DNA of 64,000 nucleotides from a bacterium (GTDB lineage Bacteria; Eisenbacteria; RBG-16-71-46; CAIMUX01), in assembly GCA_030431975.1 (NCBI GenBank), contig JAUIHP010000002.1, positions 310,001 to 374,000 on the forward strand, given 5' to 3'. Both the position numbers and the translations under genes were made by a program. Shown in pieces: positions 1 through 64,000 of the stretch. Below the pieces are notes generated by a model, which saw nothing but the letters and a program-made list of their open reading frames with translations, did no database searches and was not told the origin of the DNA. The first letter of the stretch is position 1; every line of letters starts with the position of its first letter.

Positions 1-496
1 GGAGCGGCCCCTCGAGCGCGATGCGCAGGGCCAGGGCGTCCACGGTGGTGAGGTTCCGAGACTCAGAATCGACGACCAGAAACTCGCGACGAAGTTGGCT
101 CCACGAGATCCAGCGGTGCTCCCCGGCCTCGGCCGTTTCCATGGTTTCCGCAGCAGTATCCGAAACCCGGCCGGCGAAGTACTGACCGTGGATCGGAGCC
201 GATTTTCCAGCGACCTCCACGGTCACGAGCGGAATCAGAAGCCGCGCTTCTCCTCCGAAGCGGTCGGTCTCCGTTGTCGTCGGTTGGCCGAGCCACGTTA
301 CCAATGGGATTCCGGTCTCTTCGCGGACTTCTCGTTCCAGCGCCTGCAGAAGGCCCTCTCCCCTCTCGATCCGGCCGCCCGGCAATTCCCAGAAGCCCGA
401 GTAGAGGTCCCCCGGTTTGGTTCGTCTCTGAATGAGTAGACGTCCGGTCTCGGAAAGAAGAACGGCTTTGGCAAAGGGGATCGCAACTTCGGCCAC
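1..496 (-). CDS. NUDIX hydrolase (3' end beyond window)
   Basis: The frame opens with GTG at 496 and runs off the left edge after about 165 residues. It carries a complete Nudix box, G-x5-E-x7-REVREETGI, around residues 40-63, preceded by a typical core (AIPFAKAVLLSETGRLLIQRR). Family members hydrolyse nucleoside diphosphates linked to another moiety, such as oxidised or alarmone nucleotides; the substrate cannot be read from the sequence. The start lies 8 nt after the stop of the upstream lipoprotein gene, with GAGG just before it, so the two are probably co-transcribed. The long frames on the other strand here are shadows. Seen: the motif. Known: the Nudix fold and Mg-dependent chemistry. 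Confidence 0.85.
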   Translation of the reverse strand, partial: MAEVAIPFAKAVLLSETGRLLIQRRTKPGDLYSGFWELPGGRIERGEGLLQALEREVREETGIPLVTWLGQPTTTETDRFGGEARLLIPLVTVEVAGKSAPIHGQYFAGRVSDTAAETMETAEAGEHRWISWSQLRREFLVVDSESRNLTTVDALALRIALEGPL

Positions 497-504
497 GGCG
501 AGCC

Positions 505-1647
505 TCAAAAACGCGGGTAGTCGGGAATCGTTTGGTAAGCCCATCGCAACCAGATAATCCGGCGCGGGGCAAATCCCGTGATGTTCGTAACCTGAAACTT
601 GCCGTAGTGACCGTCCGGAGTTCGGATGGCAAACACTTCCAGCTCTTCGAACGTGGATTCGGAAACCCATCCCGTCTTGATGTCAGTGCTGGAGATTTCC
701 CAATCGAACCCCAGGGACTTGATGACGACGGGACGTTCCAACCACTCGTCGTCGAACTCGGAAAGATGCGACACACTCCGGAGGATGAGAGGACTTTCCC
801 GGTCGTTCGTGGAGCGATCGAGGATCAGATCGCGCAGCTCCTTTCGATCGTCATTGGCCGGGTCAAAGACTTCGACCCTCCCGCGGGAAATGTCAAAAGC
901 AACCGGAGCTCCGCTTGCGATCTCGAGAAACTGGCTGAGATTCCCTTCCGGACGCGGAGACATGTCGATCTCCATACCCATCGGCGTCTGTTCGAACGTG
1001 CTGCCGTACTCGCGAACGCCGCGGACGTGGAAGAAGTACTTGCGGCCGATCTCCAGATCGAGAAAACGAATGGCTCTGCGTGTGATGGGCGCCGGCGTGA
1101 TCCGGTACGGAGCGAGCTGGTCTTCGGGAATGCCGGCCAAGCTCTTTTCTGCCGCGTAGACGAGATACCCCTGCCAGTGTTCGATCTTCTCGTCGATAGA
1201 TGGAAGCCACTCGACGTCGGCTTGATTCGAAAACGCCACCGACCACAGGCTCTCCGGCGGATCGGGAAGCACCATCTCGGAAACGACAGAGGCAAAGACG
1301 GTGTCCTGGAAGTCGGTCACGCGTACCGTCAGCGTGTCCATCCCCTTGAGTTCAGGAGTCCGCCAAACTACGCGCGGGCCGGACCGACCATTGGGAAAGG
1401 TTCCACGGGTCGTTGACCACAGATAAGCCAAACCATCGCCGTCCGGATCCTCCGCAAGTGCCTGGACACCGACGTTCTCCGAGGCGTGGATCTTCTCATC
1501 GATGAAGTCGATCAGGGCGATGTTTGGGGACTGGTTCCCGATGTCCTCGGGTTGGGACCCTCCACCACCACTGCCGCAACCGCAGAGGACGAGGAAGAAC
1601 CCGAGAATGGAAAAACCAGAGGCGAGTCCGGGCGCGATCCGAAACAT
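505..1647 (-). CDS. Exported lipoprotein with PKD/FN3-like domains
   Basis: A 380-residue protein. The ATG at 1647 is chosen because GGGAG lies 7 nt upstream; an in-frame TTG two codons earlier is less likely. The N-terminus is a lipoprotein signal (hydrophobic stretch ending LVLCGC, then a Gly/Ser linker), so it should be lipid-anchored in the envelope. Around residues 45-110 is a PKD/cadherin-like segment (AEDPDGDGLAYLWSTT). Residues 130-225 resemble a fibronectin type III fold (PPESLWSVAFSNQADVEW; KYFFHVRGVREYGS). The C-terminal 150 residues are not recognised. No catalytic motif is visible. It is probably a surface or periplasmic binding or adhesion protein; this role is inference. Confidence 0.7.
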   Translation of the reverse strand: MFRIAPGLASGFSILGFFLVLCGCGSGGGGSQPEDIGNQSPNIALIDFIDEKIHASENVGVQALAEDPDGDGLAYLWSTTRGTFPNGRSGPRVVWRTPELKGMDTLTVRVTDFQDTVFASVVSEMVLPDPPESLWSVAFSNQADVEWLPSIDEKIEHWQGYLVYAAEKSLAGIPEDQLAPYRITPAPITRRAIRFLDLEIGRKYFFHVRGVREYGSTFEQTPMGMEIDMSPRPEGNLSQFLEIASGAPVAFDISRGRVEVFDPANDDRKELRDLILDRSTNDRESPLILRSVSHLSEFDDEWLERPVVIKSLGFDWEISSTDIKTGWVSESTFEELEVFAIRTPDGHYGKFQVTNITGFAPRRIIWLRWAYQTIPDYPRF

Positions 1648-1793
1648 ACACAACTCCCAGTCACCCCGGCGGGTCGAAAGCTGACCTTGGCTGGATAGTA
1701 CCCCGACTTCCGGCTCGTTGTTGGATTTTCCGCGGTCCAGGAACCACTGTCGTCAGATTCGCCACCGCTGTCGACCTTCATGAATCGTTCCGG

Positions 1794-2552
1794 CTAGAGC
1801 TGACGTTGGTCGAGGGAGCGTACCGCGGCTACGAGTTCCTGGGGCGAGTGAACGACACAGTCCGGATTGTCTTCGTCCGCACTCGGCGGCAAGGCCGATG
1901 CCGATGCCTTCTTCTGACTGGCCCGGTAGGCACGTGAGAAGTCGTCGACAAGCTCCCAGCCCTTGTCATCCGGATCGACCCGGAACCAGATCGTCCGGAG
2001 TCCCAACGACCGAGCGGGAGCAATGTCTGCGTCGATGCGATCGCCGATCATGACGGCTTCTTCGGGAGCACACCCGGCACGTTCCAAAGCCCACTGGAAG
2101 ATGTCCGGGTCCGGCTTGTTCAGGCCAATCGCCTCACTCAGGGCAAGGAACCGGAAGTAATGACGGAGAGACTCCTCCTCGAGTGCAGTCTCTGCCTCGG
2201 ACATCTGATTCGCGATGACACCCATCTCGTAGTCGGCGCCGAGCGACTCCAGCACTTCGCGCATACCCGGAAGAACGTTGTGGTACGCCATGTAGTTCTT
2301 CCGCAAGTGCTCCTTGGAGCGTTCCGCAAGCTCGTCGTGTTTCCCGTCTCCAACCAGCCGTCGCGTCAACACGGACCAGTGTCCGGAACCATGCTCACGC
2401 AGCACTTCCTCTCTCTGACGAAAGAGTTCCTCCATAGAAATCGTTTCGCCCCGACTTTGCAGCTCGTCGTAGAGCAGCCGGTAGAGGTAGGTCATGACCG
2501 GGTCGTCATTCATGATGACGTTGCCGATGTCCCAGAAGATCCAGTGGATCAT
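1794..2552 (-). CDS. HAD-family phosphatase
   Basis: A 252-residue haloacid-dehalogenase superfamily hydrolase. Motif I is FWDIGNVI, with the nucleophile Asp followed two residues later by Gly instead of the usual second Asp. This is the DxGN variant seen in YihX-like phosphatases. Motif III is NKPDPDIF and motif IV is MIGDRIDADI. A helical cap lies between. The start overlaps the nuoN stop by one base (TGATG), so it is translationally coupled to the complex I operon. The frame stays open far upstream, but homology begins at this ATG. The substrate is unknown. The C-terminal 45 residues (SQKKASASALPPSADEDN) look unstructured. Confidence 0.85.
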   Translation of the reverse strand: MIHWIFWDIGNVIMNDDPVMTYLYRLLYDELQSRGETISMEELFRQREEVLREHGSGHWSVLTRRLVGDGKHDELAERSKEHLRKNYMAYHNVLPGMREVLESLGADYEMGVIANQMSEAETALEEESLRHYFRFLALSEAIGLNKPDPDIFQWALERAGCAPEEAVMIGDRIDADIAPARSLGLRTIWFRVDPDDKGWELVDDFSRAYRASQKKASASALPPSADEDNPDCVVHSPQELVAAVRSLDQRQL

Positions 2553-4042
2553 CAGCGCGCAGCGATAGCGGCTCCCTGGACCCATTCCACGATCGAGGGA
2601 ACCCCCGGCACGAAGGAAAAGGCATCCGGGGCAAAGCCGATCCAGAAAGTGGCCACGGCACAGACGGCGACGACGGCTCCGACCACGGTCGATCGACCGA
2701 GTTCCAGCGTCGCGACCGGCTTGCGCATGTAGAGCGCAACCATGACCCGCAGGTAGTAGTAGACGGAGAGTGCGCTGTTGAGGACGGCGATGATGATCAG
2801 CGAATGGAACCCGTGCTCGATAGCGCTCCGGAAGATGTAGTACTTGCCGAAGAATCCGGCGGTCGGTGGGATCCCGGCCAAAGAAATCATGAAGACGGAC
2901 ATCGCCAGTCCCAAAGCAGGAGTGCGCCAACCCAGACCCGCGTACTGTGGAATCTCGAGGTGCTCGCGTTCGTGATTCGCCCAGTAGATGACGACACCGA
3001 AAGCGCCGATGTTCATCACCGTGTAGGCCAGGAGGTAGTAGAGCATGCCCGAAAGCGCGTCGTGATCCCCGGTTTGGGAGAAGACGACCAGGCCGATGAG
3101 GAGGTATCCGGCGTGCGCGATCGAGGAATAGGCCAGCATCCGCTTGACGTTGGTTTGGGTCAGCGCCGCCAGGTTCCCAACCGTCATCGTCAGGACCGCG
3201 ACCCACCAAAGCACCTGCGTCAGAGGGATGTTGTCCCAAAGCGGTGAACCGGCAGCAACCACGCGGGCCAGGGCTCCGAAAGCCGCCGCCTTGACGGCCG
3301 TGGCCATGAACGCGGTCACCGCGGTCGGCGCGCCCTGGTAGACGTCCGGTGTCCACATGTGGAAGGGAACGGTTGCGGCCTTGAAGAGGAGTCCGCTCAG
3401 AAGGATGAGGAATCCAAGCTGCGCGAGCGGGCTTCCCGCACCCAGGCGGAGGCCCTCGACCAGATCCGTCGTGCCGGTGGTCACGTAAATGAGGGCGCCC
3501 CCGAAGAGAAACACCGCGGACGAAAAAGCCCCGAGCAGGAAGTACTTCATGCCGGCTTCCAGGCTGAGCGGGTTCTTTCGTAGGTAGCCCGAAAGCACAT
3601 AGACCGGAATGGATAGGAGTTCCAGGCCGAGAAAGAGGCTGAGTAGTTCCGTGGTAGAGGCGAAGAGAACGAGTCCGGAGGCGGAGAAGGCGATAAGCGC
3701 GTAGTACTCCCCGCGCGTTCGACCCACTTTGTCGAGATAGGAGCCGGAAAGAAAAACGGCGAGCAACGTCGCGATGCAGATGAGCACGCCGACCGTGCTG
3801 CCGAAGGAGTCCTCGATGAACATCGTTCCGAAGACCGTTTCACCCACCGCATCTCCCCAGCGGGCGGCGTAGGCAACGAGTGCCGCTGCAGGAAGGAGCG
3901 CTGTAACCGGCGCCCAGGGGAATCCGGCCCTGCCTCGAATGAGCGCGTCAATGAGAACCAGGACGAGTCCTCCTACGCACAGGATGAGGAACGGCAGGAG
4001 TGGTGTCAGATCGCTCCAACCGATTTCAGGAATGGCCAGCAT
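2552..4042 (-). CDS. nuoN: NADH-quinone oxidoreductase subunit N
   Basis: A 496-residue, 14-helix antiporter-like subunit of the complex I membrane arm (E. coli NuoN is 485). It has the family signature with Lys and His in broken helices: LLSIPVYVLSGYLRK, KAATVPFHMWTPDVYQGAP, and the loop NVKRMLAYSSIAHAGYLL. It is one of three proton channels together with NuoL and NuoM. Its ATG follows the nuoM TAG directly with no spacer, and its stop overlaps the HAD gene. It is the last nuo gene in the conserved order A-N. Confidence 0.97.
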   Translation of the reverse strand: MLAIPEIGWSDLTPLLPFLILCVGGLVLVLIDALIRGRAGFPWAPVTALLPAAALVAYAARWGDAVGETVFGTMFIEDSFGSTVGVLICIATLLAVFLSGSYLDKVGRTRGEYYALIAFSASGLVLFASTTELLSLFLGLELLSIPVYVLSGYLRKNPLSLEAGMKYFLLGAFSSAVFLFGGALIYVTTGTTDLVEGLRLGAGSPLAQLGFLILLSGLLFKAATVPFHMWTPDVYQGAPTAVTAFMATAVKAAAFGALARVVAAGSPLWDNIPLTQVLWWVAVLTMTVGNLAALTQTNVKRMLAYSSIAHAGYLLIGLVVFSQTGDHDALSGMLYYLLAYTVMNIGAFGVVIYWANHEREHLEIPQYAGLGWRTPALGLAMSVFMISLAGIPPTAGFFGKYYIFRSAIEHGFHSLIIIAVLNSALSVYYYLRVMVALYMRKPVATLELGRSTVVGAVVAVCAVATFWIGFAPDAFSFVPGVPSIVEWVQGAAIAAR

Positions 4043-5647
4043 CTAGCGAACTCCTCCACCGATCTGGTGGGCCGGGTCTTCCGTGTTTTCCATGACGGGT
4101 TCGACTTCCTCTCTCTCTGCAAGGAACGGTGCAAGGAGGTCGGCAGCGGACGAATAGTTGCCCGATGCTCGAACTTCGAGAACCGGAGCGTATGCCTTCT
4201 CCAGCGCCGGTTCCATCCGGTCGAGGAAGGGTTTCGGCTGCACACCCATGTAGACCATGAGAATCATGAGCGGCGCCAGTACGAGCCACTCCCGGCCCGA
4301 AAGGTCCGCCAAGTCTTGATTCTCTGGGTTGTCGTTGGCGCCGAAGAGGAAGCGTCGGACCAGCCAGAGCATATACGCCGCTCCAAGAACGACGCCGCTC
4401 GCGGCGATGGCTCCGATCCACGGACTCTCTCCGAATGCGCCGAGCAGTACGAGGAACTCCCCGACAAAACCGTTGAGGCCCGGAAGGCCGATCGACGAGA
4501 GCGTCGTAAAGACGAAAGCGAACGTGAAAAACGGAAGTCCCTTGGCCAGGCCACCGAAGGCGGAGATCTCGCGCGTATGGCGTCGTTCGTAGATGATCCC
4601 GACCAACAGGAAGAGCGCTCCCGTAGAGAGGCCGTGGCCGAGCATTTGATAGAGCGAGCCTGAAGCCCCCAACATGTTGAAGCTGAAGAGCCCGAGGACC
4701 ACGTAGCCGAGGTGGCTGACCGAGGAGTAGGCGACCAGCTTCTTGATGTCCGTTTGCACCATCGCCACCAGAGCGCCGTAGACGATCCCGATCACGGAAA
4801 GGATCAGGATCGGCTTCTGCATCTGAACGGCGGCTTCCGGAAAGAGCGGGATGGCGAAGCGCAGGAAACCGTAGGTACCCATCTTGAGAAGCACACCGGC
4901 CAGAACGACGGAGCCTGCCGTCGGAGCCTGAACGTGTGCGTCCGGAAGCCAGGTGTGAAGCGGCCACAGCGGGACCTTGATCGCAAACGCCAATCCGAAA
5001 GCGAGGAAGAGCCAGATCTGCGTGTTGAGCGGAACGTCGGTTTGCATCAATGCCATCAGGTCAAAAGTGTAGATCCCCGTCTGCGCGTGGTGAATGAAGT
5101 AGAGCGCGAGGATGGCAACCAACATGAGCAACGAACCGACGATGGTGTAGAGGACAAACTTGACCGCCGCGTATACCCTCTCCTGGCCTCCCCAGACACC
5201 GATGAGCAGATACATCGGCAGAAGCATGACTTCCCAGAAGAAGTAGAAGAGAAAGAGGTCGAGAGCGACAAACGCGCCGAGCATTCCGGTCTGGAGGATG
5301 AGCAGGAGGATGTAGAACTCTTTGACCCGGGTGTCGACCGCTTTGAAGGCCGACAGCACGACGAGAGGTCCCAGTACGTTGGTCAGGAGCACCAGGAAGA
5401 GCGAGATCCCATCCAACCCGATGTAATACTGGATTCCAAAGTCTTCGATCCACGCGGCCTTGGTCACGAACTGCATCTCCGCATGGGTCTGGAATCCCGT
5501 GAGCAGAGGAATCGAAGCCAGGAGCGTCGCAACCATGGCCGCAAGGGCTCCGTTGCGAAAGAGCCCGTGCTGCTCCTTCGGCACCATCATGAGCAGCGCC
5601 GCTGCCGCGGCGGGCAGGAAGACGACGATGGAAAGTAAAGAGTCCAA
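4043..5647 (-). CDS. nuoM: NADH-quinone oxidoreductase subunit M
   Basis: A 534-residue antiporter-like membrane subunit (E. coli 509). Visible signatures are YYIGLDGISLFLVLLTN, FFWEVMLLPMYLLIG (with the channel Glu), KVPLWPLHTWLPDAHVQAP, and IKKLVAYSSVSHLGYVVLG. The start is TTG at 5647, about 13 nt after GGGGGA in the short nuoL-nuoM gap. A hydrophilic C-terminal tail of about 70 residues (from ALEKAYAPVLEV) extends beyond the last helix and is longer than in E. coli. It functions as a proton-translocating module between NuoL and NuoN. Confidence 0.97.
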   Translation of the reverse strand: MDSLLSIVVFLPAAAAALLMMVPKEQHGLFRNGALAAMVATLLASIPLLTGFQTHAEMQFVTKAAWIEDFGIQYYIGLDGISLFLVLLTNVLGPLVVLSAFKAVDTRVKEFYILLLILQTGMLGAFVALDLFLFYFFWEVMLLPMYLLIGVWGGQERVYAAVKFVLYTIVGSLLMLVAILALYFIHHAQTGIYTFDLMALMQTDVPLNTQIWLFLAFGLAFAIKVPLWPLHTWLPDAHVQAPTAGSVVLAGVLLKMGTYGFLRFAIPLFPEAAVQMQKPILILSVIGIVYGALVAMVQTDIKKLVAYSSVSHLGYVVLGLFSFNMLGASGSLYQMLGHGLSTGALFLLVGIIYERRHTREISAFGGLAKGLPFFTFAFVFTTLSSIGLPGLNGFVGEFLVLLGAFGESPWIGAIAASGVVLGAAYMLWLVRRFLFGANDNPENQDLADLSGREWLVLAPLMILMVYMGVQPKPFLDRMEPALEKAYAPVLEVRASGNYSSAADLLAPFLAEREEVEPVMENTEDPAHQIGGGVR

Positions 5648-5662
5648 ACCGAGTGTCCCCCG

Positions 5663-7732
5663 TTACATCGCTCGGAAGAGGATGAAGGCCAGGCCCAGAA
5701 GAATGACGAATGCGTAGGTCTGGACGTAGCCGCGTTGCAGGATGCGGAAGGCGAAGCTCAGGCCCTTGGCCAACATCCCAACGAAGTTGACGATGAAGTC
5801 GATGATCCGGACGTCGATGACTTTCCAGAGAAAGGAACGCGACAGGCCGACCAAAGGTCGCACCACGGTCGCATCGTAGAGTTCGTCGACGCGGTACTTG
5901 TCCCGCACCAGGCGGTACAGGCCACCCAGGCCGGCGGCAATGTTGGTCGGAAGAGCCGGGTTCTTCAGATAGAAGAGGAAGCCGACGCCGATGCCCGCCG
6001 CGGCCATGAGAAGCGACGCTCCCATGAGGATCCATTCGATCGTGGTGTCATGGTGAGCGTGGTCGGCCCCGTGAGAGCTTTCGTGAGAGCTTCCGTGAGA
6101 GATTCCGTGAGAGATTCCGTGAGGGTCGCCGGGCGCGGTCGCCGCTGAGTGAGCCGAGTCCTGCTCCCCGTAAAGCTGGCCGTGGAAGACGGGATCCAGC
6201 CAGTCATGGAACCGGTTCGGTCCCAGGCCCAGGAACTCCGGTGTTCCCCAAAAACCAACCAGGAGAGATCCGATGGCCAGGACGACCAGAGGGAACGTCA
6301 TGGTCGCGGGAGACTCGTGAATGTGAGCCTCTTTCTGGGGTTCCACCCGACTCTTGCCGAAGAACGTGAGTACGACGAGTCGAGTCATGTAGATCGCGGT
6401 GATTCCCGCGGTGAGAAAGGCCACGAACCACAACGCTTTCGGCAACCACGGCAAGAGCGCATTCTGCGAGCTCCAGGCCTTCCAGAGGATTTCGTCCTTG
6501 GAGAAGAACCCGGCGAAGGGAACGATGCCGCAGATCGCCAACCAACCCGCAAGGAAGGTCCATGCCGTGATCGGGATCTTCCTGAAGAGCCCCCCCATCT
6601 TTCGCATGTCCTGCTCTTCGTGAAGGGCGTGAATGACGCTGCCCGACCCGAGGAACATGAGAGCTTTGAAGAACGCGTGGGTGAAGACGTGAAAGATCCC
6701 CACGGCGTAGGCTCCAACGCCGCAGGCCAGGAACATGTAGCCGAGCTGACTGACCGTGGAGTAGGCCAGCACCTTCTTGATGTCGAACTGCGTGAGTCCG
6801 ATCGTCGCGGCGACCAGCGCGGTCAGCGCGGCCACGATGGCGATGATGGTGAGCGGCAACGGCGTGATCTCGTAGAGCCAGTTCATCCGCGCCACCATAT
6901 AGACGCCGGAGGTGACCATGGTCGCAGCATGAATGAGAGCCGACACCGGAGTCGGACCGGCCATGGCATCGGGAAGCCAAACGAACAGTGGGATCTGAGC
7001 AGACTTACCCGTGGCGCCGACGAAAAGCAGAATTCCGGCGAGGGCTGCGGCGCCCGCGGGAATCAGCGCAGCTTGAGACTCCATCAGCCGGTAGTCGAAG
7101 GTGGCGCTTCCGCCCTGCTGGTAGAGCGTCCAGAAGATGACGAACATTCCAAGGAGAAAACCGAGGTCGCCGATGCGGTTGACCACGAACGCCTTCATTC
7201 CGGCCACGGCATTGGCCGCCTCTTCGTGCCAGAAACCGATTAGTAGGTAGGAACACAGTCCCACCCCTTCCCAACCGACGAAGAGGACGATGAGATTGTC
7301 TCCGAGAACGAGAAGGATCATCGCGAACATGAACAGGTTCAGGTAGGCGAAGAAGCGGCTGAATCCACGGTCGTGGGACATGTAGCCAATGGAATAGACG
7401 TGGATGAGAAACCCGATGCCGGTGATGAAGAGCAGCATCGTCGAAGACAACGGATCAAGCAGGAAGCCGACGGAAAGGTCGAGCCTCCCGATGTCCATCC
7501 ATGTGAAGAGACTCTGCTCGAGGTATCTCTCTGCCGGATCGAGGTTCCGAAGCGCATTGAAGCCGAGCGCGGTCACTCCGAAAGAAGCGGCCACCGCGAG
7601 GCTGCTGATCCAACCAATGATCTTGGGCGGACCACTCTGCCGATGGGACGTCATCAGGGTGGCGAGCCCGGCGATCAGGCTCCCCAACAGCGGAAAGAGC
7701 GGAATGAGCGCGAGGTAGGTGGCTTGATTCAT
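5663..7732 (-). CDS. nuoL: NADH-quinone oxidoreductase subunit L
   Basis: A 689-residue distal antiporter-like subunit with the long amphipathic lateral helix at its C-terminus (E. coli 613). Signatures are FVGWEGVGLCSYLLIGFW, KSAQIPLFVWLPDAMAGPTP, VSALIHAATMVTSGVY, and IKKVLAYSTVSQLGYMFLA. Residues about 533-562 form a histidine-rich insertion of short HG-x-SH repeats in the loop before a transmembrane helix. It is encoded by degenerate 12-bp tandem repeats at 6069-6128, and this accounts for part of the extra length. The gene starts 4 nt after the nuoK stop. Confidence 0.97.
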   Translation of the reverse strand: MNQATYLALIPLFPLLGSLIAGLATLMTSHRQSGPPKIIGWISSLAVAASFGVTALGFNALRNLDPAERYLEQSLFTWMDIGRLDLSVGFLLDPLSSTMLLFITGIGFLIHVYSIGYMSHDRGFSRFFAYLNLFMFAMILLVLGDNLIVLFVGWEGVGLCSYLLIGFWHEEAANAVAGMKAFVVNRIGDLGFLLGMFVIFWTLYQQGGSATFDYRLMESQAALIPAGAAALAGILLFVGATGKSAQIPLFVWLPDAMAGPTPVSALIHAATMVTSGVYMVARMNWLYEITPLPLTIIAIVAALTALVAATIGLTQFDIKKVLAYSTVSQLGYMFLACGVGAYAVGIFHVFTHAFFKALMFLGSGSVIHALHEEQDMRKMGGLFRKIPITAWTFLAGWLAICGIVPFAGFFSKDEILWKAWSSQNALLPWLPKALWFVAFLTAGITAIYMTRLVVLTFFGKSRVEPQKEAHIHESPATMTFPLVVLAIGSLLVGFWGTPEFLGLGPNRFHDWLDPVFHGQLYGEQDSAHSAATAPGDPHGISHGISHGSSHESSHGADHAHHDTTIEWILMGASLLMAAAGIGVGFLFYLKNPALPTNIAAGLGGLYRLVRDKYRVDELYDATVVRPLVGLSRSFLWKVIDVRIIDFIVNFVGMLAKGLSFAFRILQRGYVQTYAFVILLGLAFILFRAM
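6069..6128 (-). repeat. 12-bp tandem repeats encoding His-rich loop in nuoL
   Basis: About five degenerate copies of CGTGAGAG(C/A)TTC (plus-strand sense). On the coding strand they encode consecutive HGIS/HGSS/HESS tetrapeptides followed by HGADHAHH. Because the unit is a multiple of three, copy-number change would keep the frame open. Confidence 0.85.
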
Positions 7733-7736
7733 TCGT

Positions 7737-8045
7737 TCACTCGTTGAGCGCCGAGAGCTCGTCTAGGTTGATGGATTCCTTGGACCGGAAGATGGCCATG
7801 AGAATGGCCAGTCCGACCGCGGCCTCGACGGCGGCGATCGCAATGACGAAGAAGGCGATCATCTGACCGTCGAGGTTCCCGTGCTGTCGCGAACCGGCGA
7901 CCAGGATCAGGTTGACGGCATTGAGCATGAGTTCGACCGACATCAGAACGGTCAGCGCACCGCGACGCCCAAGGACACCCAGGGTGCCGATGAAGAAGAG
8001 GACGCTGGCCAGGATCAGATAGTGATTGGTCGTGATCTCGCCCAT
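7737..8045 (-). CDS. nuoK: NADH-quinone oxidoreductase subunit K
   Basis: A 102-residue, three-helix subunit (E. coli 100). It has the conserved membrane acids: Glu in MSVELMLNAVNLILV and Glu in AIAAVEAAVGLAIL, both part of the E-channel. An in-frame start 15 codons earlier is open, but ATG at 8045 gives the family length and has GGGGGAG 4 nt upstream, inside the end of nuoJ. Spacing to nuoL is 4 nt. Confidence 0.97.
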   Translation of the reverse strand: MGEITTNHYLILASVLFFIGTLGVLGRRGALTVLMSVELMLNAVNLILVAGSRQHGNLDGQMIAFFVIAIAAVEAAVGLAILMAIFRSKESINLDELSALNE

Positions 8046-8046
8046 C

Positions 8047-8544
8047 TCACTCCCCCCTCTTGGCCAGGACGACGGCCCCGAGAATCCCAACCAGGAGAAT
8101 CACGGCGACGATTTCCAGCGGCAGCACGTAACGGGTCAGTAGTTCCCCGCCGAACTGCTCGATGCTGCCGAAATCCGGAGCGACACTGGCCACGTTGGAA
8201 TCCGCTCCCCGGCCAGTGAAACGAAGAATGATGGCGAGAGCCAGGGCACAGAGCACGGCCGAGACGCCGAACTTGCCCCGCTGAATCGACTGGGCCTTCA
8301 GCTCCTCGTCTCTCAGGTTGAGAAGCATGATGACGAAAACGATGAGAACGATGACCGCGCCAGCATAGACCAGAATCTGCACGATGAAGAGGAAGGGCGC
8401 AGCGAGCCCGGCAAAGATTCCGGCCAGAGCCGCAAGGTTGACGGCCAGCGCCAGGGCTCCGGCGAGCGGACTCCTCTTCCCGACAACGAAGAGTGCGGAG
8501 ACGACCGTCGTCGCCGCCAGAATCCAAAAGAGGATCGGGTTCAA
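8047..8544 (-). CDS. nuoJ: NADH-quinone oxidoreductase subunit J
   Basis: A 165-residue, five-helix subunit (E. coli 184). The third helix region IVQILVYAGAVIVLIVFVIMLLN contains the glycine/tyrosine pattern of the pi-bulge helix that gates proton translocation. The frame is open to 8619, but TTG at 8544 is preferred: it has a perfect AAGGAGG 7 nt upstream and begins just after the nuoI stop. A hydrophilic periplasmic loop lies around residues 110-130. Confidence 0.95.
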   Translation of the reverse strand: MNPILFWILAATTVVSALFVVGKRSPLAGALALAVNLAALAGIFAGLAAPFLFIVQILVYAGAVIVLIVFVIMLLNLRDEELKAQSIQRGKFGVSAVLCALALAIILRFTGRGADSNVASVAPDFGSIEQFGGELLTRYVLPLEIVAVILLVGILGAVVLAKRGE

Positions 8545-8546
8545 AC

Positions 8547-9188
8547 TCAAACCTCCTTCGAAGGAGTGCGCCAACCGGCGGGAATCTTGATCGGAGTCCG
8601 CGGAGCGCCCGCTTCCCATCCTTCATCGTCGCTCGGAGTGGCCGGAGGCGCTTCGATCTCACCCTGTCTCGGCGACGGCCCCTCGGCCGGCCTGCCCTGC
8701 TTCCATTCTTCGCCCTGTCCGCGCATGAGGAACTCGCGATCGACGATGAAGTCCTCTCTACGCTCTCCGACAAGAACGACCTCGTCGGTGTCCATGCGAA
8801 TGGCGTCCTCGGGGCAGGCCTCGACGCAATAACCGCAGAAGACGCAACGCAGCAGGTCGATCTCGAAGATCTTGGCCCGCTTCTCGATCCAGACCTCATC
8901 GGACTCCTCGGCCACGATGTGGATGCAGTGCGCGGGACAGGCGGTTTCGCAACACATGCAGGCCACACACTTCGGAGCCCCGTTCTCCCTCACGGTGAGT
9001 CGATGACGACTGCGATGACGCACCGCCAGCGGCTTCTTTTCCTCGGGGTACTGGTACGTCGGCATCGCATCCTGCTGCACCGTGTTCTTGGCCAGGTGCT
9101 TCAGGGTCACGCCCAGGCCGCGAAACACTTCGGCGACGTAGATCCTCTCCCAGAAGGAGAGCTTGGGGCTTTGTACCTTGAGGGCCAC
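8547..9188 (-). CDS. nuoI: NADH-quinone oxidoreductase subunit I (2x[4Fe-4S])
   Basis: A 213-residue ferredoxin-like subunit that carries clusters N6a and N6b at the junction with the membrane arm. Two complete ligand sets are visible: CVACMCCETACP and CVFCGYCVEACP. GTG at 9188 is taken as the start, with AGGAGG 10 nt upstream overlapping the nuoH stop. The open frame extends 30 codons further without homology. A C-terminal extension of about 60 residues, rich in Pro, Glu and Gly, goes beyond the E. coli protein (180 residues) and is of unknown role. Confidence 0.96.
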   Translation of the reverse strand: MALKVQSPKLSFWERIYVAEVFRGLGVTLKHLAKNTVQQDAMPTYQYPEEKKPLAVRHRSRHRLTVRENGAPKCVACMCCETACPAHCIHIVAEESDEVWIEKRAKIFEIDLLRCVFCGYCVEACPEDAIRMDTDEVVLVGERREDFIVDREFLMRGQGEEWKQGRPAEGPSPRQGEIEAPPATPSDDEGWEAGAPRTPIKIPAGWRTPSKEV

Positions 9189-9202
9189 GCGGTCGAAACC
9201 TC

Positions 9203-10516
9203 CTACAGGTCGAAGAGCAGGACGAGAATTGCCGTGATGAAGAGATTGGCGATGGCAAGCGGCAACATGCCCTTCCATCCCAATCCCATGAGCTGGTCAT
9301 AGCGGAACCGGGGCAGAGTCCAACGGACCCAGACGAACGCAAACCCGAAGAAGGTGAGCTTGCCGCAAAAGGTCAGGAACTGGATGACGGCGGCGGCGAC
9401 GCTCGATCCGGTTCCGTCCAGGGGGCTGGCCGCAAAGAAAGCCAGTCCGCCGAGGCAGGCCAAAGCCTGCAGTCCCAGGACGGCGGTCCAGAAGTTCGCT
9501 TCGTGTTTCCGCTTGTCGGTGTAGAGACGCTGCAGCGTGCGGTGCCATTTCCGCGCCGGAAGAATGAGCAGAATCGAAAGAATCGCGATCTTGGCGAGCA
9601 GCACCAAGACGACGGTGTTGGCGTGCGTGATCAGGGACTCCGTCGGAACGAACGGCACCTGCCATCCACCAAAGAAAAGGGTCACCGTCACGGCCGACGC
9701 CACCAGAATGTTCACATACTCCGCCATGAAGAAGAGCGCGAACTTCACGCTGGAGTACTCGACGTGATAGCCGACGATCTCCGATTCCGCTTCCGGAAGA
9801 TCAAACGGGTTTCGGTTCGTCTCGGCAATCACCGCGGTCATGAAAAGGATGGCGCCCACCGGCTGGATGATGAAGCCCCACTTGGGAAGCCCGAGCGTGA
9901 GGAAGCCGAGCTGTAGGGTGGGTCCCCAGAATTCACCCTGCTGCTGTGCGATCGCATTCAGGTCGAGCGTCCCGAACATCATGATGAGACCAATGATCGA
10001 GAGCGACAGCGAGAGTTCGTAGGAGATCATCTGTGCAGAGGCACGCAGTCCGCCCAGGATCGAGTACTTGTTGTTGGCTCCGTAGCCCGCAAAGATGATG
10101 CCGAAAACGCCAAAGGAGGCAATGGCGAAGACCCAGAGGATGCCCACGTTCAGGTTGAGCGCCTGCATGCGGATGGCGTGGTCGCCGATCTGCAAAGTGT
10201 CCGCGAAGGGCACGACCGCGAAGGTCATGAGGGAGATCATCATCGCGATGAACGGCGCAATCAGGAAGTAGAACCTGTGCACGCCTGCCGGAGTGATGTC
10301 CTCTTTCATGAGGAGCTTGAGAACGTCGGCGATGTTGTGGATGAACCCGGCCATACGGATTCCGAGCACATTGGCCCGGTTCGGCCCCGTTCGATCCGCG
10401 ATGTAGGCGGAGACTTTCCGCTCGAACCAGATCATGAGCGGAATCATGCTCAGCTGCAGGCCCCATACGAGGACGGCACGCCCGGCGGATATGGCAAGTT
10501 CGGCTGCGGGTGGCAT
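9203..10516 (-). CDS. nuoH: NADH-quinone oxidoreductase subunit H
   Basis: A 437-residue membrane subunit forming the quinone tunnel with NuoB and NuoD. Conserved loops are present: WFERKVSAYIADRTGPNRAN near the N-terminus and AETNRNPFDLPEAESEIVGY in the middle. It is about 110 residues longer than E. coli NuoH (325). The extra length lies mostly in the C-terminal third, with added hydrophobic segments (LQALACLGGLAFFAAS). ATG at 10516 is preferred over an in-frame GTG at 10558 because it matches the family N-terminus. Confidence 0.95.
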   Translation of the reverse strand: MPPAAELAISAGRAVLVWGLQLSMIPLMIWFERKVSAYIADRTGPNRANVLGIRMAGFIHNIADVLKLLMKEDITPAGVHRFYFLIAPFIAMMISLMTFAVVPFADTLQIGDHAIRMQALNLNVGILWVFAIASFGVFGIIFAGYGANNKYSILGGLRASAQMISYELSLSLSIIGLIMMFGTLDLNAIAQQQGEFWGPTLQLGFLTLGLPKWGFIIQPVGAILFMTAVIAETNRNPFDLPEAESEIVGYHVEYSSVKFALFFMAEYVNILVASAVTVTLFFGGWQVPFVPTESLITHANTVVLVLLAKIAILSILLILPARKWHRTLQRLYTDKRKHEANFWTAVLGLQALACLGGLAFFAASPLDGTGSSVAAAVIQFLTFCGKLTFFGFAFVWVRWTLPRFRYDQLMGLGWKGMLPLAIANLFITAILVLLFDL

Positions 10517-10585
10517 CTTCCCTTTTCTACTCCGTTTCCTCTTCGTGAATCCGTCCACGAAGAGTGCACTGTTTGGCCCGGGACC

Positions 10586-12181
10586 TCATCGACCGCTTGC
10601 CGGCGCGGTAACTCCGGCATCCCGGCCGGCGTCCTGTCCGGCGTCAAGAAGCCGACCTTCGTCCCCAACCTGCGCGTACTCCAGGTTGGCGAACGTCGGC
10701 TCGTTGGAGGTGAGTTCCTGCCAGAGATCCTTGGGTCCGTTCCAACCGAATTCGTCACCGGTAAACTCTGCGATTCGAGCCAGGAGGTTCGGGCCCCACA
10801 GCGCGTCCCCACGCGGCGTGAACGCCTTGCGGAAACGTTGGACTCGTCCCTCGAAGTTGACGAACGTGCCGTCGCACTCGCTGTGCGGCGCCATCGGCAG
10901 AGCCAGTCCCGCGGCCCCGCTCGTGCTGTTCTCGTTGCTGCCCACGTAGATGACCCGCTGAAAGGTCTGGATCCCGTCCGCGAGATCCTTTTGGAATCCG
11001 ATGGGGTCGTCTCCGAAGATCAGAAGAACCGAGCCGCCGTCGGAAAGAAGGTCCGCGGGATTCCTGGTCAGCCCCAAAGCCTCCAGTCCGCGGCTGTTCG
11101 GATTGGTGTCGGCCCGGCGAAGGATTTCGTCCTCGACCCCGGCCGGACGGACGTTGCCGCCCCCCACCCGCGTCGTTCCCAACACATCGAGTGCGAACTT
11201 CTTGGCGGCGTAGAGCACTTCCGTCGAACACTGTGGTGACACGAGTACGACCGCGTCCGATCCCTTTCCGGACCCGACCGCTTCGTTGATCCACGAACCG
11301 GCCAGTTCCAGAGCTTCGTGGAACGGGCGCTCCTGCCCCTCGACGATCGCGACATCGAGGCGGTTGTCATTCAGTTCTTTGTAGGTCACGCGGCCGGGAT
11401 CACACATCCAGAAGTCATTGACCGCCATGTTTTCCCGAGGACGGTAGCGATAAGCCTTTCCGTCGTCGAATTCGAGATAGGTGTTGCAGCCCCGGGCACA
11501 GCCCGTACACAACGACTTGGCCGTCCGCAAGTGCCAGACACGCTTCTGGAATCGGAAGTCGCGGGAAGTCAGCGCGCCGACCGGACAGATATCGACCGTG
11601 TTCAGGGAGTAATCGTTGTCCAGCTCCCGGCCCGGGAAGGTCGTGATCTCGGCGCGGTATCCCCGGTTGACGATTCGTAACTCACCGGTCTTCGTGACCT
11701 GGTCGCAAAAGCGGGTGCAACGCGTGCAGAGGACGCAACGTTCGGCGTCCAGCATGACGCGGGGGCCGACCGGAACGGCCTTGCGCTTGTGGTGTTTGGG
11801 AAGATCGAGACGACTCTCGTACTTCCCATTGCTCATGTAGTAATCCTGAAGAAGGCACTCTCCGGACTGGTCACAAATCGGACAGTCGAGCGGGTGGTTG
11901 AGGAAGAGAAACTCCAGAACTCCGGCCTGCATCTGCTTGACCCGGTCGCTGTCGGTACGGAAGGCCAGCCCTTCTTTGACGAAGGAATTGCACGCGATCT
12001 GCAGCTTGGAAACGCCTTCGATCTCGATGAGGCATTGACGGCAGTTACCGTCGACTCCCAGCCCGGGGTGGTAGCAGAAGTGAGGAATCTCGACACCGGC
12101 GGCACGCGCGGCTTCGATGAGGTTGAGTCCCTCTTCCGCCTGGACTTCCTGTCCGTTGATTTGGATCGTGACCTTCGCCAT
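10586..12181 (-). CDS. nuoG: NADH-quinone oxidoreductase subunit G, short form
   Basis: A 531-residue iron-sulfur subunit of the peripheral arm. Ligands in order: [2Fe-2S] N1b (CYHPGLGVDGNCRQC and a later Cys), His-ligated N5 (HPLDCPICDQSGEC), N4 (CVLCTRCTRFC plus DICPVGALTS), and a further C-x2-C-x3-C-x27-C set that matches the ligands of cluster N7. The molybdopterin-like domain that follows is much shorter than in E. coli (908) or Thermus (783), and the gene ends with a low-complexity tail (DAGQDAGRDAG). ATG at 12181 is supported by AGAGGGG upstream; the longer frame has no homology. Confidence 0.95.
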   Translation of the reverse strand: MAKVTIQINGQEVQAEEGLNLIEAARAAGVEIPHFCYHPGLGVDGNCRQCLIEIEGVSKLQIACNSFVKEGLAFRTDSDRVKQMQAGVLEFLFLNHPLDCPICDQSGECLLQDYYMSNGKYESRLDLPKHHKRKAVPVGPRVMLDAERCVLCTRCTRFCDQVTKTGELRIVNRGYRAEITTFPGRELDNDYSLNTVDICPVGALTSRDFRFQKRVWHLRTAKSLCTGCARGCNTYLEFDDGKAYRYRPRENMAVNDFWMCDPGRVTYKELNDNRLDVAIVEGQERPFHEALELAGSWINEAVGSGKGSDAVVLVSPQCSTEVLYAAKKFALDVLGTTRVGGGNVRPAGVEDEILRRADTNPNSRGLEALGLTRNPADLLSDGGSVLLIFGDDPIGFQKDLADGIQTFQRVIYVGSNENSTSGAAGLALPMAPHSECDGTFVNFEGRVQRFRKAFTPRGDALWGPNLLARIAEFTGDEFGWNGPKDLWQELTSNEPTFANLEYAQVGDEGRLLDAGQDAGRDAGVTAPASGR

Positions 12182-12191
12182 GAAGACCCCT

Positions 12192-13490
12192 CTAGTGAAC
12201 GGACTCGAGGAAGTGTGATGACTTCCCGCGAATCGGACAGCGCCCGGCGCCGACATGGGCTTCGAACTCGGTCCGGAACTTCCGGATGAAACTCTCGGTC
12301 GGCATGGCCGCGGCGTCCGAGAGCACGCAGATCGTCGTCCCCATCATGTTGTCGCAGATGGAAAGCAGCTTGTCGAGATCCGCGGACGTTCCGTGTCCGG
12401 ATTCCAGACGGAACACGAGATTGCGAATCCAGGCCGTGCCTTCACGACAGGGAGAGCACTGGCCGCAGGACTCGTGCGCATAGAACTTCAGAATGACGGC
12501 CAGAGCCCAGACCATGCAGGTGTCTTCGTCCATGACGATCATGCCGCCGGATCCGAGCATCGTTCCGGCTTCCACGCAGCTTTCGTAATCGAGATGGACG
12601 GCGTCGGCCTCTTCTCCCGTCAGAACGGGAACGGAGGAACCCCCGACGATGTTGGCCTTCTGCCTCTTCCCGTCCCGGATCCCGCCGCAAAGGTCGTGGA
12701 CCAGCGTCTTGCAGGGCAGTCCCAACTCGATCTCGTAGTTTCCAGGACGATTGACGTGCCCGCTCACGCTGAAGAGCTTGGTGCCCGGCGATTTTTCCGT
12801 TCCGTACTTCCGGTAAGCCTCTGCGCCATGTTCGAGGATCCAAGGAACCGCCTGGATCGTTTCTACGTTGTTGACCACCGTTGGACAGCCGAAGACTCCG
12901 ACGACAGCCGGAAATGGCGGCTTCAGGCGAGGCTGTCCCTTCTTTCCTTCCAACGACTCGATGAGGCCGGTCTCTTCCCCGCAGATATACGCGCCGGCGC
13001 CACGGTGGACCGTAACGTCCAGGCTGTAGCCCTTACCGTTGATGTCACGACCGAGGTAGCCCTTCTCATAGGCCTCCTTGACCGCATCACGGATCCGGTA
13101 GTACGGGACGCCGAACTCACCCCGGATGTAGATGTAGGCGTGAGAGATTCCGACGGCCCAACCGGTGATGATGATGCCTTCGATCAGTGCGTGTGGATCC
13201 TTCGTCAGAAGGTCGCGGTCCTTGAAGGTGCCGGGCTCGGACTCGTCCGCATTCACGCAGAGATACTTCGGCTTGTCCGTCTCTTTCGGCACGAAGCCCC
13301 ACTTCATCCCGGTGGGGAAACCCGCTCCCCCACGACCGCGAAGCCCGGACTCTTTGACCACGTTGATGATCTGCTCTGGGTCCATGGCGAAGGCCTTCTT
13401 GAAGACCTGATAACCACCCGCCTTTTCGTAGGCGGCCAGAGTCCAGGACTCCGGGTTGTCGTAGCGTTGGGTGAGGAGTTTGACTTCCAT
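12192..13490 (-). CDS. nuoF: NADH-quinone oxidoreductase subunit F (NADH/FMN site)
   Basis: A 432-residue subunit that oxidises NADH via FMN and passes electrons to cluster N3 (E. coli 445). Glycine-rich nucleotide/FMN motifs are GLRGRGGAGFPTGMKW and RGAGAYICGEETGLIESLEG. Cluster N3 ligands are ESCGQCSPCREG and a downstream Cys in GTTICVLSDA. The start overlaps the nuoE stop by one base (TAATG). Confidence 0.97.
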   Translation of the reverse strand: MEVKLLTQRYDNPESWTLAAYEKAGGYQVFKKAFAMDPEQIINVVKESGLRGRGGAGFPTGMKWGFVPKETDKPKYLCVNADESEPGTFKDRDLLTKDPHALIEGIIITGWAVGISHAYIYIRGEFGVPYYRIRDAVKEAYEKGYLGRDINGKGYSLDVTVHRGAGAYICGEETGLIESLEGKKGQPRLKPPFPAVVGVFGCPTVVNNVETIQAVPWILEHGAEAYRKYGTEKSPGTKLFSVSGHVNRPGNYEIELGLPCKTLVHDLCGGIRDGKRQKANIVGGSSVPVLTGEEADAVHLDYESCVEAGTMLGSGGMIVMDEDTCMVWALAVILKFYAHESCGQCSPCREGTAWIRNLVFRLESGHGTSADLDKLLSICDNMMGTTICVLSDAAAMPTESFIRKFRTEFEAHVGAGRCPIRGKSSHFLESVH

Positions 13491-14044
13491 TACTTGCCTC
13501 GGGCGCGGAGCTGGTCCACGAACTGGCCGACACTCTCGGGTGTGAACGGACCGTGGTACTCATCATTCATCTGACACATGGGAGCAATGTCGCAGGCGGC
13601 CAGACACTCGACTTCGTCAAGGGAGATGAGGCCGTCCGGAGTCGTTTCTCCCAGCCCGATCCCCAGCTTCTCCCGCAGGCACTCGAGAATGGTCTCGCCT
13701 CCCATGAGCATGCAGGAGATGTTCGTGCACAGCTGGATGTGGTACTTCCCCATCGGGCGGCGGTAGTACATCGTATAGAAACTGACGACTCCGTAGACGT
13801 GGGACGGCGGCAGATCGAGCAACTCGGCCACGTACTCGATGACTTCGGTACTGCACCAACCAAACTCTTCCTGAGCCATCCACAAGGTCGGAAGCACGGC
13901 CGCCTGTTTCGTGGGATAGCGGGTCAGGAGTTCCGCGAACCGCTTCTGGTTCTCGTCCGAGAAGCGAACGGCGTGGCCCATACTCTCGACGGGACAGGCA
14001 TCGCGACCGGCGATGTCGAGGTTCGGGTTCTGATATGGCTGCAT
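13490..14044 (-). CDS. nuoE: NADH-quinone oxidoreductase subunit E ([2Fe-2S])
   Basis: A 184-residue thioredoxin-like ferredoxin carrying cluster N1a (E. coli 166). The helical N-terminal domain contains KQAAVLPTLWMAQEEFG. Cluster ligands are CTNISC and CLAACDIAPMCQ. The N-terminal 20 residues (with DACPVESMGH) are extra. The 123 bp between this gene and nuoCD shows no ORF or clear hairpin. Confidence 0.97.
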   Translation of the reverse strand: MQPYQNPNLDIAGRDACPVESMGHAVRFSDENQKRFAELLTRYPTKQAAVLPTLWMAQEEFGWCSTEVIEYVAELLDLPPSHVYGVVSFYTMYYRRPMGKYHIQLCTNISCMLMGGETILECLREKLGIGLGETTPDGLISLDEVECLAACDIAPMCQMNDEYHGPFTPESVGQFVDQLRARGK

Positions 14045-14167
14045 CTATCTAAGCTCCTGCCTTGCCGGCCGCCGCTGTCCCTGCACCGCTCACTTCGACA
14101 AACGTGACAGGGTCGAGTGAAGTCAGCGTCCGTGTCGGTCGACACCCGAAATGGCCACGAACGGCCT

Positions 14168-15898
14168 CTACCGATCGAGTTCTCCGGCCACGATGTTCAA
14201 ACTTCCCAGAATAGCCACCGCGTCCGCGATCATCTCTCCTTCGACGATGTGCGGAAACGCGCTGTAGATGTAGAAACAAGGTGGGCGCACCTTGCATTTG
14301 TAGGGCTTCATGCCGCCGTCGCTGACGATGTAGAAGCCCAGCTCACCGTTTGGAGCCTCCGTCCAGGAGTAGACCTCCCCCTGTGGCGGAGTGATTCCGT
14401 GCATGACGATCTTGAAGTGATTGACCAGACCTTCGATGTTGGCATAGGTCTTCGACTGCTTGTCCGGCAGATAGGCCATCGGATGATCGGCCCGGAACGG
14501 TCCGTCCGGAAGATTGTCGAGAGCCTGCTCCACGATTCGCGCGCTCTGCTTGATCTCCTCGAACCGAATCATGATCCGGTCGTAGCTGTCTCCCTGATGG
14601 CCAACCGGCACTTCGAAGTCATACTGCTCGTAACCGTAGTACGGGTCGGACTTGCGCAGGTCGTGATCGAGACCGCAGCCCCGCAGACAGGGACCGACCC
14701 ACCCATAGGAGATAGCGTCGTCGAGCGAGATCTTGCCGACGCCCACCGTTCGATCGAGGAAGATCCGGTTTCGCGCCACCAACTTCAGCGTGTCGTCGAC
14801 ATGCTGAGGGATCTCTGCAAGGACGGCGCGCGTCTGCTCGACAAAGTCGTCATTGATGTCGTTCCAAAGTCCCCCGACCCGGGTGTAGCTGTTGGTCAGA
14901 CGGGCTCCGGTCACTCCCTCGATGACGTTGTAGATCTTCTCGCGCAGGTTGAAGAGGTACCAGAAGTTCGTCAGCGCTCCCAGGTCGACGATGTTGGCGC
15001 CGTTGCAGACGAGGTGATCCATGATGCGCGAGAGCTCGCACAGAATGACCCGAATGGCCTGACAGCGCGGCGGGACCTCGATCCCGCACAGTTCCTCGAC
15101 AGCCTTGATGTAGCCGACGTTGTTCGAAATCGCCGACAGATAGTTCAGTCGGTCGGTGTAAGGAACGACCTGGTTGTATTCGTGCGTCTCCGCCGACTTC
15201 TCGAACCCGCGATGGAGGTAGCCGATCTCCGGAATCGAATAGAGGATTCGCTCCCCATCCAGCTCGACCAGATTCCTGAGCGTTCCGTGAGACGCGGGGT
15301 GCGACGGCCCGATGTTGAGAATCATCGTCTCGCCGGGATCTTCGTCCGTGCGATTGCGGCGTTCCGGGAACCGGCGCCGACGAAGTTCAAGTTCGTCGAG
15401 AAGGGTCTCGGCCTCGGAACACCAGTGGCCGCGGTAGATGTCGTAATCCTTGCGCAACGGATGTCCGACGAACTCGTGGTGATTGAGAATCCGTTTGAGG
15501 TTGGGATGACCCTCGAAGCGGACGCCGTACTGATCGAACGCTTCCCTCTCGCCCCAGTCCGCCGCTGCCCACAGCCCGACCGCGGTCGGGACCCAGGCAT
15601 CCTCCTCGGGGATGGCGCACTTGACGGCCACCCGCAGCTCATTGGGGATGTTGCGAAGCAGGTAGACGACGTCGAACCGGTCGTCCTCGCGCAGGTAGAG
15701 CATGTCGACGACGGTCAGTTCGCTGAGCTGGTGGAGCCTGAACTCCGGGTCGTCACGGAGAAACTGCAAGGTTTCGGCCAAGGCCGCCCGCTTGACGCGG
15801 ACACAGGGCATCGGGAGCAGCACCGTTTCTTCGAGAAGGCCGTCCCCGATCCTTTGCCGAAGCTTCGAGAAGTCGATCCCCGTGCTTGTCGTCACCAC
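14168..15898 (-). CDS. nuoCD: NADH-quinone oxidoreductase fused subunits C/D
   Basis: A 576-residue natural fusion of NuoC (about 1-175) and NuoD (about 195-576), as in E. coli (600). The C part has FDVVYLLRNIPNELRVAVK and the ERE(A)FDQYGVRFEGHP signature. The D part begins MILNIGPSHPASHGTLRN and has the quinone-site loop YLHRGFEKSAE. GTG at 15898 is chosen: it lies just after the nuoB stop with GAGGA 4 nt upstream, and the NuoC family start follows. The frame is open 52 codons further but overlaps nuoB with no homology. Confidence 0.96.
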   Translation of the reverse strand: MVTTSTGIDFSKLRQRIGDGLLEETVLLPMPCVRVKRAALAETLQFLRDDPEFRLHQLSELTVVDMLYLREDDRFDVVYLLRNIPNELRVAVKCAIPEEDAWVPTAVGLWAAADWGEREAFDQYGVRFEGHPNLKRILNHHEFVGHPLRKDYDIYRGHWCSEAETLLDELELRRRRFPERRNRTDEDPGETMILNIGPSHPASHGTLRNLVELDGERILYSIPEIGYLHRGFEKSAETHEYNQVVPYTDRLNYLSAISNNVGYIKAVEELCGIEVPPRCQAIRVILCELSRIMDHLVCNGANIVDLGALTNFWYLFNLREKIYNVIEGVTGARLTNSYTRVGGLWNDINDDFVEQTRAVLAEIPQHVDDTLKLVARNRIFLDRTVGVGKISLDDAISYGWVGPCLRGCGLDHDLRKSDPYYGYEQYDFEVPVGHQGDSYDRIMIRFEEIKQSARIVEQALDNLPDGPFRADHPMAYLPDKQSKTYANIEGLVNHFKIVMHGITPPQGEVYSWTEAPNGELGFYIVSDGGMKPYKCKVRPPCFYIYSAFPHIVEGEMIADAVAILGSLNIVAGELDR

Positions 15899-15905
15899 GT
15901 CTTCC

Positions 15906-16493
15906 TCACTTCCCCGTGCGTGACATGCGGTTCTGCAGCTCGACGATGGCTTGGAGCACCGATTCCGGTCGCGGTGGGCAGCCTGCGATGTAGTAGTCGA
16001 CGGGGATGACCTTGTCGATGCCCTGAAGTGTGCAGTAGTTGTCGTAGAAACCACCGCTGGATGCGCACACGCCCATCGACAGAACGTACTTGGGCTCGCA
16101 CATCTGGTCGTAGATCCGCTTGAGGATCGGCACCATCTTATAGGTGATGGTGCCGGCCACGATCATGAGGTCGGCCTGCCGGGGCGAGAACCGCACGAGC
16201 TCGGCGCCAAAACGGGAAATGTCGAACACGCTGGAGACTGTGCCCATGAATTCGATGGCGCAGCAGGCCGTTCCGAAGGGGATCGGCCAAAGGGAGTTCT
16301 TCCGTCCCCAGGCGACAACCTCTTCCATACGAGTGATGGTGACGGCGTCCCCCAGCATGTCCACGTCCGCATCTCCGGGCCGGGAGAGGTTGGCCTGCCG
16401 CGGATAGACGATCTGGTTGGCCTTCGGTGAGTCCATGCCCGGCGTATCCGGAGTGGCCGGGCTGGCCGGGGTGTCTTCACCCTTTAGTCCCAT
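15906..16493 (-). CDS. nuoB: NADH-quinone oxidoreductase subunit B (cluster N2)
   Basis: A 195-residue subunit holding the terminal cluster N2 next to quinone. Ligand motifs are GTACCAIEFM, GVCASSGGFY and GCPPRPE. Two in-frame ATGs exist. ATG at 16493 is favoured because GGGAGG lies 6 nt upstream, inside the nuoA tail; the ATG at 16514 lacks such a site. The first 45 residues are a Pro/Asp-rich leader absent from E. coli NuoB. Confidence 0.96.
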   Translation of the reverse strand: MGLKGEDTPASPATPDTPGMDSPKANQIVYPRQANLSRPGDADVDMLGDAVTITRMEEVVAWGRKNSLWPIPFGTACCAIEFMGTVSSVFDISRFGAELVRFSPRQADLMIVAGTITYKMVPILKRIYDQMCEPKYVLSMGVCASSGGFYDNYCTLQGIDKVIPVDYYIAGCPPRPESVLQAIVELQNRMSRTGK

Positions 16494-16840
16494 TCCAAAC
16501 CTCCCTTTCGCCATTCATAGACCAAACCGAGGACGAGAATCGCCAGGAATATGCTCATCACGCCAAAGCCGAACCAGCCCAACTCCTTGAAGCGGACCGC
16601 CCAGGGAAAGAGAAAGACGGCCTCGACATCGAAGAGCAGAAAGCTCACCGCGACCAAATAGAAGCGGACGGGAAATCGTTGTTCGGCTGATGTGGGCGGC
16701 GCAATTCCCGATTCATAGGGAACGCTCTTGGCCGCGCTGGGATTCTTCGGTCCAAGCACATTGGTGAGGACCAACATGACGATCGGAATCATCAGGGCCA
16801 GTGGCAGTACGAAGAGCAGGGGCGTGTACGACCAGTCCAC
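16484..16840 (-). CDS. nuoA: NADH-quinone oxidoreductase subunit A
   Basis: A 118-residue, three-helix membrane subunit (E. coli 147). It has the conserved loop YESGIAPPTSAEQRFPVRFY and the helix FLLFDVEAVFLFPWAV with its acidic residues. It is the first gene of the operon. GTG at 16840 has GAGAGG about 8 nt upstream; another GTG three codons earlier is directly abutted by that site and so is less likely. The gene overlaps nuoB by 10 nt. Confidence 0.95.
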   Translation of the reverse strand: MDWSYTPLLFVLPLALMIPIVMLVLTNVLGPKNPSAAKSVPYESGIAPPTSAEQRFPVRFYLVAVSFLLFDVEAVFLFPWAVRFKELGWFGFGVMSIFLAILVLGLVYEWRKGGLEWD

Positions 16841-16911
16841 CGTTTGCACCTCTCGAGGAGATTGCCAGTCACGACATCAACGATGGGCCATCGTAGACGG
16901 TCGGCTGGGCG

Positions 16912-16935
16912 ACTTTGAGAAAAATTTCTCAAAGT
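16912..16935. promoter_or_regulatory. 24-bp palindrome in nuo leader
   Basis: Two perfect 11-bp arms (ACTTTGAGAAA / TTTCTCAAAGT) are separated by 2 bp. It sits just downstream of the predicted -10 box and would be near +8 to +31 of the transcript. It could be an operator for a dimeric repressor or a leader hairpin. It is AT-rich in a GC-rich surrounding, which argues for function. Confidence 0.55.
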
Positions 16936-16949
16936 ATTGGCGACGCGTC

Positions 16950-16977
16950 ACATTAGCACAGCCAAACAAACGGTCAA
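16950..16977 (-). promoter_or_regulatory. Candidate sigma70-type promoter of nuo operon
   Basis: On the minus strand TTGACC (16977-16972) and TAATGT (16955-16950) are separated by 16 bp, about 110 nt before the nuoA start. No other good pair is seen in the gap between nuoA and the LVIVD gene. Prediction by eye only. Confidence 0.45.
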
Positions 16978-17041
16978 CCGGCGTTTCCCCGGCTTCGCCT
17001 ACGGATCTCCCGGCGCTCGTTTCCTTGGAATGGAAGGTGGC

Positions 17042-19447
17042 TTACCGAACCTTGAGCAGGCGTTGGCTCGCTTGCGTGCCGCTTAGATCGAGTTGCAGAA
17101 AGTAGACCCCCGACGGCGCCGGCTCCCCGTTGACGTCCTTTCCGTCCCACAGGATTTGATGCGGCCCGGCCGGAAGTTCCCCGTCGAACAGTGATCGGGT
17201 CCGGCGCCCCTGGACGTCGACGATTCGCAACTTCACCCGTTCGGACTGGGTCAACTGCAACGAGAGTGATGCTTCCTCACGGACGGGATTCGGTAACGCC
17301 AGCAACCGGAACCGGGCTCCTTCGGGAAGAGGTCCCGGCCCGCCGCCAAACTCGACGTCGAAAATCTGGAAATCATCGAGGCCCGCTTCCACGATCGTGG
17401 CCGGACCGAGATCCGAAGCGCGGAACCGGAACCGCACATCCGCCGTGGGCTCGATGTAGGACCGCAGACCGAACTCGGCAAGATTCCAGTTCGGATCCGA
17501 GTCGGTCACATCCTCCAGGACTCGCCAAGAGGCTCCACCGTCGCTCGAAACCGACACCTCGAGTCCGTCTTCCGGTGTCCGGGAAATGTCCGTGGAAACG
17601 AACCACCGGTAATAGGTAACGACAGGTGACTCCAGACCCGTCAGGTCGTAGGCCGGACTGATCAGACTCGTGGTGCCGGCGTCAACATCCGCGTCATTGA
17701 TGGAGCGGGTTTCCGAGTTCCCGGTAACGAATGCCTGGGTCCCTTCGACGCTGCGGTCATCTTCGGCCTGAAACTGTCCGACACCGGTTCCTACCGGATC
17801 AGTACGTACCCACTGTCCGGCGCTGGCATCGTCATCGGCCGCACCGACCGTCCAACCCTGATCGGTCTCGAAGTCATCCGCGTAGGTCGCCGGAACCAAC
17901 TCCAACTCCAAGGCGAGTTCCGTCTCTGCGATGATCTCGACGGACTCGACCTGCCGGTAGAATCCGAATCGATCCACGACGATTTCCCAGGTCCCTTCCG
18001 GGATCAACTGAAGTAGGAAACCGCCGGTCGCGTCGGTTGTGGTCTTCAGCGGCGTTCCAAGGACCTCGACAACCGCACCCTGGATCGGCTGCCCTTCGTT
18101 CTCCAACGTTCCCGCCAGCGAACCGGACGGCAGAGGAACCAACTCGATGTCGAACTCCGTTCGCTCATCCAGAAGAACGTCGACCGTTGCGGTGAAGTCC
18201 TCGAAGCCGAAACCCGTGGCCTGAACGGTCACGGATCCCGGCGGGGAGATGAACTCGTACGATCCGTCTCCCTTCGTGGTGTAGACCTCGGGGGCCGTGT
18301 CGATGGAGATCTCGATGTCCCCCTGAACCTCGTCGGTTCCGCCTCGAACGACTCGGCCCTCGATGCTTCCGTTTTGCGGTGTCACCTCGAAGACGTAGAG
18401 CCCGGTCTGGATGTCACTGACGTAGACGAGCCCGCTATTGGCGTAGGGGTAAACTCCCCAGGCTCCGTCGAACGCGAAAACTCCGGACGTGGGGTGAGTG
18501 TCGTAAGCAGCCACGTTTTGGGGGAAATCCGGATTGCGGATGTCCAGGACCTGAAGGCCATTCGTATACCAGGAGACGTAGGCCAGACTCCCATCGATCG
18601 TGACGTTGTGGACGCTGGCCAGGGGATCGCTCTCCAGGATCCACTCGCCGATCCGTTCCGGGTTCGTCGGGTCGCGCACATCGAACACGTTGATGTGGCC
18701 GGATTCGGTCTCGTCCGTGGTCAGGCAGTAAGCGCCGTCCTCGGTCACCCAGGTGTTGTGGGTTGCCGCCCCCGGGTAACCCGTTCGGGAAAGAACCGTG
18801 ATGTTCGCCGGGTCCGAGCAGTCGAGAATGCCGAGATAGACGCCAAAAAACGCACCGCCGTAGGCGATGTCGTTCTGCACGAAGATGTCGTGGATGTAGA
18901 ACTCACCGAAGCGTCCCAGTTCGACCGGAGCCTCCGGATTACTGATATCGAGAATCGTCATGTCATCGCTGCCGGTCCCGACACAATAAAGCCGGTTTCC
19001 TTCGATGAAGATGTTGTGGCAACGATTGAAGAACTCTGAGGTCTCCAGCGCGAGTCGGGGAAGGCGCGGATTCGAAAGGTCGAAGACCTGGAGCGCGGCG
19101 CCCTCGGAGAACTGGTCGACGACGACGAAAGCGTACTCACCTGCGGTCTTGATATCCCGCCAGATACTGAGCGTCCCCCGCACCCAGGAAACGGCCTCGG
19201 GCGTATCCGGCTCGGTAACGTCCACGAACCAGGTCCCGTTGAGCGTCCCGACGATGGCCAGTGCGGTGCCGTCCGGGGCGTCATAACCCCATATGTCGGA
19301 GTAGTCCTCGTCGATCTCGTCGAGATGCCCGATACGCCGGACGTTGCGAGGATCGTCCTGGGCCTGGACGGTTTCGAAACAACACAGAGTGGCCAGGACG
19401 AAGCCCAACAAAAACGCGGCAGACCGCTGCCGCGAAACAATCCGCAT
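17042..19447 (-). CDS. LVIVD-repeat (choice-of-anchor B) exported protein 1
   Basis: An 801-residue exported protein. The signal peptide is about residues 1-30, cleaved after VQA. Residues 35-370 are an LVIVD-type beta-propeller (WGYDAPDGTALAIVGTLNGT, YCLTTDETESGHINVFDV, YVSWYTNGLQVLDI). Two carboxypeptidase-regulatory-like Ig modules follow (SIEGRVV; SLAGTLENEGQPIQGA), then a jelly-roll segment (DDFETDQGWTVG to VEAGLDDFQIF). A FlgD-Ig-like C-terminus follows (ALPNPVREEASL, LWDGKDVNGEPAPSGVYFL). ATG at 19447 begins the signal peptide; the open frame upstream has no signal. It is the last of four tandem paralogues on this strand. The function is unknown; a cell-surface or secreted binding protein is inferred. 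Confidence 0.85.
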   Translation of the reverse strand: MRIVSRQRSAAFLLGFVLATLCCFETVQAQDDPRNVRRIGHLDEIDEDYSDIWGYDAPDGTALAIVGTLNGTWFVDVTEPDTPEAVSWVRGTLSIWRDIKTAGEYAFVVVDQFSEGAALQVFDLSNPRLPRLALETSEFFNRCHNIFIEGNRLYCVGTGSDDMTILDISNPEAPVELGRFGEFYIHDIFVQNDIAYGGAFFGVYLGILDCSDPANITVLSRTGYPGAATHNTWVTEDGAYCLTTDETESGHINVFDVRDPTNPERIGEWILESDPLASVHNVTIDGSLAYVSWYTNGLQVLDIRNPDFPQNVAAYDTHPTSGVFAFDGAWGVYPYANSGLVYVSDIQTGLYVFEVTPQNGSIEGRVVRGGTDEVQGDIEISIDTAPEVYTTKGDGSYEFISPPGSVTVQATGFGFEDFTATVDVLLDERTEFDIELVPLPSGSLAGTLENEGQPIQGAVVEVLGTPLKTTTDATGGFLLQLIPEGTWEIVVDRFGFYRQVESVEIIAETELALELELVPATYADDFETDQGWTVGAADDDASAGQWVRTDPVGTGVGQFQAEDDRSVEGTQAFVTGNSETRSINDADVDAGTTSLISPAYDLTGLESPVVTYYRWFVSTDISRTPEDGLEVSVSSDGGASWRVLEDVTDSDPNWNLAEFGLRSYIEPTADVRFRFRASDLGPATIVEAGLDDFQIFDVEFGGGPGPLPEGARFRLLALPNPVREEASLSLQLTQSERVKLRIVDVQGRRTRSLFDGELPAGPHQILWDGKDVNGEPAPSGVYFLQLDLSGTQASQRLLKVR

Positions 19448-19613
19448 CAAGATGGTCGCTCCTCGCCGCAGCGACTCGGCCGACGACCGACCGAGCGCTG
19501 TTTGCTGGATTCTCGAGCCGCTACGGTGCATCCGTTTCGGCCGTAGCGACGACTCTAGCCCGAACGATTCCTGAACGTCTACCGCGGCGTCGGGTCCGCT
19601 CCGCGAAGGGCCA

Positions 19614-22481
19614 CTACTGGACTCGAACGACGCGGTCTACCCGTGACATCCCGTCCGCCAGGAATCGCAGGTAGTAGATTCCGGAAGGAGCCTCGGTTCC
19701 TTCATCGTCCCTGCCGTCCCACGAAACCGTGTGCTGGCCGACGCCTCGCGTTTCGCTCAGCAGGTCCCGCACGCGACGCCCGCCCGCGTCGAAGACCGCG
19801 ACCTCGACAAGGGATGGACGGACCAGTTGATAGCTCAGGTTCGTGAACGTGCCGCTGGGATTTGGGTAGGGCGCCTGCACACCGTTTTCAAAGGTCGGTT
19901 CGAGCACGTACTCCGGAGAGGGGGTGTTCTCCCCCACTTCCAGGTTCTCGCTCACTTCTTTGAAGAACTCGTGGGCAACTCGAATCTTGTAGTGGCCGAC
20001 GGGGACACCGTCGATCCGGAAGTCACCGGCCGCGTCCGTGTTCGTGGAGAAGGGCGTACCGACCAGTTCGACCGCAGCGCCAGCGAGCGGCCCGCCCCCG
20101 ACACCCCCGACGACCCGACCTGCAATGGACTTGCGGTCGAGTGCTTCCAAGGCCGCATCTACGACCTGCGTCCGCCTGGCTTGCAGATCGATTTGTTGTT
20201 CCACGGTTCGGTAGCCGAAGGCGGTGATCCGTAGGGTGACGGTCCCAGATGAAACGACGAGATCGTAGCGACCGTCACCGTCGACCTCCGTTGCCGCAGG
20301 GCCGTCCACAATGCGGACGGAAGCCGACTCCAGTGGAAGACCGGTGGCACTGTCGGTGACCCGGCCTTCGAGTCGGGCCAGCAGGTCGAAGATCTCCACG
20401 TCATCGATGGCCGCCTCGACAATGGAGGGGCCTTCTTCATCCGTGGCGACAAAGCGGAACTGCATCTGGGAGCTGGGAGCGACGAGGTCCTTGAGTGGAA
20501 CGTCGACCCGTTCCCATTCTGCGCGCGAAGCTTCGAGGCGATCGATCTCGGTCCAAGTCACTCCCCCATCCGGACTGGCTTCGACGATCAGGTCATCATC
20601 CGGGTTGGCGCCGGCATCGTTGACGTACCAACGGTGATACGAGAAAACCGGGTTGCTGAGAGAGGACAGGTCGAGAACCGGGCTGTAGAGAGTCGTCGGT
20701 CCACCATCGACATCGTTGTCCCCTACCGAGGCGCCGGCCGAGCCCGCAGCCGTGACGTAGGCGAACACTCCATCTGCCGTGTGGTCGTCTTCCGGTTGAA
20801 CGTACCCGGAGCCCGTCGCATGCGGGTCGGCCCGTTCCCACACTCCGCCCGTGGCGAGATCGGCGGCGCTCCCCACGGTCCAGCCCTTGTCGTACTCGAA
20901 GTCATCGGCGAAGTACGAACCAAAGGCCACGACCCGCGCCTCCGTTTCCGACCCGGCCTCGACGAGAACCGTCTTCTGTTCCGACAGGAAGCCGAAGGAT
21001 CGGGCATCCAGTTCGTAGGTGCCCACCGGAACGTCCGCAAACATGAAGCGACCGAGTTCGTCCGTAAAGGTCTCGAGCGGCGTATCGAGGAGTGTAACCC
21101 TCGCCCCCGCCACCGTCGCACCGTTCAGGTCCTCGACCAGACCAAAGATGCCGCCCCTTGGATTGCGAACCAGCTCGAAACCCTGCTCCAGGTCCTGTCC
21201 GATCGAAAGTGAGACGTCCTGTTCCAGCACCTCATACCCAAAGGCCTCGACCCGCAGGGTGTAGTCGCCCGGGAGGACGCTGAGGCGGAAGGATCCATCC
21301 AACGCTGTGGTCGTCTCCTCTCCGCTTCCGTTCAATGCGACGTGAACACCGGGGAGTGGATCGCCTGACGATCCATCTCGAATGATTCCGGCCACGTTGC
21401 CGCGGTTGCCTTCGAAGCGTAGGACGTAGAGACCCGAGTTGATGTCACTGACGTAGATGTTGCCGCTCTTGGCGAAGGGATAGGCGCCCCAAGCTCCCTG
21501 GAAACCGCCGCCCGCACCTGGAAACGTATCGTAGTAGCCCGCCCGAACGGGGTTTGCGGGATCGCGAAGGTCCAGCACCTGCAGCCCGGTCGTGTACCAC
21601 GACACGTAGGCAAAGTCGCCGCGGATGTGAACGTTGTGAACGATCGAATTCGGCTCCTCGGGGTTCGCCCAGCCCGAAACCCGATACGGCGCTGCCGGGT
21701 TTTCGACGTTCCAGATGTTGATGTGGCCCGCCGCGAGTTCGTCGGTCGTCAGGCAGTACTTGCCATCCTCGGTGAGCCAGGTGTTGTGGGTGAAGGCGCC
21801 TGGATAGCTCGTGGCCGAAAGAACCGCGATCTGGGGAAGGTTGGAAACGTCGAGTATCGTCAGCGTCGCGCTGTTGATGGCAGCGCCGTAGGCGAGGCCG
21901 TCGCGAACATAGATGTCGTGAAGATAGTCCCCATTCCACTGCGTGATGAGACGGGGGCTGGCCGGGTTCTGGGTGAGGTCGTAGACGTACGTGCCGCCGC
22001 GAGTCCCCACGGCCCACAAGGTACCAGCGCCCTCGTCCACGAAGATATTGTGTGCCGTCTGAAAGTCCCGGGTGATCGCATTGACGAACTGCGGCGAGAG
22101 CGGGTCGACGAGATTGATGATCTGCAGCCCGCCTCCATTCTCGTTGACCGAGTAGGCGAAGTGCGAGTACGTCTTCATGTCCCGCCAAGTGCTGGGTTGT
22201 CCGTCGACGAACCCGACCAGATTCGGCGACTGCGGGCGGGTGACATCCACGAACGCGGTGCCGTTGCGGGTTCCCAGGATCGCCAACTCCGTGCCATCCG
22301 GAGCCGAGTATCCCCACACATCGTTGTAGGTATCGCCGAGGCCGAAGTTACTGAGGAGCGTAACTTCGCTCGCCTGGCCGAACGCGCTGCGCAGCGGAAT
22401 CCAGCTCAGCGCGAATGCGAAAATGAGGACAGCGATCGAGGACCTCGAAGCGAGGTCAAGGGAAAGCGCCCGAGTGAACAT
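19614..22481 (-). CDS. LVIVD-repeat (choice-of-anchor B) exported protein 2
   Basis: A 955-residue paralogue, the longest of the array. The signal peptide is about 1-35 (ending SAFGQA). The propeller (about 40-370) has WGYSAPDGTELAILGTRNGT and LTTDELAAGHINIWNV. Two regulatory-like Ig modules precede a jelly-roll domain (DDFEYDKGWTVG to VEAAIDDVEIFD). Unlike the others, two more regulatory-like modules follow (LEGRVTDSATGLPLESASV; SIAGRVVGG) before the FlgD-Ig-like end (PYPNPSGTFTNL, SWDGRDDEGTEAPSGIYYL). GGAG lies 8 nt before the ATG. The domain duplication suggests recombination within the array. Confidence 0.85.
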   Translation of the reverse strand: MFTRALSLDLASRSSIAVLIFAFALSWIPLRSAFGQASEVTLLSNFGLGDTYNDVWGYSAPDGTELAILGTRNGTAFVDVTRPQSPNLVGFVDGQPSTWRDMKTYSHFAYSVNENGGGLQIINLVDPLSPQFVNAITRDFQTAHNIFVDEGAGTLWAVGTRGGTYVYDLTQNPASPRLITQWNGDYLHDIYVRDGLAYGAAINSATLTILDVSNLPQIAVLSATSYPGAFTHNTWLTEDGKYCLTTDELAAGHINIWNVENPAAPYRVSGWANPEEPNSIVHNVHIRGDFAYVSWYTTGLQVLDLRDPANPVRAGYYDTFPGAGGGFQGAWGAYPFAKSGNIYVSDINSGLYVLRFEGNRGNVAGIIRDGSSGDPLPGVHVALNGSGEETTTALDGSFRLSVLPGDYTLRVEAFGYEVLEQDVSLSIGQDLEQGFELVRNPRGGIFGLVEDLNGATVAGARVTLLDTPLETFTDELGRFMFADVPVGTYELDARSFGFLSEQKTVLVEAGSETEARVVAFGSYFADDFEYDKGWTVGSAADLATGGVWERADPHATGSGYVQPEDDHTADGVFAYVTAAGSAGASVGDNDVDGGPTTLYSPVLDLSSLSNPVFSYHRWYVNDAGANPDDDLIVEASPDGGVTWTEIDRLEASRAEWERVDVPLKDLVAPSSQMQFRFVATDEEGPSIVEAAIDDVEIFDLLARLEGRVTDSATGLPLESASVRIVDGPAATEVDGDGRYDLVVSSGTVTLRITAFGYRTVEQQIDLQARRTQVVDAALEALDRKSIAGRVVGGVGGGPLAGAAVELVGTPFSTNTDAAGDFRIDGVPVGHYKIRVAHEFFKEVSENLEVGENTPSPEYVLEPTFENGVQAPYPNPSGTFTNLSYQLVRPSLVEVAVFDAGGRRVRDLLSETRGVGQHTVSWDGRDDEGTEAPSGIYYLRFLADGMSRVDRVVRVQ

Positions 22482-22592
22482 CTTGGGTTCTCCTGCCGAC
22501 GCCCCGGCATGTTTTCGTGATTCCCACCCCGGCTGTTGGGAAGAATAGCAAGTCAGGCCCGATCCGTCACCTCGAGATCCCGGGCCCGTACT

Positions 22593-25070
22593 TCATTGCA
22601 AATGGAACTTACGCGAACGGGTTGTGCCTGACAGCTCGCGTTGCGTGTCAGGGGCGATCCGCAGGACGAAGTTGTAAACACCGCGGGGCGCCTGGCGTCC
22701 GCGGTCATCCCGCCCGTCCCAACGAACTTCGTGTGCCCCCGCCCCCCAATGGTGGTTGCCCAGATCGCGAAGACGCCTCCCGTGAATGTCGACGATGGAA
22801 ACCGTGCCGTGGCGAGGTTCGATGAGACGCAGCGCCACCTGACAACCTTGTCCGGGAGGAACCGGGTTCGGCCGGATCATGGAAAGAGAAACCGGATCCT
22901 CGAACAACGCCGTGCCGTCAGGCCCACTGTGGCCTCCCCCCACGTCCGTGGTCTCGTTTGGTCCGAAGATCTCGAAGTCATCGACGGCCGCTTCGACGAT
23001 CGTCGGCTCTCCCAGGTCCTGGGCGACGATCCGAAACCGCATCGCGGAGCTGACGGAGACGTGGTCCTCGAGCCGGTATCTCTTCCGCTGCCAATGCGCG
23101 TTGGTTTCCGCGACTGTTTCCAGGCGAGTCCAATCCGTGCCCCCGTTGGTGGACGCTTCGATCCAAAGGTCGTCATCCGTGGCCGACCCGAGATTGTTGA
23201 CGTACCACAGGTAGAAGGAGAGATGAGCGTCCGTGTACCCGCTCAAGTCCAGGACGGGGCTGATGAGCGTTTGCGTTCCTTCATCGACATCGTTGTTGCT
23301 GACGGTGGCGCCGGGATCGGACTGTCCGGTAACGAAGCAGCGCGAGCCCGGGTTTGGCGAATGATCGTGTTCGGGTTGGACGAGTCCGTCGACCGTCCCG
23401 TTCGGGTCGACTCGCTCCCAGGCGCCGGTCGTTCCGTCGCCCTGCGTGCCCCATCCGCTCGCGGACTCGAAGTCGTGGAAGATGGCCGAGTCCGAGAGTC
23501 CGACATCGAGCGTCGATGGGCCACCGCTTCCAATGCTCACCGATTCCTCCACCTCACCCAGTCCGGGATGACTCACGCGAACGGTGTGCGTCCCTGCCGG
23601 TAGATGAGGGAAGACGTAGTCTCCGACCAGGTTGGTCTCGGCGGTCTGCAAGGTCGTTGCCCCTGACCCGAGAACTTCGACGGTTGCCCCGGAAACGGCG
23701 GCTCCGTTCAGCCATCGAATGACCCGACCTTGTAGGGCTGCGCCGGGAGCGCGAGCGAGACCGCGGCTTTGATCGGAGACATCGCCGTCGGAAACACTGA
23801 TCGGAACAACGGCCGTCTGATAGCCGAAAGCAGACACCGACAGTTCATAGCTACCCGGATCAACATTGAATTTGAAGAAGCCACTCTCGTCGGTCGTCGC
23901 CTCGATTCCCAACGACAAGACCTGCAGTGCGGCGCCTGCAAGCGGTTGCCCGGAAGTCGCGTCCGTAATGACTCCCTCGAGAGAGGCGAAGTTCGGATCC
24001 ACGTCAAAGATCCACAGCCCCTCGGCGTTCCCCGTGACAAAGATCTTGCCCGACGGGCTGAAAGGGTACGCTCCCCATCCGCCATCAAACGTCGCACCCG
24101 TGCTGGGATGAAAGTCGTCGAAGGCCACGCGTTCGGGATGGGTCGGGACGCGCAAATCGACGACTTCGAACCCGTTCGTGTACCAGGCGATGTATCCGAA
24201 GTCCCCGTTCACCGTTGCGTTGTGAACGATGGCCGACGGGTTGTCCGGGTGGGCGTACGTCGAGACCATGCGCGGTTGGCTCGGATCCGAAACGTCGAAG
24301 ATGCTGAGCGCGCCGCCGGCCGTCTCATCCGTGCAAACCGCGTGGGTTCCGTCTTCGGTCAACCAGACGTTGTGGGCACGGGAAAGAGGAGTCGAGGCCG
24401 AGCCGACCGGAGGCATCCCGGCGTAAATGTCGCTGATGTCGTAGATGTAGAGGCGACCCTCAGCGACTCCCGCCATGTAGGCCAGGCCGTCCCTCGTCAC
24501 CATGTCATGAATGCGCCAGTCTCCGAACGTGCGCACGTAGACCGGCTGTGTCGGATCGGGGTTCAGATCGTAAACGTAGGTCTGCCGGCGTCCTCCCGCC
24601 GGGTTCGCGAAAGCGAGGCCGAGCTCTTCATCGATCCAAAGGTTGTGCGCTCCCTCCCACTCACCGAGGAACTGGTTGACGAGAACCGGCTGCAGAGGGT
24701 CGGAAAGGTCGTAGATGAAGAACGTGTAATCGGACATGTCTTCGACGACGTAGGCGTAGTGACCGAAGGTCTTGATGTCCCGCAGCGTAGGGCCGCCCGG
24801 GAAAAAGGCCACTTCCGTCGGCTGGCTGGGATCGGTCACATCGATGAAGGCCACCCCATTCAAGGCGGCCAGGATGACGATCTCGGTTCCATCCGGCGCC
24901 TGGTAGGCCCAAAGGTCACTACAAGCTGGATACTGATGAAGGGTCGCGAACCGGGTCACGTTCTCGGAGGTCGCCCCCGCACGACACGATCCGGCCAGTC
25001 CGAGCCATAGGATCCAAACCAGAGAGACAAAGATAGAGTGGAGGAAGCTGCGCAAGGTGGCTCCGTTCAT
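22593..25070 (-). CDS. LVIVD-repeat (choice-of-anchor B) exported protein 3
   Basis: An 825-residue paralogue. The signal is about 1-32; the sequence AGSCRAGA could also act as a lipobox. The propeller (about 40-365) has WAYQAPDGTEIVILAALNGV and WYTNGFEVVDLRVP. Two regulatory-like modules, a jelly-roll segment (HDFESASGWGTQG to VEAAVDDFEIFG) and a FlgD-Ig-like end (RPNPVPPGQGCQVAL, RWDGRDDRGRQAPRGVYNF) follow. This copy is the most diverged at both ends of the module and carries a basic tail (GTTRSRKFHLQ). ATG at 25070 is preferred over the adjacent TTG. Confidence 0.85.
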   Translation of the reverse strand: MNGATLRSFLHSIFVSLVWILWLGLAGSCRAGATSENVTRFATLHQYPACSDLWAYQAPDGTEIVILAALNGVAFIDVTDPSQPTEVAFFPGGPTLRDIKTFGHYAYVVEDMSDYTFFIYDLSDPLQPVLVNQFLGEWEGAHNLWIDEELGLAFANPAGGRRQTYVYDLNPDPTQPVYVRTFGDWRIHDMVTRDGLAYMAGVAEGRLYIYDISDIYAGMPPVGSASTPLSRAHNVWLTEDGTHAVCTDETAGGALSIFDVSDPSQPRMVSTYAHPDNPSAIVHNATVNGDFGYIAWYTNGFEVVDLRVPTHPERVAFDDFHPSTGATFDGGWGAYPFSPSGKIFVTGNAEGLWIFDVDPNFASLEGVITDATSGQPLAGAALQVLSLGIEATTDESGFFKFNVDPGSYELSVSAFGYQTAVVPISVSDGDVSDQSRGLARAPGAALQGRVIRWLNGAAVSGATVEVLGSGATTLQTAETNLVGDYVFPHLPAGTHTVRVSHPGLGEVEESVSIGSGGPSTLDVGLSDSAIFHDFESASGWGTQGDGTTGAWERVDPNGTVDGLVQPEHDHSPNPGSRCFVTGQSDPGATVSNNDVDEGTQTLISPVLDLSGYTDAHLSFYLWYVNNLGSATDDDLWIEASTNGGTDWTRLETVAETNAHWQRKRYRLEDHVSVSSAMRFRIVAQDLGEPTIVEAAVDDFEIFGPNETTDVGGGHSGPDGTALFEDPVSLSMIRPNPVPPGQGCQVALRLIEPRHGTVSIVDIHGRRLRDLGNHHWGAGAHEVRWDGRDDRGRQAPRGVYNFVLRIAPDTQRELSGTTRSRKFHLQ

Positions 25071-25124
25071 CAAACGTGGTCAATCGGCCCCGCCCGATGC
25101 CCGACACCATGAACTATAGCGGCT

Positions 25125-25619
25125 CTACTTCCTCGGTACGAGAGTGAAGACGACGACGACTCCCTCGTCCTCCTCCCGAAGCGTCAATACGCTGCTCTGC
25201 AACGTGTAGGTCAGTTCCGAGGTCTCGTTGACCGACCCGTCCCCGTCGAACTGGGTATGGACTTCGATGAGCCCACCTTTCGGGTCGACAAACACCCAAC
25301 CGGACTCGAACCAAAGCTGGCCGCCGCGAACGTCGACCTCTTCATAGACGTAGGCGCCGTTCTCCATGACCATGAGATGCGCTTCAACCGCGTCCGGAAC
25401 CCATTCGAGAACGTCGGACAGGGACACGGACGTACCATTCAGTGTCGCCGACTGGAAGAGCCAGGAATCCACCATGGCTGCGGGCGGATGCCCCTTCTCG
25501 TCGTCAGGACCGGTACCTCCGTTGCCCCCGTCGTCGTCATCATCGCTACCGCAGGCCAACACCAGACTCAGAAGAAGGACGAGCACAGCTCGTCGAAAAA
25601 GTCCTTCCCGGTTCGACAT
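25125..25619 (-). CDS. Small lipoprotein, lipocalin-like
   Basis: A 164-residue protein. ATG at 25619 has GGGAGG 5 nt upstream. The signal ends in a lipobox (LVLACGS) followed by an Asp/Gly spacer (DDDDDGGNGG), so it should be membrane-anchored. The remaining 120 residues alternate in beta-strand-like fashion (SWLFQSATLNGTSVS, LTYTLQSSVLTLREED) and resemble small lipocalin-like exported proteins. No function can be assigned. It sits between LVIVD genes 3 and 4 on the same strand and may be co-transcribed. Confidence 0.65.
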   Translation of the reverse strand: MSNREGLFRRAVLVLLLSLVLACGSDDDDDGGNGGTGPDDEKGHPPAAMVDSWLFQSATLNGTSVSLSDVLEWVPDAVEAHLMVMENGAYVYEEVDVRGGQLWFESGWVFVDPKGGLIEVHTQFDGDGSVNETSELTYTLQSSVLTLREEDEGVVVVFTLVPRK

Positions 25620-25792
25620 CTCGACCTCCCACAAAGCGGACCGTTTGAAACGACGATGAACTCGGATCCTACCGGAGGATTGCATCGGGCGAATGACCTG
25701 GAATGTCACCTCAATGTCACCTGCGGAACGCCGATCTGGTGTCGAGTCCCAGAGATGAGGTAGCGAAACGCCAGACGCAAAACACACGGCAC

Positions 25793-25873
25793 GAGAGGCG
25801 AGACGTGAGGCGTGAGGCGTGACGTGAGGTGTGACGTGACGTGAGGTGTGACGTGAAGCGTGAGGCGCAGACG
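25793..25873. repeat. Degenerate tandem repeat in 391-bp gene-free gap (25620-26010)
   Basis: The gap between the small lipoprotein and LVIVD gene 4 contains about eight degenerate copies of a 10-bp unit close to GTGACGTGAG, mixed with GTGAGGCGTG. Apart from this and two hairpins near its right end nothing is seen. The short open frames here only reflect the repeat. Confidence 0.8.
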
Positions 25874-25922
25874 AGGGAAGGCAAGGCGTGAAGAGGTGAG
25901 CAGGGAGACGCGAGAAATGGAA

Positions 25923-25989
25923 TCGGGCCCGAAAATCCGGGCCCGACTTCTCTCACGCTCTCAGGGCCCGCCCGAAGAAACCGGGCGGG
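25923..25989 (-). terminator. Tandem GC-rich hairpins after LVIVD gene 4
   Basis: Two stem-loops lie downstream of the stop at 26011. CCCGCCCG/CGGGCGGG (25967-25989) has a 7-nt loop. TCGGGCCCG/CGGGCCCGA (25923-25946) has a 6-nt loop. The T-run after the second is weak (ATTCCATTTC), so factor-independent termination is plausible but not certain. Confidence 0.55.
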
Positions 25990-26010
25990 ATGATCCCGTC
26001 ATTGCTCCGG

Positions 26011-28404
26011 CTACTGCAGGACCAGAGTTTTCTCGCTGAGAACCCGGTCCTCCGTGCGAAGCACCTGGAAGTAGATTCCCCCCGGAACCCGCGTCCCAAG
26101 GTCGCTGCGACCATCCCAGGCGATGGAGTGGGCGCCGGCGTCCAGCTCTCCGTCAACGACCGTGGCCACACGTCGGCCCTGCACGTCGACCAGGGTCAGC
26201 TCGACCCGCTCCGACTGCGCGAGCTGGAATCGAAGCACGCCGCCCATCTCGGAAGAGATCGGGTTCGGCGTTGCGCTGAGAAGTTGGGTCAACTTCGGAA
26301 GCCCTTCGGTCGGGGCGTCGGTCGTTTCTGTGACGCCAAAGATCTCGAAGTCGTCGATTGCAGCCTCGACGATGGAACCGTCGCCCTCGTCGGCAGCCGT
26401 AAAACGAACCTGGATCTGATCGGTCACGGTGACGAAGTCGGCGACCTTGAACTCCGCCTTCTCCCAGAACGCACGTGACGTCGACAAGATCTCGACGTTG
26501 GTCCAGTTCGAACCGCCATCGCTCGAGATGTCGATGACGAATTCATCGTCAACGGCGGAGTTGCCGTCGTTGACGTACCAACGGTGGTAGCGAATGGTCG
26601 GGTCCTCGACCTCGGTCAGGTCGAACACCGGAGTGAAGAGAATTTGCGTACCGCCGTCGATGTCGTTGGTGCCGATTCCATCTCCCGGGGCGGCTTGCCC
26701 GGTGAAATAGCACTCCGTGCCCGGGTCCGGCGTGTGATCGTCCTCAGGTTGGATGACACCACCACCAGAGCCGTTCGGATCGTCACGCGTCCACTCGCCC
26801 GTGTCCCCGGTCCCGCCGAAACTCCAACCGTTGTTGGCTTCGGCCTCGTCCACGAAGAAGGAGGCGTTGAGAGTGAAGTTGCGAGTCGCCGGTTGGTTTG
26901 CGGTGATGACGACCTGTCCCTCGGCCGCACCGAAGCCAAAGAGTCCGACGCGAACGTCATAGCTTCCCGCCGGAACGAAATCGAAGGCGTAGTCGCCGTT
27001 GGAGTCCGTCGTCGCAACCAGAGGCGTACCCAGAATCTCGACTTCGGCGCCAGCCAGCGGAGCCGGCGTCAGGCTCGATACGTTTCCGCTCAAAGGTGCG
27101 TTCGGAAGACGCGTGAGAGCAAAGTCACCGTTGGTCGTCGTTCCCGCGGTCAGACTCGTATTGAAGCTGCCAGTCGCATACCCGTAGGCCTCGATCTCGA
27201 CGAGATAGGCACCCGGATCGAGATTGAACTTGTAGACACCGTCATTGTTCGTCGTCCGCGTCTCGCCGTCGATCGACACCGTCGCGCCGACGACCGGGTT
27301 CCCGCTCGTTGCGTCGGTGACGATTCCTTCGAGAGAACCGTAGTCCGGAACGAACTCGAAGACATAAAGGCCGGAGTTGATGTCGGCGATGTAGATGTAG
27401 CCGTTGTCTGCATACGGATAGACGCCCCAAGCTCCATCGAACCCGCTCCCCCCGCCGGGGAACGTATCGTAGTAGCCGGCCCGCTCCGGCGACGACGGAA
27501 CGGAGATGTCCACCACTTCGTAGCCGTTGCGGTACCAGGAGACGTGCGCCAGACCATCTTCGATGCAAACGTTGTGGACGATGGCATCCGTGTCGGTCGG
27601 GTGGTTGTACTCGCCGACCTTGAACATGCTGCTCGGATCGGAAACGTCGATGATGGTGAGATGGCCGCCCGAAACCTCATCGGTCGTGGCGGCGTAGCTG
27701 CCGTCCTCCGTCACCCACACATTGTGAGTGAAATTGTCGTCGGTCGGGATCACTCCCAGCACGGGCATCGCGGACGGAAGCGCCGTGATGTCCGCCGTCG
27801 CGAGAACGCCGGCATAGATCGCCGACAGATACGCGACCCCGTCCTGAGTCATGAGGTCATGGACGTAGAAGTCGTCGAAGTTGTAGATCGGCTGCGGGTC
27901 CGAAGGATCGACGTTGAGATCGTAGATCCAGGTCCGTGGCGAATCAAAGCCTCCGCCGCAACAGAAGGCGTACCCCAGATCCATGTCGATGAAGATGTTG
28001 TGCGAGGTGAAGAACTCGTTCGTCCGCCGCCGTACCTCGAACGGATTCAGAGGGTCTGACATGTCGACGACGACAAGTCCGTCCCCGCCCTGATCGTCGA
28101 CGATGTAGGCAAACGTCCCAAACGTCTTGATGTCGCGCCAGATGCTTCCCCCGCCCGGCACCCAGAGAACTTCCTGAGGCGACGCCGGATTGGTCACGTC
28201 GACGAAAGAGGTCCCGTTGGAGACTCCGATGATGGCCAGTTCGGTCCCGTCTGGAGCCGAGTAGCCCCAGATGTCGTTGTAGGTCCCGTACTGGTCCACG
28301 TTGACGATGAGATTGACGTTGTCGCTCTGCGCCATGGCAGCGGCAGCAGAGGCCAGAACAAGGCAAACGAAAAAGAGCACACGGAGAGGGTGGCGTACCG
28401 CCAT
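26011..28404 (-). CDS. LVIVD-repeat (choice-of-anchor B) exported protein 4
   Basis: A 797-residue paralogue. The signal is about 1-25 (AAAAMAQ). The propeller (about 30-365) has WGYSAPDGTELAIIGVSNGT, TTDEVSGGHLTIIDV and VSWYRNGYEVVDI. Two regulatory-like modules follow (SLEGIVTDATSGNPVVGATV; LSGNVSSLTPAPLAGAEV), then a jelly-roll segment (GWSFGGTGDTGEW to VEAAIDDFEIFG) and a FlgD-Ig-like end (SATPNPISSEMGGVL, AWDGRSDLGTRVPGGIYF). ATG at 28404 has GGGAGG 10 nt upstream; the upstream open frame lacks a signal. It is the first gene of the array and is divergent from the molybdoenzyme. Confidence 0.85.
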   Translation of the reverse strand: MAVRHPLRVLFFVCLVLASAAAAMAQSDNVNLIVNVDQYGTYNDIWGYSAPDGTELAIIGVSNGTSFVDVTNPASPQEVLWVPGGGSIWRDIKTFGTFAYIVDDQGGDGLVVVDMSDPLNPFEVRRRTNEFFTSHNIFIDMDLGYAFCCGGGFDSPRTWIYDLNVDPSDPQPIYNFDDFYVHDLMTQDGVAYLSAIYAGVLATADITALPSAMPVLGVIPTDDNFTHNVWVTEDGSYAATTDEVSGGHLTIIDVSDPSSMFKVGEYNHPTDTDAIVHNVCIEDGLAHVSWYRNGYEVVDISVPSSPERAGYYDTFPGGGSGFDGAWGVYPYADNGYIYIADINSGLYVFEFVPDYGSLEGIVTDATSGNPVVGATVSIDGETRTTNNDGVYKFNLDPGAYLVEIEAYGYATGSFNTSLTAGTTTNGDFALTRLPNAPLSGNVSSLTPAPLAGAEVEILGTPLVATTDSNGDYAFDFVPAGSYDVRVGLFGFGAAEGQVVITANQPATRNFTLNASFFVDEAEANNGWSFGGTGDTGEWTRDDPNGSGGGVIQPEDDHTPDPGTECYFTGQAAPGDGIGTNDIDGGTQILFTPVFDLTEVEDPTIRYHRWYVNDGNSAVDDEFVIDISSDGGSNWTNVEILSTSRAFWEKAEFKVADFVTVTDQIQVRFTAADEGDGSIVEAAIDDFEIFGVTETTDAPTEGLPKLTQLLSATPNPISSEMGGVLRFQLAQSERVELTLVDVQGRRVATVVDGELDAGAHSIAWDGRSDLGTRVPGGIYFQVLRTEDRVLSEKTLVLQ

Positions 28405-28563
28405 GCTTCGAAATCCTCCCTTTTGGGGGGCGAGTGGTTTGGTGTCACCGGAAGCAGCCCGGCAACGGGTGTCTGGACGAGCCCCAGACAATGCACTGCA
28501 GCGATTTACTAGTTTAGACGAGCGTCTTTGACTCTGCAGCAGGCAAATCCGGCCCATTTCGGT

Positions 28564-30942
28564 ATGTCTGACCTCGATCAAATCAACCTAACCGACCGAT
28601 CCGTTCCAATCTCGCTGACAACTCTCGGAATTGCCAACCTCGGGGTCACCGCCTACGCTCCGGGCATGGCCAAACCCAAAGTCGACGCCGCCGGCGGCTT
28701 CCCCGCCCTGTTCTATGTTTGGAAAAAGGCCCGCGAGGCCGGCGGGCCCTGGAAGCTCTACAAGCGACTTCGGTCGCGGAACGCCTGTAAGACCTGTGCG
28801 TTGGGGATGGGAGGCGCCCGCGGCGGCATGGTCAACGAGGCCGGGCACTTCCCCGAGGTCTGCAAAAAGTCCGTGCAGGCCCAGGCCGGCGACATGGGAG
28901 AAGCGCTCAGCGACAGCCGGGTGCGCCGGACCTCCATCGCGCAGCTCCAGAGGATGACTCCCCGCGACCTCGAGAAAATGGGCCGCATCGCCTTCCCCAT
29001 GGTGGCTCGGAAGGGGGACTCCCACTTCACGCGGGCCAGCTGGGACGACGCCCTGGGAGCGCTGGAGCGAGCATTCGGCGAGGGTAGCCCGGACGAAACG
29101 TTCCTCTACTCATCGGGAAGGTCGAGCAATGAGGCCGCGTTCCTCTTTCAGCTCGTCGGTCGGGCCTACGGCACACCCCATATCCACAACTGTTCCTACT
29201 ATTGCCACTCCGCATCCGGGGTGGCCCTCAGCCAGGTCTACGGCTCCGGCACCGCCTCCATCGTCCTGGACGACATCGGCAAGGCCGACTTCGTTCTCAT
29301 CGCGGGAGCGAACCCGGCCAGCAACCACCCTCGACTCATTACGCAACTCATGGAACTCAAGCGGCGCGGGGGCAAGGTCGTCATCGTCAACCCTCTCGAG
29401 GAGCTCGGACTCGTCCGCTTCCGCGTGCCTTCGGATGTGCGGAGTCTCCTTTTCGGTTCGCAGATCTCGGACGTCTATCTCAAGCCGCACATCGGTGGCG
29501 ATATCGCTCTTTTCAGCGGGCTGCTCAAGGCATTGATCGAAGCCTCCCGGAATGGAAACGCAGTGTCACTGGACGTCGAGTTCATCCGCAATCACACCGA
29601 GGGCTGGGACGCGGTCGAACGGACCGTCGATTCGCTCGATTGGGACGAGATCGAACGTCGATCCGGAGTCACCCGAACGGAGATCGAGGAAACGGCGCAA
29701 CTCATCGCGAAGGCCAGGAACGGAATCTTCTGTTGGGCGATGGGACTGACCCACCACGCACACGGTGTCGACAACATTCTCGCGTTGGCCAACCTCGCTT
29801 TGGCTCGCGGTTGGTTGGGACGACCGGGAGCCGGGCTCCTCCCCATTCGCGGACATTCGAATGTGCAAGGGGTCGGATCCGTCGGCGTCTCGCCCGGAAT
29901 GAAGAAAGCCTTCGCGGCCCGCTTGCGGGAGCTCTATGGAATCGAAGGCGCCGAAGGCGGAACCGACACGTACGGATCGATGAACGCTGCGGAAGCCGGA
30001 AAAATGCGCGCCGCACTCCTTCTCGGCGGCAACCTGTTCGGAAGCAATCCCGACCGGGCCTGGTCTGCCCGAGCGCTCTCGCAGGTGCCGTTCAAATGCT
30101 TCATCTCGACCAAGCTCAATGAAGGTCACGTCCACGGAATGGGAGATGAAACCTGGATCCTTCCACCGCTGACCCGGGACGAAGAACCCCAGGCCACGTC
30201 GCAGGAGTCGATGTTCAACTACGTTCGACTCTCGGAGGGAGGCGAGCCTGCCGTCGAGGGCGAGATGCGATCGGAAGTCGACATCATCGCATCCTTCGCC
30301 GAACGGGTCCTGCCGCCGGGGCGGTTCGATTGGAACGAACTTCGATCCCACGATGCTCTGCGTGCGGCCATCGCCAAGACGGTTCCCGGGTACGCGGCTC
30401 TCGCACAGCTAAAGGATGCCAAGAGCGAGTTTCAGATCGAAGGCCGGACCTTCCACGAACCGAAATTCGGGACAGAGAACGGAAAGGCTCACTTCCATTC
30501 GGTCTCGCTGCCGTCCATGGACTCGCGTACCCAGGACGGAAGAATCAGAACCGACAGCGATACCTTCGGCTCACGCCCGGAGGCGAAGCGGCAGCCACAC
30601 GATCCGTCGTCGGGCCCGGATCTTCGCGTCATGACGATCCGTTCGGAAGGACAGTTCAACTCCGTCGTCTACGACGAAGAGGATCTCTACCGGGGAAACG
30701 AACACCGCAATGTCATCATGATTTCAGCGGAGGACGCCGAACGCTTCGGCGTCGGTGAAGGGGACCCGGTGGAAGTTTGGAACGAGACGGGGTCCATGAA
30801 GGTCCAGATCGCGATCGTCTCCATTCGGGCAGGGAATGCCGCAATGTACTATCCGGAGGCGAACATTCTCGTTCCCCAGGTCGTGGATCCCTCTTCGGGC
30901 ACCCCAGCATTCAAGAGTGTTGGGGTTTGGGTGCGGAGGTGA
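28564..30942 (+). CDS. FdhF/YdeP-family molybdopterin oxidoreductase
   Basis: About 792 residues, cytoplasmic (no signal). It matches the YdeP-like branch of formate-dehydrogenase alpha proteins. The N-terminal CKTCALGMGGARGGM segment replaces the full four-Cys cluster of true FdhF. The cofactor region is FLYSSGRSSNEAAFLFQLVGR, then HNCSYYCHSASG, where the Cys before His corresponds to the Mo-ligand Sec/Cys position. Later come GANPASNHPR, GHSNVQGVGS and a C-terminal MopterinDinuc-binding domain (MTIRSEGQFNSVVYDEEDLYRG). The substrate is unknown for this family. ATG at 28564 is chosen tentatively; an in-frame TTG at 28528 and ATG at 28666 are alternatives, and no strong ribosome site is seen. 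Confidence 0.85.
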   Translation: MSDLDQINLTDRSVPISLTTLGIANLGVTAYAPGMAKPKVDAAGGFPALFYVWKKAREAGGPWKLYKRLRSRNACKTCALGMGGARGGMVNEAGHFPEVCKKSVQAQAGDMGEALSDSRVRRTSIAQLQRMTPRDLEKMGRIAFPMVARKGDSHFTRASWDDALGALERAFGEGSPDETFLYSSGRSSNEAAFLFQLVGRAYGTPHIHNCSYYCHSASGVALSQVYGSGTASIVLDDIGKADFVLIAGANPASNHPRLITQLMELKRRGGKVVIVNPLEELGLVRFRVPSDVRSLLFGSQISDVYLKPHIGGDIALFSGLLKALIEASRNGNAVSLDVEFIRNHTEGWDAVERTVDSLDWDEIERRSGVTRTEIEETAQLIAKARNGIFCWAMGLTHHAHGVDNILALANLALARGWLGRPGAGLLPIRGHSNVQGVGSVGVSPGMKKAFAARLRELYGIEGAEGGTDTYGSMNAAEAGKMRAALLLGGNLFGSNPDRAWSARALSQVPFKCFISTKLNEGHVHGMGDETWILPPLTRDEEPQATSQESMFNYVRLSEGGEPAVEGEMRSEVDIIASFAERVLPPGRFDWNELRSHDALRAAIAKTVPGYAALAQLKDAKSEFQIEGRTFHEPKFGTENGKAHFHSVSLPSMDSRTQDGRIRTDSDTFGSRPEAKRQPHDPSSGPDLRVMTIRSEGQFNSVVYDEEDLYRGNEHRNVIMISAEDAERFGVGEGDPVEVWNETGSMKVQIAIVSIRAGNAAMYYPEANILVPQVVDPSSGTPAFKSVGVWVRR

Positions 30943-30970
30943 GGGGTTGGTGCCGGGCGTTGCAGCAGAC

Positions 30971-31014
30971 AGCCCGGCGTCACGGCGCTTGTTCCAAGCG
31001 CGTGACGGCGGGCT
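30971..31014. terminator. Long hairpin downstream of molybdoenzyme
   Basis: Arms of about 19 bp (AGCCCG..CGTCACG..CGCTT and AAGCGCGTGACGGCGGGCT) with one mismatch, one bulged G and a 5-nt loop GTTCC. It starts 29 bp after the stop at 30942. No T-run follows, so it may be a terminator, a processing or stability element, or an operator. Confidence 0.5.
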
Positions 31015-31084
31015 GCAGCTGAACGCCCCCGGGGCTTTGGTGCCTGGGTGTTCTTTGAGGACTGGGAACGGCGACGCATTTGGC

Positions 31085-31158
31085 CAGCGGAAGTGCGTCT
31101 TTTGGCGGGAGTGCGTCTTCTAGCGGGATTGCGTTCTTAGCGGGAGTATCATCTTGGC
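31085..31158. repeat. 17-18 bp degenerate tandem repeat
   Basis: Four to five copies of a unit near GCGGGAGTGCGTCTTCTA, degenerating toward the right where they run into the start of the DUF1801 gene. Otherwise the 30943-31153 gap contains only the long hairpin. Confidence 0.75.
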
Positions 31159-31606
31159 AGCGGTGAATCAGATCACGGATCCGGGGGTCGCTGCGGTCTT
31201 CAGGGGCTACCCGCCGAGGTACCGAGGCAGAATGATGGGCCTGCGGAAGCTCATCCTCGACACGGCAGACGCCACCGAAGGTGTGGGGCCGATCGAGGAG
31301 TCCTTGAAATGGGGTCAGCCGGCTTACGCGACGCCGCAAAGCAGGACGGGAAGCCCGATTCGACTCGACTGGAAGGAATCCCGCCCGGAAGAGTATGCGA
31401 TTTGCCTTCACTGTCAGACGAACCTGGTGGAAACGTTTCGAAGTTGGTTTCCCAAGGAGTTTCGGTTCGACGGGAACCGGCGAATCGTCTTCGCCGAAGA
31501 TGAAGTTGTCCCGCTGGGGCCGCTCTCCGTCTGCATCGAGGCTGCCCTGACCTACCACCGGGACAAGTCGAAGATGCCGAAGCGGAGTAGGAAGCGGAGC
31601 ACGTAG
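31154..31606 (+). CDS. DUF1801-family protein
   Basis: A 150-residue (or 147-residue) small cytoplasmic protein. Features of the family are the N-terminal helix pair (FRGYPPRYRGRMMGLRKLI), the SLKWGQPAYATPQS turn and the CLHCQTNLVETFRSWFP region. Relatives include YdhG-type and predicted iron-chaperone proteins, but the biochemical role is unsettled. Starts are TTG at 31154 or GTG at 31163; neither has a clear ribosome site, and the tandem repeat runs into the start. The basic C-terminus is KMPKRSRKRST. Confidence 0.75.
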   Translation: MAAVNQITDPGVAAVFRGYPPRYRGRMMGLRKLILDTADATEGVGPIEESLKWGQPAYATPQSRTGSPIRLDWKESRPEEYAICLHCQTNLVETFRSWFPKEFRFDGNRRIVFAEDEVVPLGPLSVCIEAALTYHRDKSKMPKRSRKRST

Positions 31607-31645
31607 TCCGGGCCGGGGCGGCCCGCTCCTTCGCACCTGGTCCAG

Positions 31646-32860
31646 TTAGGACTTGCCTGCCAGCACCTCTTTGATCAGCTCTTCGGTCCGACGGACCATC
31701 GTCTCGACCGAATAGTCGGTCTTCGCGATCTCCTGACCCCGCTCTCCCATCCTCCGTGCTCGTCCCGGATCACGAATCACCGAGTCGATCGCGGCGGCGA
31801 GACCGGCTTCATCTCCGGGATCGACCAGGAGTCCGTTCTCCCCTTCCTCGACCATTTCGGCAAGCGCGCCGACCCGGGTCGCAACCACGGCATTGCCTGC
31901 GTCCATCGCCTCGATCAATGAAAGCGGCTGGGTCTCGACGAGAGGGTGACTGGACAGCACGGCCACATCGAAACCGCTCATGATGTGACGGGCGTCGGAG
32001 CGTTGCCCGAGGAAGCGTACGGAGGCCTCGATTCCAAGCTCGCGAGTCATGGACTCCAACGCGGAACGGCGGGGACCGTCTCCCACGACCCAGAGTTCGG
32101 CGGGACCGGACTTCAGTACGCGAGCAAAGGCGCGTAACAGCAACTCGTGATTCTTTTCCGGCCGCAGCACGGCGGTGATCCCGACCACCGGAACGTCCGA
32201 CGTGTTCGGCGCGTCCGGCACGCCCGACACGTCCGGTACCCCCAGCGTTACCGTACCTCGGATCTCTGCTCTGACCTCGTCACGCAAACGCAATCGCGTG
32301 GATTCGTCCGGTGAAAGAATGGGCACGCCGTTGTGGATCACCGTGATCACATCCGGGTTCCATCCTTCGGTCTCGACGAGATACTGCTTCTGCGCTTCGG
32401 CGATCGAGATGATTCGGTCGAGGTGGTTCTTCACCAGGCGGATCGGCTTCTTCAAACTCGGCTGCCCATCCGCCTGTCGTGTCGTGTGCACCGGCATCAG
32501 GCGTACTTTCACCCCTCTGCCGAAAGAGGCCAGGGTTCCGTAGAAAACGGCGTGGGCATGATCGAGGAAGTAGATGACGTCGTAGCGACCACTCGTGAAC
32601 ACGCCGCGAAGCTTTGGAATCAGAAAGGGATCGAGTCGGCCGGAGCCGGTGAATTCGGAGTGAGTCGGCACTCCTTCTTCTTTCAGCTGCTCACCGATCG
32701 GTCCGAGCTCTCGCAAGGCGAGGAGTTCGACTTCATAGGGAGGCTTGCGGAACCCGCGCAACAGGTGCGCAAAGACGATCTCAGCGCCGCCGACGACAAA
32801 GGTCGTGCCGGCGAAGAGGATCCGAATCGTAGATTGCTGAGAGTCGTCAGGCGGGGTCAA
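31646..32860 (-). CDS. Glycosyltransferase, GT4-like (GT-B fold)
   Basis: A 404-residue GT-B enzyme transferring a sugar from a nucleotide donor, probably in envelope polysaccharide or glycolipid synthesis. The N-terminal domain begins ILFAGTTFVVGGAEIVFAHLL. The C-terminal donor domain has AVLRPEKNHELLLRAFA, VGDGPRR, FLGQRSDARHIM and the E-x7-E region HPLVETQPLSLIEAMDAG. Between the domains, residues about 205-225 are a short GVPDVS-GVPDAP-NTSDVP repeat insertion from 18-bp repeats. The start is TTG, overlapping the anti-sigma stop (TTGA), so it is coupled to the sigma operon. Acceptor unknown. Confidence 0.88.
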   Translation of the reverse strand: MTPPDDSQQSTIRILFAGTTFVVGGAEIVFAHLLRGFRKPPYEVELLALRELGPIGEQLKEEGVPTHSEFTGSGRLDPFLIPKLRGVFTSGRYDVIYFLDHAHAVFYGTLASFGRGVKVRLMPVHTTRQADGQPSLKKPIRLVKNHLDRIISIAEAQKQYLVETEGWNPDVITVIHNGVPILSPDESTRLRLRDEVRAEIRGTVTLGVPDVSGVPDAPNTSDVPVVGITAVLRPEKNHELLLRAFARVLKSGPAELWVVGDGPRRSALESMTRELGIEASVRFLGQRSDARHIMSGFDVAVLSSHPLVETQPLSLIEAMDAGNAVVATRVGALAEMVEEGENGLLVDPGDEAGLAAAIDSVIRDPGRARRMGERGQEIAKTDYSVETMVRRTEELIKEVLAGKS

Positions 32861-33093
32861 AGTTTACCGCGGTCGATGCGAACGATGCGGCGCTGCAACC
32901 GGATGACCATGTCTTTCTGCGCGCAGCAGTTCTTCATGCGGCGGACCAGCGTCACCGTCTGCGTGATCGTCTGGACTTGCGCCCGGCAGTGGCTGCACTT
33001 GGCCAAATGCTCTTCGATGGCGCTACAGCTGTCGGGACAAACTTCCTTGTCGACATACTCCGAGATGCAGGCCAGAACTTCGGAACACTTCAT
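32857..33093 (-). CDS. Soluble zinc-binding anti-sigma factor (zf-HC2)
   Basis: A 78-residue protein. ATG at 33093 overlaps the end of the sigma gene (stop at 33096). It has the ZAS signature HLAKCSHC (H-x3-C-x2-C) with an upstream Cys, followed by a short helix. There is no transmembrane segment, so it should act in the cytoplasm, like RsrA rather than membrane anti-sigmas. Extra cysteines (CPDSC; NCC) lie on both sides and could sense redox or metal state; that is inference. It is immediately downstream of the ECF sigma gene, the standard cognate arrangement. Confidence 0.85.
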   Translation of the reverse strand: MKCSEVLACISEYVDKEVCPDSCSAIEEHLAKCSHCRAQVQTITQTVTLVRRMKNCCAQKDMVIRLQRRIVRIDRGKL

Positions 33094-33095
33094 GG

Positions 33096-33713
33096 TCAAC
33101 CTGTCTCCCCCGTACGGCACACTCTCTCGGCGAAGTACTCACCCAGTCGGTCGCGAAGGATGGTCCGGGCCCGGTGCAGGCGCCACTTGACCGCGCCCAG
33201 GGGCAGCTCGAGGGCCTGCGCGACCTCGTCGTTGGACATGCGGTTCACGTCCCGCATGACGACGATGGTCCTAAGGTCGATGGGCAACTCTTCGAGCGCA
33301 GATTCGAGAACCGTGGCGGCTTCACTCGACTCCAGGTCTTCGAGGGCCGAGCTTCCGAAGTCGGCCAATTCCATGAAGTGGGCGTCGCCCTCTTCGCCGC
33401 CGCCAACCGGAGCATCCATAGAGAACACATCGGACCGCCGCTTGCGAAGCTTCATCAGGCCCTGATTGACGGCGATGCGATGGAGCCAGGTATTGAAACG
33501 GCTCTTACCCTGAAACTCGCCGATCTTGTCGAGAGCCTTGAGGAAAGACTCCTGGACGACATCCTCGGCGTCTTCCTCCCGCTTCATGAGGCGGAGGGCC
33601 AGGCGGTAGATCGGGTCCACGCTGCCGGCGGCCAACTCCCAGAACGCCTCGCGGTCTCCCGTTTTGGCTCTGTCCAGGAGCGCCGCTTCTGCTTCCATGT
33701 CGAGTGTCGTCAT
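33096..33713 (-). CDS. ECF-type RNA polymerase sigma factor
   Basis: A 205-residue sigma factor of the RpoE-like ECF class. Region 2 is VDPIYRLALRLMKREEDAED followed by VVQESFLKALDKIGEF and SRFNTWLHRIAVN. Region 4 is LPIDLRTIVVMRDVNRMSND with the helix-turn-helix EVAQALELPLGAVKWRLHRA. ATG at 33713 with AGAGG 4-5 nt upstream is preferred to an ATG four codons earlier. A 40-residue acidic linker joins the two regions. It is divergent from the sulfatase/TPR gene, which may be a target. Confidence 0.92.
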   Translation of the reverse strand: MTTLDMEAEAALLDRAKTGDREAFWELAAGSVDPIYRLALRLMKREEDAEDVVQESFLKALDKIGEFQGKSRFNTWLHRIAVNQGLMKLRKRRSDVFSMDAPVGGGEEGDAHFMELADFGSSALEDLESSEAATVLESALEELPIDLRTIVVMRDVNRMSNDEVAQALELPLGAVKWRLHRARTILRDRLGEYFAERVCRTGETG

Positions 33714-33792
33714 CTCGCCTCTCATTCTACCATAGGAGCGGCGAGGTCTCGTAGGTGGCCCCTGCGAATAAGCGGTGCTACCGTCCGTACTT

Positions 33793-35934
33793 ATGAGCAT
33801 CAAGTCTGGCAAAGGCGCCGCCTCCCGGGGACGTGGACGTCGAGATCGCGGCGGAGTCCCGGCCGACATCGGATCTCGTGCCGGATCCAGGCTCCACCTC
33901 GTCCTGCTTGGATGCATCGCGGTTCTGGGCGGATTGGGAGTTTTTCTCTTTCTTCGTCAGAACCCGGAACGTCCCTTCACGGACGCCGAGCGGCCAAACT
34001 CACCTTGGAACGTGGTGCTGGTCAGCCTGGACACGACGCGGCCCGATCTCATGGCCGCGACCGCGGAAGCGGGCCCGCTCGCGATTGGTGACCTCGGCAA
34101 CGGCGGCGCCCCCTCCGCCTCTCCTGACGGCGGAGGCCGGCCCGCACCGGTGGCCACGCCTTCGCTCAATCGAGTGAGGGGTGACGGATTTCTCTTCACG
34201 TCGATGGTCTCCCCAGCGCCGGTCACTTTGCCTTCACACGCCAGTCTCTTCACCGGACTGAACCCAAATCGCCACGGGGTTCGGGAGAACACCGAGTACG
34301 CCCTCCCCGGCAGCGCGAACACCCTGGCGGAACACTTGCGAGACGCCGGCTATCTGACCCAGGCTTTCGTCTCGGCTTTTGTACTCGACCAACGCTTCGG
34401 TTTGGCCCAGGGCTTCCATGACTACTCGGACGAGATGTCGGGACCCGAGCAGGGCCTGCGATTCGGATCCGTCGAGCTGCCGGCCGCGGTCACGGCGACA
34501 CGGATCGGACAATGGATCGGCGACTATGCCGAAGGCTTGCGAGACGGACGCGAAGAGAGGCCCTTTTTTCTCTTTGCCCATTTCTTCGACGCTCACGCTC
34601 CCTACGCAGCTCCCGCGCCGTATCGCTCGCAGTTTGCTTCCGATCCCTATGCCGGGGAGTTGGCCTATCAGGACGCATGTCTCGGCCTGGTCCTGGACCG
34701 TTTGGAAGCAGAGGGACTGGCCGAGCGCACGTTGATCTGGGTGGTAAGCGATCACGGCGAATCCTTGGGCGCGCACGGAGAGGACACGCATTCGCTTTTC
34801 GTCTACGAAGCGACGCAACGCGTCGTATCTCTGCTTCGCCTACCCAGCCCTTCGGGTTTCTACGAGGCCGGAGATACGCGCCGTCAGATCGAAGACGTAG
34901 CGAGCCTGGTCGACGTTCCCTCGACGCTGGCCGACCTACTCGGGCTGCCGATCCCATTCGAAACGGATGGGAAGAGTTTGGTCCCGCAAATGCGTGGCGA
35001 ACCGGATCCCGACCGGGTCGTCTATGTCGAAACCTGGAGTCCGTACGTCAGCTACGGATGGGCTCCGCTCGAAGGAGTTCGGTCGCTGCAGTGGAAGTAC
35101 GTGCGCGCTCCCATACCCGAACTTTATGACCTCGTCAGCGACCCTTTCGAAGAGAACAATCTGGCCGCAGCACGACCTGACGCGATCCAGCAGTGGGAGC
35201 AGGCCCTTTCGCAGTTCACGAGCGGCGGTAACGTTCAAGCCGAGCGCGAGGCCAACGAGGAAGAACTGGAGCGGTTGCGTTCGCTCGGGTACCTGGGTGG
35301 TGGACCGCGACCCGACATCGACCACAGGGACCTTCCCGATCCGAAGCGACAGATCCGTTTCTTTCGCGAGAGTTTTCAGCGGGCCAAGAGTCTATTGCAT
35401 GCAGGAAAGACGGCGGAAGCAATCCGTGCGTTTGAGTCCGCCAGGGAGATCGATCCCGCCAACCCCGCCATCCACGTGTTTCTGGCGTCCGCATATCGGC
35501 GCGACCAGCAGCCGGGCAAGGCAGCAGCTTCCTACATGGATGCGATCGCACTGCAACCCCGCACGCCTCGTGCCTGGAACGGCCTGGGACGGGCATTCCT
35601 TCAGTCAGGCAAGACCGACAGTGCTGCGGTCGCATTTGAAGAAGCCCGGGAGCTTCTACCGAGTTCGCCGGATGCCTGGGAAGGGCTGGCCGACGTCGCG
35701 ACGACACGGGGTGACTTCGTCGGTGCCGCCGCCCTTCTGGATTCGGCTCGGGTGCGCGGGGGGATTCCCCTTCTCATTCATGGGAAGTTGGCGCGGATCT
35801 ATCGCGAGCATCTGCCGGACCCGGACAAAGCGGGGCGTCACTTGGACGCTTTTGCCAAGGCGATCGGAGTGCCCAAGGAAGCGGCGATCGCCCGCCTCCC
35901 TCTACTGGAAAGCGGAATCGCCTCGAATCCGTAG
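33793..35934 (+). CDS. Sulfatase-fold (alkaline phosphatase superfamily) protein with TPR repeats
   Basis: A 713-residue membrane-anchored protein. Residues 1-33 are basic, then one transmembrane helix (LVLLGCIAVLGGLGVFLFL). The sulfatase-like domain (about 70-480) has NVVLVSLDTTRPD, APVTLPSHASLFTGLNPNRHGV, the metal motif VVSDHGESLGAHGEDTHS, and a C-terminal YELY-type ELYDLVSDPFEENNLA. TPR repeats occupy about 530-690. At the formylglycine position (C/S-x-P-S-R) the sequence is TLPSH, so classical sulfatase activity is doubtful and another phospho- or phosphoglycerol-type transfer is possible. The catalytic domain should face the periplasm. Confidence 0.8.
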   Translation: MSIKSGKGAASRGRGRRDRGGVPADIGSRAGSRLHLVLLGCIAVLGGLGVFLFLRQNPERPFTDAERPNSPWNVVLVSLDTTRPDLMAATAEAGPLAIGDLGNGGAPSASPDGGGRPAPVATPSLNRVRGDGFLFTSMVSPAPVTLPSHASLFTGLNPNRHGVRENTEYALPGSANTLAEHLRDAGYLTQAFVSAFVLDQRFGLAQGFHDYSDEMSGPEQGLRFGSVELPAAVTATRIGQWIGDYAEGLRDGREERPFFLFAHFFDAHAPYAAPAPYRSQFASDPYAGELAYQDACLGLVLDRLEAEGLAERTLIWVVSDHGESLGAHGEDTHSLFVYEATQRVVSLLRLPSPSGFYEAGDTRRQIEDVASLVDVPSTLADLLGLPIPFETDGKSLVPQMRGEPDPDRVVYVETWSPYVSYGWAPLEGVRSLQWKYVRAPIPELYDLVSDPFEENNLAAARPDAIQQWEQALSQFTSGGNVQAEREANEEELERLRSLGYLGGGPRPDIDHRDLPDPKRQIRFFRESFQRAKSLLHAGKTAEAIRAFESAREIDPANPAIHVFLASAYRRDQQPGKAAASYMDAIALQPRTPRAWNGLGRAFLQSGKTDSAAVAFEEARELLPSSPDAWEGLADVATTRGDFVGAAALLDSARVRGGIPLLIHGKLARIYREHLPDPDKAGRHLDAFAKAIGVPKEAAIARLPLLESGIASNP

Positions 35935-36034
35935 ACGGAGTGCCGGCACCTCGGGCGAAGGAGCCAGGAACCTCTCGCACTCCGCCGAACGGGTCACAGG
36001 TCCTCGCTTCCACGATGTCTCGCCCTACAGCCGC

Positions 36035-36787
36035 TCAGCCGCTCCCGGAAGAAGGATCGTTTGGCGGGTCCGGTGTCTCCACCTCCCCGACCATTCCGCG
36101 AGGCGATCCGTCCGGTTCTTTCAATGCGCGCGCATTCGGCACCATCTGCGCAAACGGCCGGGACTGAATCACTCCCCCCGACACGATCAACTTCACCGCC
36201 TCATCCACCGACATGGCCGTCTCCTCGATCTCGTCCTCGGGAAAGAAAAGCAGATACCCCGATGTCGGATTCGGCGTTGTCGGAAGGAACACCGCCACCT
36301 CTTTCGTTCCGTCGGGCAGGACCATTTCGTTGGTGACGAAACCGAAGGCTCGCGTGCCGCGACGGGGATACTCGAACGACACGACTCGTTTGAAGCCGAC
36401 CCCGGCCGGCTTGGTGAAGGTCTCGACGATCGTCTTGCTGGATCCGTAGATATCCTTCAGGAACGGAAGCTTCAGCAGAACTCGCTCGGCCCAGTAGAGA
36501 AGAGTTCGTCCGCCGAGGGTCTGGACGATGAGTCCGACGAAGTAGAGTAGAAGAAGAGTCGCAAGGACTCCGGCGCCGGGAATCCGCCGTCCGAGAAACT
36601 CGACGAGCAGCGGCTGCAGCAAACCGTCGATTCGTAGGAAGAGAAACCAAACGACCCAGGCCGTCACCCCGATCGGGACGATGACGACCAGACCCGTGAC
36701 CAGTCGCCCGCGAATGGCGAGTTTGGCCAGATGAAAGGCATGGCGTAGACGACTCAACGACGCCTCCCCTGGCCGCGAAAGCTCCAT
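36035..36787 (-). CDS. DUF502-family membrane protein
   Basis: A 250-residue protein with two transmembrane segments (VTGLVVIVPIGVTAWVVWFL and GAGVLATLLLLYFVGLIVQT) and the DUF502 core: LPFLKDIYGSSKTIVETF, FGFVTNEM, VAVFLPTTPNPTSGYLLF, MSVDEAVKLIVSGG. Members are widespread inner-membrane proteins of unsettled function, with a plant homologue (LCV-like/COV1). The C-terminal 35 residues are Pro/Gly/Asp-rich. It converges on the sulfatase/TPR gene with a 100-bp gap. Confidence 0.85.
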   Translation of the reverse strand: MELSRPGEASLSRLRHAFHLAKLAIRGRLVTGLVVIVPIGVTAWVVWFLFLRIDGLLQPLLVEFLGRRIPGAGVLATLLLLYFVGLIVQTLGGRTLLYWAERVLLKLPFLKDIYGSSKTIVETFTKPAGVGFKRVVSFEYPRRGTRAFGFVTNEMVLPDGTKEVAVFLPTTPNPTSGYLLFFPEDEIEETAMSVDEAVKLIVSGGVIQSRPFAQMVPNARALKEPDGSPRGMVGEVETPDPPNDPSSGSG

Positions 36788-36803
36788 CGCAGCCCGATTC
36801 CGT

Positions 36804-36864
36804 ATGTGTCCGCGATGTGTCCGCGATGTGTCCGCGAAGTCTCCGCAGGATGTGCCCGCAGAGC
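36804..36864. repeat. 11-bp tandem repeat in gene-free gap 36788-37151
   Basis: Three perfect tandem copies of ATGTGTCCGCG (36804-36836) and two degenerate ones follow the DUF502 start. The rest of this 364-bp divergent gap shows only a possible promoter for the dioxygenase gene. Confidence 0.85.
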
Positions 36865-37013
36865 GATGCCTCGGGCGTCAGTTTCGGTTGCCGCGTGACT
36901 GGAGGTCAACCGCGAAACTTGTTCTCCACTCCATCCTTACGCGCCTGCCAACCTCCAGCAGGCCCCAACCTCACCGACTCGACGGGTAGCTGACTTCCCG
37001 GACTCCACAAAGC

Positions 37014-37043
37014 TTGAGACGCGCAGAATTCCTTTGTTAGTCT
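37014..37043 (+). promoter_or_regulatory. Possible promoter of hppD operon
   Basis: TTGAGA and TAGTCT separated by 18 bp, about 110 bp before the start. Weak match, found by eye. Confidence 0.3.
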
Positions 37044-37151
37044 GGATCGGTTGGGAGCGAGACGAAACCGTCCGACGGGACCGCGGCGAGCCATCCGCGC
37101 CCTCCCAGCACCATTCGAACATCCGCCGGGTGGCGGAAGGAGATGATCTCG

Positions 37152-38246
37152 ATGGCTGAGACGAACACGCCGCTTCCGATCAAGGACATCGACCATGTCG
37201 AGTTCTTCGTCGGAAACGCCAAGCAGGCCGCAGAGTACTATCGACTGCTCTTCGGCTTCGATCTGGTCGGCTATGCCGGACCGGAGACCGGCGTCCGGGA
37301 CCATGCCAGCTACCTGCTGCAGCAGGGACACATTCGCTTCGTCCTGACGACCCCTCTGACTCCGGAATCCGACTCCGCAAAGAAGATCATGCAGCACGGT
37401 GACGGCGTCTACGACATCGCCCTTCGCGTCGACGACGCCGAGCGCGCCTACAAAGCCGCAACGGAACGCGGAGCTCCGTCCGTTCATGAGCCGATGGAAC
37501 TGAAGGATGAAACGGGCGCGATCAAGAAGGCCGCCATCCAGACCTACGGCGACACCATTCACTCCCTGGTCGAGAAGAACGGCTACGAGGGTCCCCTCCT
37601 CCCCGGCTTCATGCCGGTCGACAAGAAGGGCGGCAATCAGTTTCTCAAAGCGATCGATCACATCGTCGGCAACGTCGAAGACGGAAAGATGAACTGCTGG
37701 GTCGATTTCTACGAGTCCGTCTTCGGGTTCGAGAACTTCATCACCTTCGATGACAAGGACATCTCGACCGAGTACAGCGCCCTTCGCTCCAAGGTCATGG
37801 CGAGCGAGAACCGACGGGTCAAATTCCCGATCAACGAACCCGCCGACGGACGCCGCAAGTCGCAGATCCAGGAGTACATCGACTTCAACCGCGGAGCCGG
37901 CGTACAGCACGTCGCTCTCATCACCGGCGACATTATCTCCGCGATCCAGAACCTGCGTGAACGTGGGGTCGAGTTCCTGGAGGTTCCGGACGCCTACTAC
38001 GACACGCTGACCGAACGGGTCGGCGAGATCAAAGAGGACATCGACGAGCTTCGCAGACTGAAGATCCTGGTCGACAAGGATGATGACGGATACCTCCTCC
38101 AGCTCTTTACGAAGCCGGTCGAGGACCGTCCGACGCTCTTTTTCGAAGTCATTCAGCGGCGCGGGTGCCAGGGATTCGGAAAAGGAAACTTCAAGGCGCT
38201 CTTCGAAGCCATCGAGAGAGAGCAGGCGCGGCGCGGCAACCTCTAG
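37152..38246 (+). CDS. hppD: 4-hydroxyphenylpyruvate dioxygenase
   Basis: A 364-residue Fe(II) dioxygenase converting 4-hydroxyphenylpyruvate to homogentisate in tyrosine breakdown. It has two VOC-fold halves. The 2-His-1-Glu ligands are visible at about His170 (IDHIVGNV), His253 (VQHVALIT) and Glu332 (FEVIQRRG). The C-terminal [18 protein letters not shown] helix closes the active site. AAGGAG is followed directly by one ATG and 9 nt later by the ATG at 37152, which is taken as the start. The next gene encodes the following enzyme of the pathway. Confidence 0.97.
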
Positions 38247-38303
38247 CAGGTTGCGGCGACCTGCCGAGTGCTCGGCGAGGAAGCCGACAGGAAAGGAACG
38301 TTG

Positions 38304-39470
38304 ATGGTCTTCTACACTCAGATGGGCAAGCTTCCGAAGAAGCGGCACATCATTTTCCGCAGTCCGAGCGGTGAGCTCTACCACGAAGAACTGATCGGCA
38401 ACGAAGGCTTCTCCGGAATGTCCTCGCTGCTCTACCACATCGCGCCGCCGACCATCGTCCGGCACGCGGGGGTCATCGAGCCGGAGAGGATCCTGGCCTC
38501 GGACGACCCCAGCATTCGCCACCGTCACTTCCGTACGAACGATCTGGCGCCGGGAGGAGATCCCGTTTCGGGGCGGAAGGTTCTTCTTTTCAATGACGAC
38601 GTCACCCTCTCCCACGCCCGCCCGACCGAGACTTCTGACTACTACTATCGGAACGGACAGGCTGACGAACTCATCTACATCTGCGAAGGAAAGGGAACCC
38701 TGGAATCCGTCTTCGGCAATCTCTCCTTCAAGGACGGCGACTATCTGATCATCCCGCGTGGGATCGTCTACCGCCTCAAGTTGGATTCGGGAGACCATCG
38801 GCACTTCATCACCGAGTCCCGGGGTGTCATTCGGACGCCCAAGCGCTACCGCAACAAGTACGGACAGCACATCGAGGGCGCGCCCTTCTCCGAGCGCGAC
38901 TTCCGCACTCCGGAAGAGCTGATCACGGTCGACGAGGTCGGCGAGTTCGAGGTCCGGGTCAAGCAACGGGGCGGACTTCACCGCTACATCTACGCCAAGC
39001 ATCCCTTCGACGTCGTCGGTTGGGACGGCTTCTACTTCCCCTGGTCCTTCAGCATCCACGACTTCGAGCCGTTGGTCGGCCGCATTCATCAGCCGCCGCC
39101 GGTCCATCAGGTCTTCGAGGGCGACAACTTCGTCGTCTGCAACTTCTGTCCCCGTCTCTATGACTTCGACGAGCAGGCGATCGCCGTCCCCTACAACCAC
39201 ACGAACGCACAGTCCGATGAGGTCATCTACTACGCGAGTTCCGAGTTCATGAGCCGCCGCGGAATCGAGTACGGATCGATCACGCACCATCCGGACGGAA
39301 TCGCGCACGGGCCGCAGCCCGGAGCGGTCGAAGCCAACCTCGGTGCGAAGTCGACGGACGAGCTCGCAGTCATGGTCGACACTTTCCGCCCGCTCAATGT
39401 CGCCGAGACCGCCGTCGGTATCGAAGACGGTGACTATTGGAAGAGTTGGCTCAACGCGGTGGAGTCCTGA
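38304..39470 (+). CDS. hmgA: Homogentisate 1,2-dioxygenase
   Basis: A 388-residue cupin-type enzyme opening the homogentisate ring to maleylacetoacetate. Ligand regions typical of the shorter bacterial class are YNHTNAQSDEVIYY (His and Glu) and THHPDGIAHGPQPG (His). FYFPWSFSIHDFEP precedes the substrate site. The start at 38304 has AAAGGAA upstream, 57 nt after hppD. Downstream pathway genes (maleylacetoacetate isomerase, fumarylacetoacetase) are not in the window. Confidence 0.96.
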   Translation: MVFYTQMGKLPKKRHIIFRSPSGELYHEELIGNEGFSGMSSLLYHIAPPTIVRHAGVIEPERILASDDPSIRHRHFRTNDLAPGGDPVSGRKVLLFNDDVTLSHARPTETSDYYYRNGQADELIYICEGKGTLESVFGNLSFKDGDYLIIPRGIVYRLKLDSGDHRHFITESRGVIRTPKRYRNKYGQHIEGAPFSERDFRTPEELITVDEVGEFEVRVKQRGGLHRYIYAKHPFDVVGWDGFYFPWSFSIHDFEPLVGRIHQPPPVHQVFEGDNFVVCNFCPRLYDFDEQAIAVPYNHTNAQSDEVIYYASSEFMSRRGIEYGSITHHPDGIAHGPQPGAVEANLGAKSTDELAVMVDTFRPLNVAETAVGIEDGDYWKSWLNAVES

Positions 39471-39993
39471 CACGAAGCCGCGAGACGCCGACCTGCGCCG
39501 ACTTCGGCGACTGCACGGACGATGGGAAGGAAGTGGCTCCGGCCACTACCCCACCATCGAGTCCTTCGCCTATGAAGAGGTTCTGACTTTCGAGTACGAC
39601 CCTCGCTATCCGTTTCTCCGCTACGAACAGCAAACCGTCCTCGGTAACGGCGAAGCGGGGCATTGGGAGGCGGGCGTCATCCGTCCCTTGCCATGCGGTA
39701 CCGTCGAGGTCTCCAACGCACAGGACGGTGGCCGGGTCGAGGTTCTGTCCGGCAGACTTCAGGACGTCGACGACGCTGAGTTTGCTTTGGTTCTCGAGAG
39801 CGTTCATCTGGGACACGACGATCGTCTTGTCTCGACCGCGCGGAAGTTCACGCTGCGCGGGTCCGAGCTTAGTTACGCCGTTGAAATGGCAACGAAGACG
39901 ACGCCCGAACCCATCCTGCAGCGCCACCTGACGGCGAAACTTCTACGACAGACCGCTCCGCTCGATCCAATACCTTCGGACGAGTTTGCCTGA
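39430..39993 (+). CDS. Nitrobindin-like heme-binding beta-barrel protein
   Basis: About 187 residues from a tentative GTG at 39430, which overlaps hmgA by 41 nt; no good start or ribosome site is visible after the hmgA stop. The fold signature LHGRWEGSGSGHYPTIESF matches the G-x-W-x-G-x-G-x-YPTI motif of nitrobindins (DUF1794/THAP4-like). The C-terminal LQRHLTAKLLR contains the expected proximal heme His. Nitrobindins bind ferric heme and NO and can isomerise peroxynitrite. The coupling to hmgA suggests a role beside the oxygenases; inference. Its last 51 bp overlap the 3' end of the opposing gene. Confidence 0.8.
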   Translation: MTIGRVGSTRWSPDTKPRDADLRRLRRLHGRWEGSGSGHYPTIESFAYEEVLTFEYDPRYPFLRYEQQTVLGNGEAGHWEAGVIRPLPCGTVEVSNAQDGGRVEVLSGRLQDVDDAEFALVLESVHLGHDDRLVSTARKFTLRGSELSYAVEMATKTTPEPILQRHLTAKLLRQTAPLDPIPSDEFA

Positions 39994-41100
39994 TTCGGGC
40001 GAAGTCCCTTTGTCGTCGAGAACACCGCCCTGTCCTTCGATAACGCGCGACGACCGTATGTTGTCGTCGTCACAGGTGATGCGCACTCGATGAATTCCAT
40101 GCTCGGCGGACTTCTCCAAGGCCAACCGGAGAATCTCGCGACCGAAGCCCTGTCCGCGTCGCCCGGGACGGACTTGATACCCGATGTGTCCCCCTTCCTC
40201 CATCAATGCATCGTTCAGAGCTAATCGGAGCCGGCAGGCGCCCACGATCTGATCTCCCTGCCAGAGAAAGAAGGACTTCGATGGAACTCGGCCTTCAGGT
40301 TGGGAAGGATGGGCCATCTTGTCGAGATGCCTGAGGTAGCGTGGCCAATCGGCCAGACCTTGTCGAAAACGAGGCTCGCCCTCGCTCTCGAACTCTTCCG
40401 CCATTTCTCGGAATGCCGGTTCATCCGCATCGGACAGCTCGCGGAGTTCAGCCTCGGCCGCACTCTCCAGTCGTGCCTGCCATGGGTGCGCGCCAGATCC
40501 GTAGAGCAGCACGAGCCAGCGAGCGAGATCCTCTTTCGGTTCCGGACCGAGAAGTGGAAGACACATTTCAAAGTCGAGTTCGTCTTTGGGCCGGGGTTCC
40601 TTTGATTTGTAGAGCAACTGAATCTCGGGACGAAGGCACGGCAAACCTTGCAAGACCGATCCGAACTTTCGCAAGGGTCCGCGGATGCGGGAGTCGCGTC
40701 GGTAGACCCAGGTCGCCGCGGAATCCGGGTTCGCCTCGAGGGGGGCGACCATGATCTGAAACCGCCAGACTCTCTCTCCGGCTCTTCGACACCAGATATC
40801 ATGAACTCGGGACGGAAGACTCTCTCCCTCATCCCAGGGACGCAGCCTTCCCGGAGGATCCGCAGCAAAGAGTTCCCATCCGCCCAGTCGACGGCGGGCC
40901 TCAGCCAACTGGGTGCGGAAGAGGACGACATCGGTGTCCTCGTGGTCTCGGTAGGATCGTCCGACAAATCGGGACAGTGCGCGTCCACCGGCGAGAAACC
41001 ACGCGCCCCCGGTCTCCCCAAAGAGTTCGACAAGACGCTCCGGCGCCAATGGCTCCCAGGGAAGCTGGTGCTCTTCCGCCCCTCGGTCAAGTTCGGACAC
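39943..41100 (-). CDS. Fusion: aminoglycoside nucleotidyltransferase-like + GNAT acetyltransferase
   Basis: A 385-residue two-domain protein. Residues about 15-200 resemble the ANT(2'')/LinB-like nucleotidyltransferase family: AWFLAGGRALSRFVGRSYRDH followed by EDTDVVLFR gives the GG and D-x-D/DVV metal-site pattern, and PEIQLLYKSK lies further on. Residues about 225-385 are a GNAT domain of the COG3981 type: VPSKSFFLWQGDQIVGACRL, LMEEGGHIGYQVRPGRRGQG (acetyl-CoA loop), and CDDDNIRSSRVIEGQGG. Each half is known in modification of small molecules, including antibiotics. The combined architecture suggests dual modification of one substrate; that is inference. Confidence 0.8.
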   Translation of the reverse strand: MSELDRGAEEHQLPWEPLAPERLVELFGETGGAWFLAGGRALSRFVGRSYRDHEDTDVVLFRTQLAEARRRLGGWELFAADPPGRLRPWDEGESLPSRVHDIWCRRAGERVWRFQIMVAPLEANPDSAATWVYRRDSRIRGPLRKFGSVLQGLPCLRPEIQLLYKSKEPRPKDELDFEMCLPLLGPEPKEDLARWLVLLYGSGAHPWQARLESAAEAELRELSDADEPAFREMAEEFESEGEPRFRQGLADWPRYLRHLDKMAHPSQPEGRVPSKSFFLWQGDQIVGACRLRLALNDALMEEGGHIGYQVRPGRRGQGFGREILRLALEKSAEHGIHRVRITCDDDNIRSSRVIEGQGGVLDDKGTSPESGKLVRRYWIERSGLS

Positions 41101-41217
41101 TCGTTCTGGTTCCTCCTACCGTCCCTAGCCTGCCGGATCGCCGCAAGCGTTGGCCCGTTAACCAGTTAGCCATCCATTCACCTTGTCAAGTCTGCAAGAC
41201 GTGTCGGATGGCTTCCG

Positions 41218-41226
41218 TGATATACT
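41218..41226 (+). promoter_or_regulatory. Extended -10 element upstream of metallopeptidase
   Basis: TGATATACT (TG-n-TATACT) in the 279-bp divergent gap, about 155 bp before the start at 41380. No clear -35 is seen, as is usual for extended -10 promoters. Confidence 0.35.
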
Positions 41227-41379
41227 CGTCGAGTCCTCTCGATTGGGCTCGGAGGGGCGACCGTTCGTTCCGATTTCGGTGCACTGCCGCAGACAGAATG
41301 CCAAGTCGGTCCACAAAGAAGCTCGTGCCCACGGCGCGGCCATCCATGCACTCATAAACGATCTTGGAGTAGCAAATCC

Positions 41380-43674
41380 ATGAGGAATCGAATTCCACTC
41401 AACCTGTTCACTGCGGCGGGGACGGCCGTGATCGGACTGGCCGTCGGCACCTCGGCTTTCGCGGCGTCCTTCACCCAGGTCGATCCTTCGGCGATCGCCT
41501 CGACGGGTGAACGCCTGAACGATCCCGAGTACTTCACCGCCTTCAACGTCGACCTGACCCAGCTCTCCAACGATCTGGCTCTGGCCCCGATTGCCCGGGT
41601 CGATCACGGCGTCGATCCAGTCGTCGTCGAACTTCCGCTCGCTGACGGCATGATGACCGAGTTCTACGTTTGGAACTCCCCGGTTATGCATCCGGACCTG
41701 GCTGCCCGCTACCCCGAGCTGCAGACCTTCGAAGGACGGGCGGTCGAAGACAACACCATGTTCACGCGCTTCAGCATTACGCCGAAGGGCTTCCACGGCG
41801 TCATTCGTACGAGCGAAGGCAAGGTTTGGATCGATCCGTACCAGACCAATGACATCCAGCATGTCGTCGCTACCACCTCGCGTCACTATCGCCGTGCTGG
41901 CGAATTCGCCGCACCGTCGTTCACCTGCGGTTACGAGACCGACCCGGTCGCCGAGCAGACGATCGCCGATCTCGTCAACTTCACGAATGAGCGAGGCAGT
42001 ACGTCCGTCGGACCGGAGCTCCGCACCTACCGCACGGCCGTCGCGGCCACCGGTGAGTACACTTCGTTCCACGGCGGCACGGTCGCCGCGGGTATGGCCG
42101 CCATCGTCACCGCGATCAACCGGGTTAATGAGGTCTACCAGCTGGACCTTTCCATCTTCCTCGAGTTGATCCCGAACAATGACGACATCGTCTACACGAA
42201 CGGTGGAACCGACCCCTACAACAACAACAACGGCTCCCAGATGCTCGGCCAGAACATCAACAACCTGAATGCCGTCATCGGAAGCGCGAACTTCGACCTC
42301 GGCCACGTCTTCAGCACGGGCGGCGGCGGAATCGCGTTTCTGGGCGTCGTATGCGGCAACAACAAGGCCGGCGGCGTAACCGGACTCGGCTCCCCGATCG
42401 GTGACCGTTTCTACATTGACTACGTCGCTCACGAGATCGGTCACCAGTACGGCGCCACGCACACGTTCAACGGGAACGCCGGCAGCTGCTGCTGTGGCAA
42501 CCGGACGGCGGGCACGGCCTACGAGCCCGGTAGCGGTTCGACGGTCATGGCCTATGCGGGAATCTGCGGAAGCCACAACATCCAGAACTTCTCCGACGAT
42601 TACTTCCACAACATCAGCTTCCAGCAGATCCGCTCCTACACCGAAGCGGGAACCGGAAGCAACTGTCCGGCTCTGACGGCCACGGGCAACGATGCTCCGC
42701 TGCCGGACGCCGACTTCGGCGGTCCCTACACGGTGCCAATCTCGACGCCGCTTCAGATCACCGGCTCGGGCAGCGATCCAAACGGTGACGACTTCACCTA
42801 CTGCTGGGAAGAGCGCGACCTCGGTCCGGAAGGCAACCCGCAGACGCCGTCCGGCAACGCTCCGATCTTCCGTTCCTTCCTGCCGACGGATTCACCGACG
42901 CGCGTCTTCCCGAAGATCCTGGACATCGTCAACAACGTCCAGATCCGCGGCGAGATCCTGCCGACCTACGACCGCCTGCTGCGCTTCAGCCTGACCCTGC
43001 GTGACGGACTGGGTGGCGTGAACTATGCCTTTGCCCAGACGACCACGGTCGAGAATGCAGCGGGACCGTTCCTTGTCACCGGTCCGAACACCGGTTCGGA
43101 AGTGTGGAACGCGGGCACGACCGAGACCGTGACCTGGGACGTGGCCGGAACCAACGCGAACGGTGTGAACTGTGCCAACGTCAACATCCTTCTCTCCGAT
43201 GACGGTGGTTTCACCTATCCGTACACGCTGCTGACGAACACTCCGAACGATGGGTCGGCCAACGTGACCGTTCCGGGCATCGTGACGTCGAACGCTCGCG
43301 TCAAGGTCGAAGCTGCGGACAATATCTTCTTCGACATTTCGAATGAGGACTTCGAGATCGAGAGCGACCCGACTGAGGTCGACGACACTGTTCTCTCCGC
43401 CTCCTCTTTGGTCAGCAACCAGCCGAACCCATTCAACGACATCACCCGGATTCGTTTCCGCGTCCAGGAGACGTCCAAGGTGACGCTGCACGTCTACACG
43501 ACCGATGGCCGTGAGGTCGCGACTCTGGCCGACAACGTTCTCCAGCCGGGCGAGTACTCCCGCGCATGGGATGGCACGGACTATGACCTTCGTGACATGC
43601 CGGCCGGTGTCTACATGTACAAGCTGACGATTGGGGACGAGGTTCAGTCCAATCAGATGATTCGGATCAACTGA
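41380..43674 (+). CDS. Secreted reprolysin-like zinc metallopeptidase with C-terminal sorting-type domain
   Basis: A 764-residue exported protease. The signal peptide is about 1-28 (GTSAFAA). A propeptide-like region precedes the catalytic domain. The zinc site HEIGHQYGATH lies at His351, Glu352, His355 and His361, followed by a Cys cluster (CCC) and a possible Met-turn (TVMAYAGICG). A PKD/Ig-like segment (DADFGGPYTVPISTPLQITG) and another Ig-like region follow. The FlgD-Ig-like end has NQPNPFNDITRIRF and AWDGTDYDLRDMPAGVYMY. It should be secreted and surface-retained or released. It is followed by a strong terminator. Confidence 0.9.
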   Translation: MRNRIPLNLFTAAGTAVIGLAVGTSAFAASFTQVDPSAIASTGERLNDPEYFTAFNVDLTQLSNDLALAPIARVDHGVDPVVVELPLADGMMTEFYVWNSPVMHPDLAARYPELQTFEGRAVEDNTMFTRFSITPKGFHGVIRTSEGKVWIDPYQTNDIQHVVATTSRHYRRAGEFAAPSFTCGYETDPVAEQTIADLVNFTNERGSTSVGPELRTYRTAVAATGEYTSFHGGTVAAGMAAIVTAINRVNEVYQLDLSIFLELIPNNDDIVYTNGGTDPYNNNNGSQMLGQNINNLNAVIGSANFDLGHVFSTGGGGIAFLGVVCGNNKAGGVTGLGSPIGDRFYIDYVAHEIGHQYGATHTFNGNAGSCCCGNRTAGTAYEPGSGSTVMAYAGICGSHNIQNFSDDYFHNISFQQIRSYTEAGTGSNCPALTATGNDAPLPDADFGGPYTVPISTPLQITGSGSDPNGDDFTYCWEERDLGPEGNPQTPSGNAPIFRSFLPTDSPTRVFPKILDIVNNVQIRGEILPTYDRLLRFSLTLRDGLGGVNYAFAQTTTVENAAGPFLVTGPNTGSEVWNAGTTETVTWDVAGTNANGVNCANVNILLSDDGGFTYPYTLLTNTPNDGSANVTVPGIVTSNARVKVEAADNIFFDISNEDFEIESDPTEVDDTVLSASSLVSNQPNPFNDITRIRFRVQETSKVTLHVYTTDGREVATLADNVLQPGEYSRAWDGTDYDLRDMPAGVYMYKLTIGDEVQSNQMIRIN

Positions 43675-43769
43675 TCGGACCGCAGATCAGCCGACTACGA
43701 AACCGGCGCCGTGAGGTATGCACTGTCCCCTCACGGCCCGGATTCGAAATCGCGGCTTCGCCGCGACGG

Positions 43770-43808
43770 AACGGGCTCCTCATCGCTTGATGGAGCCCGT
43801 TCTTCTTT
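43770..43808 (+). terminator. Rho-independent terminator after metallopeptidase
   Basis: Perfect 10-bp arms AACGGGCTCC (43770-43779) and GGAGCCCGTT (43792-43801), with an inner ATC/GAT pair, followed by CTTCTTT. A smaller GC hairpin (CGCGGC-TTC-GCCGCG, 43751-43765) precedes it. Confidence 0.88.
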
Positions 43809-43948
43809 GGGACCCGGTCCTCGAGGATCGAGGAGGATGTCGGGACGACGCTGCCAGCAAAGTCCCGGCCTCCAGTGACATGGAACTTTGCCTCCTACGC
43901 ATTCATCCAGAGCGCGTCAGGAGGTAAGCAACCAACGGAAGTACCTGT

Positions 43949-45892
43949 ATGCACCACTCCAACAGTACTCGCGCTTTCGGACTGGCCCTGCTCATGGCCG
44001 GTCTTTGTTCCGCGACGAGTTTCGGTTCCGCGCTCGACTCTGCTGCGGGGCTCGACTATGTCGATCCTCCGGCACCGGGTGAGGTCATCTTTAAGCTAAC
44101 CCCCGATGCCATGGCCTCGGACGACTTCCGTGCCGATCTCGGATCGCAGGGCCGGACGGGACTGGACGCGGTCGACCAGGCACTGGCGTCTCTCGCTGCC
44201 AGCGAAGTCCGCCCGGTCTTCAACATGGCGGTCAACGGAGACATCAAGAGAGAGCGCGGCATGGACCGTTTCTTCATCGCCAGCTACTCCGGCAGCCAAT
44301 CGCCTGAGTTCGCCGCTGCCGCGCTCGACGCTCTCTTCGAAACCGAGTTCGGAGAGACGAACGGGACCTGCCGGGCCATGGTCTCCCCCAACGACACGCA
44401 CTACGCATCGCAGTGGGCACACGACAATTTCGGCCAGGCCAGTCGATTCGGTGGCGGAACGGTGGGTACCCCGGACTGCGACACCAACACGGATCTGGCG
44501 TGGGACCTGCAGACTGGGGACCCGAACCTGGTCGTTGCCGTCATCGATACCGGCTGTGACCTCAATCACCCGGAGTACAACGGGCGTCTCGTCCAGGGTT
44601 ATGACTTCGTCAACAACGACAACAACCCATCGGACGATGGAAACCACGGTACGTCCTGTGCCGGAATCGTTCTCGCCGAGGGAAACAACGGCCAGGGCGT
44701 AGCCGGCGTCGCCTGGAACGTCAAGCTCATGCCGATCAAGGTCCTGAACTCCGGCGGAAGCGGCACCTGGGGTGACGTCGCCGCAGGAATCGAATACGCC
44801 GCCGACAACGGCGCCCGCATCCAGTCGATCAGCCTCGGCGGTTCGGGCGGAAACAACACGTTGGAAAATGCATGCGATTACGCGGTGTCTTTCGGTTGCG
44901 CTCTCTTCTGTGCGTCCGGCAACTCGGGCAGCAGCACGATGATCTACCCGGCCCAGTACAGCAACACGATCGCCGTCGGCGCCTGCTCTCCCTGCTTCGA
45001 GCGCAAGACGACTTCCAGCTGTGACGGAGAGAATTGGTGGGCGTCCAGCTACGGAACGGGTATCGACTTCCTGACCCCGGGAACCCGGATCTACACGACC
45101 GACCGTTTGGGCGGCGCCGGGTACTCGAACGGTGACTACATGGCGACCTTCAACGGCACGTCCTCCGCAACGCCGCAGGCGGCAGGCATCGGCGCCCTCG
45201 TCTGGTCGCAGGACCCGACCCTGACCAATGAAGAACTGCGGGCCGTCCTTCAAGGCGCGTGTACCGACCTCGGCCCGAACGGCTACGACAACCAGCACGG
45301 CCACGGTCTTCTCCGGGCCGACCTTGCCGTCCTTGCCGTCACGAACACGGCCAACGGTTCCTGCTGTTACCCCGGCGGAAACTGCCAGCTCACCATCGAG
45401 GAAGACTGCGCAACCGGCGTGTGGTCGGATTCTCCCTGTGACCCCAATCCGTGTCCGCAGCCGCAGCGTGCATGCTGCCTTGGCGAGGATTGCATGCTCA
45501 TGACCCAGGATGACTGTCGCAACGCGGCCGGAACCTGGAAGATGCTCGAAACGGACTGTTCGGGCGAGCCGTGCTTCACGGCCGACGCCCCGGGTGAGAA
45601 CGGACTCCCGTCCAAGGCTCGCCTTCTTCCGACGATGCCGAACCCGTTCCACGGGGAAACGATGCTCGGTTATCAGCTGCCGGCGGAAAGCGAAGTCACG
45701 CTGCGGATCTACGACGTTGCCGGAAAAGTCGTGCGGGTTCTCGCGGACCGGGCCCTCAAGGCCGGCGGTACTCATGAGGCGGTTTGGAACGGTCGCGATG
45801 ATCGGGGCCACGAGGTTCCGGCGGGGATTTACCTCTACGTCCTGGAGACCGAGGGTACGCGTGTTTCCAGCACGATCACACTGATGAAGTAG
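43949..45892 (+). CDS. Secreted subtilisin-like serine protease with Cys-rich repeats
   Basis: A 647-residue exported S8 peptidase. The signal is about 1-29. A propeptide region runs to about 135, then the catalytic domain: Asp200 (VIDTGCDLNHPE), His233 (GNHGTSCAG), oxyanion Asn (FCASGNSG) and Ser405 (FNGTSSATPQAAG). Residues about 475-550 contain two copies of a Cys-rich module (CCYPGGNCQLTIEEDC..., then CCLGEDCMLMTQDDC...), each ending in a C-x-P/E-x-PC-like turn. A FlgD-Ig-like end follows (PTMPNPFHGETML, VWNGRDDRGHEVPAGIYLY). It has its own terminator and lies downstream of the metallopeptidase terminator, so it is separately transcribed. Confidence 0.93.
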   Translation: MHHSNSTRAFGLALLMAGLCSATSFGSALDSAAGLDYVDPPAPGEVIFKLTPDAMASDDFRADLGSQGRTGLDAVDQALASLAASEVRPVFNMAVNGDIKRERGMDRFFIASYSGSQSPEFAAAALDALFETEFGETNGTCRAMVSPNDTHYASQWAHDNFGQASRFGGGTVGTPDCDTNTDLAWDLQTGDPNLVVAVIDTGCDLNHPEYNGRLVQGYDFVNNDNNPSDDGNHGTSCAGIVLAEGNNGQGVAGVAWNVKLMPIKVLNSGGSGTWGDVAAGIEYAADNGARIQSISLGGSGGNNTLENACDYAVSFGCALFCASGNSGSSTMIYPAQYSNTIAVGACSPCFERKTTSSCDGENWWASSYGTGIDFLTPGTRIYTTDRLGGAGYSNGDYMATFNGTSSATPQAAGIGALVWSQDPTLTNEELRAVLQGACTDLGPNGYDNQHGHGLLRADLAVLAVTNTANGSCCYPGGNCQLTIEEDCATGVWSDSPCDPNPCPQPQRACCLGEDCMLMTQDDCRNAAGTWKMLETDCSGEPCFTADAPGENGLPSKARLLPTMPNPFHGETMLGYQLPAESEVTLRIYDVAGKVVRVLADRALKAGGTHEAVWNGRDDRGHEVPAGIYLYVLETEGTRVSSTITLMK

Positions 45893-45949
45893 GACCTCGA
45901 TCCGCGTCGGACTCGAATCGCGTTCGGTCCGACTCGGTCCAACGACCAG

Positions 45950-45982
45950 GAACGCCGGTCCCCGGGCCGGCGTTCTTCGTTT
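45950..45982 (+). terminator. Rho-independent terminator after subtilase
   Basis: 9-bp arms GAACGCCGG and CCGGCGTTC with an 8-nt loop, followed by TTCGTTT. Confidence 0.88.
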
Positions 45983-46019
45983 GCAGGCTCTGACCCGAAT
46001 TTGTAGGCTCTGGCCCGAA
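45980..46019. repeat. 20-bp tandem duplication before flavin-reductase gene
   Basis: Two adjacent 20-bp units (TTTGCAGGCTCTGACCCGAA and its copy at 46000) differing at two positions, between the terminator tail and the next gene. Confidence 0.85.
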
Positions 46020-46038
46020 AACAATGAGGGAACCGCCC

Positions 46039-46659
46039 ATGCATTTCGAACCCGCGACCATGGAGACCGCCGCGCTCTATCACCTTCTGACCCGGATCGT
46101 AGCGCCCCGACCGATTGCCTTCGTCAGCACCCGATCCGGAGACGGTGAGCTGAATCTTGCTCCGTTCAGCTACTTCAGCCTCGGCGGCCTCCAACCGCCG
46201 TCCGCCGTCTTCTGTCCGGTCAACGATCGCAAGGGCAGGATGAAAGACACCCTTCGCAACATCGAGGAAACGAAGGAGTACGTCATCAATGTGGTGACCC
46301 GGGAAATGGCCGAGGCCATGAACGAGACCTCGGCAAACTTCCCGCACGACGTCAACGAGTTCGAGGTCGCGGGCTTCACTCCGGAGGCGTCGACGCGAGT
46401 CCGTCCGCCGCGTGTCGCGGAGTCCCCGATCTCGATGGAGATGGAACTCTTCGAGATTGTGACCCATGGTCCGGGCCCGCTGGCCGGCAACTACATCATC
46501 GGGGAGATTCATCTGGTGCGGATTCGGGAGGAGTGGTTGGGCAAGGACGGTCTTCCGGATCCGGATGCCATTCGCCTGATCGGAAGAATGGGCGGCGACT
46601 ACTACGTCGACGCCATTCCTTCCGCCCTCTTTGAGCTCGAACGCCCGAAGGGTCCCTAG
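46039..46659 (+). CDS. Flavin reductase-like (FMN-binding split barrel) protein
   Basis: A 206-residue split-barrel flavoprotein. Signatures are IVAPRPIAFVSTRSGDGELN, LAPFSYFSLGGLQPPSAVF and RNIEETKEYVINVVTREMAE, all typical of the DIM6/NTAB flavin-reductase-like family. ATG at 46039 has AGGGA 7 nt upstream; an ATG 5 codons earlier is less well placed. Members transfer electrons from NAD(P)H to flavin or support oxygenases; the specific partner is unknown. It is convergent with the peroxiredoxin gene. Confidence 0.88.
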   Translation: MHFEPATMETAALYHLLTRIVAPRPIAFVSTRSGDGELNLAPFSYFSLGGLQPPSAVFCPVNDRKGRMKDTLRNIEETKEYVINVVTREMAEAMNETSANFPHDVNEFEVAGFTPEASTRVRPPRVAESPISMEMELFEIVTHGPGPLAGNYIIGEIHLVRIREEWLGKDGLPDPDAIRLIGRMGGDYYVDAIPSALFELERPKGP

Positions 46660-46766
46660 CCCGATTCATACATGAAGGTCTACCGCGGTGACGAACTCTG
46701 CCCGCAGCCAGCGTTCTCTGTCACACTGCCACGGCCTCTGTCACTGCCACGGCTTGGACTACCACC

Positions 46767-47234
46767 TCAACTCCGGACGGCCACGCCGAGGTGCTTCAGC
46801 CGGGCTGCCACGTCATCTCCCGCCTTGCCCGCATCGACTTCGTCGTCGATGAACGCGATCTTTCCCTCGAGGTCGACATAGAACGTGCGTCTCTTCGGTT
46901 TGCGAACCACCGGAATGAGAATCCCGTAGGCGTCCGCCACTTCCTTTCCCGGATCACTGAGGATCGGAAAGTCGAGTTCGAGGGACTCGGCGAACTTGCG
47001 GTTGGTGTCCTCGTCGTCGCAGCTGGCGCCGAAGTAGGCGACTTCGAACTTGCGGATGGCATCGCCTCTCTCACGGAGAGACTTGCACTGGGCGGTTCAG
47101 CCGCCCGTAAAGGCGCTGGGAAACCAGGAGACAACGACCGTCTCACTCCCGCGATAGTCAGCCAGTCGGTAGGTCTTTCCATCGGAACCGGGAAGTGTCC
47201 AGTCCGGTGCGATATCTCCTTCCTGCAAACTCAT
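46767..47234 (-). CDS. Selenocysteine-containing peroxiredoxin (UGA-recoded, BCP/AhpC-like)
   Basis: A 155-residue thioredoxin-fold peroxidase read through one in-frame TGA (47099-47097) at residue 46. The frame from ATG at 47234 reads [20 protein letters not shown], then [19 protein letters not shown]. The TGA falls exactly on the peroxidatic Cys of P-x3-T-x2-C. After it the frame continues for 109 codons with normal family sequence ([20 protein letters not shown], then [18 protein letters not shown]) to a TGA at 46769. Cys50 (U-x3-C) is a candidate resolving residue. TGA is an ordinary stop for neighbours (nuoN, nuoI, nuoJ, the 47239 gene), so global recoding is excluded. AAAGGGG precedes the start, 4 nt after the upstream stop. 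It should reduce peroxides in the cytoplasm. A nonsense mutation or read error is the alternative. Confidence 0.85.
47059..47106 (-). promoter_or_regulatory. Candidate bacterial SECIS element
   Basis: Immediately 3' of the UGA the mRNA can form a stem-loop: UCUCUC (47081-47076) pairs with GAGAGA (47072-47067), with outer GCA/UGC pairing (47086-47084 with 47061-47059). The apical loop contains GU 22 nt after the UGA, within the spacing expected for bacterial SECIS elements. In addition GGGCGG (47106-47101) and CCGCCC (47095-47090) bracket the UGA itself in a 5-nt loop. Confidence 0.6.
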
Positions 47235-47238
47235 GACA

Positions 47239-47604
47239 TCACCCCTTTCTTCGGGCATCGACGAACGATTTGATCCCGGCCAGGAGCAGCGCCAGGCAGA
47301 CGACGGAGGTCACGACCTGGGCAACGACTGCGACCGGGCGTTCGACCTCTCCGCCGGACAACATCTGAGCGAACGGCGCCAGTCCACGGGAGGAGCCGAG
47401 CACTCCAAGGAGCGCAAGGACCATGACCACATGCATCGCGGCCTTTCGACGGCTCTGCTGCTGTCCCCACATCGCCAGGATCGCGAAAAGCGCGCCGATG
47501 ATTGCCGGAATCAAGGCCGTAAAGCTGGCCCGCCCAGTCCCGAAGTAGCTTCCAACTCCGAGAAGGATGAGGAGAACTCCAGCGTAGAGAGTCGGTCGGA
47601 TCAT
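47239..47604 (-). CDS. Four-helix membrane protein, unknown
   Basis: A 121-residue protein with four hydrophobic helices ([70 protein letters not shown]) and a short basic C-terminus (DARRKG). ATG at 47604 is preferred since GAGGA lies 6 nt upstream; another ATG two codons earlier sits on that site. Its stop is 4 nt before the peroxiredoxin start, so the two are very likely cotranslated. It resembles small TMEM14-like or DUF-type inner-membrane proteins, but no function can be assigned. Confidence 0.75.
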
Positions 47605-47686
47605 TTCCATTCCTCACTCGTTTTGCGGACGAAGGTCAGAGTGTAGTCCACGCAGCCGCCTCGTTCCCAGCGACGTCTGCAGTTCG

Positions 47687-48142
47687 TTAAGGTGCGTCGG
47701 CGCCTTCGGTCACCGAAGCCGGGCTCATGTGCGTTCCGATCCCAACTCCCTGGAATCCGGAGTTCCGAACGGCATCGAGAATCTGGACGATGGTGCCATG
47801 AGGAACCGCGTCTTCGGCCTTGAGAAGCACGCGTTGATCGGGAGTCTCCGTGTGAAGTTCTTTGAGCGCGGCGGGAAGGGCGTCCACAGACACCGGGACC
47901 CCACCGAGTTGAACGTCACCGTTCTCCAGAACCACAATCTCGATCTCCGCCTGTTCCTCGGGAGATCCTGCGGCCTGCGACGACGAAGAGGAAGGTAGCT
48001 GCAGCTCGAGTTCACCCACCCGTTTGAAGGTTCCGGTCATCATGAAAAAGATGATGAGAAGGAAGAGGACGTCGATCAGCGGCGTAATGGAAAGAGTCGT
48101 CTCTTTCCGGCTCTTGCGGGGACGAAATGCGATCGCCGTCAT
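47687..48142 (-). CDS. exbD: ExbD/TolR-family biopolymer transport protein
   Basis: A 151-residue inner-membrane protein. There is one N-terminal helix (TPLIDVLFLLIIFFMMTGTF) with the proton-pathway Asp, then a periplasmic domain (VVLENGDVQLGGVPVSVDAL, VLLKAEDAVPHGTIVQILDA). It forms the energy-harvesting motor with ExbB. Its start overlaps the exbB stop by 4 nt (ATGA). Confidence 0.93.
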   Translation of the reverse strand: MTAIAFRPRKSRKETTLSITPLIDVLFLLIIFFMMTGTFKRVGELELQLPSSSSSQAAGSPEEQAEIEIVVLENGDVQLGGVPVSVDALPAALKELHTETPDQRVLLKAEDAVPHGTIVQILDAVRNSGFQGVGIGTHMSPASVTEGADAP

Positions 48143-48903
48143 TCCGTGACACCCGCCGGTCCGCTGCCCGGAGCACCTCCGGAAGCACTTCCCGGAACGG
48201 CTCCCGGAACGGTTCCCGGAACGGTTCCCGAAACTCCTCGCGAAACGCTTCCGGATGCGCCTTCCCAGGGCCCTCCCGCGATCAGACCTTCACTTCCCTG
48301 CCGTCCGCGACGCAACTTTGCCGCGAGTTCGGTAGCATGGTGTTCGATCTCGTTGAGAAGAGTTTCGGACTTCGACGCGAGCAGGTTGTGCGCGACCAGC
48401 GTCGGAATCCCCACCGCCAGGCCGATCGCAGTCGTGATCATGGCCTCACTGATTCCCCCGGAAAGCGCCTGCGGATCCCCAAGACCCGCCAACGAGATCG
48501 AACTGAACATCCGAATCATTCCAAACACCGTTCCCAAGAGACCCAGAAGTGGCGCGGCCTGCGCGATCGTTTGAAGCCAGACGAGATGACGCTCGAGCAC
48601 AGCGGCCTTCTGCCGACCGACGTCCTGAATGCTGTCACGCAGGACTTCCCACGGTTCTTCAGCGTGCTCGAGTCCGGCGCGAACGACGTCGGAGAAGACC
48701 CCTGGATTCGCCCGGCAAACTTCCAAGGCCAGAGAAAGGTCCCGACCTGGGCGAACGGCACCGACGACCTGCAGGATTTCTGCGGGAAGGACACGGCTTC
48801 GCCGTAGGGCAAAGACGCGTTCGACCGCGATCGTCGCTGCAATCAGACTGCACAGAACCAACGGATAGATGAGCGGACCGCCGCTTTTCAGGAACTCGAG
48901 CAT
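48139..48903 (-). CDS. exbB: ExbB/TolQ-family proton channel protein
   Basis: A 254-residue protein with three transmembrane helices. The N-terminal helix is GGPLIYPLVLCSLIAATIAV. The conserved MotA/TolQ/ExbB core is LVWLQTIAQAAPLLGLLGTV (start of helix 2) and EAMITTAIGLAVGIPTLVAH (helix 3). The C-terminal 45 residues are a low-complexity Val-Pro-Gly/Ser-Gly tail encoded by 12-bp repeats at 48169-48262. It starts 12 nt after the TonB-like gene stops. Confidence 0.93.
   Translation of the reverse strand: MLEFLKSGGPLIYPLVLCSLIAATIAVERVFALRRSRVLPAEILQVVGAVRPGRDLSLALEVCRANPGVFSDVVRAGLEHAEEPWEVLRDSIQDVGRQKAAVLERHLVWLQTIAQAAPLLGLLGTVFGMIRMFSSISLAGLGDPQALSGGISEAMITTAIGLAVGIPTLVAHNLLASKSETLLNEIEHHATELAAKLRRGRQGSEGLIAGGPWEGASGSVSRGVSGTVPGTVPGAVPGSASGGAPGSGPAGVTE
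48169..48262 (-). repeat. 12-bp repeats encoding VPG-rich tail of ExbB
   Basis: Degenerate copies of GGAACGGTTCCC (plus-strand view) give VPGT-VPGA-VPGS-type tetrapeptides at the ExbB C-terminus. Confidence 0.8.
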
Positions 48904-48915
48904 GTAAGATCTCCG

Positions 48916-50010
48916 TTAACGACCATACCTCGACGCCTCCGGGTAGGAGAGCGTCAGCGTCAGTATCAGGTGCTCTTCGGGAAAGTCCACCGGCAGGGGC
49001 TGGAAAGGACGGGTGCGACCAACGGCATCCAGACTCGATCGCTTGAGCGCCTCGTGTCCCCTCTCATCCAGAACGTCCAACTGCTCCAGAGTGCCGTCGG
49101 GGTTGATGGTCAGTCGCATGACGGTAAAGCCGTGAGTCATTCCCAGTCGGTAGCCGATCGGCGCCGACCAGTTTCCGAGTAGCTTCCTTCGAAACTCGCC
49201 CAACCAAGGGGCCCAGTCCCAAGCTGTCGTGTTGAGGCTGATGTCGCCGGGCAGGTCGGCGTTGCTGCCGGGAGAGGCGGATCGCTCCTGACGAATGTCG
49301 CTGTTGCCCGGAGGAGTCCACGTTTCACCGGGTGGCGTCGAAGTACGGCTGGGACGAAAGACTTCCGTCGGGGGCGCGTCAGCGGGGGGCGCGTCAGCGG
49401 GGGGCGCGTCAGCGGGGGGCGCGTCAGCGGAGGTCGCCTCGGCGGAGGACGCGTCAGCCGCGGTCGCGTCAGCCATAGTCTCGTCGACAGGGTCCTGGAC
49501 CTCCGAGATCTCCCGGCTGCTTTCGTCCGACTGTGGATCCGTTTGTGAGTCGGCCTGTGGATCGGCCGCCGAATCCGGACGGGGCTCTGAGCTTTCGTCG
49601 GCCTGTTCCACCGGGCGGAACTCCGGCACCGCCGTCCCCTGGGCTTCCGGAACGGATCCTTCGACCATTTCGACCTGCGGGAACTCGACCCGGCCATCCT
49701 GACTGGGCAACCGGTCCTCCCCGCCTTCCACCAGGTCTCGCGCGCGACTGTCCAGGTTGCTCAGGAAGTCGGGATCTTCCGGAGCTTCATCGGCCCGATC
49801 GGAGGGAAGTTCGGTAAACCTCTGCGGTTCTTCCTGCGGAAAAACGACCTGGATGGTGGGTGACTCTTCCGGCACAACGGCCCGCTCGTCCGGCGAAGCA
49901 AAGAGGTCGACGCGCGCAATCCCGACGAGAGCACCCAAATGCAACAGCACGGCAACGAGGAACGCTCCCGTCCAGATCCCGCGGCTACTCTGATTTGTGG
50001 TGGGACTCAC
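48916..50010 (-). CDS. TonB/TolA-like energy transducer
   Basis: A 364-residue protein. GTG at 50010 has GGAGG 9 nt upstream. One N-terminal helix (GAFLVAVLLHLGALVGIARV) anchors it. A long acidic/Pro periplasmic spacer (about 50-255) contains tandem ADAPP repeats. The C-terminal domain (about 265-364) resembles TonB/TolA C-termini (LGEFRRKLLGNWSAPIGYRL, FTVMRLTINPDGTLEQLDVL, KRSSLDAVGRTRPFQPLPVD). The order tonB-exbB-exbD is the classic energised-transport unit. Which outer-membrane receptor it drives is not visible here. Confidence 0.87.
   Translation of the reverse strand: MSPTTNQSSRGIWTGAFLVAVLLHLGALVGIARVDLFASPDERAVVPEESPTIQVVFPQEEPQRFTELPSDRADEAPEDPDFLSNLDSRARDLVEGGEDRLPSQDGRVEFPQVEMVEGSVPEAQGTAVPEFRPVEQADESSEPRPDSAADPQADSQTDPQSDESSREISEVQDPVDETMADATAADASSAEATSADAPPADAPPADAPPADAPPTEVFRPSRTSTPPGETWTPPGNSDIRQERSASPGSNADLPGDISLNTTAWDWAPWLGEFRRKLLGNWSAPIGYRLGMTHGFTVMRLTINPDGTLEQLDVLDERGHEALKRSSLDAVGRTRPFQPLPVDFPEEHLILTLTLSYPEASRYGR
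49369..49476 (-). repeat. 15-bp tandem repeat in TonB-like gene
   Basis: About four near-perfect copies of GCGTCAGCGGGGGGC and further degenerate ones encode the ADAPP pentapeptide repeat in the periplasm-spanning spacer; copy-number change would alter spacer length in frame. Confidence 0.88.
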
Positions 50011-50184
50011 CCGACGAAGCCTCCAGACACACCTCCCCCGAGTCGGTGGACCGTCACCAAGGATACCGCGATTGAACCACTCCGGTTCGGTCGGGGCCAC
50101 CCTCCCGGGCAAATGTCATCTTTCTGCCACATCCCGAGCCCCATCAATTCACGAAGGCCCCGGGAAGACCCAACCAAACAGAAG

Positions 50185-50218
50185 AGCCCACCCCGAACAG
50201 GACCGTTCCGGGTGGGCT
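50185..50218 (-). terminator. Terminator of M16 protease operon
   Basis: 14-bp arms (AGCCCACCCCGAAC with its partner at 50205-50218, one mismatch) with a 6-nt loop, followed on the minus strand by TCTTCTGTTTGG, about 85 bp after the stop at 50304. Confidence 0.75.
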
Positions 50219-50303
50219 CCAGCGATTCAGCCAAACCCCGCTCTCGCCACCTCGAAGCCACTCCCATTCTCTTGGGGGCGGCCGACGCGGCATGGCGACG
50301 GTA

Positions 50304-52481
50304 CTACTGCGAAGGCATGGCGAAGGCATCCTCCGTGATACCCGTGTTCGCCGCGATGGAATTGACCGTCAACGTCGCGAGGAGGTCACCGTCGTGATAG
50401 ATCTCCCGGCTGTGAGGCCAAGCCACCCCCGAGACCGGCTTGAAGTCGGCAAAGGTCTCGGTCGCGGTGACCGGTGCGCCCGTCATCATCGAACGATCCT
50501 TGTACATCATCTGCACGAGCTGCTGATTGGCGCTGTCGATGAAAAGCTTCCAACCGGCAACGATGTCGCTGTGGACAAAGACAACGTCACAGAGACGCCC
50601 GTTGACATCCTTCTGCTCGGGCAAAGCCTGGAACTTCATGTCCGAGTAACCGGCCAGAAGGTTGAAGTAATCGCGGCTCTGGCTCTTCTTGGCCTCACTC
50701 ACCGCCTCCGGCGGCATGGCCGTCGGACCCTGCATCTGATTGATCCAGGCGACATCGCCACAGAGTGCCGAGGCGAACTCGCCCATGGGCAGTTTCTGCA
50801 CCGACTTCTCGCAGGACGGAAGGAGTCTTTCCGTCTCGATCGAAATCTGCAGCGACATTCCCTGCACCTTGAACTCGCCGGACTCACTGATCTTGAGATC
50901 CTTGATCGAAGCAGTCTGGCTGGCGTTATGCGCCTTGGCCATTCCCTGGACCAATCCCATCCCCCGCTCGAGATCAGCGTCGGTGGCGATGGGAATCTCC
51001 TCGCCCTCCGGTTCGGGAATGGTGATGTCCAGTTCCTGGACCTGACCCAGCTTCGGTAGATCGGCAGCAAAATTCTCGGAGTTCCCCATGACCATGGTGG
51101 CCATCTCGTCAGGTACCACGTTGCGTTGCGCCGCAGCCAGGATTTCGTCCGCCGTCAGGTTCTGAATCGCCTGCTGATAAGTCGTTAGGAAGTCGGCCGG
51201 ATAACCGTGGTACTCGTAGACCGCCAAACGGTTGAGCACGGCAAACCCGTTCGAGTACTGGAAGACCATCGAGTTCAGGATTCCGTCCTTGGCCTGCTGC
51301 AACTCCTGCTCGGTGAAAGGTTCCGCAAGCGACTTGCGGATCTCCTCACGAACATAACCGAGAGTCGCGACCGTGGAGTCCGACTGCGTCGCAGCAAAGA
51401 AGATCTCCCCACCGGGGTGATGCAGTCCGGCCCCGGCCGAGGAACCGGAGGCGTAGGCAAGCCCGCGCTTGGTCCGGATCTCGTTGAAGAGCCGACTGCT
51501 GAAGCCGCCACCCATGATCTCGTGATAGAGACGCATCGCCGGATAGTCGGGATCACTCATGCGAAGTCCGGGGTGACCCATGAGAACGAAGCTGTTCGTC
51601 ATGTCGCCCTTCTTCACGAGGAAGTTTCCGGAGACGTCCGCAAACTCCGGCTTGGGCTCGGGCGGCAAGGGCTCGGAAGCCGGCGGCCAATCGCCGAAGA
51701 CTCGCTCGACCTCGGCCTTGACCTGCTCTTCGTCGAAGTCACCGTAGATCGTCAGTATGACCCGATCCGGGTGGAAGAATCTCTTGTGCAGTGCGACCAG
51801 GTCATCACGGGTGATCGCGTCGATCGTCGCATGCTCGGTGTGACGTGCGTACGGCGAGTCTTCTCCGTAGATCAGCTTGGGAAGCTCGCGAGAGAGAACA
51901 CTCATCGGTTCATCGTTACGTGATGCGATCGCGGTCTTCTCCTGCTTCTTTGCCAGCTCGACCTTTTCTTCCGGGAATGCCGGGTTGCGGAGGAGATCGC
52001 CCAGAATCTCGAGTCCGCGTGGAAAGTCTTCCTTCAAGGTCGAGATCGAGGCCGATCCGGACGTTTCACCAATCGAAGTCTCGACGCTCGCACCCATGGA
52101 CTCCAAAGTGGCGTCGAGGGCATCGCCGTCGACGTTGATGGAGCCGCCCGTGCGCATGACCTGGCCTGCGATCGAAGAGAGCCCGGCCTTGTCCGCCGGT
52201 TCGTACACCGAACCGACCCGAATAAGAGCCTGGGCGTCGACCAGCGGGAAGTCACGGTTCACAACCATGAACACGACCATCCCGTTGTCGAGTTGATAAC
52301 GATCCGGCTCGGGGACCTTGACTTCGTTGAGATCGGGGATTCCGATAGAGTCCGGGTCCGGCATGTCCTGCGCCGTGACACCGTTCGCGGCGATCAGACT
52401 GAGCGCGGACGCCGCGAGGTACCCTCCCCACCGCCCCACCGAAAGTCCGGCCCGAGCGGACTTCGAATACTTCGTTTTCAC
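50304..52481 (-). CDS. M16-family protease partner subunit (no catalytic motif) with extra C-terminal domain
   Basis: A 725-residue exported protein. GTG at 52481 has AAAGGAG 8 nt upstream; the signal is about 10-38. Residues about 55-490 are M16 peptidase-like (LDNGMVVFMVVNRDFPLVDA, PDRVILTIYGDFDEEQVKAE, GGGFSSRLFNEIRTKRGLAY). The HxxEH zinc motif is replaced by sequence around DKAGLSSIAGQV, so it is the non-catalytic half. The last 220 residues form an additional beta-rich domain, resembling outer-membrane-lipoprotein-sorting folds. The active half is encoded 20 nt upstream; the two probably assemble as a periplasmic heterodimer. Confidence 0.85.
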   Translation of the reverse strand: MKTKYSKSARAGLSVGRWGGYLAASALSLIAANGVTAQDMPDPDSIGIPDLNEVKVPEPDRYQLDNGMVVFMVVNRDFPLVDAQALIRVGSVYEPADKAGLSSIAGQVMRTGGSINVDGDALDATLESMGASVETSIGETSGSASISTLKEDFPRGLEILGDLLRNPAFPEEKVELAKKQEKTAIASRNDEPMSVLSRELPKLIYGEDSPYARHTEHATIDAITRDDLVALHKRFFHPDRVILTIYGDFDEEQVKAEVERVFGDWPPASEPLPPEPKPEFADVSGNFLVKKGDMTNSFVLMGHPGLRMSDPDYPAMRLYHEIMGGGFSSRLFNEIRTKRGLAYASGSSAGAGLHHPGGEIFFAATQSDSTVATLGYVREEIRKSLAEPFTEQELQQAKDGILNSMVFQYSNGFAVLNRLAVYEYHGYPADFLTTYQQAIQNLTADEILAAAQRNVVPDEMATMVMGNSENFAADLPKLGQVQELDITIPEPEGEEIPIATDADLERGMGLVQGMAKAHNASQTASIKDLKISESGEFKVQGMSLQISIETERLLPSCEKSVQKLPMGEFASALCGDVAWINQMQGPTAMPPEAVSEAKKSQSRDYFNLLAGYSDMKFQALPEQKDVNGRLCDVVFVHSDIVAGWKLFIDSANQQLVQMMYKDRSMMTGAPVTATETFADFKPVSGVAWPHSREIYHDGDLLATLTVNSIAANTGITEDAFAMPSQ

Positions 52482-52501
52482 GGTTTCTTCTCCTTTCCCG
52501 C

Positions 52502-53998
52502 TCAAGACTCAGCGTCTTCCGGCTTCACGATCATGGCTACGACCGAGTTCTCTTTTTTGAGGACGGCGCGCGCCGCTTCCTGAACATCTTCCACCGTGAT
52601 CGACTCGAGGTCGTCCAATGAACGGAAGAGGCGACGCCAGTCGCCCAACATGCCCTGGTAAAGAGCCAGTTGGTTGGCCAGTCCCTGATTGGATCGAACA
52701 CTACGGACGAAGGCCGCTTTGTTCATGGTCTTGACCTTTTCCAACTCTTCCTCAGTGATGCCTTCCGTCACGATGCGCTTGATCTCCTCGAGAACAACGG
52801 ACTCGACCTGGTACGGATCCGAGTCGGAGCTGGCGAAGCCGGCCAGAACCATCATGTTCGGATACTTGTTCCCGGGGAAACCGACGCCGCCGAAGATCTG
52901 GCTGCAGACCTGGTCTTCCTTGACAAGGCGCGTATACATGCGGCTGGAACGTCCGGTCGCCATGACGTCACCGAGCAGCTCGTAGGCATACCATTTGGGA
53001 TGATTGCGCCCCGGGATGTGCCAACCGACGGCATAGATCGGTTGCGAGTCCTCTTCGCGAATCATGCGGATCTGCGTCTTGTGCTCGGGCTCCGTCGTCC
53101 GGACCCGCAGCGGATCCTCGCCGGAACGCACACCGGAGAAGTACTTCTCAGCGAGCTTGCGGACCTCACCGACCTTGATGTCGCCGACCACGACCACGTT
53201 CATGTTGGACGCGACGTAGTGCTTGTCGAAGAACTCCCAGGCGTCCTGGCGGGTGATACGCTCGAGGTCTGCGGCGTACCCGATGACTCCGGTCCCGTAA
53301 GGGTGAGCGACGAAGGCGCCGGTGATCATGTCCTCGAAGAGGCGGCCGGTCGGAGAGGACTCACCGAAGCGGCGCTCCTCGATGACGACGTCCCGCTCGA
53401 CGTAGAACTCGCGCAGGACCGGATTCGTCATCCGATCGCCCTCGAGACGGGCCCAGAGTTCCAGTCGATTCGAAGGCAGCGAGTAGTAGTACCAGGTGCG
53501 GTCCAATCCGGTCGAGGCGTTGAGTCCCTGGACTCCGTTCTTCTCGAGAATCTTGGTGAACTCGTTGCTGACAACAAACTCCTGCGCTTCCTTCTGTGCT
53601 GCTTTGAAGGCAGCCATGAGTTCATCGAGCTTGATCGCGTCGGCGTCGTATTCCTTGTCGAGTTCCTTCTCATAGGCCGCCCATGCGGCGTCGACCTTTT
53701 CCAGGGCCTTCATCTCGGCTGCATGGTCTTTGGTTCCGATGGTCGGGGTACCCTTGAAGGCCATGTGCTCGAACATGTGAGCGATCCCGGTGACTCCGTG
53801 CACCTCATCGACGCCGCCGGCGTCCACGTAGGTGGTGAAGGAAAAGACCGGGGAGTCCGGCCGCTCGACGACGAGAAACTTGAGCCCGTTGTCGAGGGTG
53901 AACTCCTTGACCTGGGACTGCATCTCCTCGAAGCCGTCGGCCCAGGCCGCCGTCGCGGTCAAGAGACCTGCGAGGGCGGCGATCCCGTACTTCCGCAT
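52502..53998 (-). CDS. M16-family zinc protease, catalytic subunit
   Basis: A 498-residue exported peptidase with signal at about 1-20 (TATAAWA). The inverted zinc motif is present (His74-M-F-Glu77-His78 in GIAHMFEHMAFKG). The downstream Glu of VIEERRFGE provides the third ligand. The second half has YASNMNVVVVGDIKVGEVRK and the R/Y pair region. Residues about 85-135 form a charged helical insertion (AYEKELDKEYDADAIKLDEL). GGAGG lies 7 nt before the ATG. It probably degrades peptides in the periplasm together with the following gene's product. Confidence 0.93.
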   Translation of the reverse strand: MRKYGIAALAGLLTATAAWADGFEEMQSQVKEFTLDNGLKFLVVERPDSPVFSFTTYVDAGGVDEVHGVTGIAHMFEHMAFKGTPTIGTKDHAAEMKALEKVDAAWAAYEKELDKEYDADAIKLDELMAAFKAAQKEAQEFVVSNEFTKILEKNGVQGLNASTGLDRTWYYYSLPSNRLELWARLEGDRMTNPVLREFYVERDVVIEERRFGESSPTGRLFEDMITGAFVAHPYGTGVIGYAADLERITRQDAWEFFDKHYVASNMNVVVVGDIKVGEVRKLAEKYFSGVRSGEDPLRVRTTEPEHKTQIRMIREEDSQPIYAVGWHIPGRNHPKWYAYELLGDVMATGRSSRMYTRLVKEDQVCSQIFGGVGFPGNKYPNMMVLAGFASSDSDPYQVESVVLEEIKRIVTEGITEEELEKVKTMNKAAFVRSVRSNQGLANQLALYQGMLGDWRRLFRSLDDLESITVEDVQEAARAVLKKENSVVAMIVKPEDAES

Positions 53999-54167
53999 TG
54001 TTCGTCCTCCGTAAGTGCGATCTGGCGCTGTCCGCCTGCGGCCAAAAAGGGAACGCTAGCACACCCAAGGGCCGGGTGCACCCAAACGCCCTCCAGGCAG
54101 GGACTACGAGAAATCGTGGAAACTGTTGCGAAAAAGGCAGCAAGCCCGGCCGGGGGTGATAAGAAAA

Positions 54168-54200
54168 GCGGGGTCGCTGCCCATCAGGCGGCGACCCCGC
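54168..54200 (-). terminator. Rho-independent terminator of the 54268-57540 gene
   Basis: Perfect 10-bp arms GCGGGGTCGC and GCGACCCCGC with a 13-nt loop, followed on the minus strand by TTTTCTTATC. Confidence 0.88.
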
Positions 54201-54267
54201 AAACGCTTGTTCCACTCACCGATCTTCCCGTTCCAACCGGGGAAACGAGGAAGCGGGCTACGGCCGG

Positions 54268-57200
54268 CTAGCGGAGCCGGACGACGCGGGCGGCATGGTC
54301 GAATCCACCCGCCTGCAGCTTCATCCAGTAAACACCAGCCGACAGTTCGCGACCGAGGTCATCGGTCCCGTCCCAGGTGAGTTCGTGTTCCCCCGCGTCC
54401 AGATCCCCATCCACCAGAGTGCGGACTCTCCTGCCCCCGACGTCGTAGATCGCCAGGTCGACGGGTCCTGTTTCGGCCAGACCGAATCGCAGCGTCGTCC
54501 GGGGATTGAACGGGTTCGGGGCCGGAGCCTGCAGGTGAGTGCGAATTCCGGTCGCGGCCGGGCCGCCGCCTCCACCGGGAACGTTCGTCGTCGTACACGG
54601 GTCCTCGCAGAGGCCCGGGAGGTTGCCTACCCCATAGATCCACTCCAACGCGGAACGGATCTCGTTGGTGGCGGCTTCGACGATGGCCGCCTCCTGACTG
54701 GTGCACTCGTCGACAGGGTCGACGGCACTCATGTGGGCATACGAGACCGCGTCGATGACCGTCCGGTAGTTGTCCGTGTCCAACCTTTCATTCGTGACCT
54801 GAGCCCACTCCGTCTCGGTGGAGAGGTCGTCGACACGCAGGTAAACCCGGTTGCCGACACCGGATCCTGACGTTCCCATGACATCGAACCGGTGGTTGGT
54901 GGGACACCAGTTTCCCCAGGCATCGTACTCATAGTCGCCCATGGAGTTTTCCGTCCCGTACGACTCGCCGGCGGCAACCGGCGCCTCGACACGAACGCAG
55001 GCATTGTTGTCCCCCGCGTATTCCGAATAGGCCTCGTCGACAAAGGTCGCTCCCAACTGCGTGAGAAGTCCGGCCGCGACGATACTGGCTCCACGAGCGA
55101 TCCGGTCCCCGTTCATGACCAACCCTCGTCTCGCCGTCGCCCCCTCACAGATTGTCGCGGTCAGCCAGTCGGAGAGCAGGAGGTAGTCGGATGGCCAGAG
55201 GCGCCGGTTGTCGATCGTAACCAGCACGCCGCGGTAGCCCAGCATCTGAGCCAGCGTCATACCAGCCGTATCGACTTCCGGACGCTCCCGGAACATCGGC
55301 GCACCCACCCCGTCGGCAAAGGGATGATCGAATTTGTCATAGAGCAGGCCAAGGTTCCCGAAGGCTTGCTCGACGTAGTAGTCGACCCCGGATCGCCCCA
55401 CGTCGACGTAGAGCAAACACGGATACTTGAGCGTACCCTCATCGTAACGCCACCGCGGAAGGATCTCGAACTCGAAAGCAAACCCGCCGGACGTATCCGG
55501 AAGGAGATAGCTTTGGGAATTGCCGATGTAGTTCGCGGAGACGAAGTACTCGACCTGGGTGCCCGGAAAGAGCACACCGTCGGCAATGATCTCGTTCTCC
55601 GTGGAGAGGTCTCCACTCACCGGATCGAAGTCGTCGTCGTCCTCGCGCAGATAGGAAACGAACTTGTTGGGCGAGACATTGGTGCCAACCTCGAACGAGT
55701 CCATGAACGCGAAAGTGAACTCGCCGTCAACCCCGTCGATCTGGCGTCCATCCGCCACCCGATCCCGCCAGTCGGTGTACCGGCTGTCTGCAAGCGGGCC
55801 GACGCGAGGCACCCGGAACCAGAGTTTCCCCTCCCACTGCGTGCTGGGATCGCTGCTCGGCAGAGGGCCCGAGATGTAGAGCGAGTCTCCGAGAACGAAC
55901 GGAGGAATGTCCTTGAAATTGACGTTCGACGACACGTCCGCGTTACCCGGCATCGCCGGATCGTTGATCACGGTACCCTGCGCGTACCCGTCCGCTAAGA
56001 GTCCGGCGAACGCCAACGTGATCCCGGCCGGGGCGTCCGGCACTTCCGTGAACCGGATCGTGATGTTGTCGATGAGAGGAGAGAAGTTCGTCATCTCCGT
56101 GCAGACTTCCTCGGAGATGGAAAAGGCATCGCACGAGGAGTAGATCTCGTAGAGGAAGCGAACCTGCTCGGCGTCCGGCGGGACGGGAACATCGACTGCG
56201 GTGGCGGAGCTCACATACTCATTGCATTCCGCGTCGTCCCCGACAAAGAACCACGTGTTCTGCCCGACCCGGCCGGACCACGTTTCGGCCCCGGTCGACG
56301 GGCACGAGAATGGAAAGTAGTCCCAGCCCGGACGGTAGTAGACTCCGTTTGCCCGCGGCAGGTCTGAATACTGAGTCCATCGGGCGAAGATGACCCGATG
56401 ACCCACGTTGGGCAGCAGGACATCGTTCAACGCGTCTACCGGCGCGGAACGGGCCTCCACCCTTTGTCCGTCGGGATGTTCTTCGTCGTCGTCATGTAGC
56501 TTGAGCACGTTTTCGGAGAGCGCACAGTCGCACGTGTCCTCGATGTTGTAGTCCGACACATGTCCTACACCCAGAAACGCTCCCACACCGGGACACCCTT
56601 CCGCGGTCCATCCGTCCAAGTCGTTTTCGAAAGAGGAAACGTTGCCGTCAACGGAAACATCGTCGAAGGCGGCTGGACCGTACTCCGTCGTGTAGATCCC
56701 GTCCTCGTCCGACCACCCTCCGTCCGATGTCATTTCGAAGACGATTCGGTACCCGACCTCCCCCTGAAAGTCAGCGGCAACCAACGTCACCGCATCGGAA
56801 ACGCCGACCGGGGGCGAGGCGGGATGATCCGGCGCCAGTCCGAGCAGGCCCGTGTACTCCGCCAACGAGGTCCGCTCTCCACTGGGCAGCGTCTCCAGGT
56901 AGACCCGCGTGTAGTCGAAATCTTCTTCGGTGTCGTTGAAGTAAATCCAGGACAGATCGACGTCGCTCGATCCGTCGTACACCTGAACCGGACTGACCAA
57001 CCTTTGGCACCATTGGTTTCCGTAGCCGAGGCCTCCTTCCCAGCACAGCTCGTTGGCTTCGAGCCCTGTTGCTCCCAGCCAGGCGGACCCTTGCCCCGTG
57101 AGAACCGGAGCGTCGACCAAGTGGTCAGGGTCCGCATCCCAGGAGGCATCCGTGATCCGCCGCCAATAGGCATCGCTCTGGGCTGTGACGTCCACGGCAT

Positions 57201-57540
57201 ACCAGCCTTCGAGGGGATCCCCTCCACCGTGGTCAAACGTCCACACGTCACCCAGAATGGCGAAGCCGTCCCCATCCACGTTGCCGAAAGAAAGCGTATC
57301 TCCCGGGGCCCGGGATTGCGTCACCGCGCTCGCAACCCGGGAGTTTCCCCGGCGGGCGATCGGCGGCGGGGCATCGTACGCGCTCTCCCCCAGCGAACGG
57401 GCGGGAACCGCAAGCATTTGCCCATCCGTGCGGGCCTCAACTCCCGTCGCCGTCAGTCCAAGAACTCCGAACGCCACAGCCCCGACGAGGGCGCGGCCCA
57501 TCAGGCCCGAGTGGCGGTATACCTGGTTCGCGAAGGTCAC
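54268..57540 (-). CDS. Large exported protein of unknown function with FlgD-Ig-like C-terminus
   Basis: About 1090 residues. GTG at 57540 has AGGAGG 9 nt upstream and opens a signal sequence (GRALVGAVAFGVLGLTATGVEA). Two beta-sandwich segments at about 85-330 carry WTFDHGGGDPLEGWYAVD and VDLSWIYFNDTEEDFDYTRV. Several Cys pairs follow (CPGVGAF, CDCALS, CDAFSISEEVC). Residues about 730-960 (RSGVDYYVEQAFGNLGLLYD, SDYLLLSDWLTATICEGATA) may form a separate globular domain. The FlgD-Ig-like end is APAPNPFNPRTTLRF and TWDGTDDLGRELSAGVYWM. No catalytic motif is recognised. Monocistronic, with a clear terminator. Confidence 0.8.
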   Translation of the reverse strand: MTFANQVYRHSGLMGRALVGAVAFGVLGLTATGVEARTDGQMLAVPARSLGESAYDAPPPIARRGNSRVASAVTQSRAPGDTLSFGNVDGDGFAILGDVWTFDHGGGDPLEGWYAVDVTAQSDAYWRRITDASWDADPDHLVDAPVLTGQGSAWLGATGLEANELCWEGGLGYGNQWCQRLVSPVQVYDGSSDVDLSWIYFNDTEEDFDYTRVYLETLPSGERTSLAEYTGLLGLAPDHPASPPVGVSDAVTLVAADFQGEVGYRIVFEMTSDGGWSDEDGIYTTEYGPAAFDDVSVDGNVSSFENDLDGWTAEGCPGVGAFLGVGHVSDYNIEDTCDCALSENVLKLHDDDEEHPDGQRVEARSAPVDALNDVLLPNVGHRVIFARWTQYSDLPRANGVYYRPGWDYFPFSCPSTGAETWSGRVGQNTWFFVGDDAECNEYVSSATAVDVPVPPDAEQVRFLYEIYSSCDAFSISEEVCTEMTNFSPLIDNITIRFTEVPDAPAGITLAFAGLLADGYAQGTVINDPAMPGNADVSSNVNFKDIPPFVLGDSLYISGPLPSSDPSTQWEGKLWFRVPRVGPLADSRYTDWRDRVADGRQIDGVDGEFTFAFMDSFEVGTNVSPNKFVSYLREDDDDFDPVSGDLSTENEIIADGVLFPGTQVEYFVSANYIGNSQSYLLPDTSGGFAFEFEILPRWRYDEGTLKYPCLLYVDVGRSGVDYYVEQAFGNLGLLYDKFDHPFADGVGAPMFRERPEVDTAGMTLAQMLGYRGVLVTIDNRRLWPSDYLLLSDWLTATICEGATARRGLVMNGDRIARGASIVAAGLLTQLGATFVDEAYSEYAGDNNACVRVEAPVAAGESYGTENSMGDYEYDAWGNWCPTNHRFDVMGTSGSGVGNRVYLRVDDLSTETEWAQVTNERLDTDNYRTVIDAVSYAHMSAVDPVDECTSQEAAIVEAATNEIRSALEWIYGVGNLPGLCEDPCTTTNVPGGGGGPAATGIRTHLQAPAPNPFNPRTTLRFGLAETGPVDLAIYDVGGRRVRTLVDGDLDAGEHELTWDGTDDLGRELSAGVYWMKLQAGGFDHAARVVRLR

Positions 57541-57756
57541 GATTGCATTCCTCCTGAAATCTGTTGACCGGCAACCGCGACCGCAGGCGGTCAGGACGGA
57601 GAGAGGAGTTCCCAGTCGCAGCACGAATAGAAGATGTAAGAACTCACCGGACCAGCTTCTGGAGCGGCCGGTCAGTGACAAAAGGGAGGGGACAATCCGC
57701 CGTGATTATCTCATGAGGGTCCGCCCTCAGCAAGAAAGCAGTGTCCACAATGGGCG

Positions 57757-58449
57757 TCAGGGCTTGGCAAAGGCTCGCTTGACCTGTCCCCAGCTCTGCT
57801 CGACAACGGGACTATGATAGTAGGGAAACTGGCCGGACGCTCCGTTCAAACCAAGGGAACCGTAACCCGAGATCTCATCCAGGACCGCGGGGACGCTGTC
57901 GTCTGCGAACCATCCGCCCTGCCGCGGGTGAGGGGTGAGTTCGACCTCCAGGGGTCCGTAGTATGAGTACGCCGCAAACCAATAAACCGGCACGCACTGC
58001 GATTGAAACGTGTGGTCCCACGTGACCGCCGTTCCGGTGTGGGGCTCTTTCGGCCACCCGGGTGATGCCAGTTCGAACTGTCCGCAATGCCCGTAGTCTA
58101 CGATCGTCAGAGGGTTCGAGTCGTCCCACGCCAGGCCGAAGGACACCGCCGAGACTCTTGGATTGGTCCCCGGCCAAAAGACAGCCCACACCGCGGCAAT
58201 GCACGTCGACTGACCGCTCAAGGAAGTTGGGTTCACCTGCTGCAGCCAATGCTGGCAGTCGTCCTCGAAACCATAGAACTCCTGGTCGCCGAACTGGCGT
58301 GGGCAGCCCACCGGTGCGTCACAGAACGGCCCGTAGCTAGAGGAGTACTCGACCGAGTCATCCGTGTGAAAGACAAGAAAGCCCGCCTGGTTGGGCCCCG
58401 AACCCGCCAAGAGTGTGGTCACGAGAACCAAGCTGACGCCGATCGCCAT
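57757..58449 (-). CDS. Exported protein of unknown function
   Basis: A 230-residue protein with a signal peptide (MAIGVSLVLVTTLLAGSGPN region). The mature part is rich in aromatic residues, with several Cys (CDAPVGC, CQHWLQ, CIAAVW, CGQFEL, CVPVYWF), suggesting a disulfide-stabilised extracellular beta fold. The motif SFGLAWDDSNPLTIVDYGHC is distinctive. No family is recognised. It lacks the C-terminal module of its large exported neighbours. Confidence 0.6.
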   Translation of the reverse strand: MAIGVSLVLVTTLLAGSGPNQAGFLVFHTDDSVEYSSSYGPFCDAPVGCPRQFGDQEFYGFEDDCQHWLQQVNPTSLSGQSTCIAAVWAVFWPGTNPRVSAVSFGLAWDDSNPLTIVDYGHCGQFELASPGWPKEPHTGTAVTWDHTFQSQCVPVYWFAAYSYYGPLEVELTPHPRQGGWFADDSVPAVLDEISGYGSLGLNGASGQFPYYHSPVVEQSWGQVKRAFAKP

Positions 58450-58614
58450 GAGTCCTCCCTTCCCCCGACTTCGAGACTATAACACCAATGAAATCAGCGG
58501 GAAGAAATCCCGGCTCTTCGCACCCTGACGAATCGTTCGTCGCGACAGGAACGCGAAGAGCCCACTCCGGGGTAGTTTCACACTATGAAGGCGGCTACCG
58601 ACGGCCCAGCCCCG

Positions 58615-59811
58615 CTACCGCGGTGGTTCCGGTCGTGTACGAAATCCGCTCAGGACACCCTGCTGGATCCAGATGGCCCCGAGGAGCAAAACGGCTGCGG
58701 CTTCATACGGTGCGGTATCAGTTCCCCTGATGTAGGCAAACGCTCCGCCTACGAACGGGATGACGATGCTACCGGATGCCAGAACGGCCTCGTGAAACTG
58801 CGTCCGCGGGCTCTCTGTTGATTCGTCTCCGAGGAGTGAGTAGTACAGACTGGACGCGTAGGAGAGTCCCAGCGGAAGTCCGATCAGTGGCGCCAGGCAG
58901 AAGACGGCCGGTCCGCCGACGAGGATCGGGAGACCGAGAAGCCCGAGCGCACATACCGCCTGTGCCAATCCCAGCCAGCGGAAGACGAAGATCCAGCGAC
59001 GCCAAACACTGAGCAGAACGAATGCCAGCGACTGGAACACATAAACCAGGAACAGGAAGATCCCAAACTCCCGGCCGCCGAGACCGCGTCCGTCCAGCAG
59101 CTTTGGAAGATGAAAGTGGAGCGCGGAACCAACGCCGAAAAGAAGAAAGTTTGAGATCCACGCCACTCGCCTCCAAGGCAGGACAGTCGCACCGTTCGAC
59201 GGCGCCACCTCGATGGGCGGCGAGTTCACGCACCTCTGCCCGCCCTCCCGCGGGAGGACCGAAGCAACCACGGGCAACTCTTCCCTCCACGGAAGGAGCA
59301 CCGCCGGCGCCATCGTCAATCCGGCTGCAATCAGGGTCGGTGCCTCGAAGCCGGCGGCGGCACTCAACAACCCGCCGACCAGGAAGCCGAGCATCTTTCC
59401 AATCGACCACGCCGTGTTGAATCGAGCGGAGAGACGAGCCAGCTCCTCGCCTCGAGCCAACCTGGGAAGCACGGCCTGGATTCCGGGCCAGAACATCCCG
59501 TTACACATCGCGACCAAAGGAAGGACGAGAAACAAGTCGCCGACGGAATCGGCTCGCAAGAGTAACAACGTGAAGAGAGCCCGACCGATGGAACCGAGGC
59601 GGGCCATGCGGTAGATCCAGGGCCGATCCACCCAGCGACCGAAGACCAACGCCGAAACCACGTACGAGCCGGCCCCAGCCAGAGGCATGAGTCCGAGTTG
59701 CAGCGAAGACGCGCCCAAGGCCACGGCCTGAAGCGCAACGACGGTCCCCACTACATAGAAGGAACCGTCGTAAAGCAACGTCGACGCATAGATGCGACCG
59801 AACGAACTCAA
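58615..59811 (-). CDS. MFS-type transporter
   Basis: A 398-residue protein with about 12 hydrophobic helices and the loop-2/3 signature VFGRWVDRPWIYRMARLGSI (G-R-x-x-D-R). Other markers are FNTAWSIGKMLGFLVGGLLS and LLFGVGSALHFHLPKLLDGR. The substrate is unknown. The start is TTG at 59811, overlapping the cpoB stop by 4 nt, so it is coupled to the Tol-Pal cluster. Confidence 0.85.
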   Translation of the reverse strand: MSSFGRIYASTLLYDGSFYVVGTVVALQAVALGASSLQLGLMPLAGAGSYVVSALVFGRWVDRPWIYRMARLGSIGRALFTLLLLRADSVGDLFLVLPLVAMCNGMFWPGIQAVLPRLARGEELARLSARFNTAWSIGKMLGFLVGGLLSAAAGFEAPTLIAAGLTMAPAVLLPWREELPVVASVLPREGGQRCVNSPPIEVAPSNGATVLPWRRVAWISNFLLFGVGSALHFHLPKLLDGRGLGGREFGIFLFLVYVFQSLAFVLLSVWRRWIFVFRWLGLAQAVCALGLLGLPILVGGPAVFCLAPLIGLPLGLSYASSLYYSLLGDESTESPRTQFHEAVLASGSIVIPFVGGAFAYIRGTDTAPYEAAAVLLLGAIWIQQGVLSGFRTRPEPPR

Positions 59812-60740
59812 TTCAGAGAGTCGAGCTTGTCCCGTGCGAGACGCGCCTCCTCCGTTTCCGGATAGGTTTCGTAGACACGGCGCAGGTAATCGACTCCGTC
59901 GGCTCTCTCGCCGAGCTGAAGTTTGGCCAGGCCGAGTTTGTAGAGCGAGGCGGGCGCGCGGTCACCCGAGCCGTGATTATCGACGACCTTCCCGTACTCC
60001 CGAATGGCCTGTTTGAAGTCGTTGCGCATGTAGTAGCTCTCACCAATCCAGTACTGCGCGTTGTCGGACAATTCGGAACTGGGTTCACGTCGCAGGTATT
60101 CTTTGAATCCGAGGATGGCGAGGGAGTAGTTGCCGCGCGTCAGGTCGAGATAGGCCTGGTCATAGACACGCTTGGACTGACCGTCGCCCGGATCGGAAAC
60201 GTACTCCCGGTCCAGGACGGAGCCGCTGCCGGACGAGTTCCCTTGGTCCACGTCGTCGTCCAAGTTCTCCCAACCACCGCCGGACCCGCCATCGTCGTCA
60301 TCGGCAGCCCCCGTCCAGTCCGGGGTTCCGCTGTACGAATCGTTGGAGTCGCGATCGGAGTCAGCGGCGCCCGACCAGTAGGGCGAGTTCCCCGAGAAGC
60401 CGGTGTTTCGGCCGATGACGTCCTGAAGCTTGGCGTCGATGGACGCGAGCTTGTCTTCGAGTTCCTTGTAGAGGTACTGGTTCTCCGCCTGGAGCGCCTG
60501 GATGGTTTCGCTCTGCGCGCCCACCTGCTCTTCCAGCTTCTGGATGTCGTACTCGATGTTTTCCTGGGCCGCGCGAATCTCTCCGACATCCGATGCGATC
60601 TCTTCGACCGTGATCGGTTGCCGCAGGGTCTTCGTGCCGTAGCACCCCGGAAGCAATCCAATCACGGCGAGACCGAGACTCGCCCGGGTGAGACCGAACC
60701 CAACCCGAAGGATGGCGCCGCCGGTTGTCTGCTTCTTCAT
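59808..60740 (-). CDS. cpoB: CpoB/YbgF-like Tol-Pal system TPR protein
   Basis: A 310-residue exported protein. The signal ends in a lipobox (LPGCYG), unlike E. coli CpoB, which is soluble. Residues about 40-105 form a coiled coil (IRAAQENIEYDIQKLEEQVG). A Ser/Asp/Gly linker follows (about 115-175), and the C-terminal 125 residues are TPR repeats (VYDQAYLDLTRGNYSLAILG, AQYWIGESYYMRNDFKQAIR). It links envelope constriction with peptidoglycan synthesis in known systems. GGAGG lies 5 nt before ATG. Confidence 0.9.
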   Translation of the reverse strand: MKKQTTGGAILRVGFGLTRASLGLAVIGLLPGCYGTKTLRQPITVEEIASDVGEIRAAQENIEYDIQKLEEQVGAQSETIQALQAENQYLYKELEDKLASIDAKLQDVIGRNTGFSGNSPYWSGAADSDRDSNDSYSGTPDWTGAADDDDGGSGGGWENLDDDVDQGNSSGSGSVLDREYVSDPGDGQSKRVYDQAYLDLTRGNYSLAILGFKEYLRREPSSELSDNAQYWIGESYYMRNDFKQAIREYGKVVDNHGSGDRAPASLYKLGLAKLQLGERADGVDYLRRVYETYPETEEARLARDKLDSLN

Positions 60741-60806
60741 GAGGACCTCCTTGCCCCGTTCGCAGCCGTCCCCGTCGTCAGCGGGGCCGGCTTGACGAGT
60801 CCGGCG

Positions 60807-61346
60807 TTATCGGGCGAAGTGCACTCGGCGGTTCTGAGCCCAGGCAGCTTCTCCGTAGCCGGTGTCGAAAGGACGCTCTTCGCCGTAGGAGATCGTCTGC
60901 AGCTTGTTGCCCGGCACACCGAGTTGCATCAGATAGCCTTTGACCGAGTCGGCACGCTTCTGCCCCAACGCCAGGTTGTACTCCACCGTACCGCGTTCGT
61001 CGCAGTGGCCCTCCAACGTCACGATTCGCCAATTCGGGTTGGCCAGGATCGCGTCGGCATTGGCTTCGATCAAACGACGGCTGTCGGAACGCAGACTGTA
61101 GGCATCGAGATCGAAGAAGACGTCGGACAGGGTCATCGGGCGGTCGGGATTCTCGCCTCCGTCCGTGATTCCCTGACGATCGCGGTCGCCGTTGTCGCCC
61201 GTGTCTGTCGGAAGATTGTTCGACGTGTCCGTGGGGACCGGGTCGGTTCCCGGATCAGCCACCGTCTTCTTCCCACAGGCTCCGGTCACGAGGGCGATAC
61301 CCAAGGCACAGACCATCAAGGTCATGTACCCAAACTTCTTGCTCAC
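60807..61346 (-). CDS. pal: Peptidoglycan-associated lipoprotein Pal
   Basis: A 179-residue OmpA-like lipoprotein. GTG at 61346 has AAAGGAG 7 nt upstream; the lipobox is VTGACGKK. A Pro/Thr/Asp linker leads to the OmpA_C domain: VFFDLDAYSLRSDSRRLIEA, TLEGHCDERGTVEYNLALGQ and KRADSVKGYL, which bind meso-DAP of peptidoglycan. The typical Pal sequence GHCDERGT-x-EYN is present. It acts in the periplasm with TolB. Confidence 0.96.
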   Translation of the reverse strand: MSKKFGYMTLMVCALGIALVTGACGKKTVADPGTDPVPTDTSNNLPTDTGDNGDRDRQGITDGGENPDRPMTLSDVFFDLDAYSLRSDSRRLIEANADAILANPNWRIVTLEGHCDERGTVEYNLALGQKRADSVKGYLMQLGVPGNKLQTISYGEERPFDTGYGEAAWAQNRRVHFAR

Positions 61347-61390
61347 TCTGTAGCTCCTTTCATCCTTGGAACTGTCGTTTTTGTAAGCCG

Positions 61391-62698
61391 TTACGGCGAG
61401 AGTGGTGGTGACCACGCCGGATTGTATTGATCGCCCCGAGACCAGGTCAACTGGCGTTTCCCCTGTCCCGTGGCGGCCATGACGAATAGGCGCTGCCCAT
61501 CCCCCGTCCGTTTCGCATACACGATATGCCGACTGTCGGGCGCCCACGAGGGATTCTCGTGATTGCCTTCTCCTCCGGTCAGACGATGGAGGGACCCGGT
61601 GTTTCCGTCCGGCGTGATCGTGAAGATGTCAAAGACGCCCTCGATGCGGCCGACGAAGGCGATCCGCTCGCCGTTCGGCGACCAGTCGGGGGAGTCGCAG
61701 AAACCGTTGAGATACGTGATGCGGCGAAGGTTCGCCCCATCGGTGTCCATGATGTAGACTTGAGGTTGCCCCGTTCGGTCCGAGACGAACGCGATCTGGT
61801 TCCCGTCCGGCGAGAAACAGGCCGAAGTCTCGATCGAACTCGCATTGAACGTCAGTCGCTTGAGTCCGGATCCATCCTTTTTCATCCAGTAGAGTTCTGT
61901 GTTCCCCTCAAACGTCAGACTGGCCACGAGGTGCTCTCCGTCGGGATGCCAGGCCGGGGCAGAGTTCAGCCCCTGCCGCTTGCTCACGGCGACGATGTCT
62001 TCGGTTCCAACCTCGAGTCGCACCAAATCGGGATTCCCACTGGCGAACGTCGTGAACGCAAGTCCCTTTCCGTTGGGAGACCAGGCCGGTGAGAGCGAGA
62101 TCGATCCCAGAGTTGTGACACGCGAAAGGCGCGCTCCGTCATAGTCGATCAGATAAATTTCTTTCGAGCCCGTGGCCGTGCCGACAAATGAGATCCGCGT
62201 CGATGCCACGCCCCGCTCCCCCGTCAGATATAGAACGATGTCATCGGAGAAAGCGTGGAGAGCCCAGCGGTCCGGAGGGTCTCCGAGCGGGTACTCGTTC
62301 TCGTAGATGAGGTCGCCAGTCTCCGAATCCACGAGCTGTCCCTGAAGGACGACCTTTCCGAAACGTTCGACGACACGCCCCCAGACGACCGCGTCGACGT
62401 TGGAGATGCGACTGCCGTATCCCTCCCGACCGACTTCGAAGAAGTCGCTGAACTCGAGGTCCTGGACGATGATCTCTTCCGGCGCCTCTCCCCGGGTCAG
62501 GAGCTTCCGCGGCGTCCCCTGGTAGGTGAAGTCGCGAACCAGGATGGGCGTCTTGTCCGCCGCTTCCCGGAGGATCTGGATGTCGAATTCCTTCGGCCCC
62601 GTGTCACCGGAGTTCGAGCCGTCCTGCGCCCGAACCGAACCGACACCGGCCAGGCCGACGACGCAAAGAAACGCGAATGTGCGAAGAAAAGGGATCAT
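61391..62698 (-). CDS. tolB: Tol-Pal system beta-propeller protein TolB
   Basis: A 435-residue periplasmic protein with a signal peptide (to about residue 25, SVRAQD). The N-terminal alpha/beta domain ends at about 155. Five or six WD-like propeller blades follow, each with the repeat SPAWSPNGKGLAFTTFASGN, SAPAWHPDGEHLVA, TSACFSPDGNQIAFVSDRTG, DSPDWSPNGERIAFVGR, NPSWAPDSRHIVY. The start overlaps the tolA stop by 4 nt (ATGA). Confidence 0.95.
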   Translation of the reverse strand: MIPFLRTFAFLCVVGLAGVGSVRAQDGSNSGDTGPKEFDIQILREAADKTPILVRDFTYQGTPRKLLTRGEAPEEIIVQDLEFSDFFEVGREGYGSRISNVDAVVWGRVVERFGKVVLQGQLVDSETGDLIYENEYPLGDPPDRWALHAFSDDIVLYLTGERGVASTRISFVGTATGSKEIYLIDYDGARLSRVTTLGSISLSPAWSPNGKGLAFTTFASGNPDLVRLEVGTEDIVAVSKRQGLNSAPAWHPDGEHLVASLTFEGNTELYWMKKDGSGLKRLTFNASSIETSACFSPDGNQIAFVSDRTGQPQVYIMDTDGANLRRITYLNGFCDSPDWSPNGERIAFVGRIEGVFDIFTITPDGNTGSLHRLTGGEGNHENPSWAPDSRHIVYAKRTGDGQRLFVMAATGQGKRQLTWSRGDQYNPAWSPPLSP

Positions 62699-63423
62699 GG
62701 AACCTCGACGAAACTAAGATGAATGCCAAGCCACTCGTGCTCATACTTGGCTGGTAGCGGCGGCAACGGTGAAGCCTTTTCCAAGGCCCGGAGTGCGGCT
62801 TGGTCAAACAAGAATGACCCGGAGCCGGATTCGACCCGGGCATCGACGATACGTCCCCCCCGCTGCACGCGGAAGTAGACCTTGGCTTTCGTTTCCGTTC
62901 CCGGCAACAGCGAGTTGGGAGGCGGAGCCCACTTCGACGAGATCTTTCGACGAAGCTGTTTCAGATAGTAGGCGTACTCGAAAGGCGGACCTTCGATCTC
63001 GATCATGACGTCGTCGCCAAGGGTCGGTCGCTCAGGGGCCTTCTTCGGAATGACTTCCGGCTCGACCGCACCGACTTTTTCCGGCTCGACTTCCGGCGGC
63101 GGAGGTTCCGGTTCCTTCTTCTTCACCGGCGGAGGCGGCTCCTCGACCTTGGGCTCCGGGGGCTTGGGCTTGAACTCTTCGACCTTCTGGAGCGGATCAG
63201 GAACATCCGGCTCGACTTTGGGGTCGACGACTTTCTTCGGGACATCCGGAATGGGGACGGGGACCGGGGCCAAGTCGGCAAACACCTGGACGGGTAGGAG
63301 TTCCTCCTCCGGAGGCTTGAAACGCGGAGTCGCGAAGACGGCGGCGCCGAACACGCCGATGACGTGGAGCGCAGCCGAGAGATAAATGGCGCGCCGAAGG
63401 GTCCAGGGCGAGCGCTTACGCAC
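62695..63423 (-). CDS. tolA: TolA/TonB-like energy transducer of the Tol cluster
   Basis: A 242-residue protein with an N-terminal anchor helix (RRAIYLSAALHVIGVFGAAV). A Pro/Glu/Lys spacer (about 45-130) gives an extended periplasmic arm. A C-terminal TonB-like domain follows (YAYYLKQLRRKISSKWAPPP, KAKVYFRVQRGGRIVDARVE, FDQAALRALEKASPLPPLPA). Its position directly before tolB identifies it as the functional TolA, although the C-terminal fold is of TonB type. The start is GTG. TolQ and TolR are not adjacent; ExbB/ExbD at 48 kb or genes beyond the window could serve. Confidence 0.85.
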   Translation of the reverse strand: MRKRSPWTLRRAIYLSAALHVIGVFGAAVFATPRFKPPEEELLPVQVFADLAPVPVPIPDVPKKVVDPKVEPDVPDPLQKVEEFKPKPPEPKVEEPPPPVKKKEPEPPPPEVEPEKVGAVEPEVIPKKAPERPTLGDDVMIEIEGPPFEYAYYLKQLRRKISSKWAPPPNSLLPGTETKAKVYFRVQRGGRIVDARVESGSGSFLFDQAALRALEKASPLPPLPAKYEHEWLGIHLSFVEVP

Positions 63424-63487
63424 GTTCAGCCGCAGCCCCGCCGACTCGAGGATCTGCCGCTCGCCTCTGTCGAGTGTTCAGGATTGG

Positions 63488-63585
63488 GTCGTCCAGCATC
63501 AGGTCGTCCTGCATCGCGTCTTCTTGCGTCGCGTCGTGTCGAATTGCGTCGTGTTGCATTGCGTCGTCTTGCATTGCGTCGTTCA
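63488..63585. repeat. 15-bp degenerate tandem repeat upstream of tolA
   Basis: Six or so copies of a unit near TTGCATTGCGTCGTC. On the minus strand one frame reads consecutive DDAMQ/HDAIR-type pentapeptides, and that frame (63622 to 63416) overlaps the tolA start by 8 nt. Whether it is translated is unclear. Confidence 0.8.
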
Positions 63586-63600
63586 CTCGGTTGCGGGTCA

Positions 63601-63999
63601 CTACTCGGGCTCCAAACCCCAATCGACCCTGGGTGCGGGCCGGGACCGGAGTCGATCAAACGTCCCGGCCACCTCCAACCAACGGACTGCCGCCACGTCG
63701 ACGGCTGGCTCTGGTCCGAAACCGTCGAGTCCGGCCCGGGACCATTCAGCCTCTACTGCTCCTTTCAGAGCAAGCACATCCCTCATCTCACCCGAACGCG
63801 TGCCGGAAAGTTCCCGCTGCCTCCAGGAGACGATCCGACTCAAGAACCGGCTCGAGGCGATATCCCGAAGCGACTCCATTCCATGAAGTTGCACTTCCAC
63901 CCTTTCGACGGTGATCCGGTCCGGAGCCAGGGCCTTGACCCGCGATCCTCGCGGACCGTTCGCTTTGGGTCCCGAGCTGAAACTTCGGGCCGTTTCCAT
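63601..63999 (-). CDS. Hypothetical protein, weakly AcpS-like
   Basis: A 132-residue frame from an ATG at 63999; it may start further right, outside the window. Codon use fits a real gene. Residues 28-112 (DRITVERVEV, SRFLSRIVSWRQREL, DVLALKGAVEAEWSRAGLDG) faintly follow the pattern of 4'-phosphopantetheinyl transferases of the AcpS type. The Mg-binding Glu of the KEA motif would be Gly, so it is either degenerate or unrelated. It lies upstream of tolA on the same strand. Confidence 0.4.
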   Translation of the reverse strand: METARSFSSGPKANGPRGSRVKALAPDRITVERVEVQLHGMESLRDIASSRFLSRIVSWRQRELSGTRSGEMRDVLALKGAVEAEWSRAGLDGFGPEPAVDVAAVRWLEVAGTFDRLRSRPAPRVDWGLEPE

Positions 64000-64000
64000 G

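Follow-up and report, generated by a model that had tools for sequence, protein, structure and literature searches.

In the window, the whole 64,000-nucleotide stretch of DNA that was analysed, a stop codon seems to break a peroxiredoxin gene, yet this gene is almost certainly intact, with the stop read as selenocysteine (Sec) at the catalytic position. We hold with high confidence the explanation as a whole, namely that the gene encodes a functional selenoprotein, that its UGA is recoded through a hairpin and SelB, and that a peroxiredoxin results, with Cys50 as its most likely resolving residue.

The reading frame and its internal TGA

The gene occupies positions 46767–47234 of the minus strand, a strand left unstated in the first-pass annotation, and consists of 155 codons and a TGA terminator, with a single internal stop. 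That annotation had described a 155-codon peroxiredoxin frame around one TGA, and both the translation and Pfam bear this out: when the TGA is read as a residue, the match to AhpC-TSA (PF00578) spans it (residues 6–128, E 5.7e-31), and Redoxin also matches the frame (E 4.4e-20). The TGA had further been placed at exactly the catalytic Cys, and codon 46 is indeed the peroxidatic position. The features of the locus are as follows.

46767–47234, minus strand: predicted selenocysteine peroxiredoxin gene, AhpC/TSA fold, placed between PrxQ/BCP and AhpE (translation, Pfam PF00578, AlphaFold model, 43 orthologues)
47097–47099, minus strand: UGA codon 46, predicted to be read as selenocysteine, the peroxidatic residue (orthologue alignment, Sec machinery in the genome)
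47106–47120, minus strand: codons 39–43 (P-S-A-F-T), peroxiredoxin active-site motif PxxxT ahead of Sec (P39 invariant in 44/44, residue 43 T or S in 44/44)
47085–47087, minus strand: codon of invariant Cys50, candidate resolving cysteine, U-x3-C (Cys in 44/44 orthologues; shares model helix 44–55 with Sec46)
47019–47021, minus strand: Cys72 codon (Cys in 15/29 Sec forms and 3/15 Cys forms)
46890–46892, minus strand: codon of invariant Arg115, the conserved active-site Arg of peroxiredoxins (Arg in 44/44)
47064–47082, minus strand: SECIS-like hairpin GUCUCUC-CGUGA-GAGAGGC, positions 18–36 from the U of the UGA (fold, covariation, shuffle control)
47071–47075, minus strand: apical loop CGUGA, G second, proposed SelB-binding loop (CGUGA in 25/29 TGA genes)
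47242–47248, minus strand: Shine-Dalgarno-like AAAGGGG, 7 bases ahead of the ATG (sequence)
47239–47610, minus strand: adjacent upstream gene for a 123-residue protein with several hydrophobic stretches (ORF listing; no Pfam match)

The ORF listing across the locus gives only two ORFs, one antisense (160 codons) and one out of frame (128 codons), which makes plausible the earlier expectation that standard ORF callers would split or lose the gene. The antisense ORF (plus strand, 46791–47273) is the longest uninterrupted one at the locus and could be taken for the true gene, but neither it nor the 128-codon ORF has a Pfam match, whereas the minus-strand frame matches the family strongly and has 43 orthologues, and we consider such an assignment extremely improbable.

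The gene's own terminator is also a TGA (46769–46767 as read on the minus strand; coordinates 46767–46769), so UGA carries both meanings within the peroxiredoxin gene, and the earlier assumption of a standard code, in which TGA terminates, holds in the gene itself. An in-frame TGA would be compatible with reassignment of UGA in this lineage to another amino acid (e.g., Trp or Gly), and nothing else was found in support of it. The terminal TGA, the identity of the replaced residue as the catalytic Cys, and the full Sec machinery, including a tRNA-Sec with a UCA anticodon, all argue against reassignment, to which we attach next to no probability.

On the minus strand upstream (47239–52505) lie genes for an M16 peptidase, a TonB-like protein, ExbB, ExbD, and the small protein with hydrophobic stretches. 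Among these, the small protein gene alone is near enough, 4 bases from the peroxiredoxin start, that co-transcription with the peroxiredoxin appears likely from the spacing.

Orthologues and the distribution of Sec and Cys forms

Relatives were collected from a scan of named genomes and from ∼390 Planctomycetota-group, 388 Verrucomicrobiota-group, and ∼370 Gammaproteobacteria-class genomes, the group names being taken from the titles of the records on which the genome searches were centred. Of the 11 relatives from the named-genome scan, ten were at 47–60% identity. The search of the 388 Verrucomicrobiota-group genomes returned the query genome only, the viral contig scan no relative, and tblastn against plasmids only distant BCP sequences (34–37% identity). 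The curated set comprises 44 orthologues, that is, 43 and the window gene, and its TGA and Cys forms span Planctomycetota, Verrucomicrobiota, and Gammaproteobacteria. Two TGA-form paralogues each are found in the genomes G076 (L079, L103) and G137 (L086, L104).

The first-pass annotation had proposed an alignment with Cys homologues at residue 46, and had named random stops in close relatives as evidence that would tell against it. Aligned codon 46 is TGA in 29 of the 44 genes and TGC or TGT in the other 15, and no other stop occurs in the frame of any of them. P39, Cys50, and R115 are invariant in all 44, and residue 43 is always Thr or Ser.

These data bear directly on whether the window gene is a pseudogene created by a recent nonsense mutation, as a stop codon that breaks the frame might indicate. 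The identical codon is TGA in 28 other genes of distant bacteria and Cys otherwise, with no further stop, and the hairpin described below is confined to the TGA forms. A stop could arise in the gene through any of 48 single-base changes, yet the sole stop sits at the catalytic position. Purifying selection is moreover evident beyond the TGA, close pairs having dN far below dS (e.g., L092/L093, dN 0.005, dS 0.84). A nonsense mutation is thus very unlikely, as had been judged from the window gene by itself.

No close orthologue was found in 46 other genomes of the window's phylum, in which the best matches were at about 33–38% identity (lowest E value 9.4e-22, at 33% identity); this suggests that the window copy was probably acquired laterally or has been retained only rarely.

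A hairpin downstream of the UGA

In bacterial SECIS elements, a hairpin lies immediately downstream of the UGA and carries a small apical loop containing G (PMC1088965). The first-pass annotation had suggested a search for such an element here, and one of SECIS type was found at 47064–47082, covarying and present in TGA genes only. Its 7-bp stem lies 14 bases past the UGA; the loop begins at the 22nd base after the UGA, with 21 bases intervening. A matching element in the identical register is present in all 29 TGA genes; the loop is CGUGA in 25 of them and CGGGA, CGUGC, or CGCGA in the rest. The two strands of the window hold 1699 TGAs in all, and codon 46 is the only one that has a hairpin in the family register, a G as first or second loop base, and an open frame of 40 codons to either side. 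An Rfam scan of the window at gathering thresholds returned nothing.

Among 26 distinct sequences of TGA genes, 95.1% of the cells of the seven stem pairs are paired. Changes on both sides of a pair occur in 24 cells, against a shuffle mean of 7.9 (0/500 shuffles as high), and the pairing collapses once the partner is slid by 1–3 columns. The innermost pair swaps between C-G and G-C together with CTC...GAG versus CTG...GAC. A silent wobble position of Leu is thereby coupled to the choice between a Glu and an Asp codon, a linkage that protein constraint alone would not explain. RNAalifold recovers the identical hairpin unprompted from the TGA genes.

The comparison of TGA with Cys genes is close to a controlled one, as a single protein family is seen with and without the need for recoding. 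Among the 15 Cys orthologues, 54.3% of cells are paired, no better than in shuffles, and RNAalifold does not find the hairpin. Synonymous-codon shuffling weakens the mean hairpin energy of the TGA genes from −9.9 to −4.7 kcal/mol, while that of the Cys genes is unchanged (−3.1 vs. −3.3 kcal/mol). For the window gene alone the effect is modest, with 9% of synonymous shuffles folding equally well, so that the case for the hairpin rests on the family. A free SECIS scan (any loop, 16–37 bases from the UGA) gives no more than a weak separation of TGA and Cys genes (Mann-Whitney p 0.015), because differing long foldbacks get picked in GC-rich DNA; the fixed-register hairpin discriminates far better.

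The hairpin also bears on the possibility of a sequencing or assembly error, with a true codon of TGC or TGT (Cys). The window sequence comes from a single assembly, and Cys orthologues exist. The window gene nevertheless has the TGA-type hairpin and loop that Cys orthologues lack, the genome decodes Sec, and 28 other genes carry TGA at the same codon, so there is very little likelihood of such an error. In the reading that we favor, Sec insertion at codon 46, the hairpin with its CGUGA loop would hold SelB bearing Sec-tRNA(Sec), and UGA 46 would be translated as selenocysteine; at the gene's terminal UGA, translation would still stop.

Selenocysteine machinery

The earlier claim that this lineage decodes Sec is supported by the genome that contains the window (6.19 Mb, 97% complete). 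The gene selA is on the window's own contig (C10:187264–188652, 494 bits), selB on C32 (344 bits; 367 with the C-terminal part included), selD on C52 (373 bits), and the tRNA-Sec, with a UCA anticodon, on C41 (71 bits). A genome without this machinery, which the first-pass annotation had named as evidence against its proposal, is thus not what was observed. With the UGA aligned to Cys and the downstream hairpin with its small G-bearing loop, the locus shows the features by which bacterial selenoprotein genes are recognized.

Two other candidate selenoprotein genes were noted in the same genome. The selD gene itself has an in-frame TGA (CAG-U-ASKL / TCAG-U-ASKLAP; L018, G000:C52:180766-184689), and a peroxiredoxin-like gene at C47:30933-31304 (L070, G000:C47:29900-32300) encodes FFRGGW-U-PYCNTQL, a UxxC motif. 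Both fold a compact hairpin downstream of the UGA, strong in selD and of the type GCAGCUC-GGU-GAGCUGC in L070. No formate dehydrogenase alpha chain in the genome scored above the curated cut-off, nor was one with an in-frame TGA found. Elsewhere in the window's phylum, TGA stands at the peroxidatic position of other peroxiredoxin subfamilies (LAFTGGUTKEL, DTPGUTVQGK, DTPGUTIEGR, and GTPGUIRELREF, at the loci L062, L063, L064, L065, L066, and L067 of genomes G015, G011, G002, G037, G033, and G024), so Sec peroxiredoxins recur there in several forms.

Across the orthologue set, selA is present in 25 of 27 TGA-form genomes versus 8 of 14 Cys-form genomes (Fisher p 0.012, to be taken only as a guide because related genomes are non-independent points); one of these eight, G433, was counted from two split fragments and an over-cut-off selB. 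In the Gammaproteobacteria-class sample, both TGA carriers have selA, versus 0/16 of the genomes with no match. In the Planctomycetota group, selA is also present in 14 of 20 genomes without the peroxiredoxin gene, which blunts it as a predictor there. The two TGA genomes with no selA match are G388, in which selB is present, and G117, in which neither is over the cut-off. The latter (locus L084) has a 7.2 Mb genome, a TGA-form gene, and an intact hairpin; its gap is possibly due to an incomplete assembly, a stray contig, or divergent machinery.

Predicted structure and relation to known peroxiredoxins

An AlphaFold model computed from a 25-row alignment, with Cys placed at position 46, has a mean pLDDT of 96.9. 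Among solved structures, its best match is Bcp1 of Sulfolobus (3drn, TM 0.87), with BcpB and AhpE of M. tuberculosis also among the best. Residue 46 falls close to the beginning of the model helix 44–55, where peroxidatic residues usually sit. The window protein has the predicted fold (PF00578, TM 0.87 to 3drn), the PxxxT(S)xxC/U motif, and the Arg of a peroxiredoxin, with the residues at P39, T43, 46, and R115 conserved in this manner in the 44 orthologues.

Selenocysteine peroxiredoxins of the TxxU type are well known (PMC13188914, PMC1088965, PMC2398784, PMC1794560), in agreement with the earlier remark that such proteins already exist. The window gene has in common with them PF00578, Sec in PxxxTxxU, a downstream hairpin of the bacterial SECIS type, and frequent Cys homologues. 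One experimentally described member is PrxU of Eubacterium acidaminophilum (Sohling et al. 2001, as cited in PMC13188914). The NCBIfam model NF040737, to judge from its name, is built around PrxU; it has 233 positions, and the window protein, at 32 bits against a cut-off of 270, is not a member.

The closest curated model is that of PrxQ/BCP (thioredoxin-dependent thiol peroxidase, NF006960), yet its 77.5 bits are below the cut-off of 140; Bcp1 (3drn) is also the closest fold. The helix-2 resolving Cys of PrxQ/BCP, when present, is five residues past the peroxidatic one. In contrast, Cys50 is at +4 in all 44 orthologues, and in the alignment to 3drn it is Lys51 that stands at +5. The published motifs are (D/A)xTxGC for PrxQ and PxAF(T/S)xxC for AhpE (PMC5302317), and with U for C the window protein matches both, through A41-F-T-G-G-U46 and P39-S-A-F-T-G-G-U46, respectively. 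The AhpE structures of M. tuberculosis are among the top folds at about 32% identity; unlike AhpE, the window protein has the invariant Cys50, and Gly rather than Val/Ile directly ahead of the peroxidatic residue. The peroxiredoxin-like UxxC selenoproteins (thiol:disulfide oxidoreductases) belong to the same superfamily and have Sec at a related position, but they are without TxxU, whereas the window protein is TxxU with U-x3-C; the WUPYC gene at C47:30933-31304 is the UxxC candidate of this genome.

No NCBIfam model reaches its cut-off for the window protein, and as TxxU proteins are already known, the gene is an additional representative of the TxxU family and not a new kind. The window lineage, and possibly its subfamily, may not have been separately described before.

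Proposed catalytic cycle

In the proposed mechanism, the selenolate of Sec46, activated by Pro39, Thr43, and Arg115, would reduce H2O2 or an organic hydroperoxide, which would leave a selenenic acid on Sec46. Cys50, one helical turn away, would then form an intramolecular selenenylsulfide with Sec46, to be opened by a thioredoxin-type reductant. By analogy with its family, the protein may take part in the peroxide defence of the host cell.

Alternatively, the Sec protein would be made but follow a 1-Cys cycle like that of AhpE, with Cys50 not resolving and either a partner protein or a low-molecular-weight thiol reducing the Sec directly. The match to the AhpE motif PxAF(T/S)xxC (PMC5302317) and the presence of AhpE structures among the best folds speak for this cycle, as does the alignment to 3drn, which places the PrxQ resolving Cys at +5, not +4. 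However, Cys50 is invariant in 44/44 orthologues, Sec and Cys forms alike, and is in the helix of Sec46. A 1-Cys cycle is rather unlikely, though it keeps some weight, and resolution of Sec46 by Cys50 is most likely.

Evolution, export, and significance

When residue 46 is masked in tree building, the Sec and Cys states need 7 changes on the best tree (5–8 in bootstrap trees) against a shuffled mean of 12.7, which points to a Sec/Cys exchange that was probably repeated. The well-supported branches alone force just one change, and the tree is compatible with exchange in either direction.

By a simple hydropathy cut, a hydrophobic N-terminal leader was scored in 26 of 28 Sec forms and 14 of 15 Cys forms, while the window copy is without one. 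Nearly all of the orthologue loci L051–L111 have a leader resembling a signal peptide or membrane anchor, some of them lipoprotein-like (L079). This distribution suggests that most of the family is exported and that the window copy is cytosolic. We tentatively put forward, at somewhat less than even confidence, that these proteins form a distinct, undescribed subfamily between PrxQ and AhpE, marked by U/C-x3-C, mostly exported or membrane-anchored, and with several Sec/Cys exchanges in its history.

The findings are of moderate interest for the U-x3-C spacing, the intermediate place between PrxQ and AhpE, the mostly exported relatives, and the repeated Sec/Cys exchange. A gene that annotation pipelines would probably call truncated is almost certainly intact. 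The hairpin, present in TGA forms and absent from Cys forms, offers good training material for predicting bacterial SECIS elements, and the natural Sec/Cys pairs, at 50–60% identity and sharing the second cysteine, make the benefit of selenium at a peroxiredoxin active site directly testable. For this lineage, the gene points to the use of selenium in thiol-peroxide chemistry, in a genome where no formate dehydrogenase alpha chain over the cut-off was found. If the subfamily is indeed a distinct one, it would represent a selenium-based defence against peroxides on the envelope side, found mainly across Planctomycetota.
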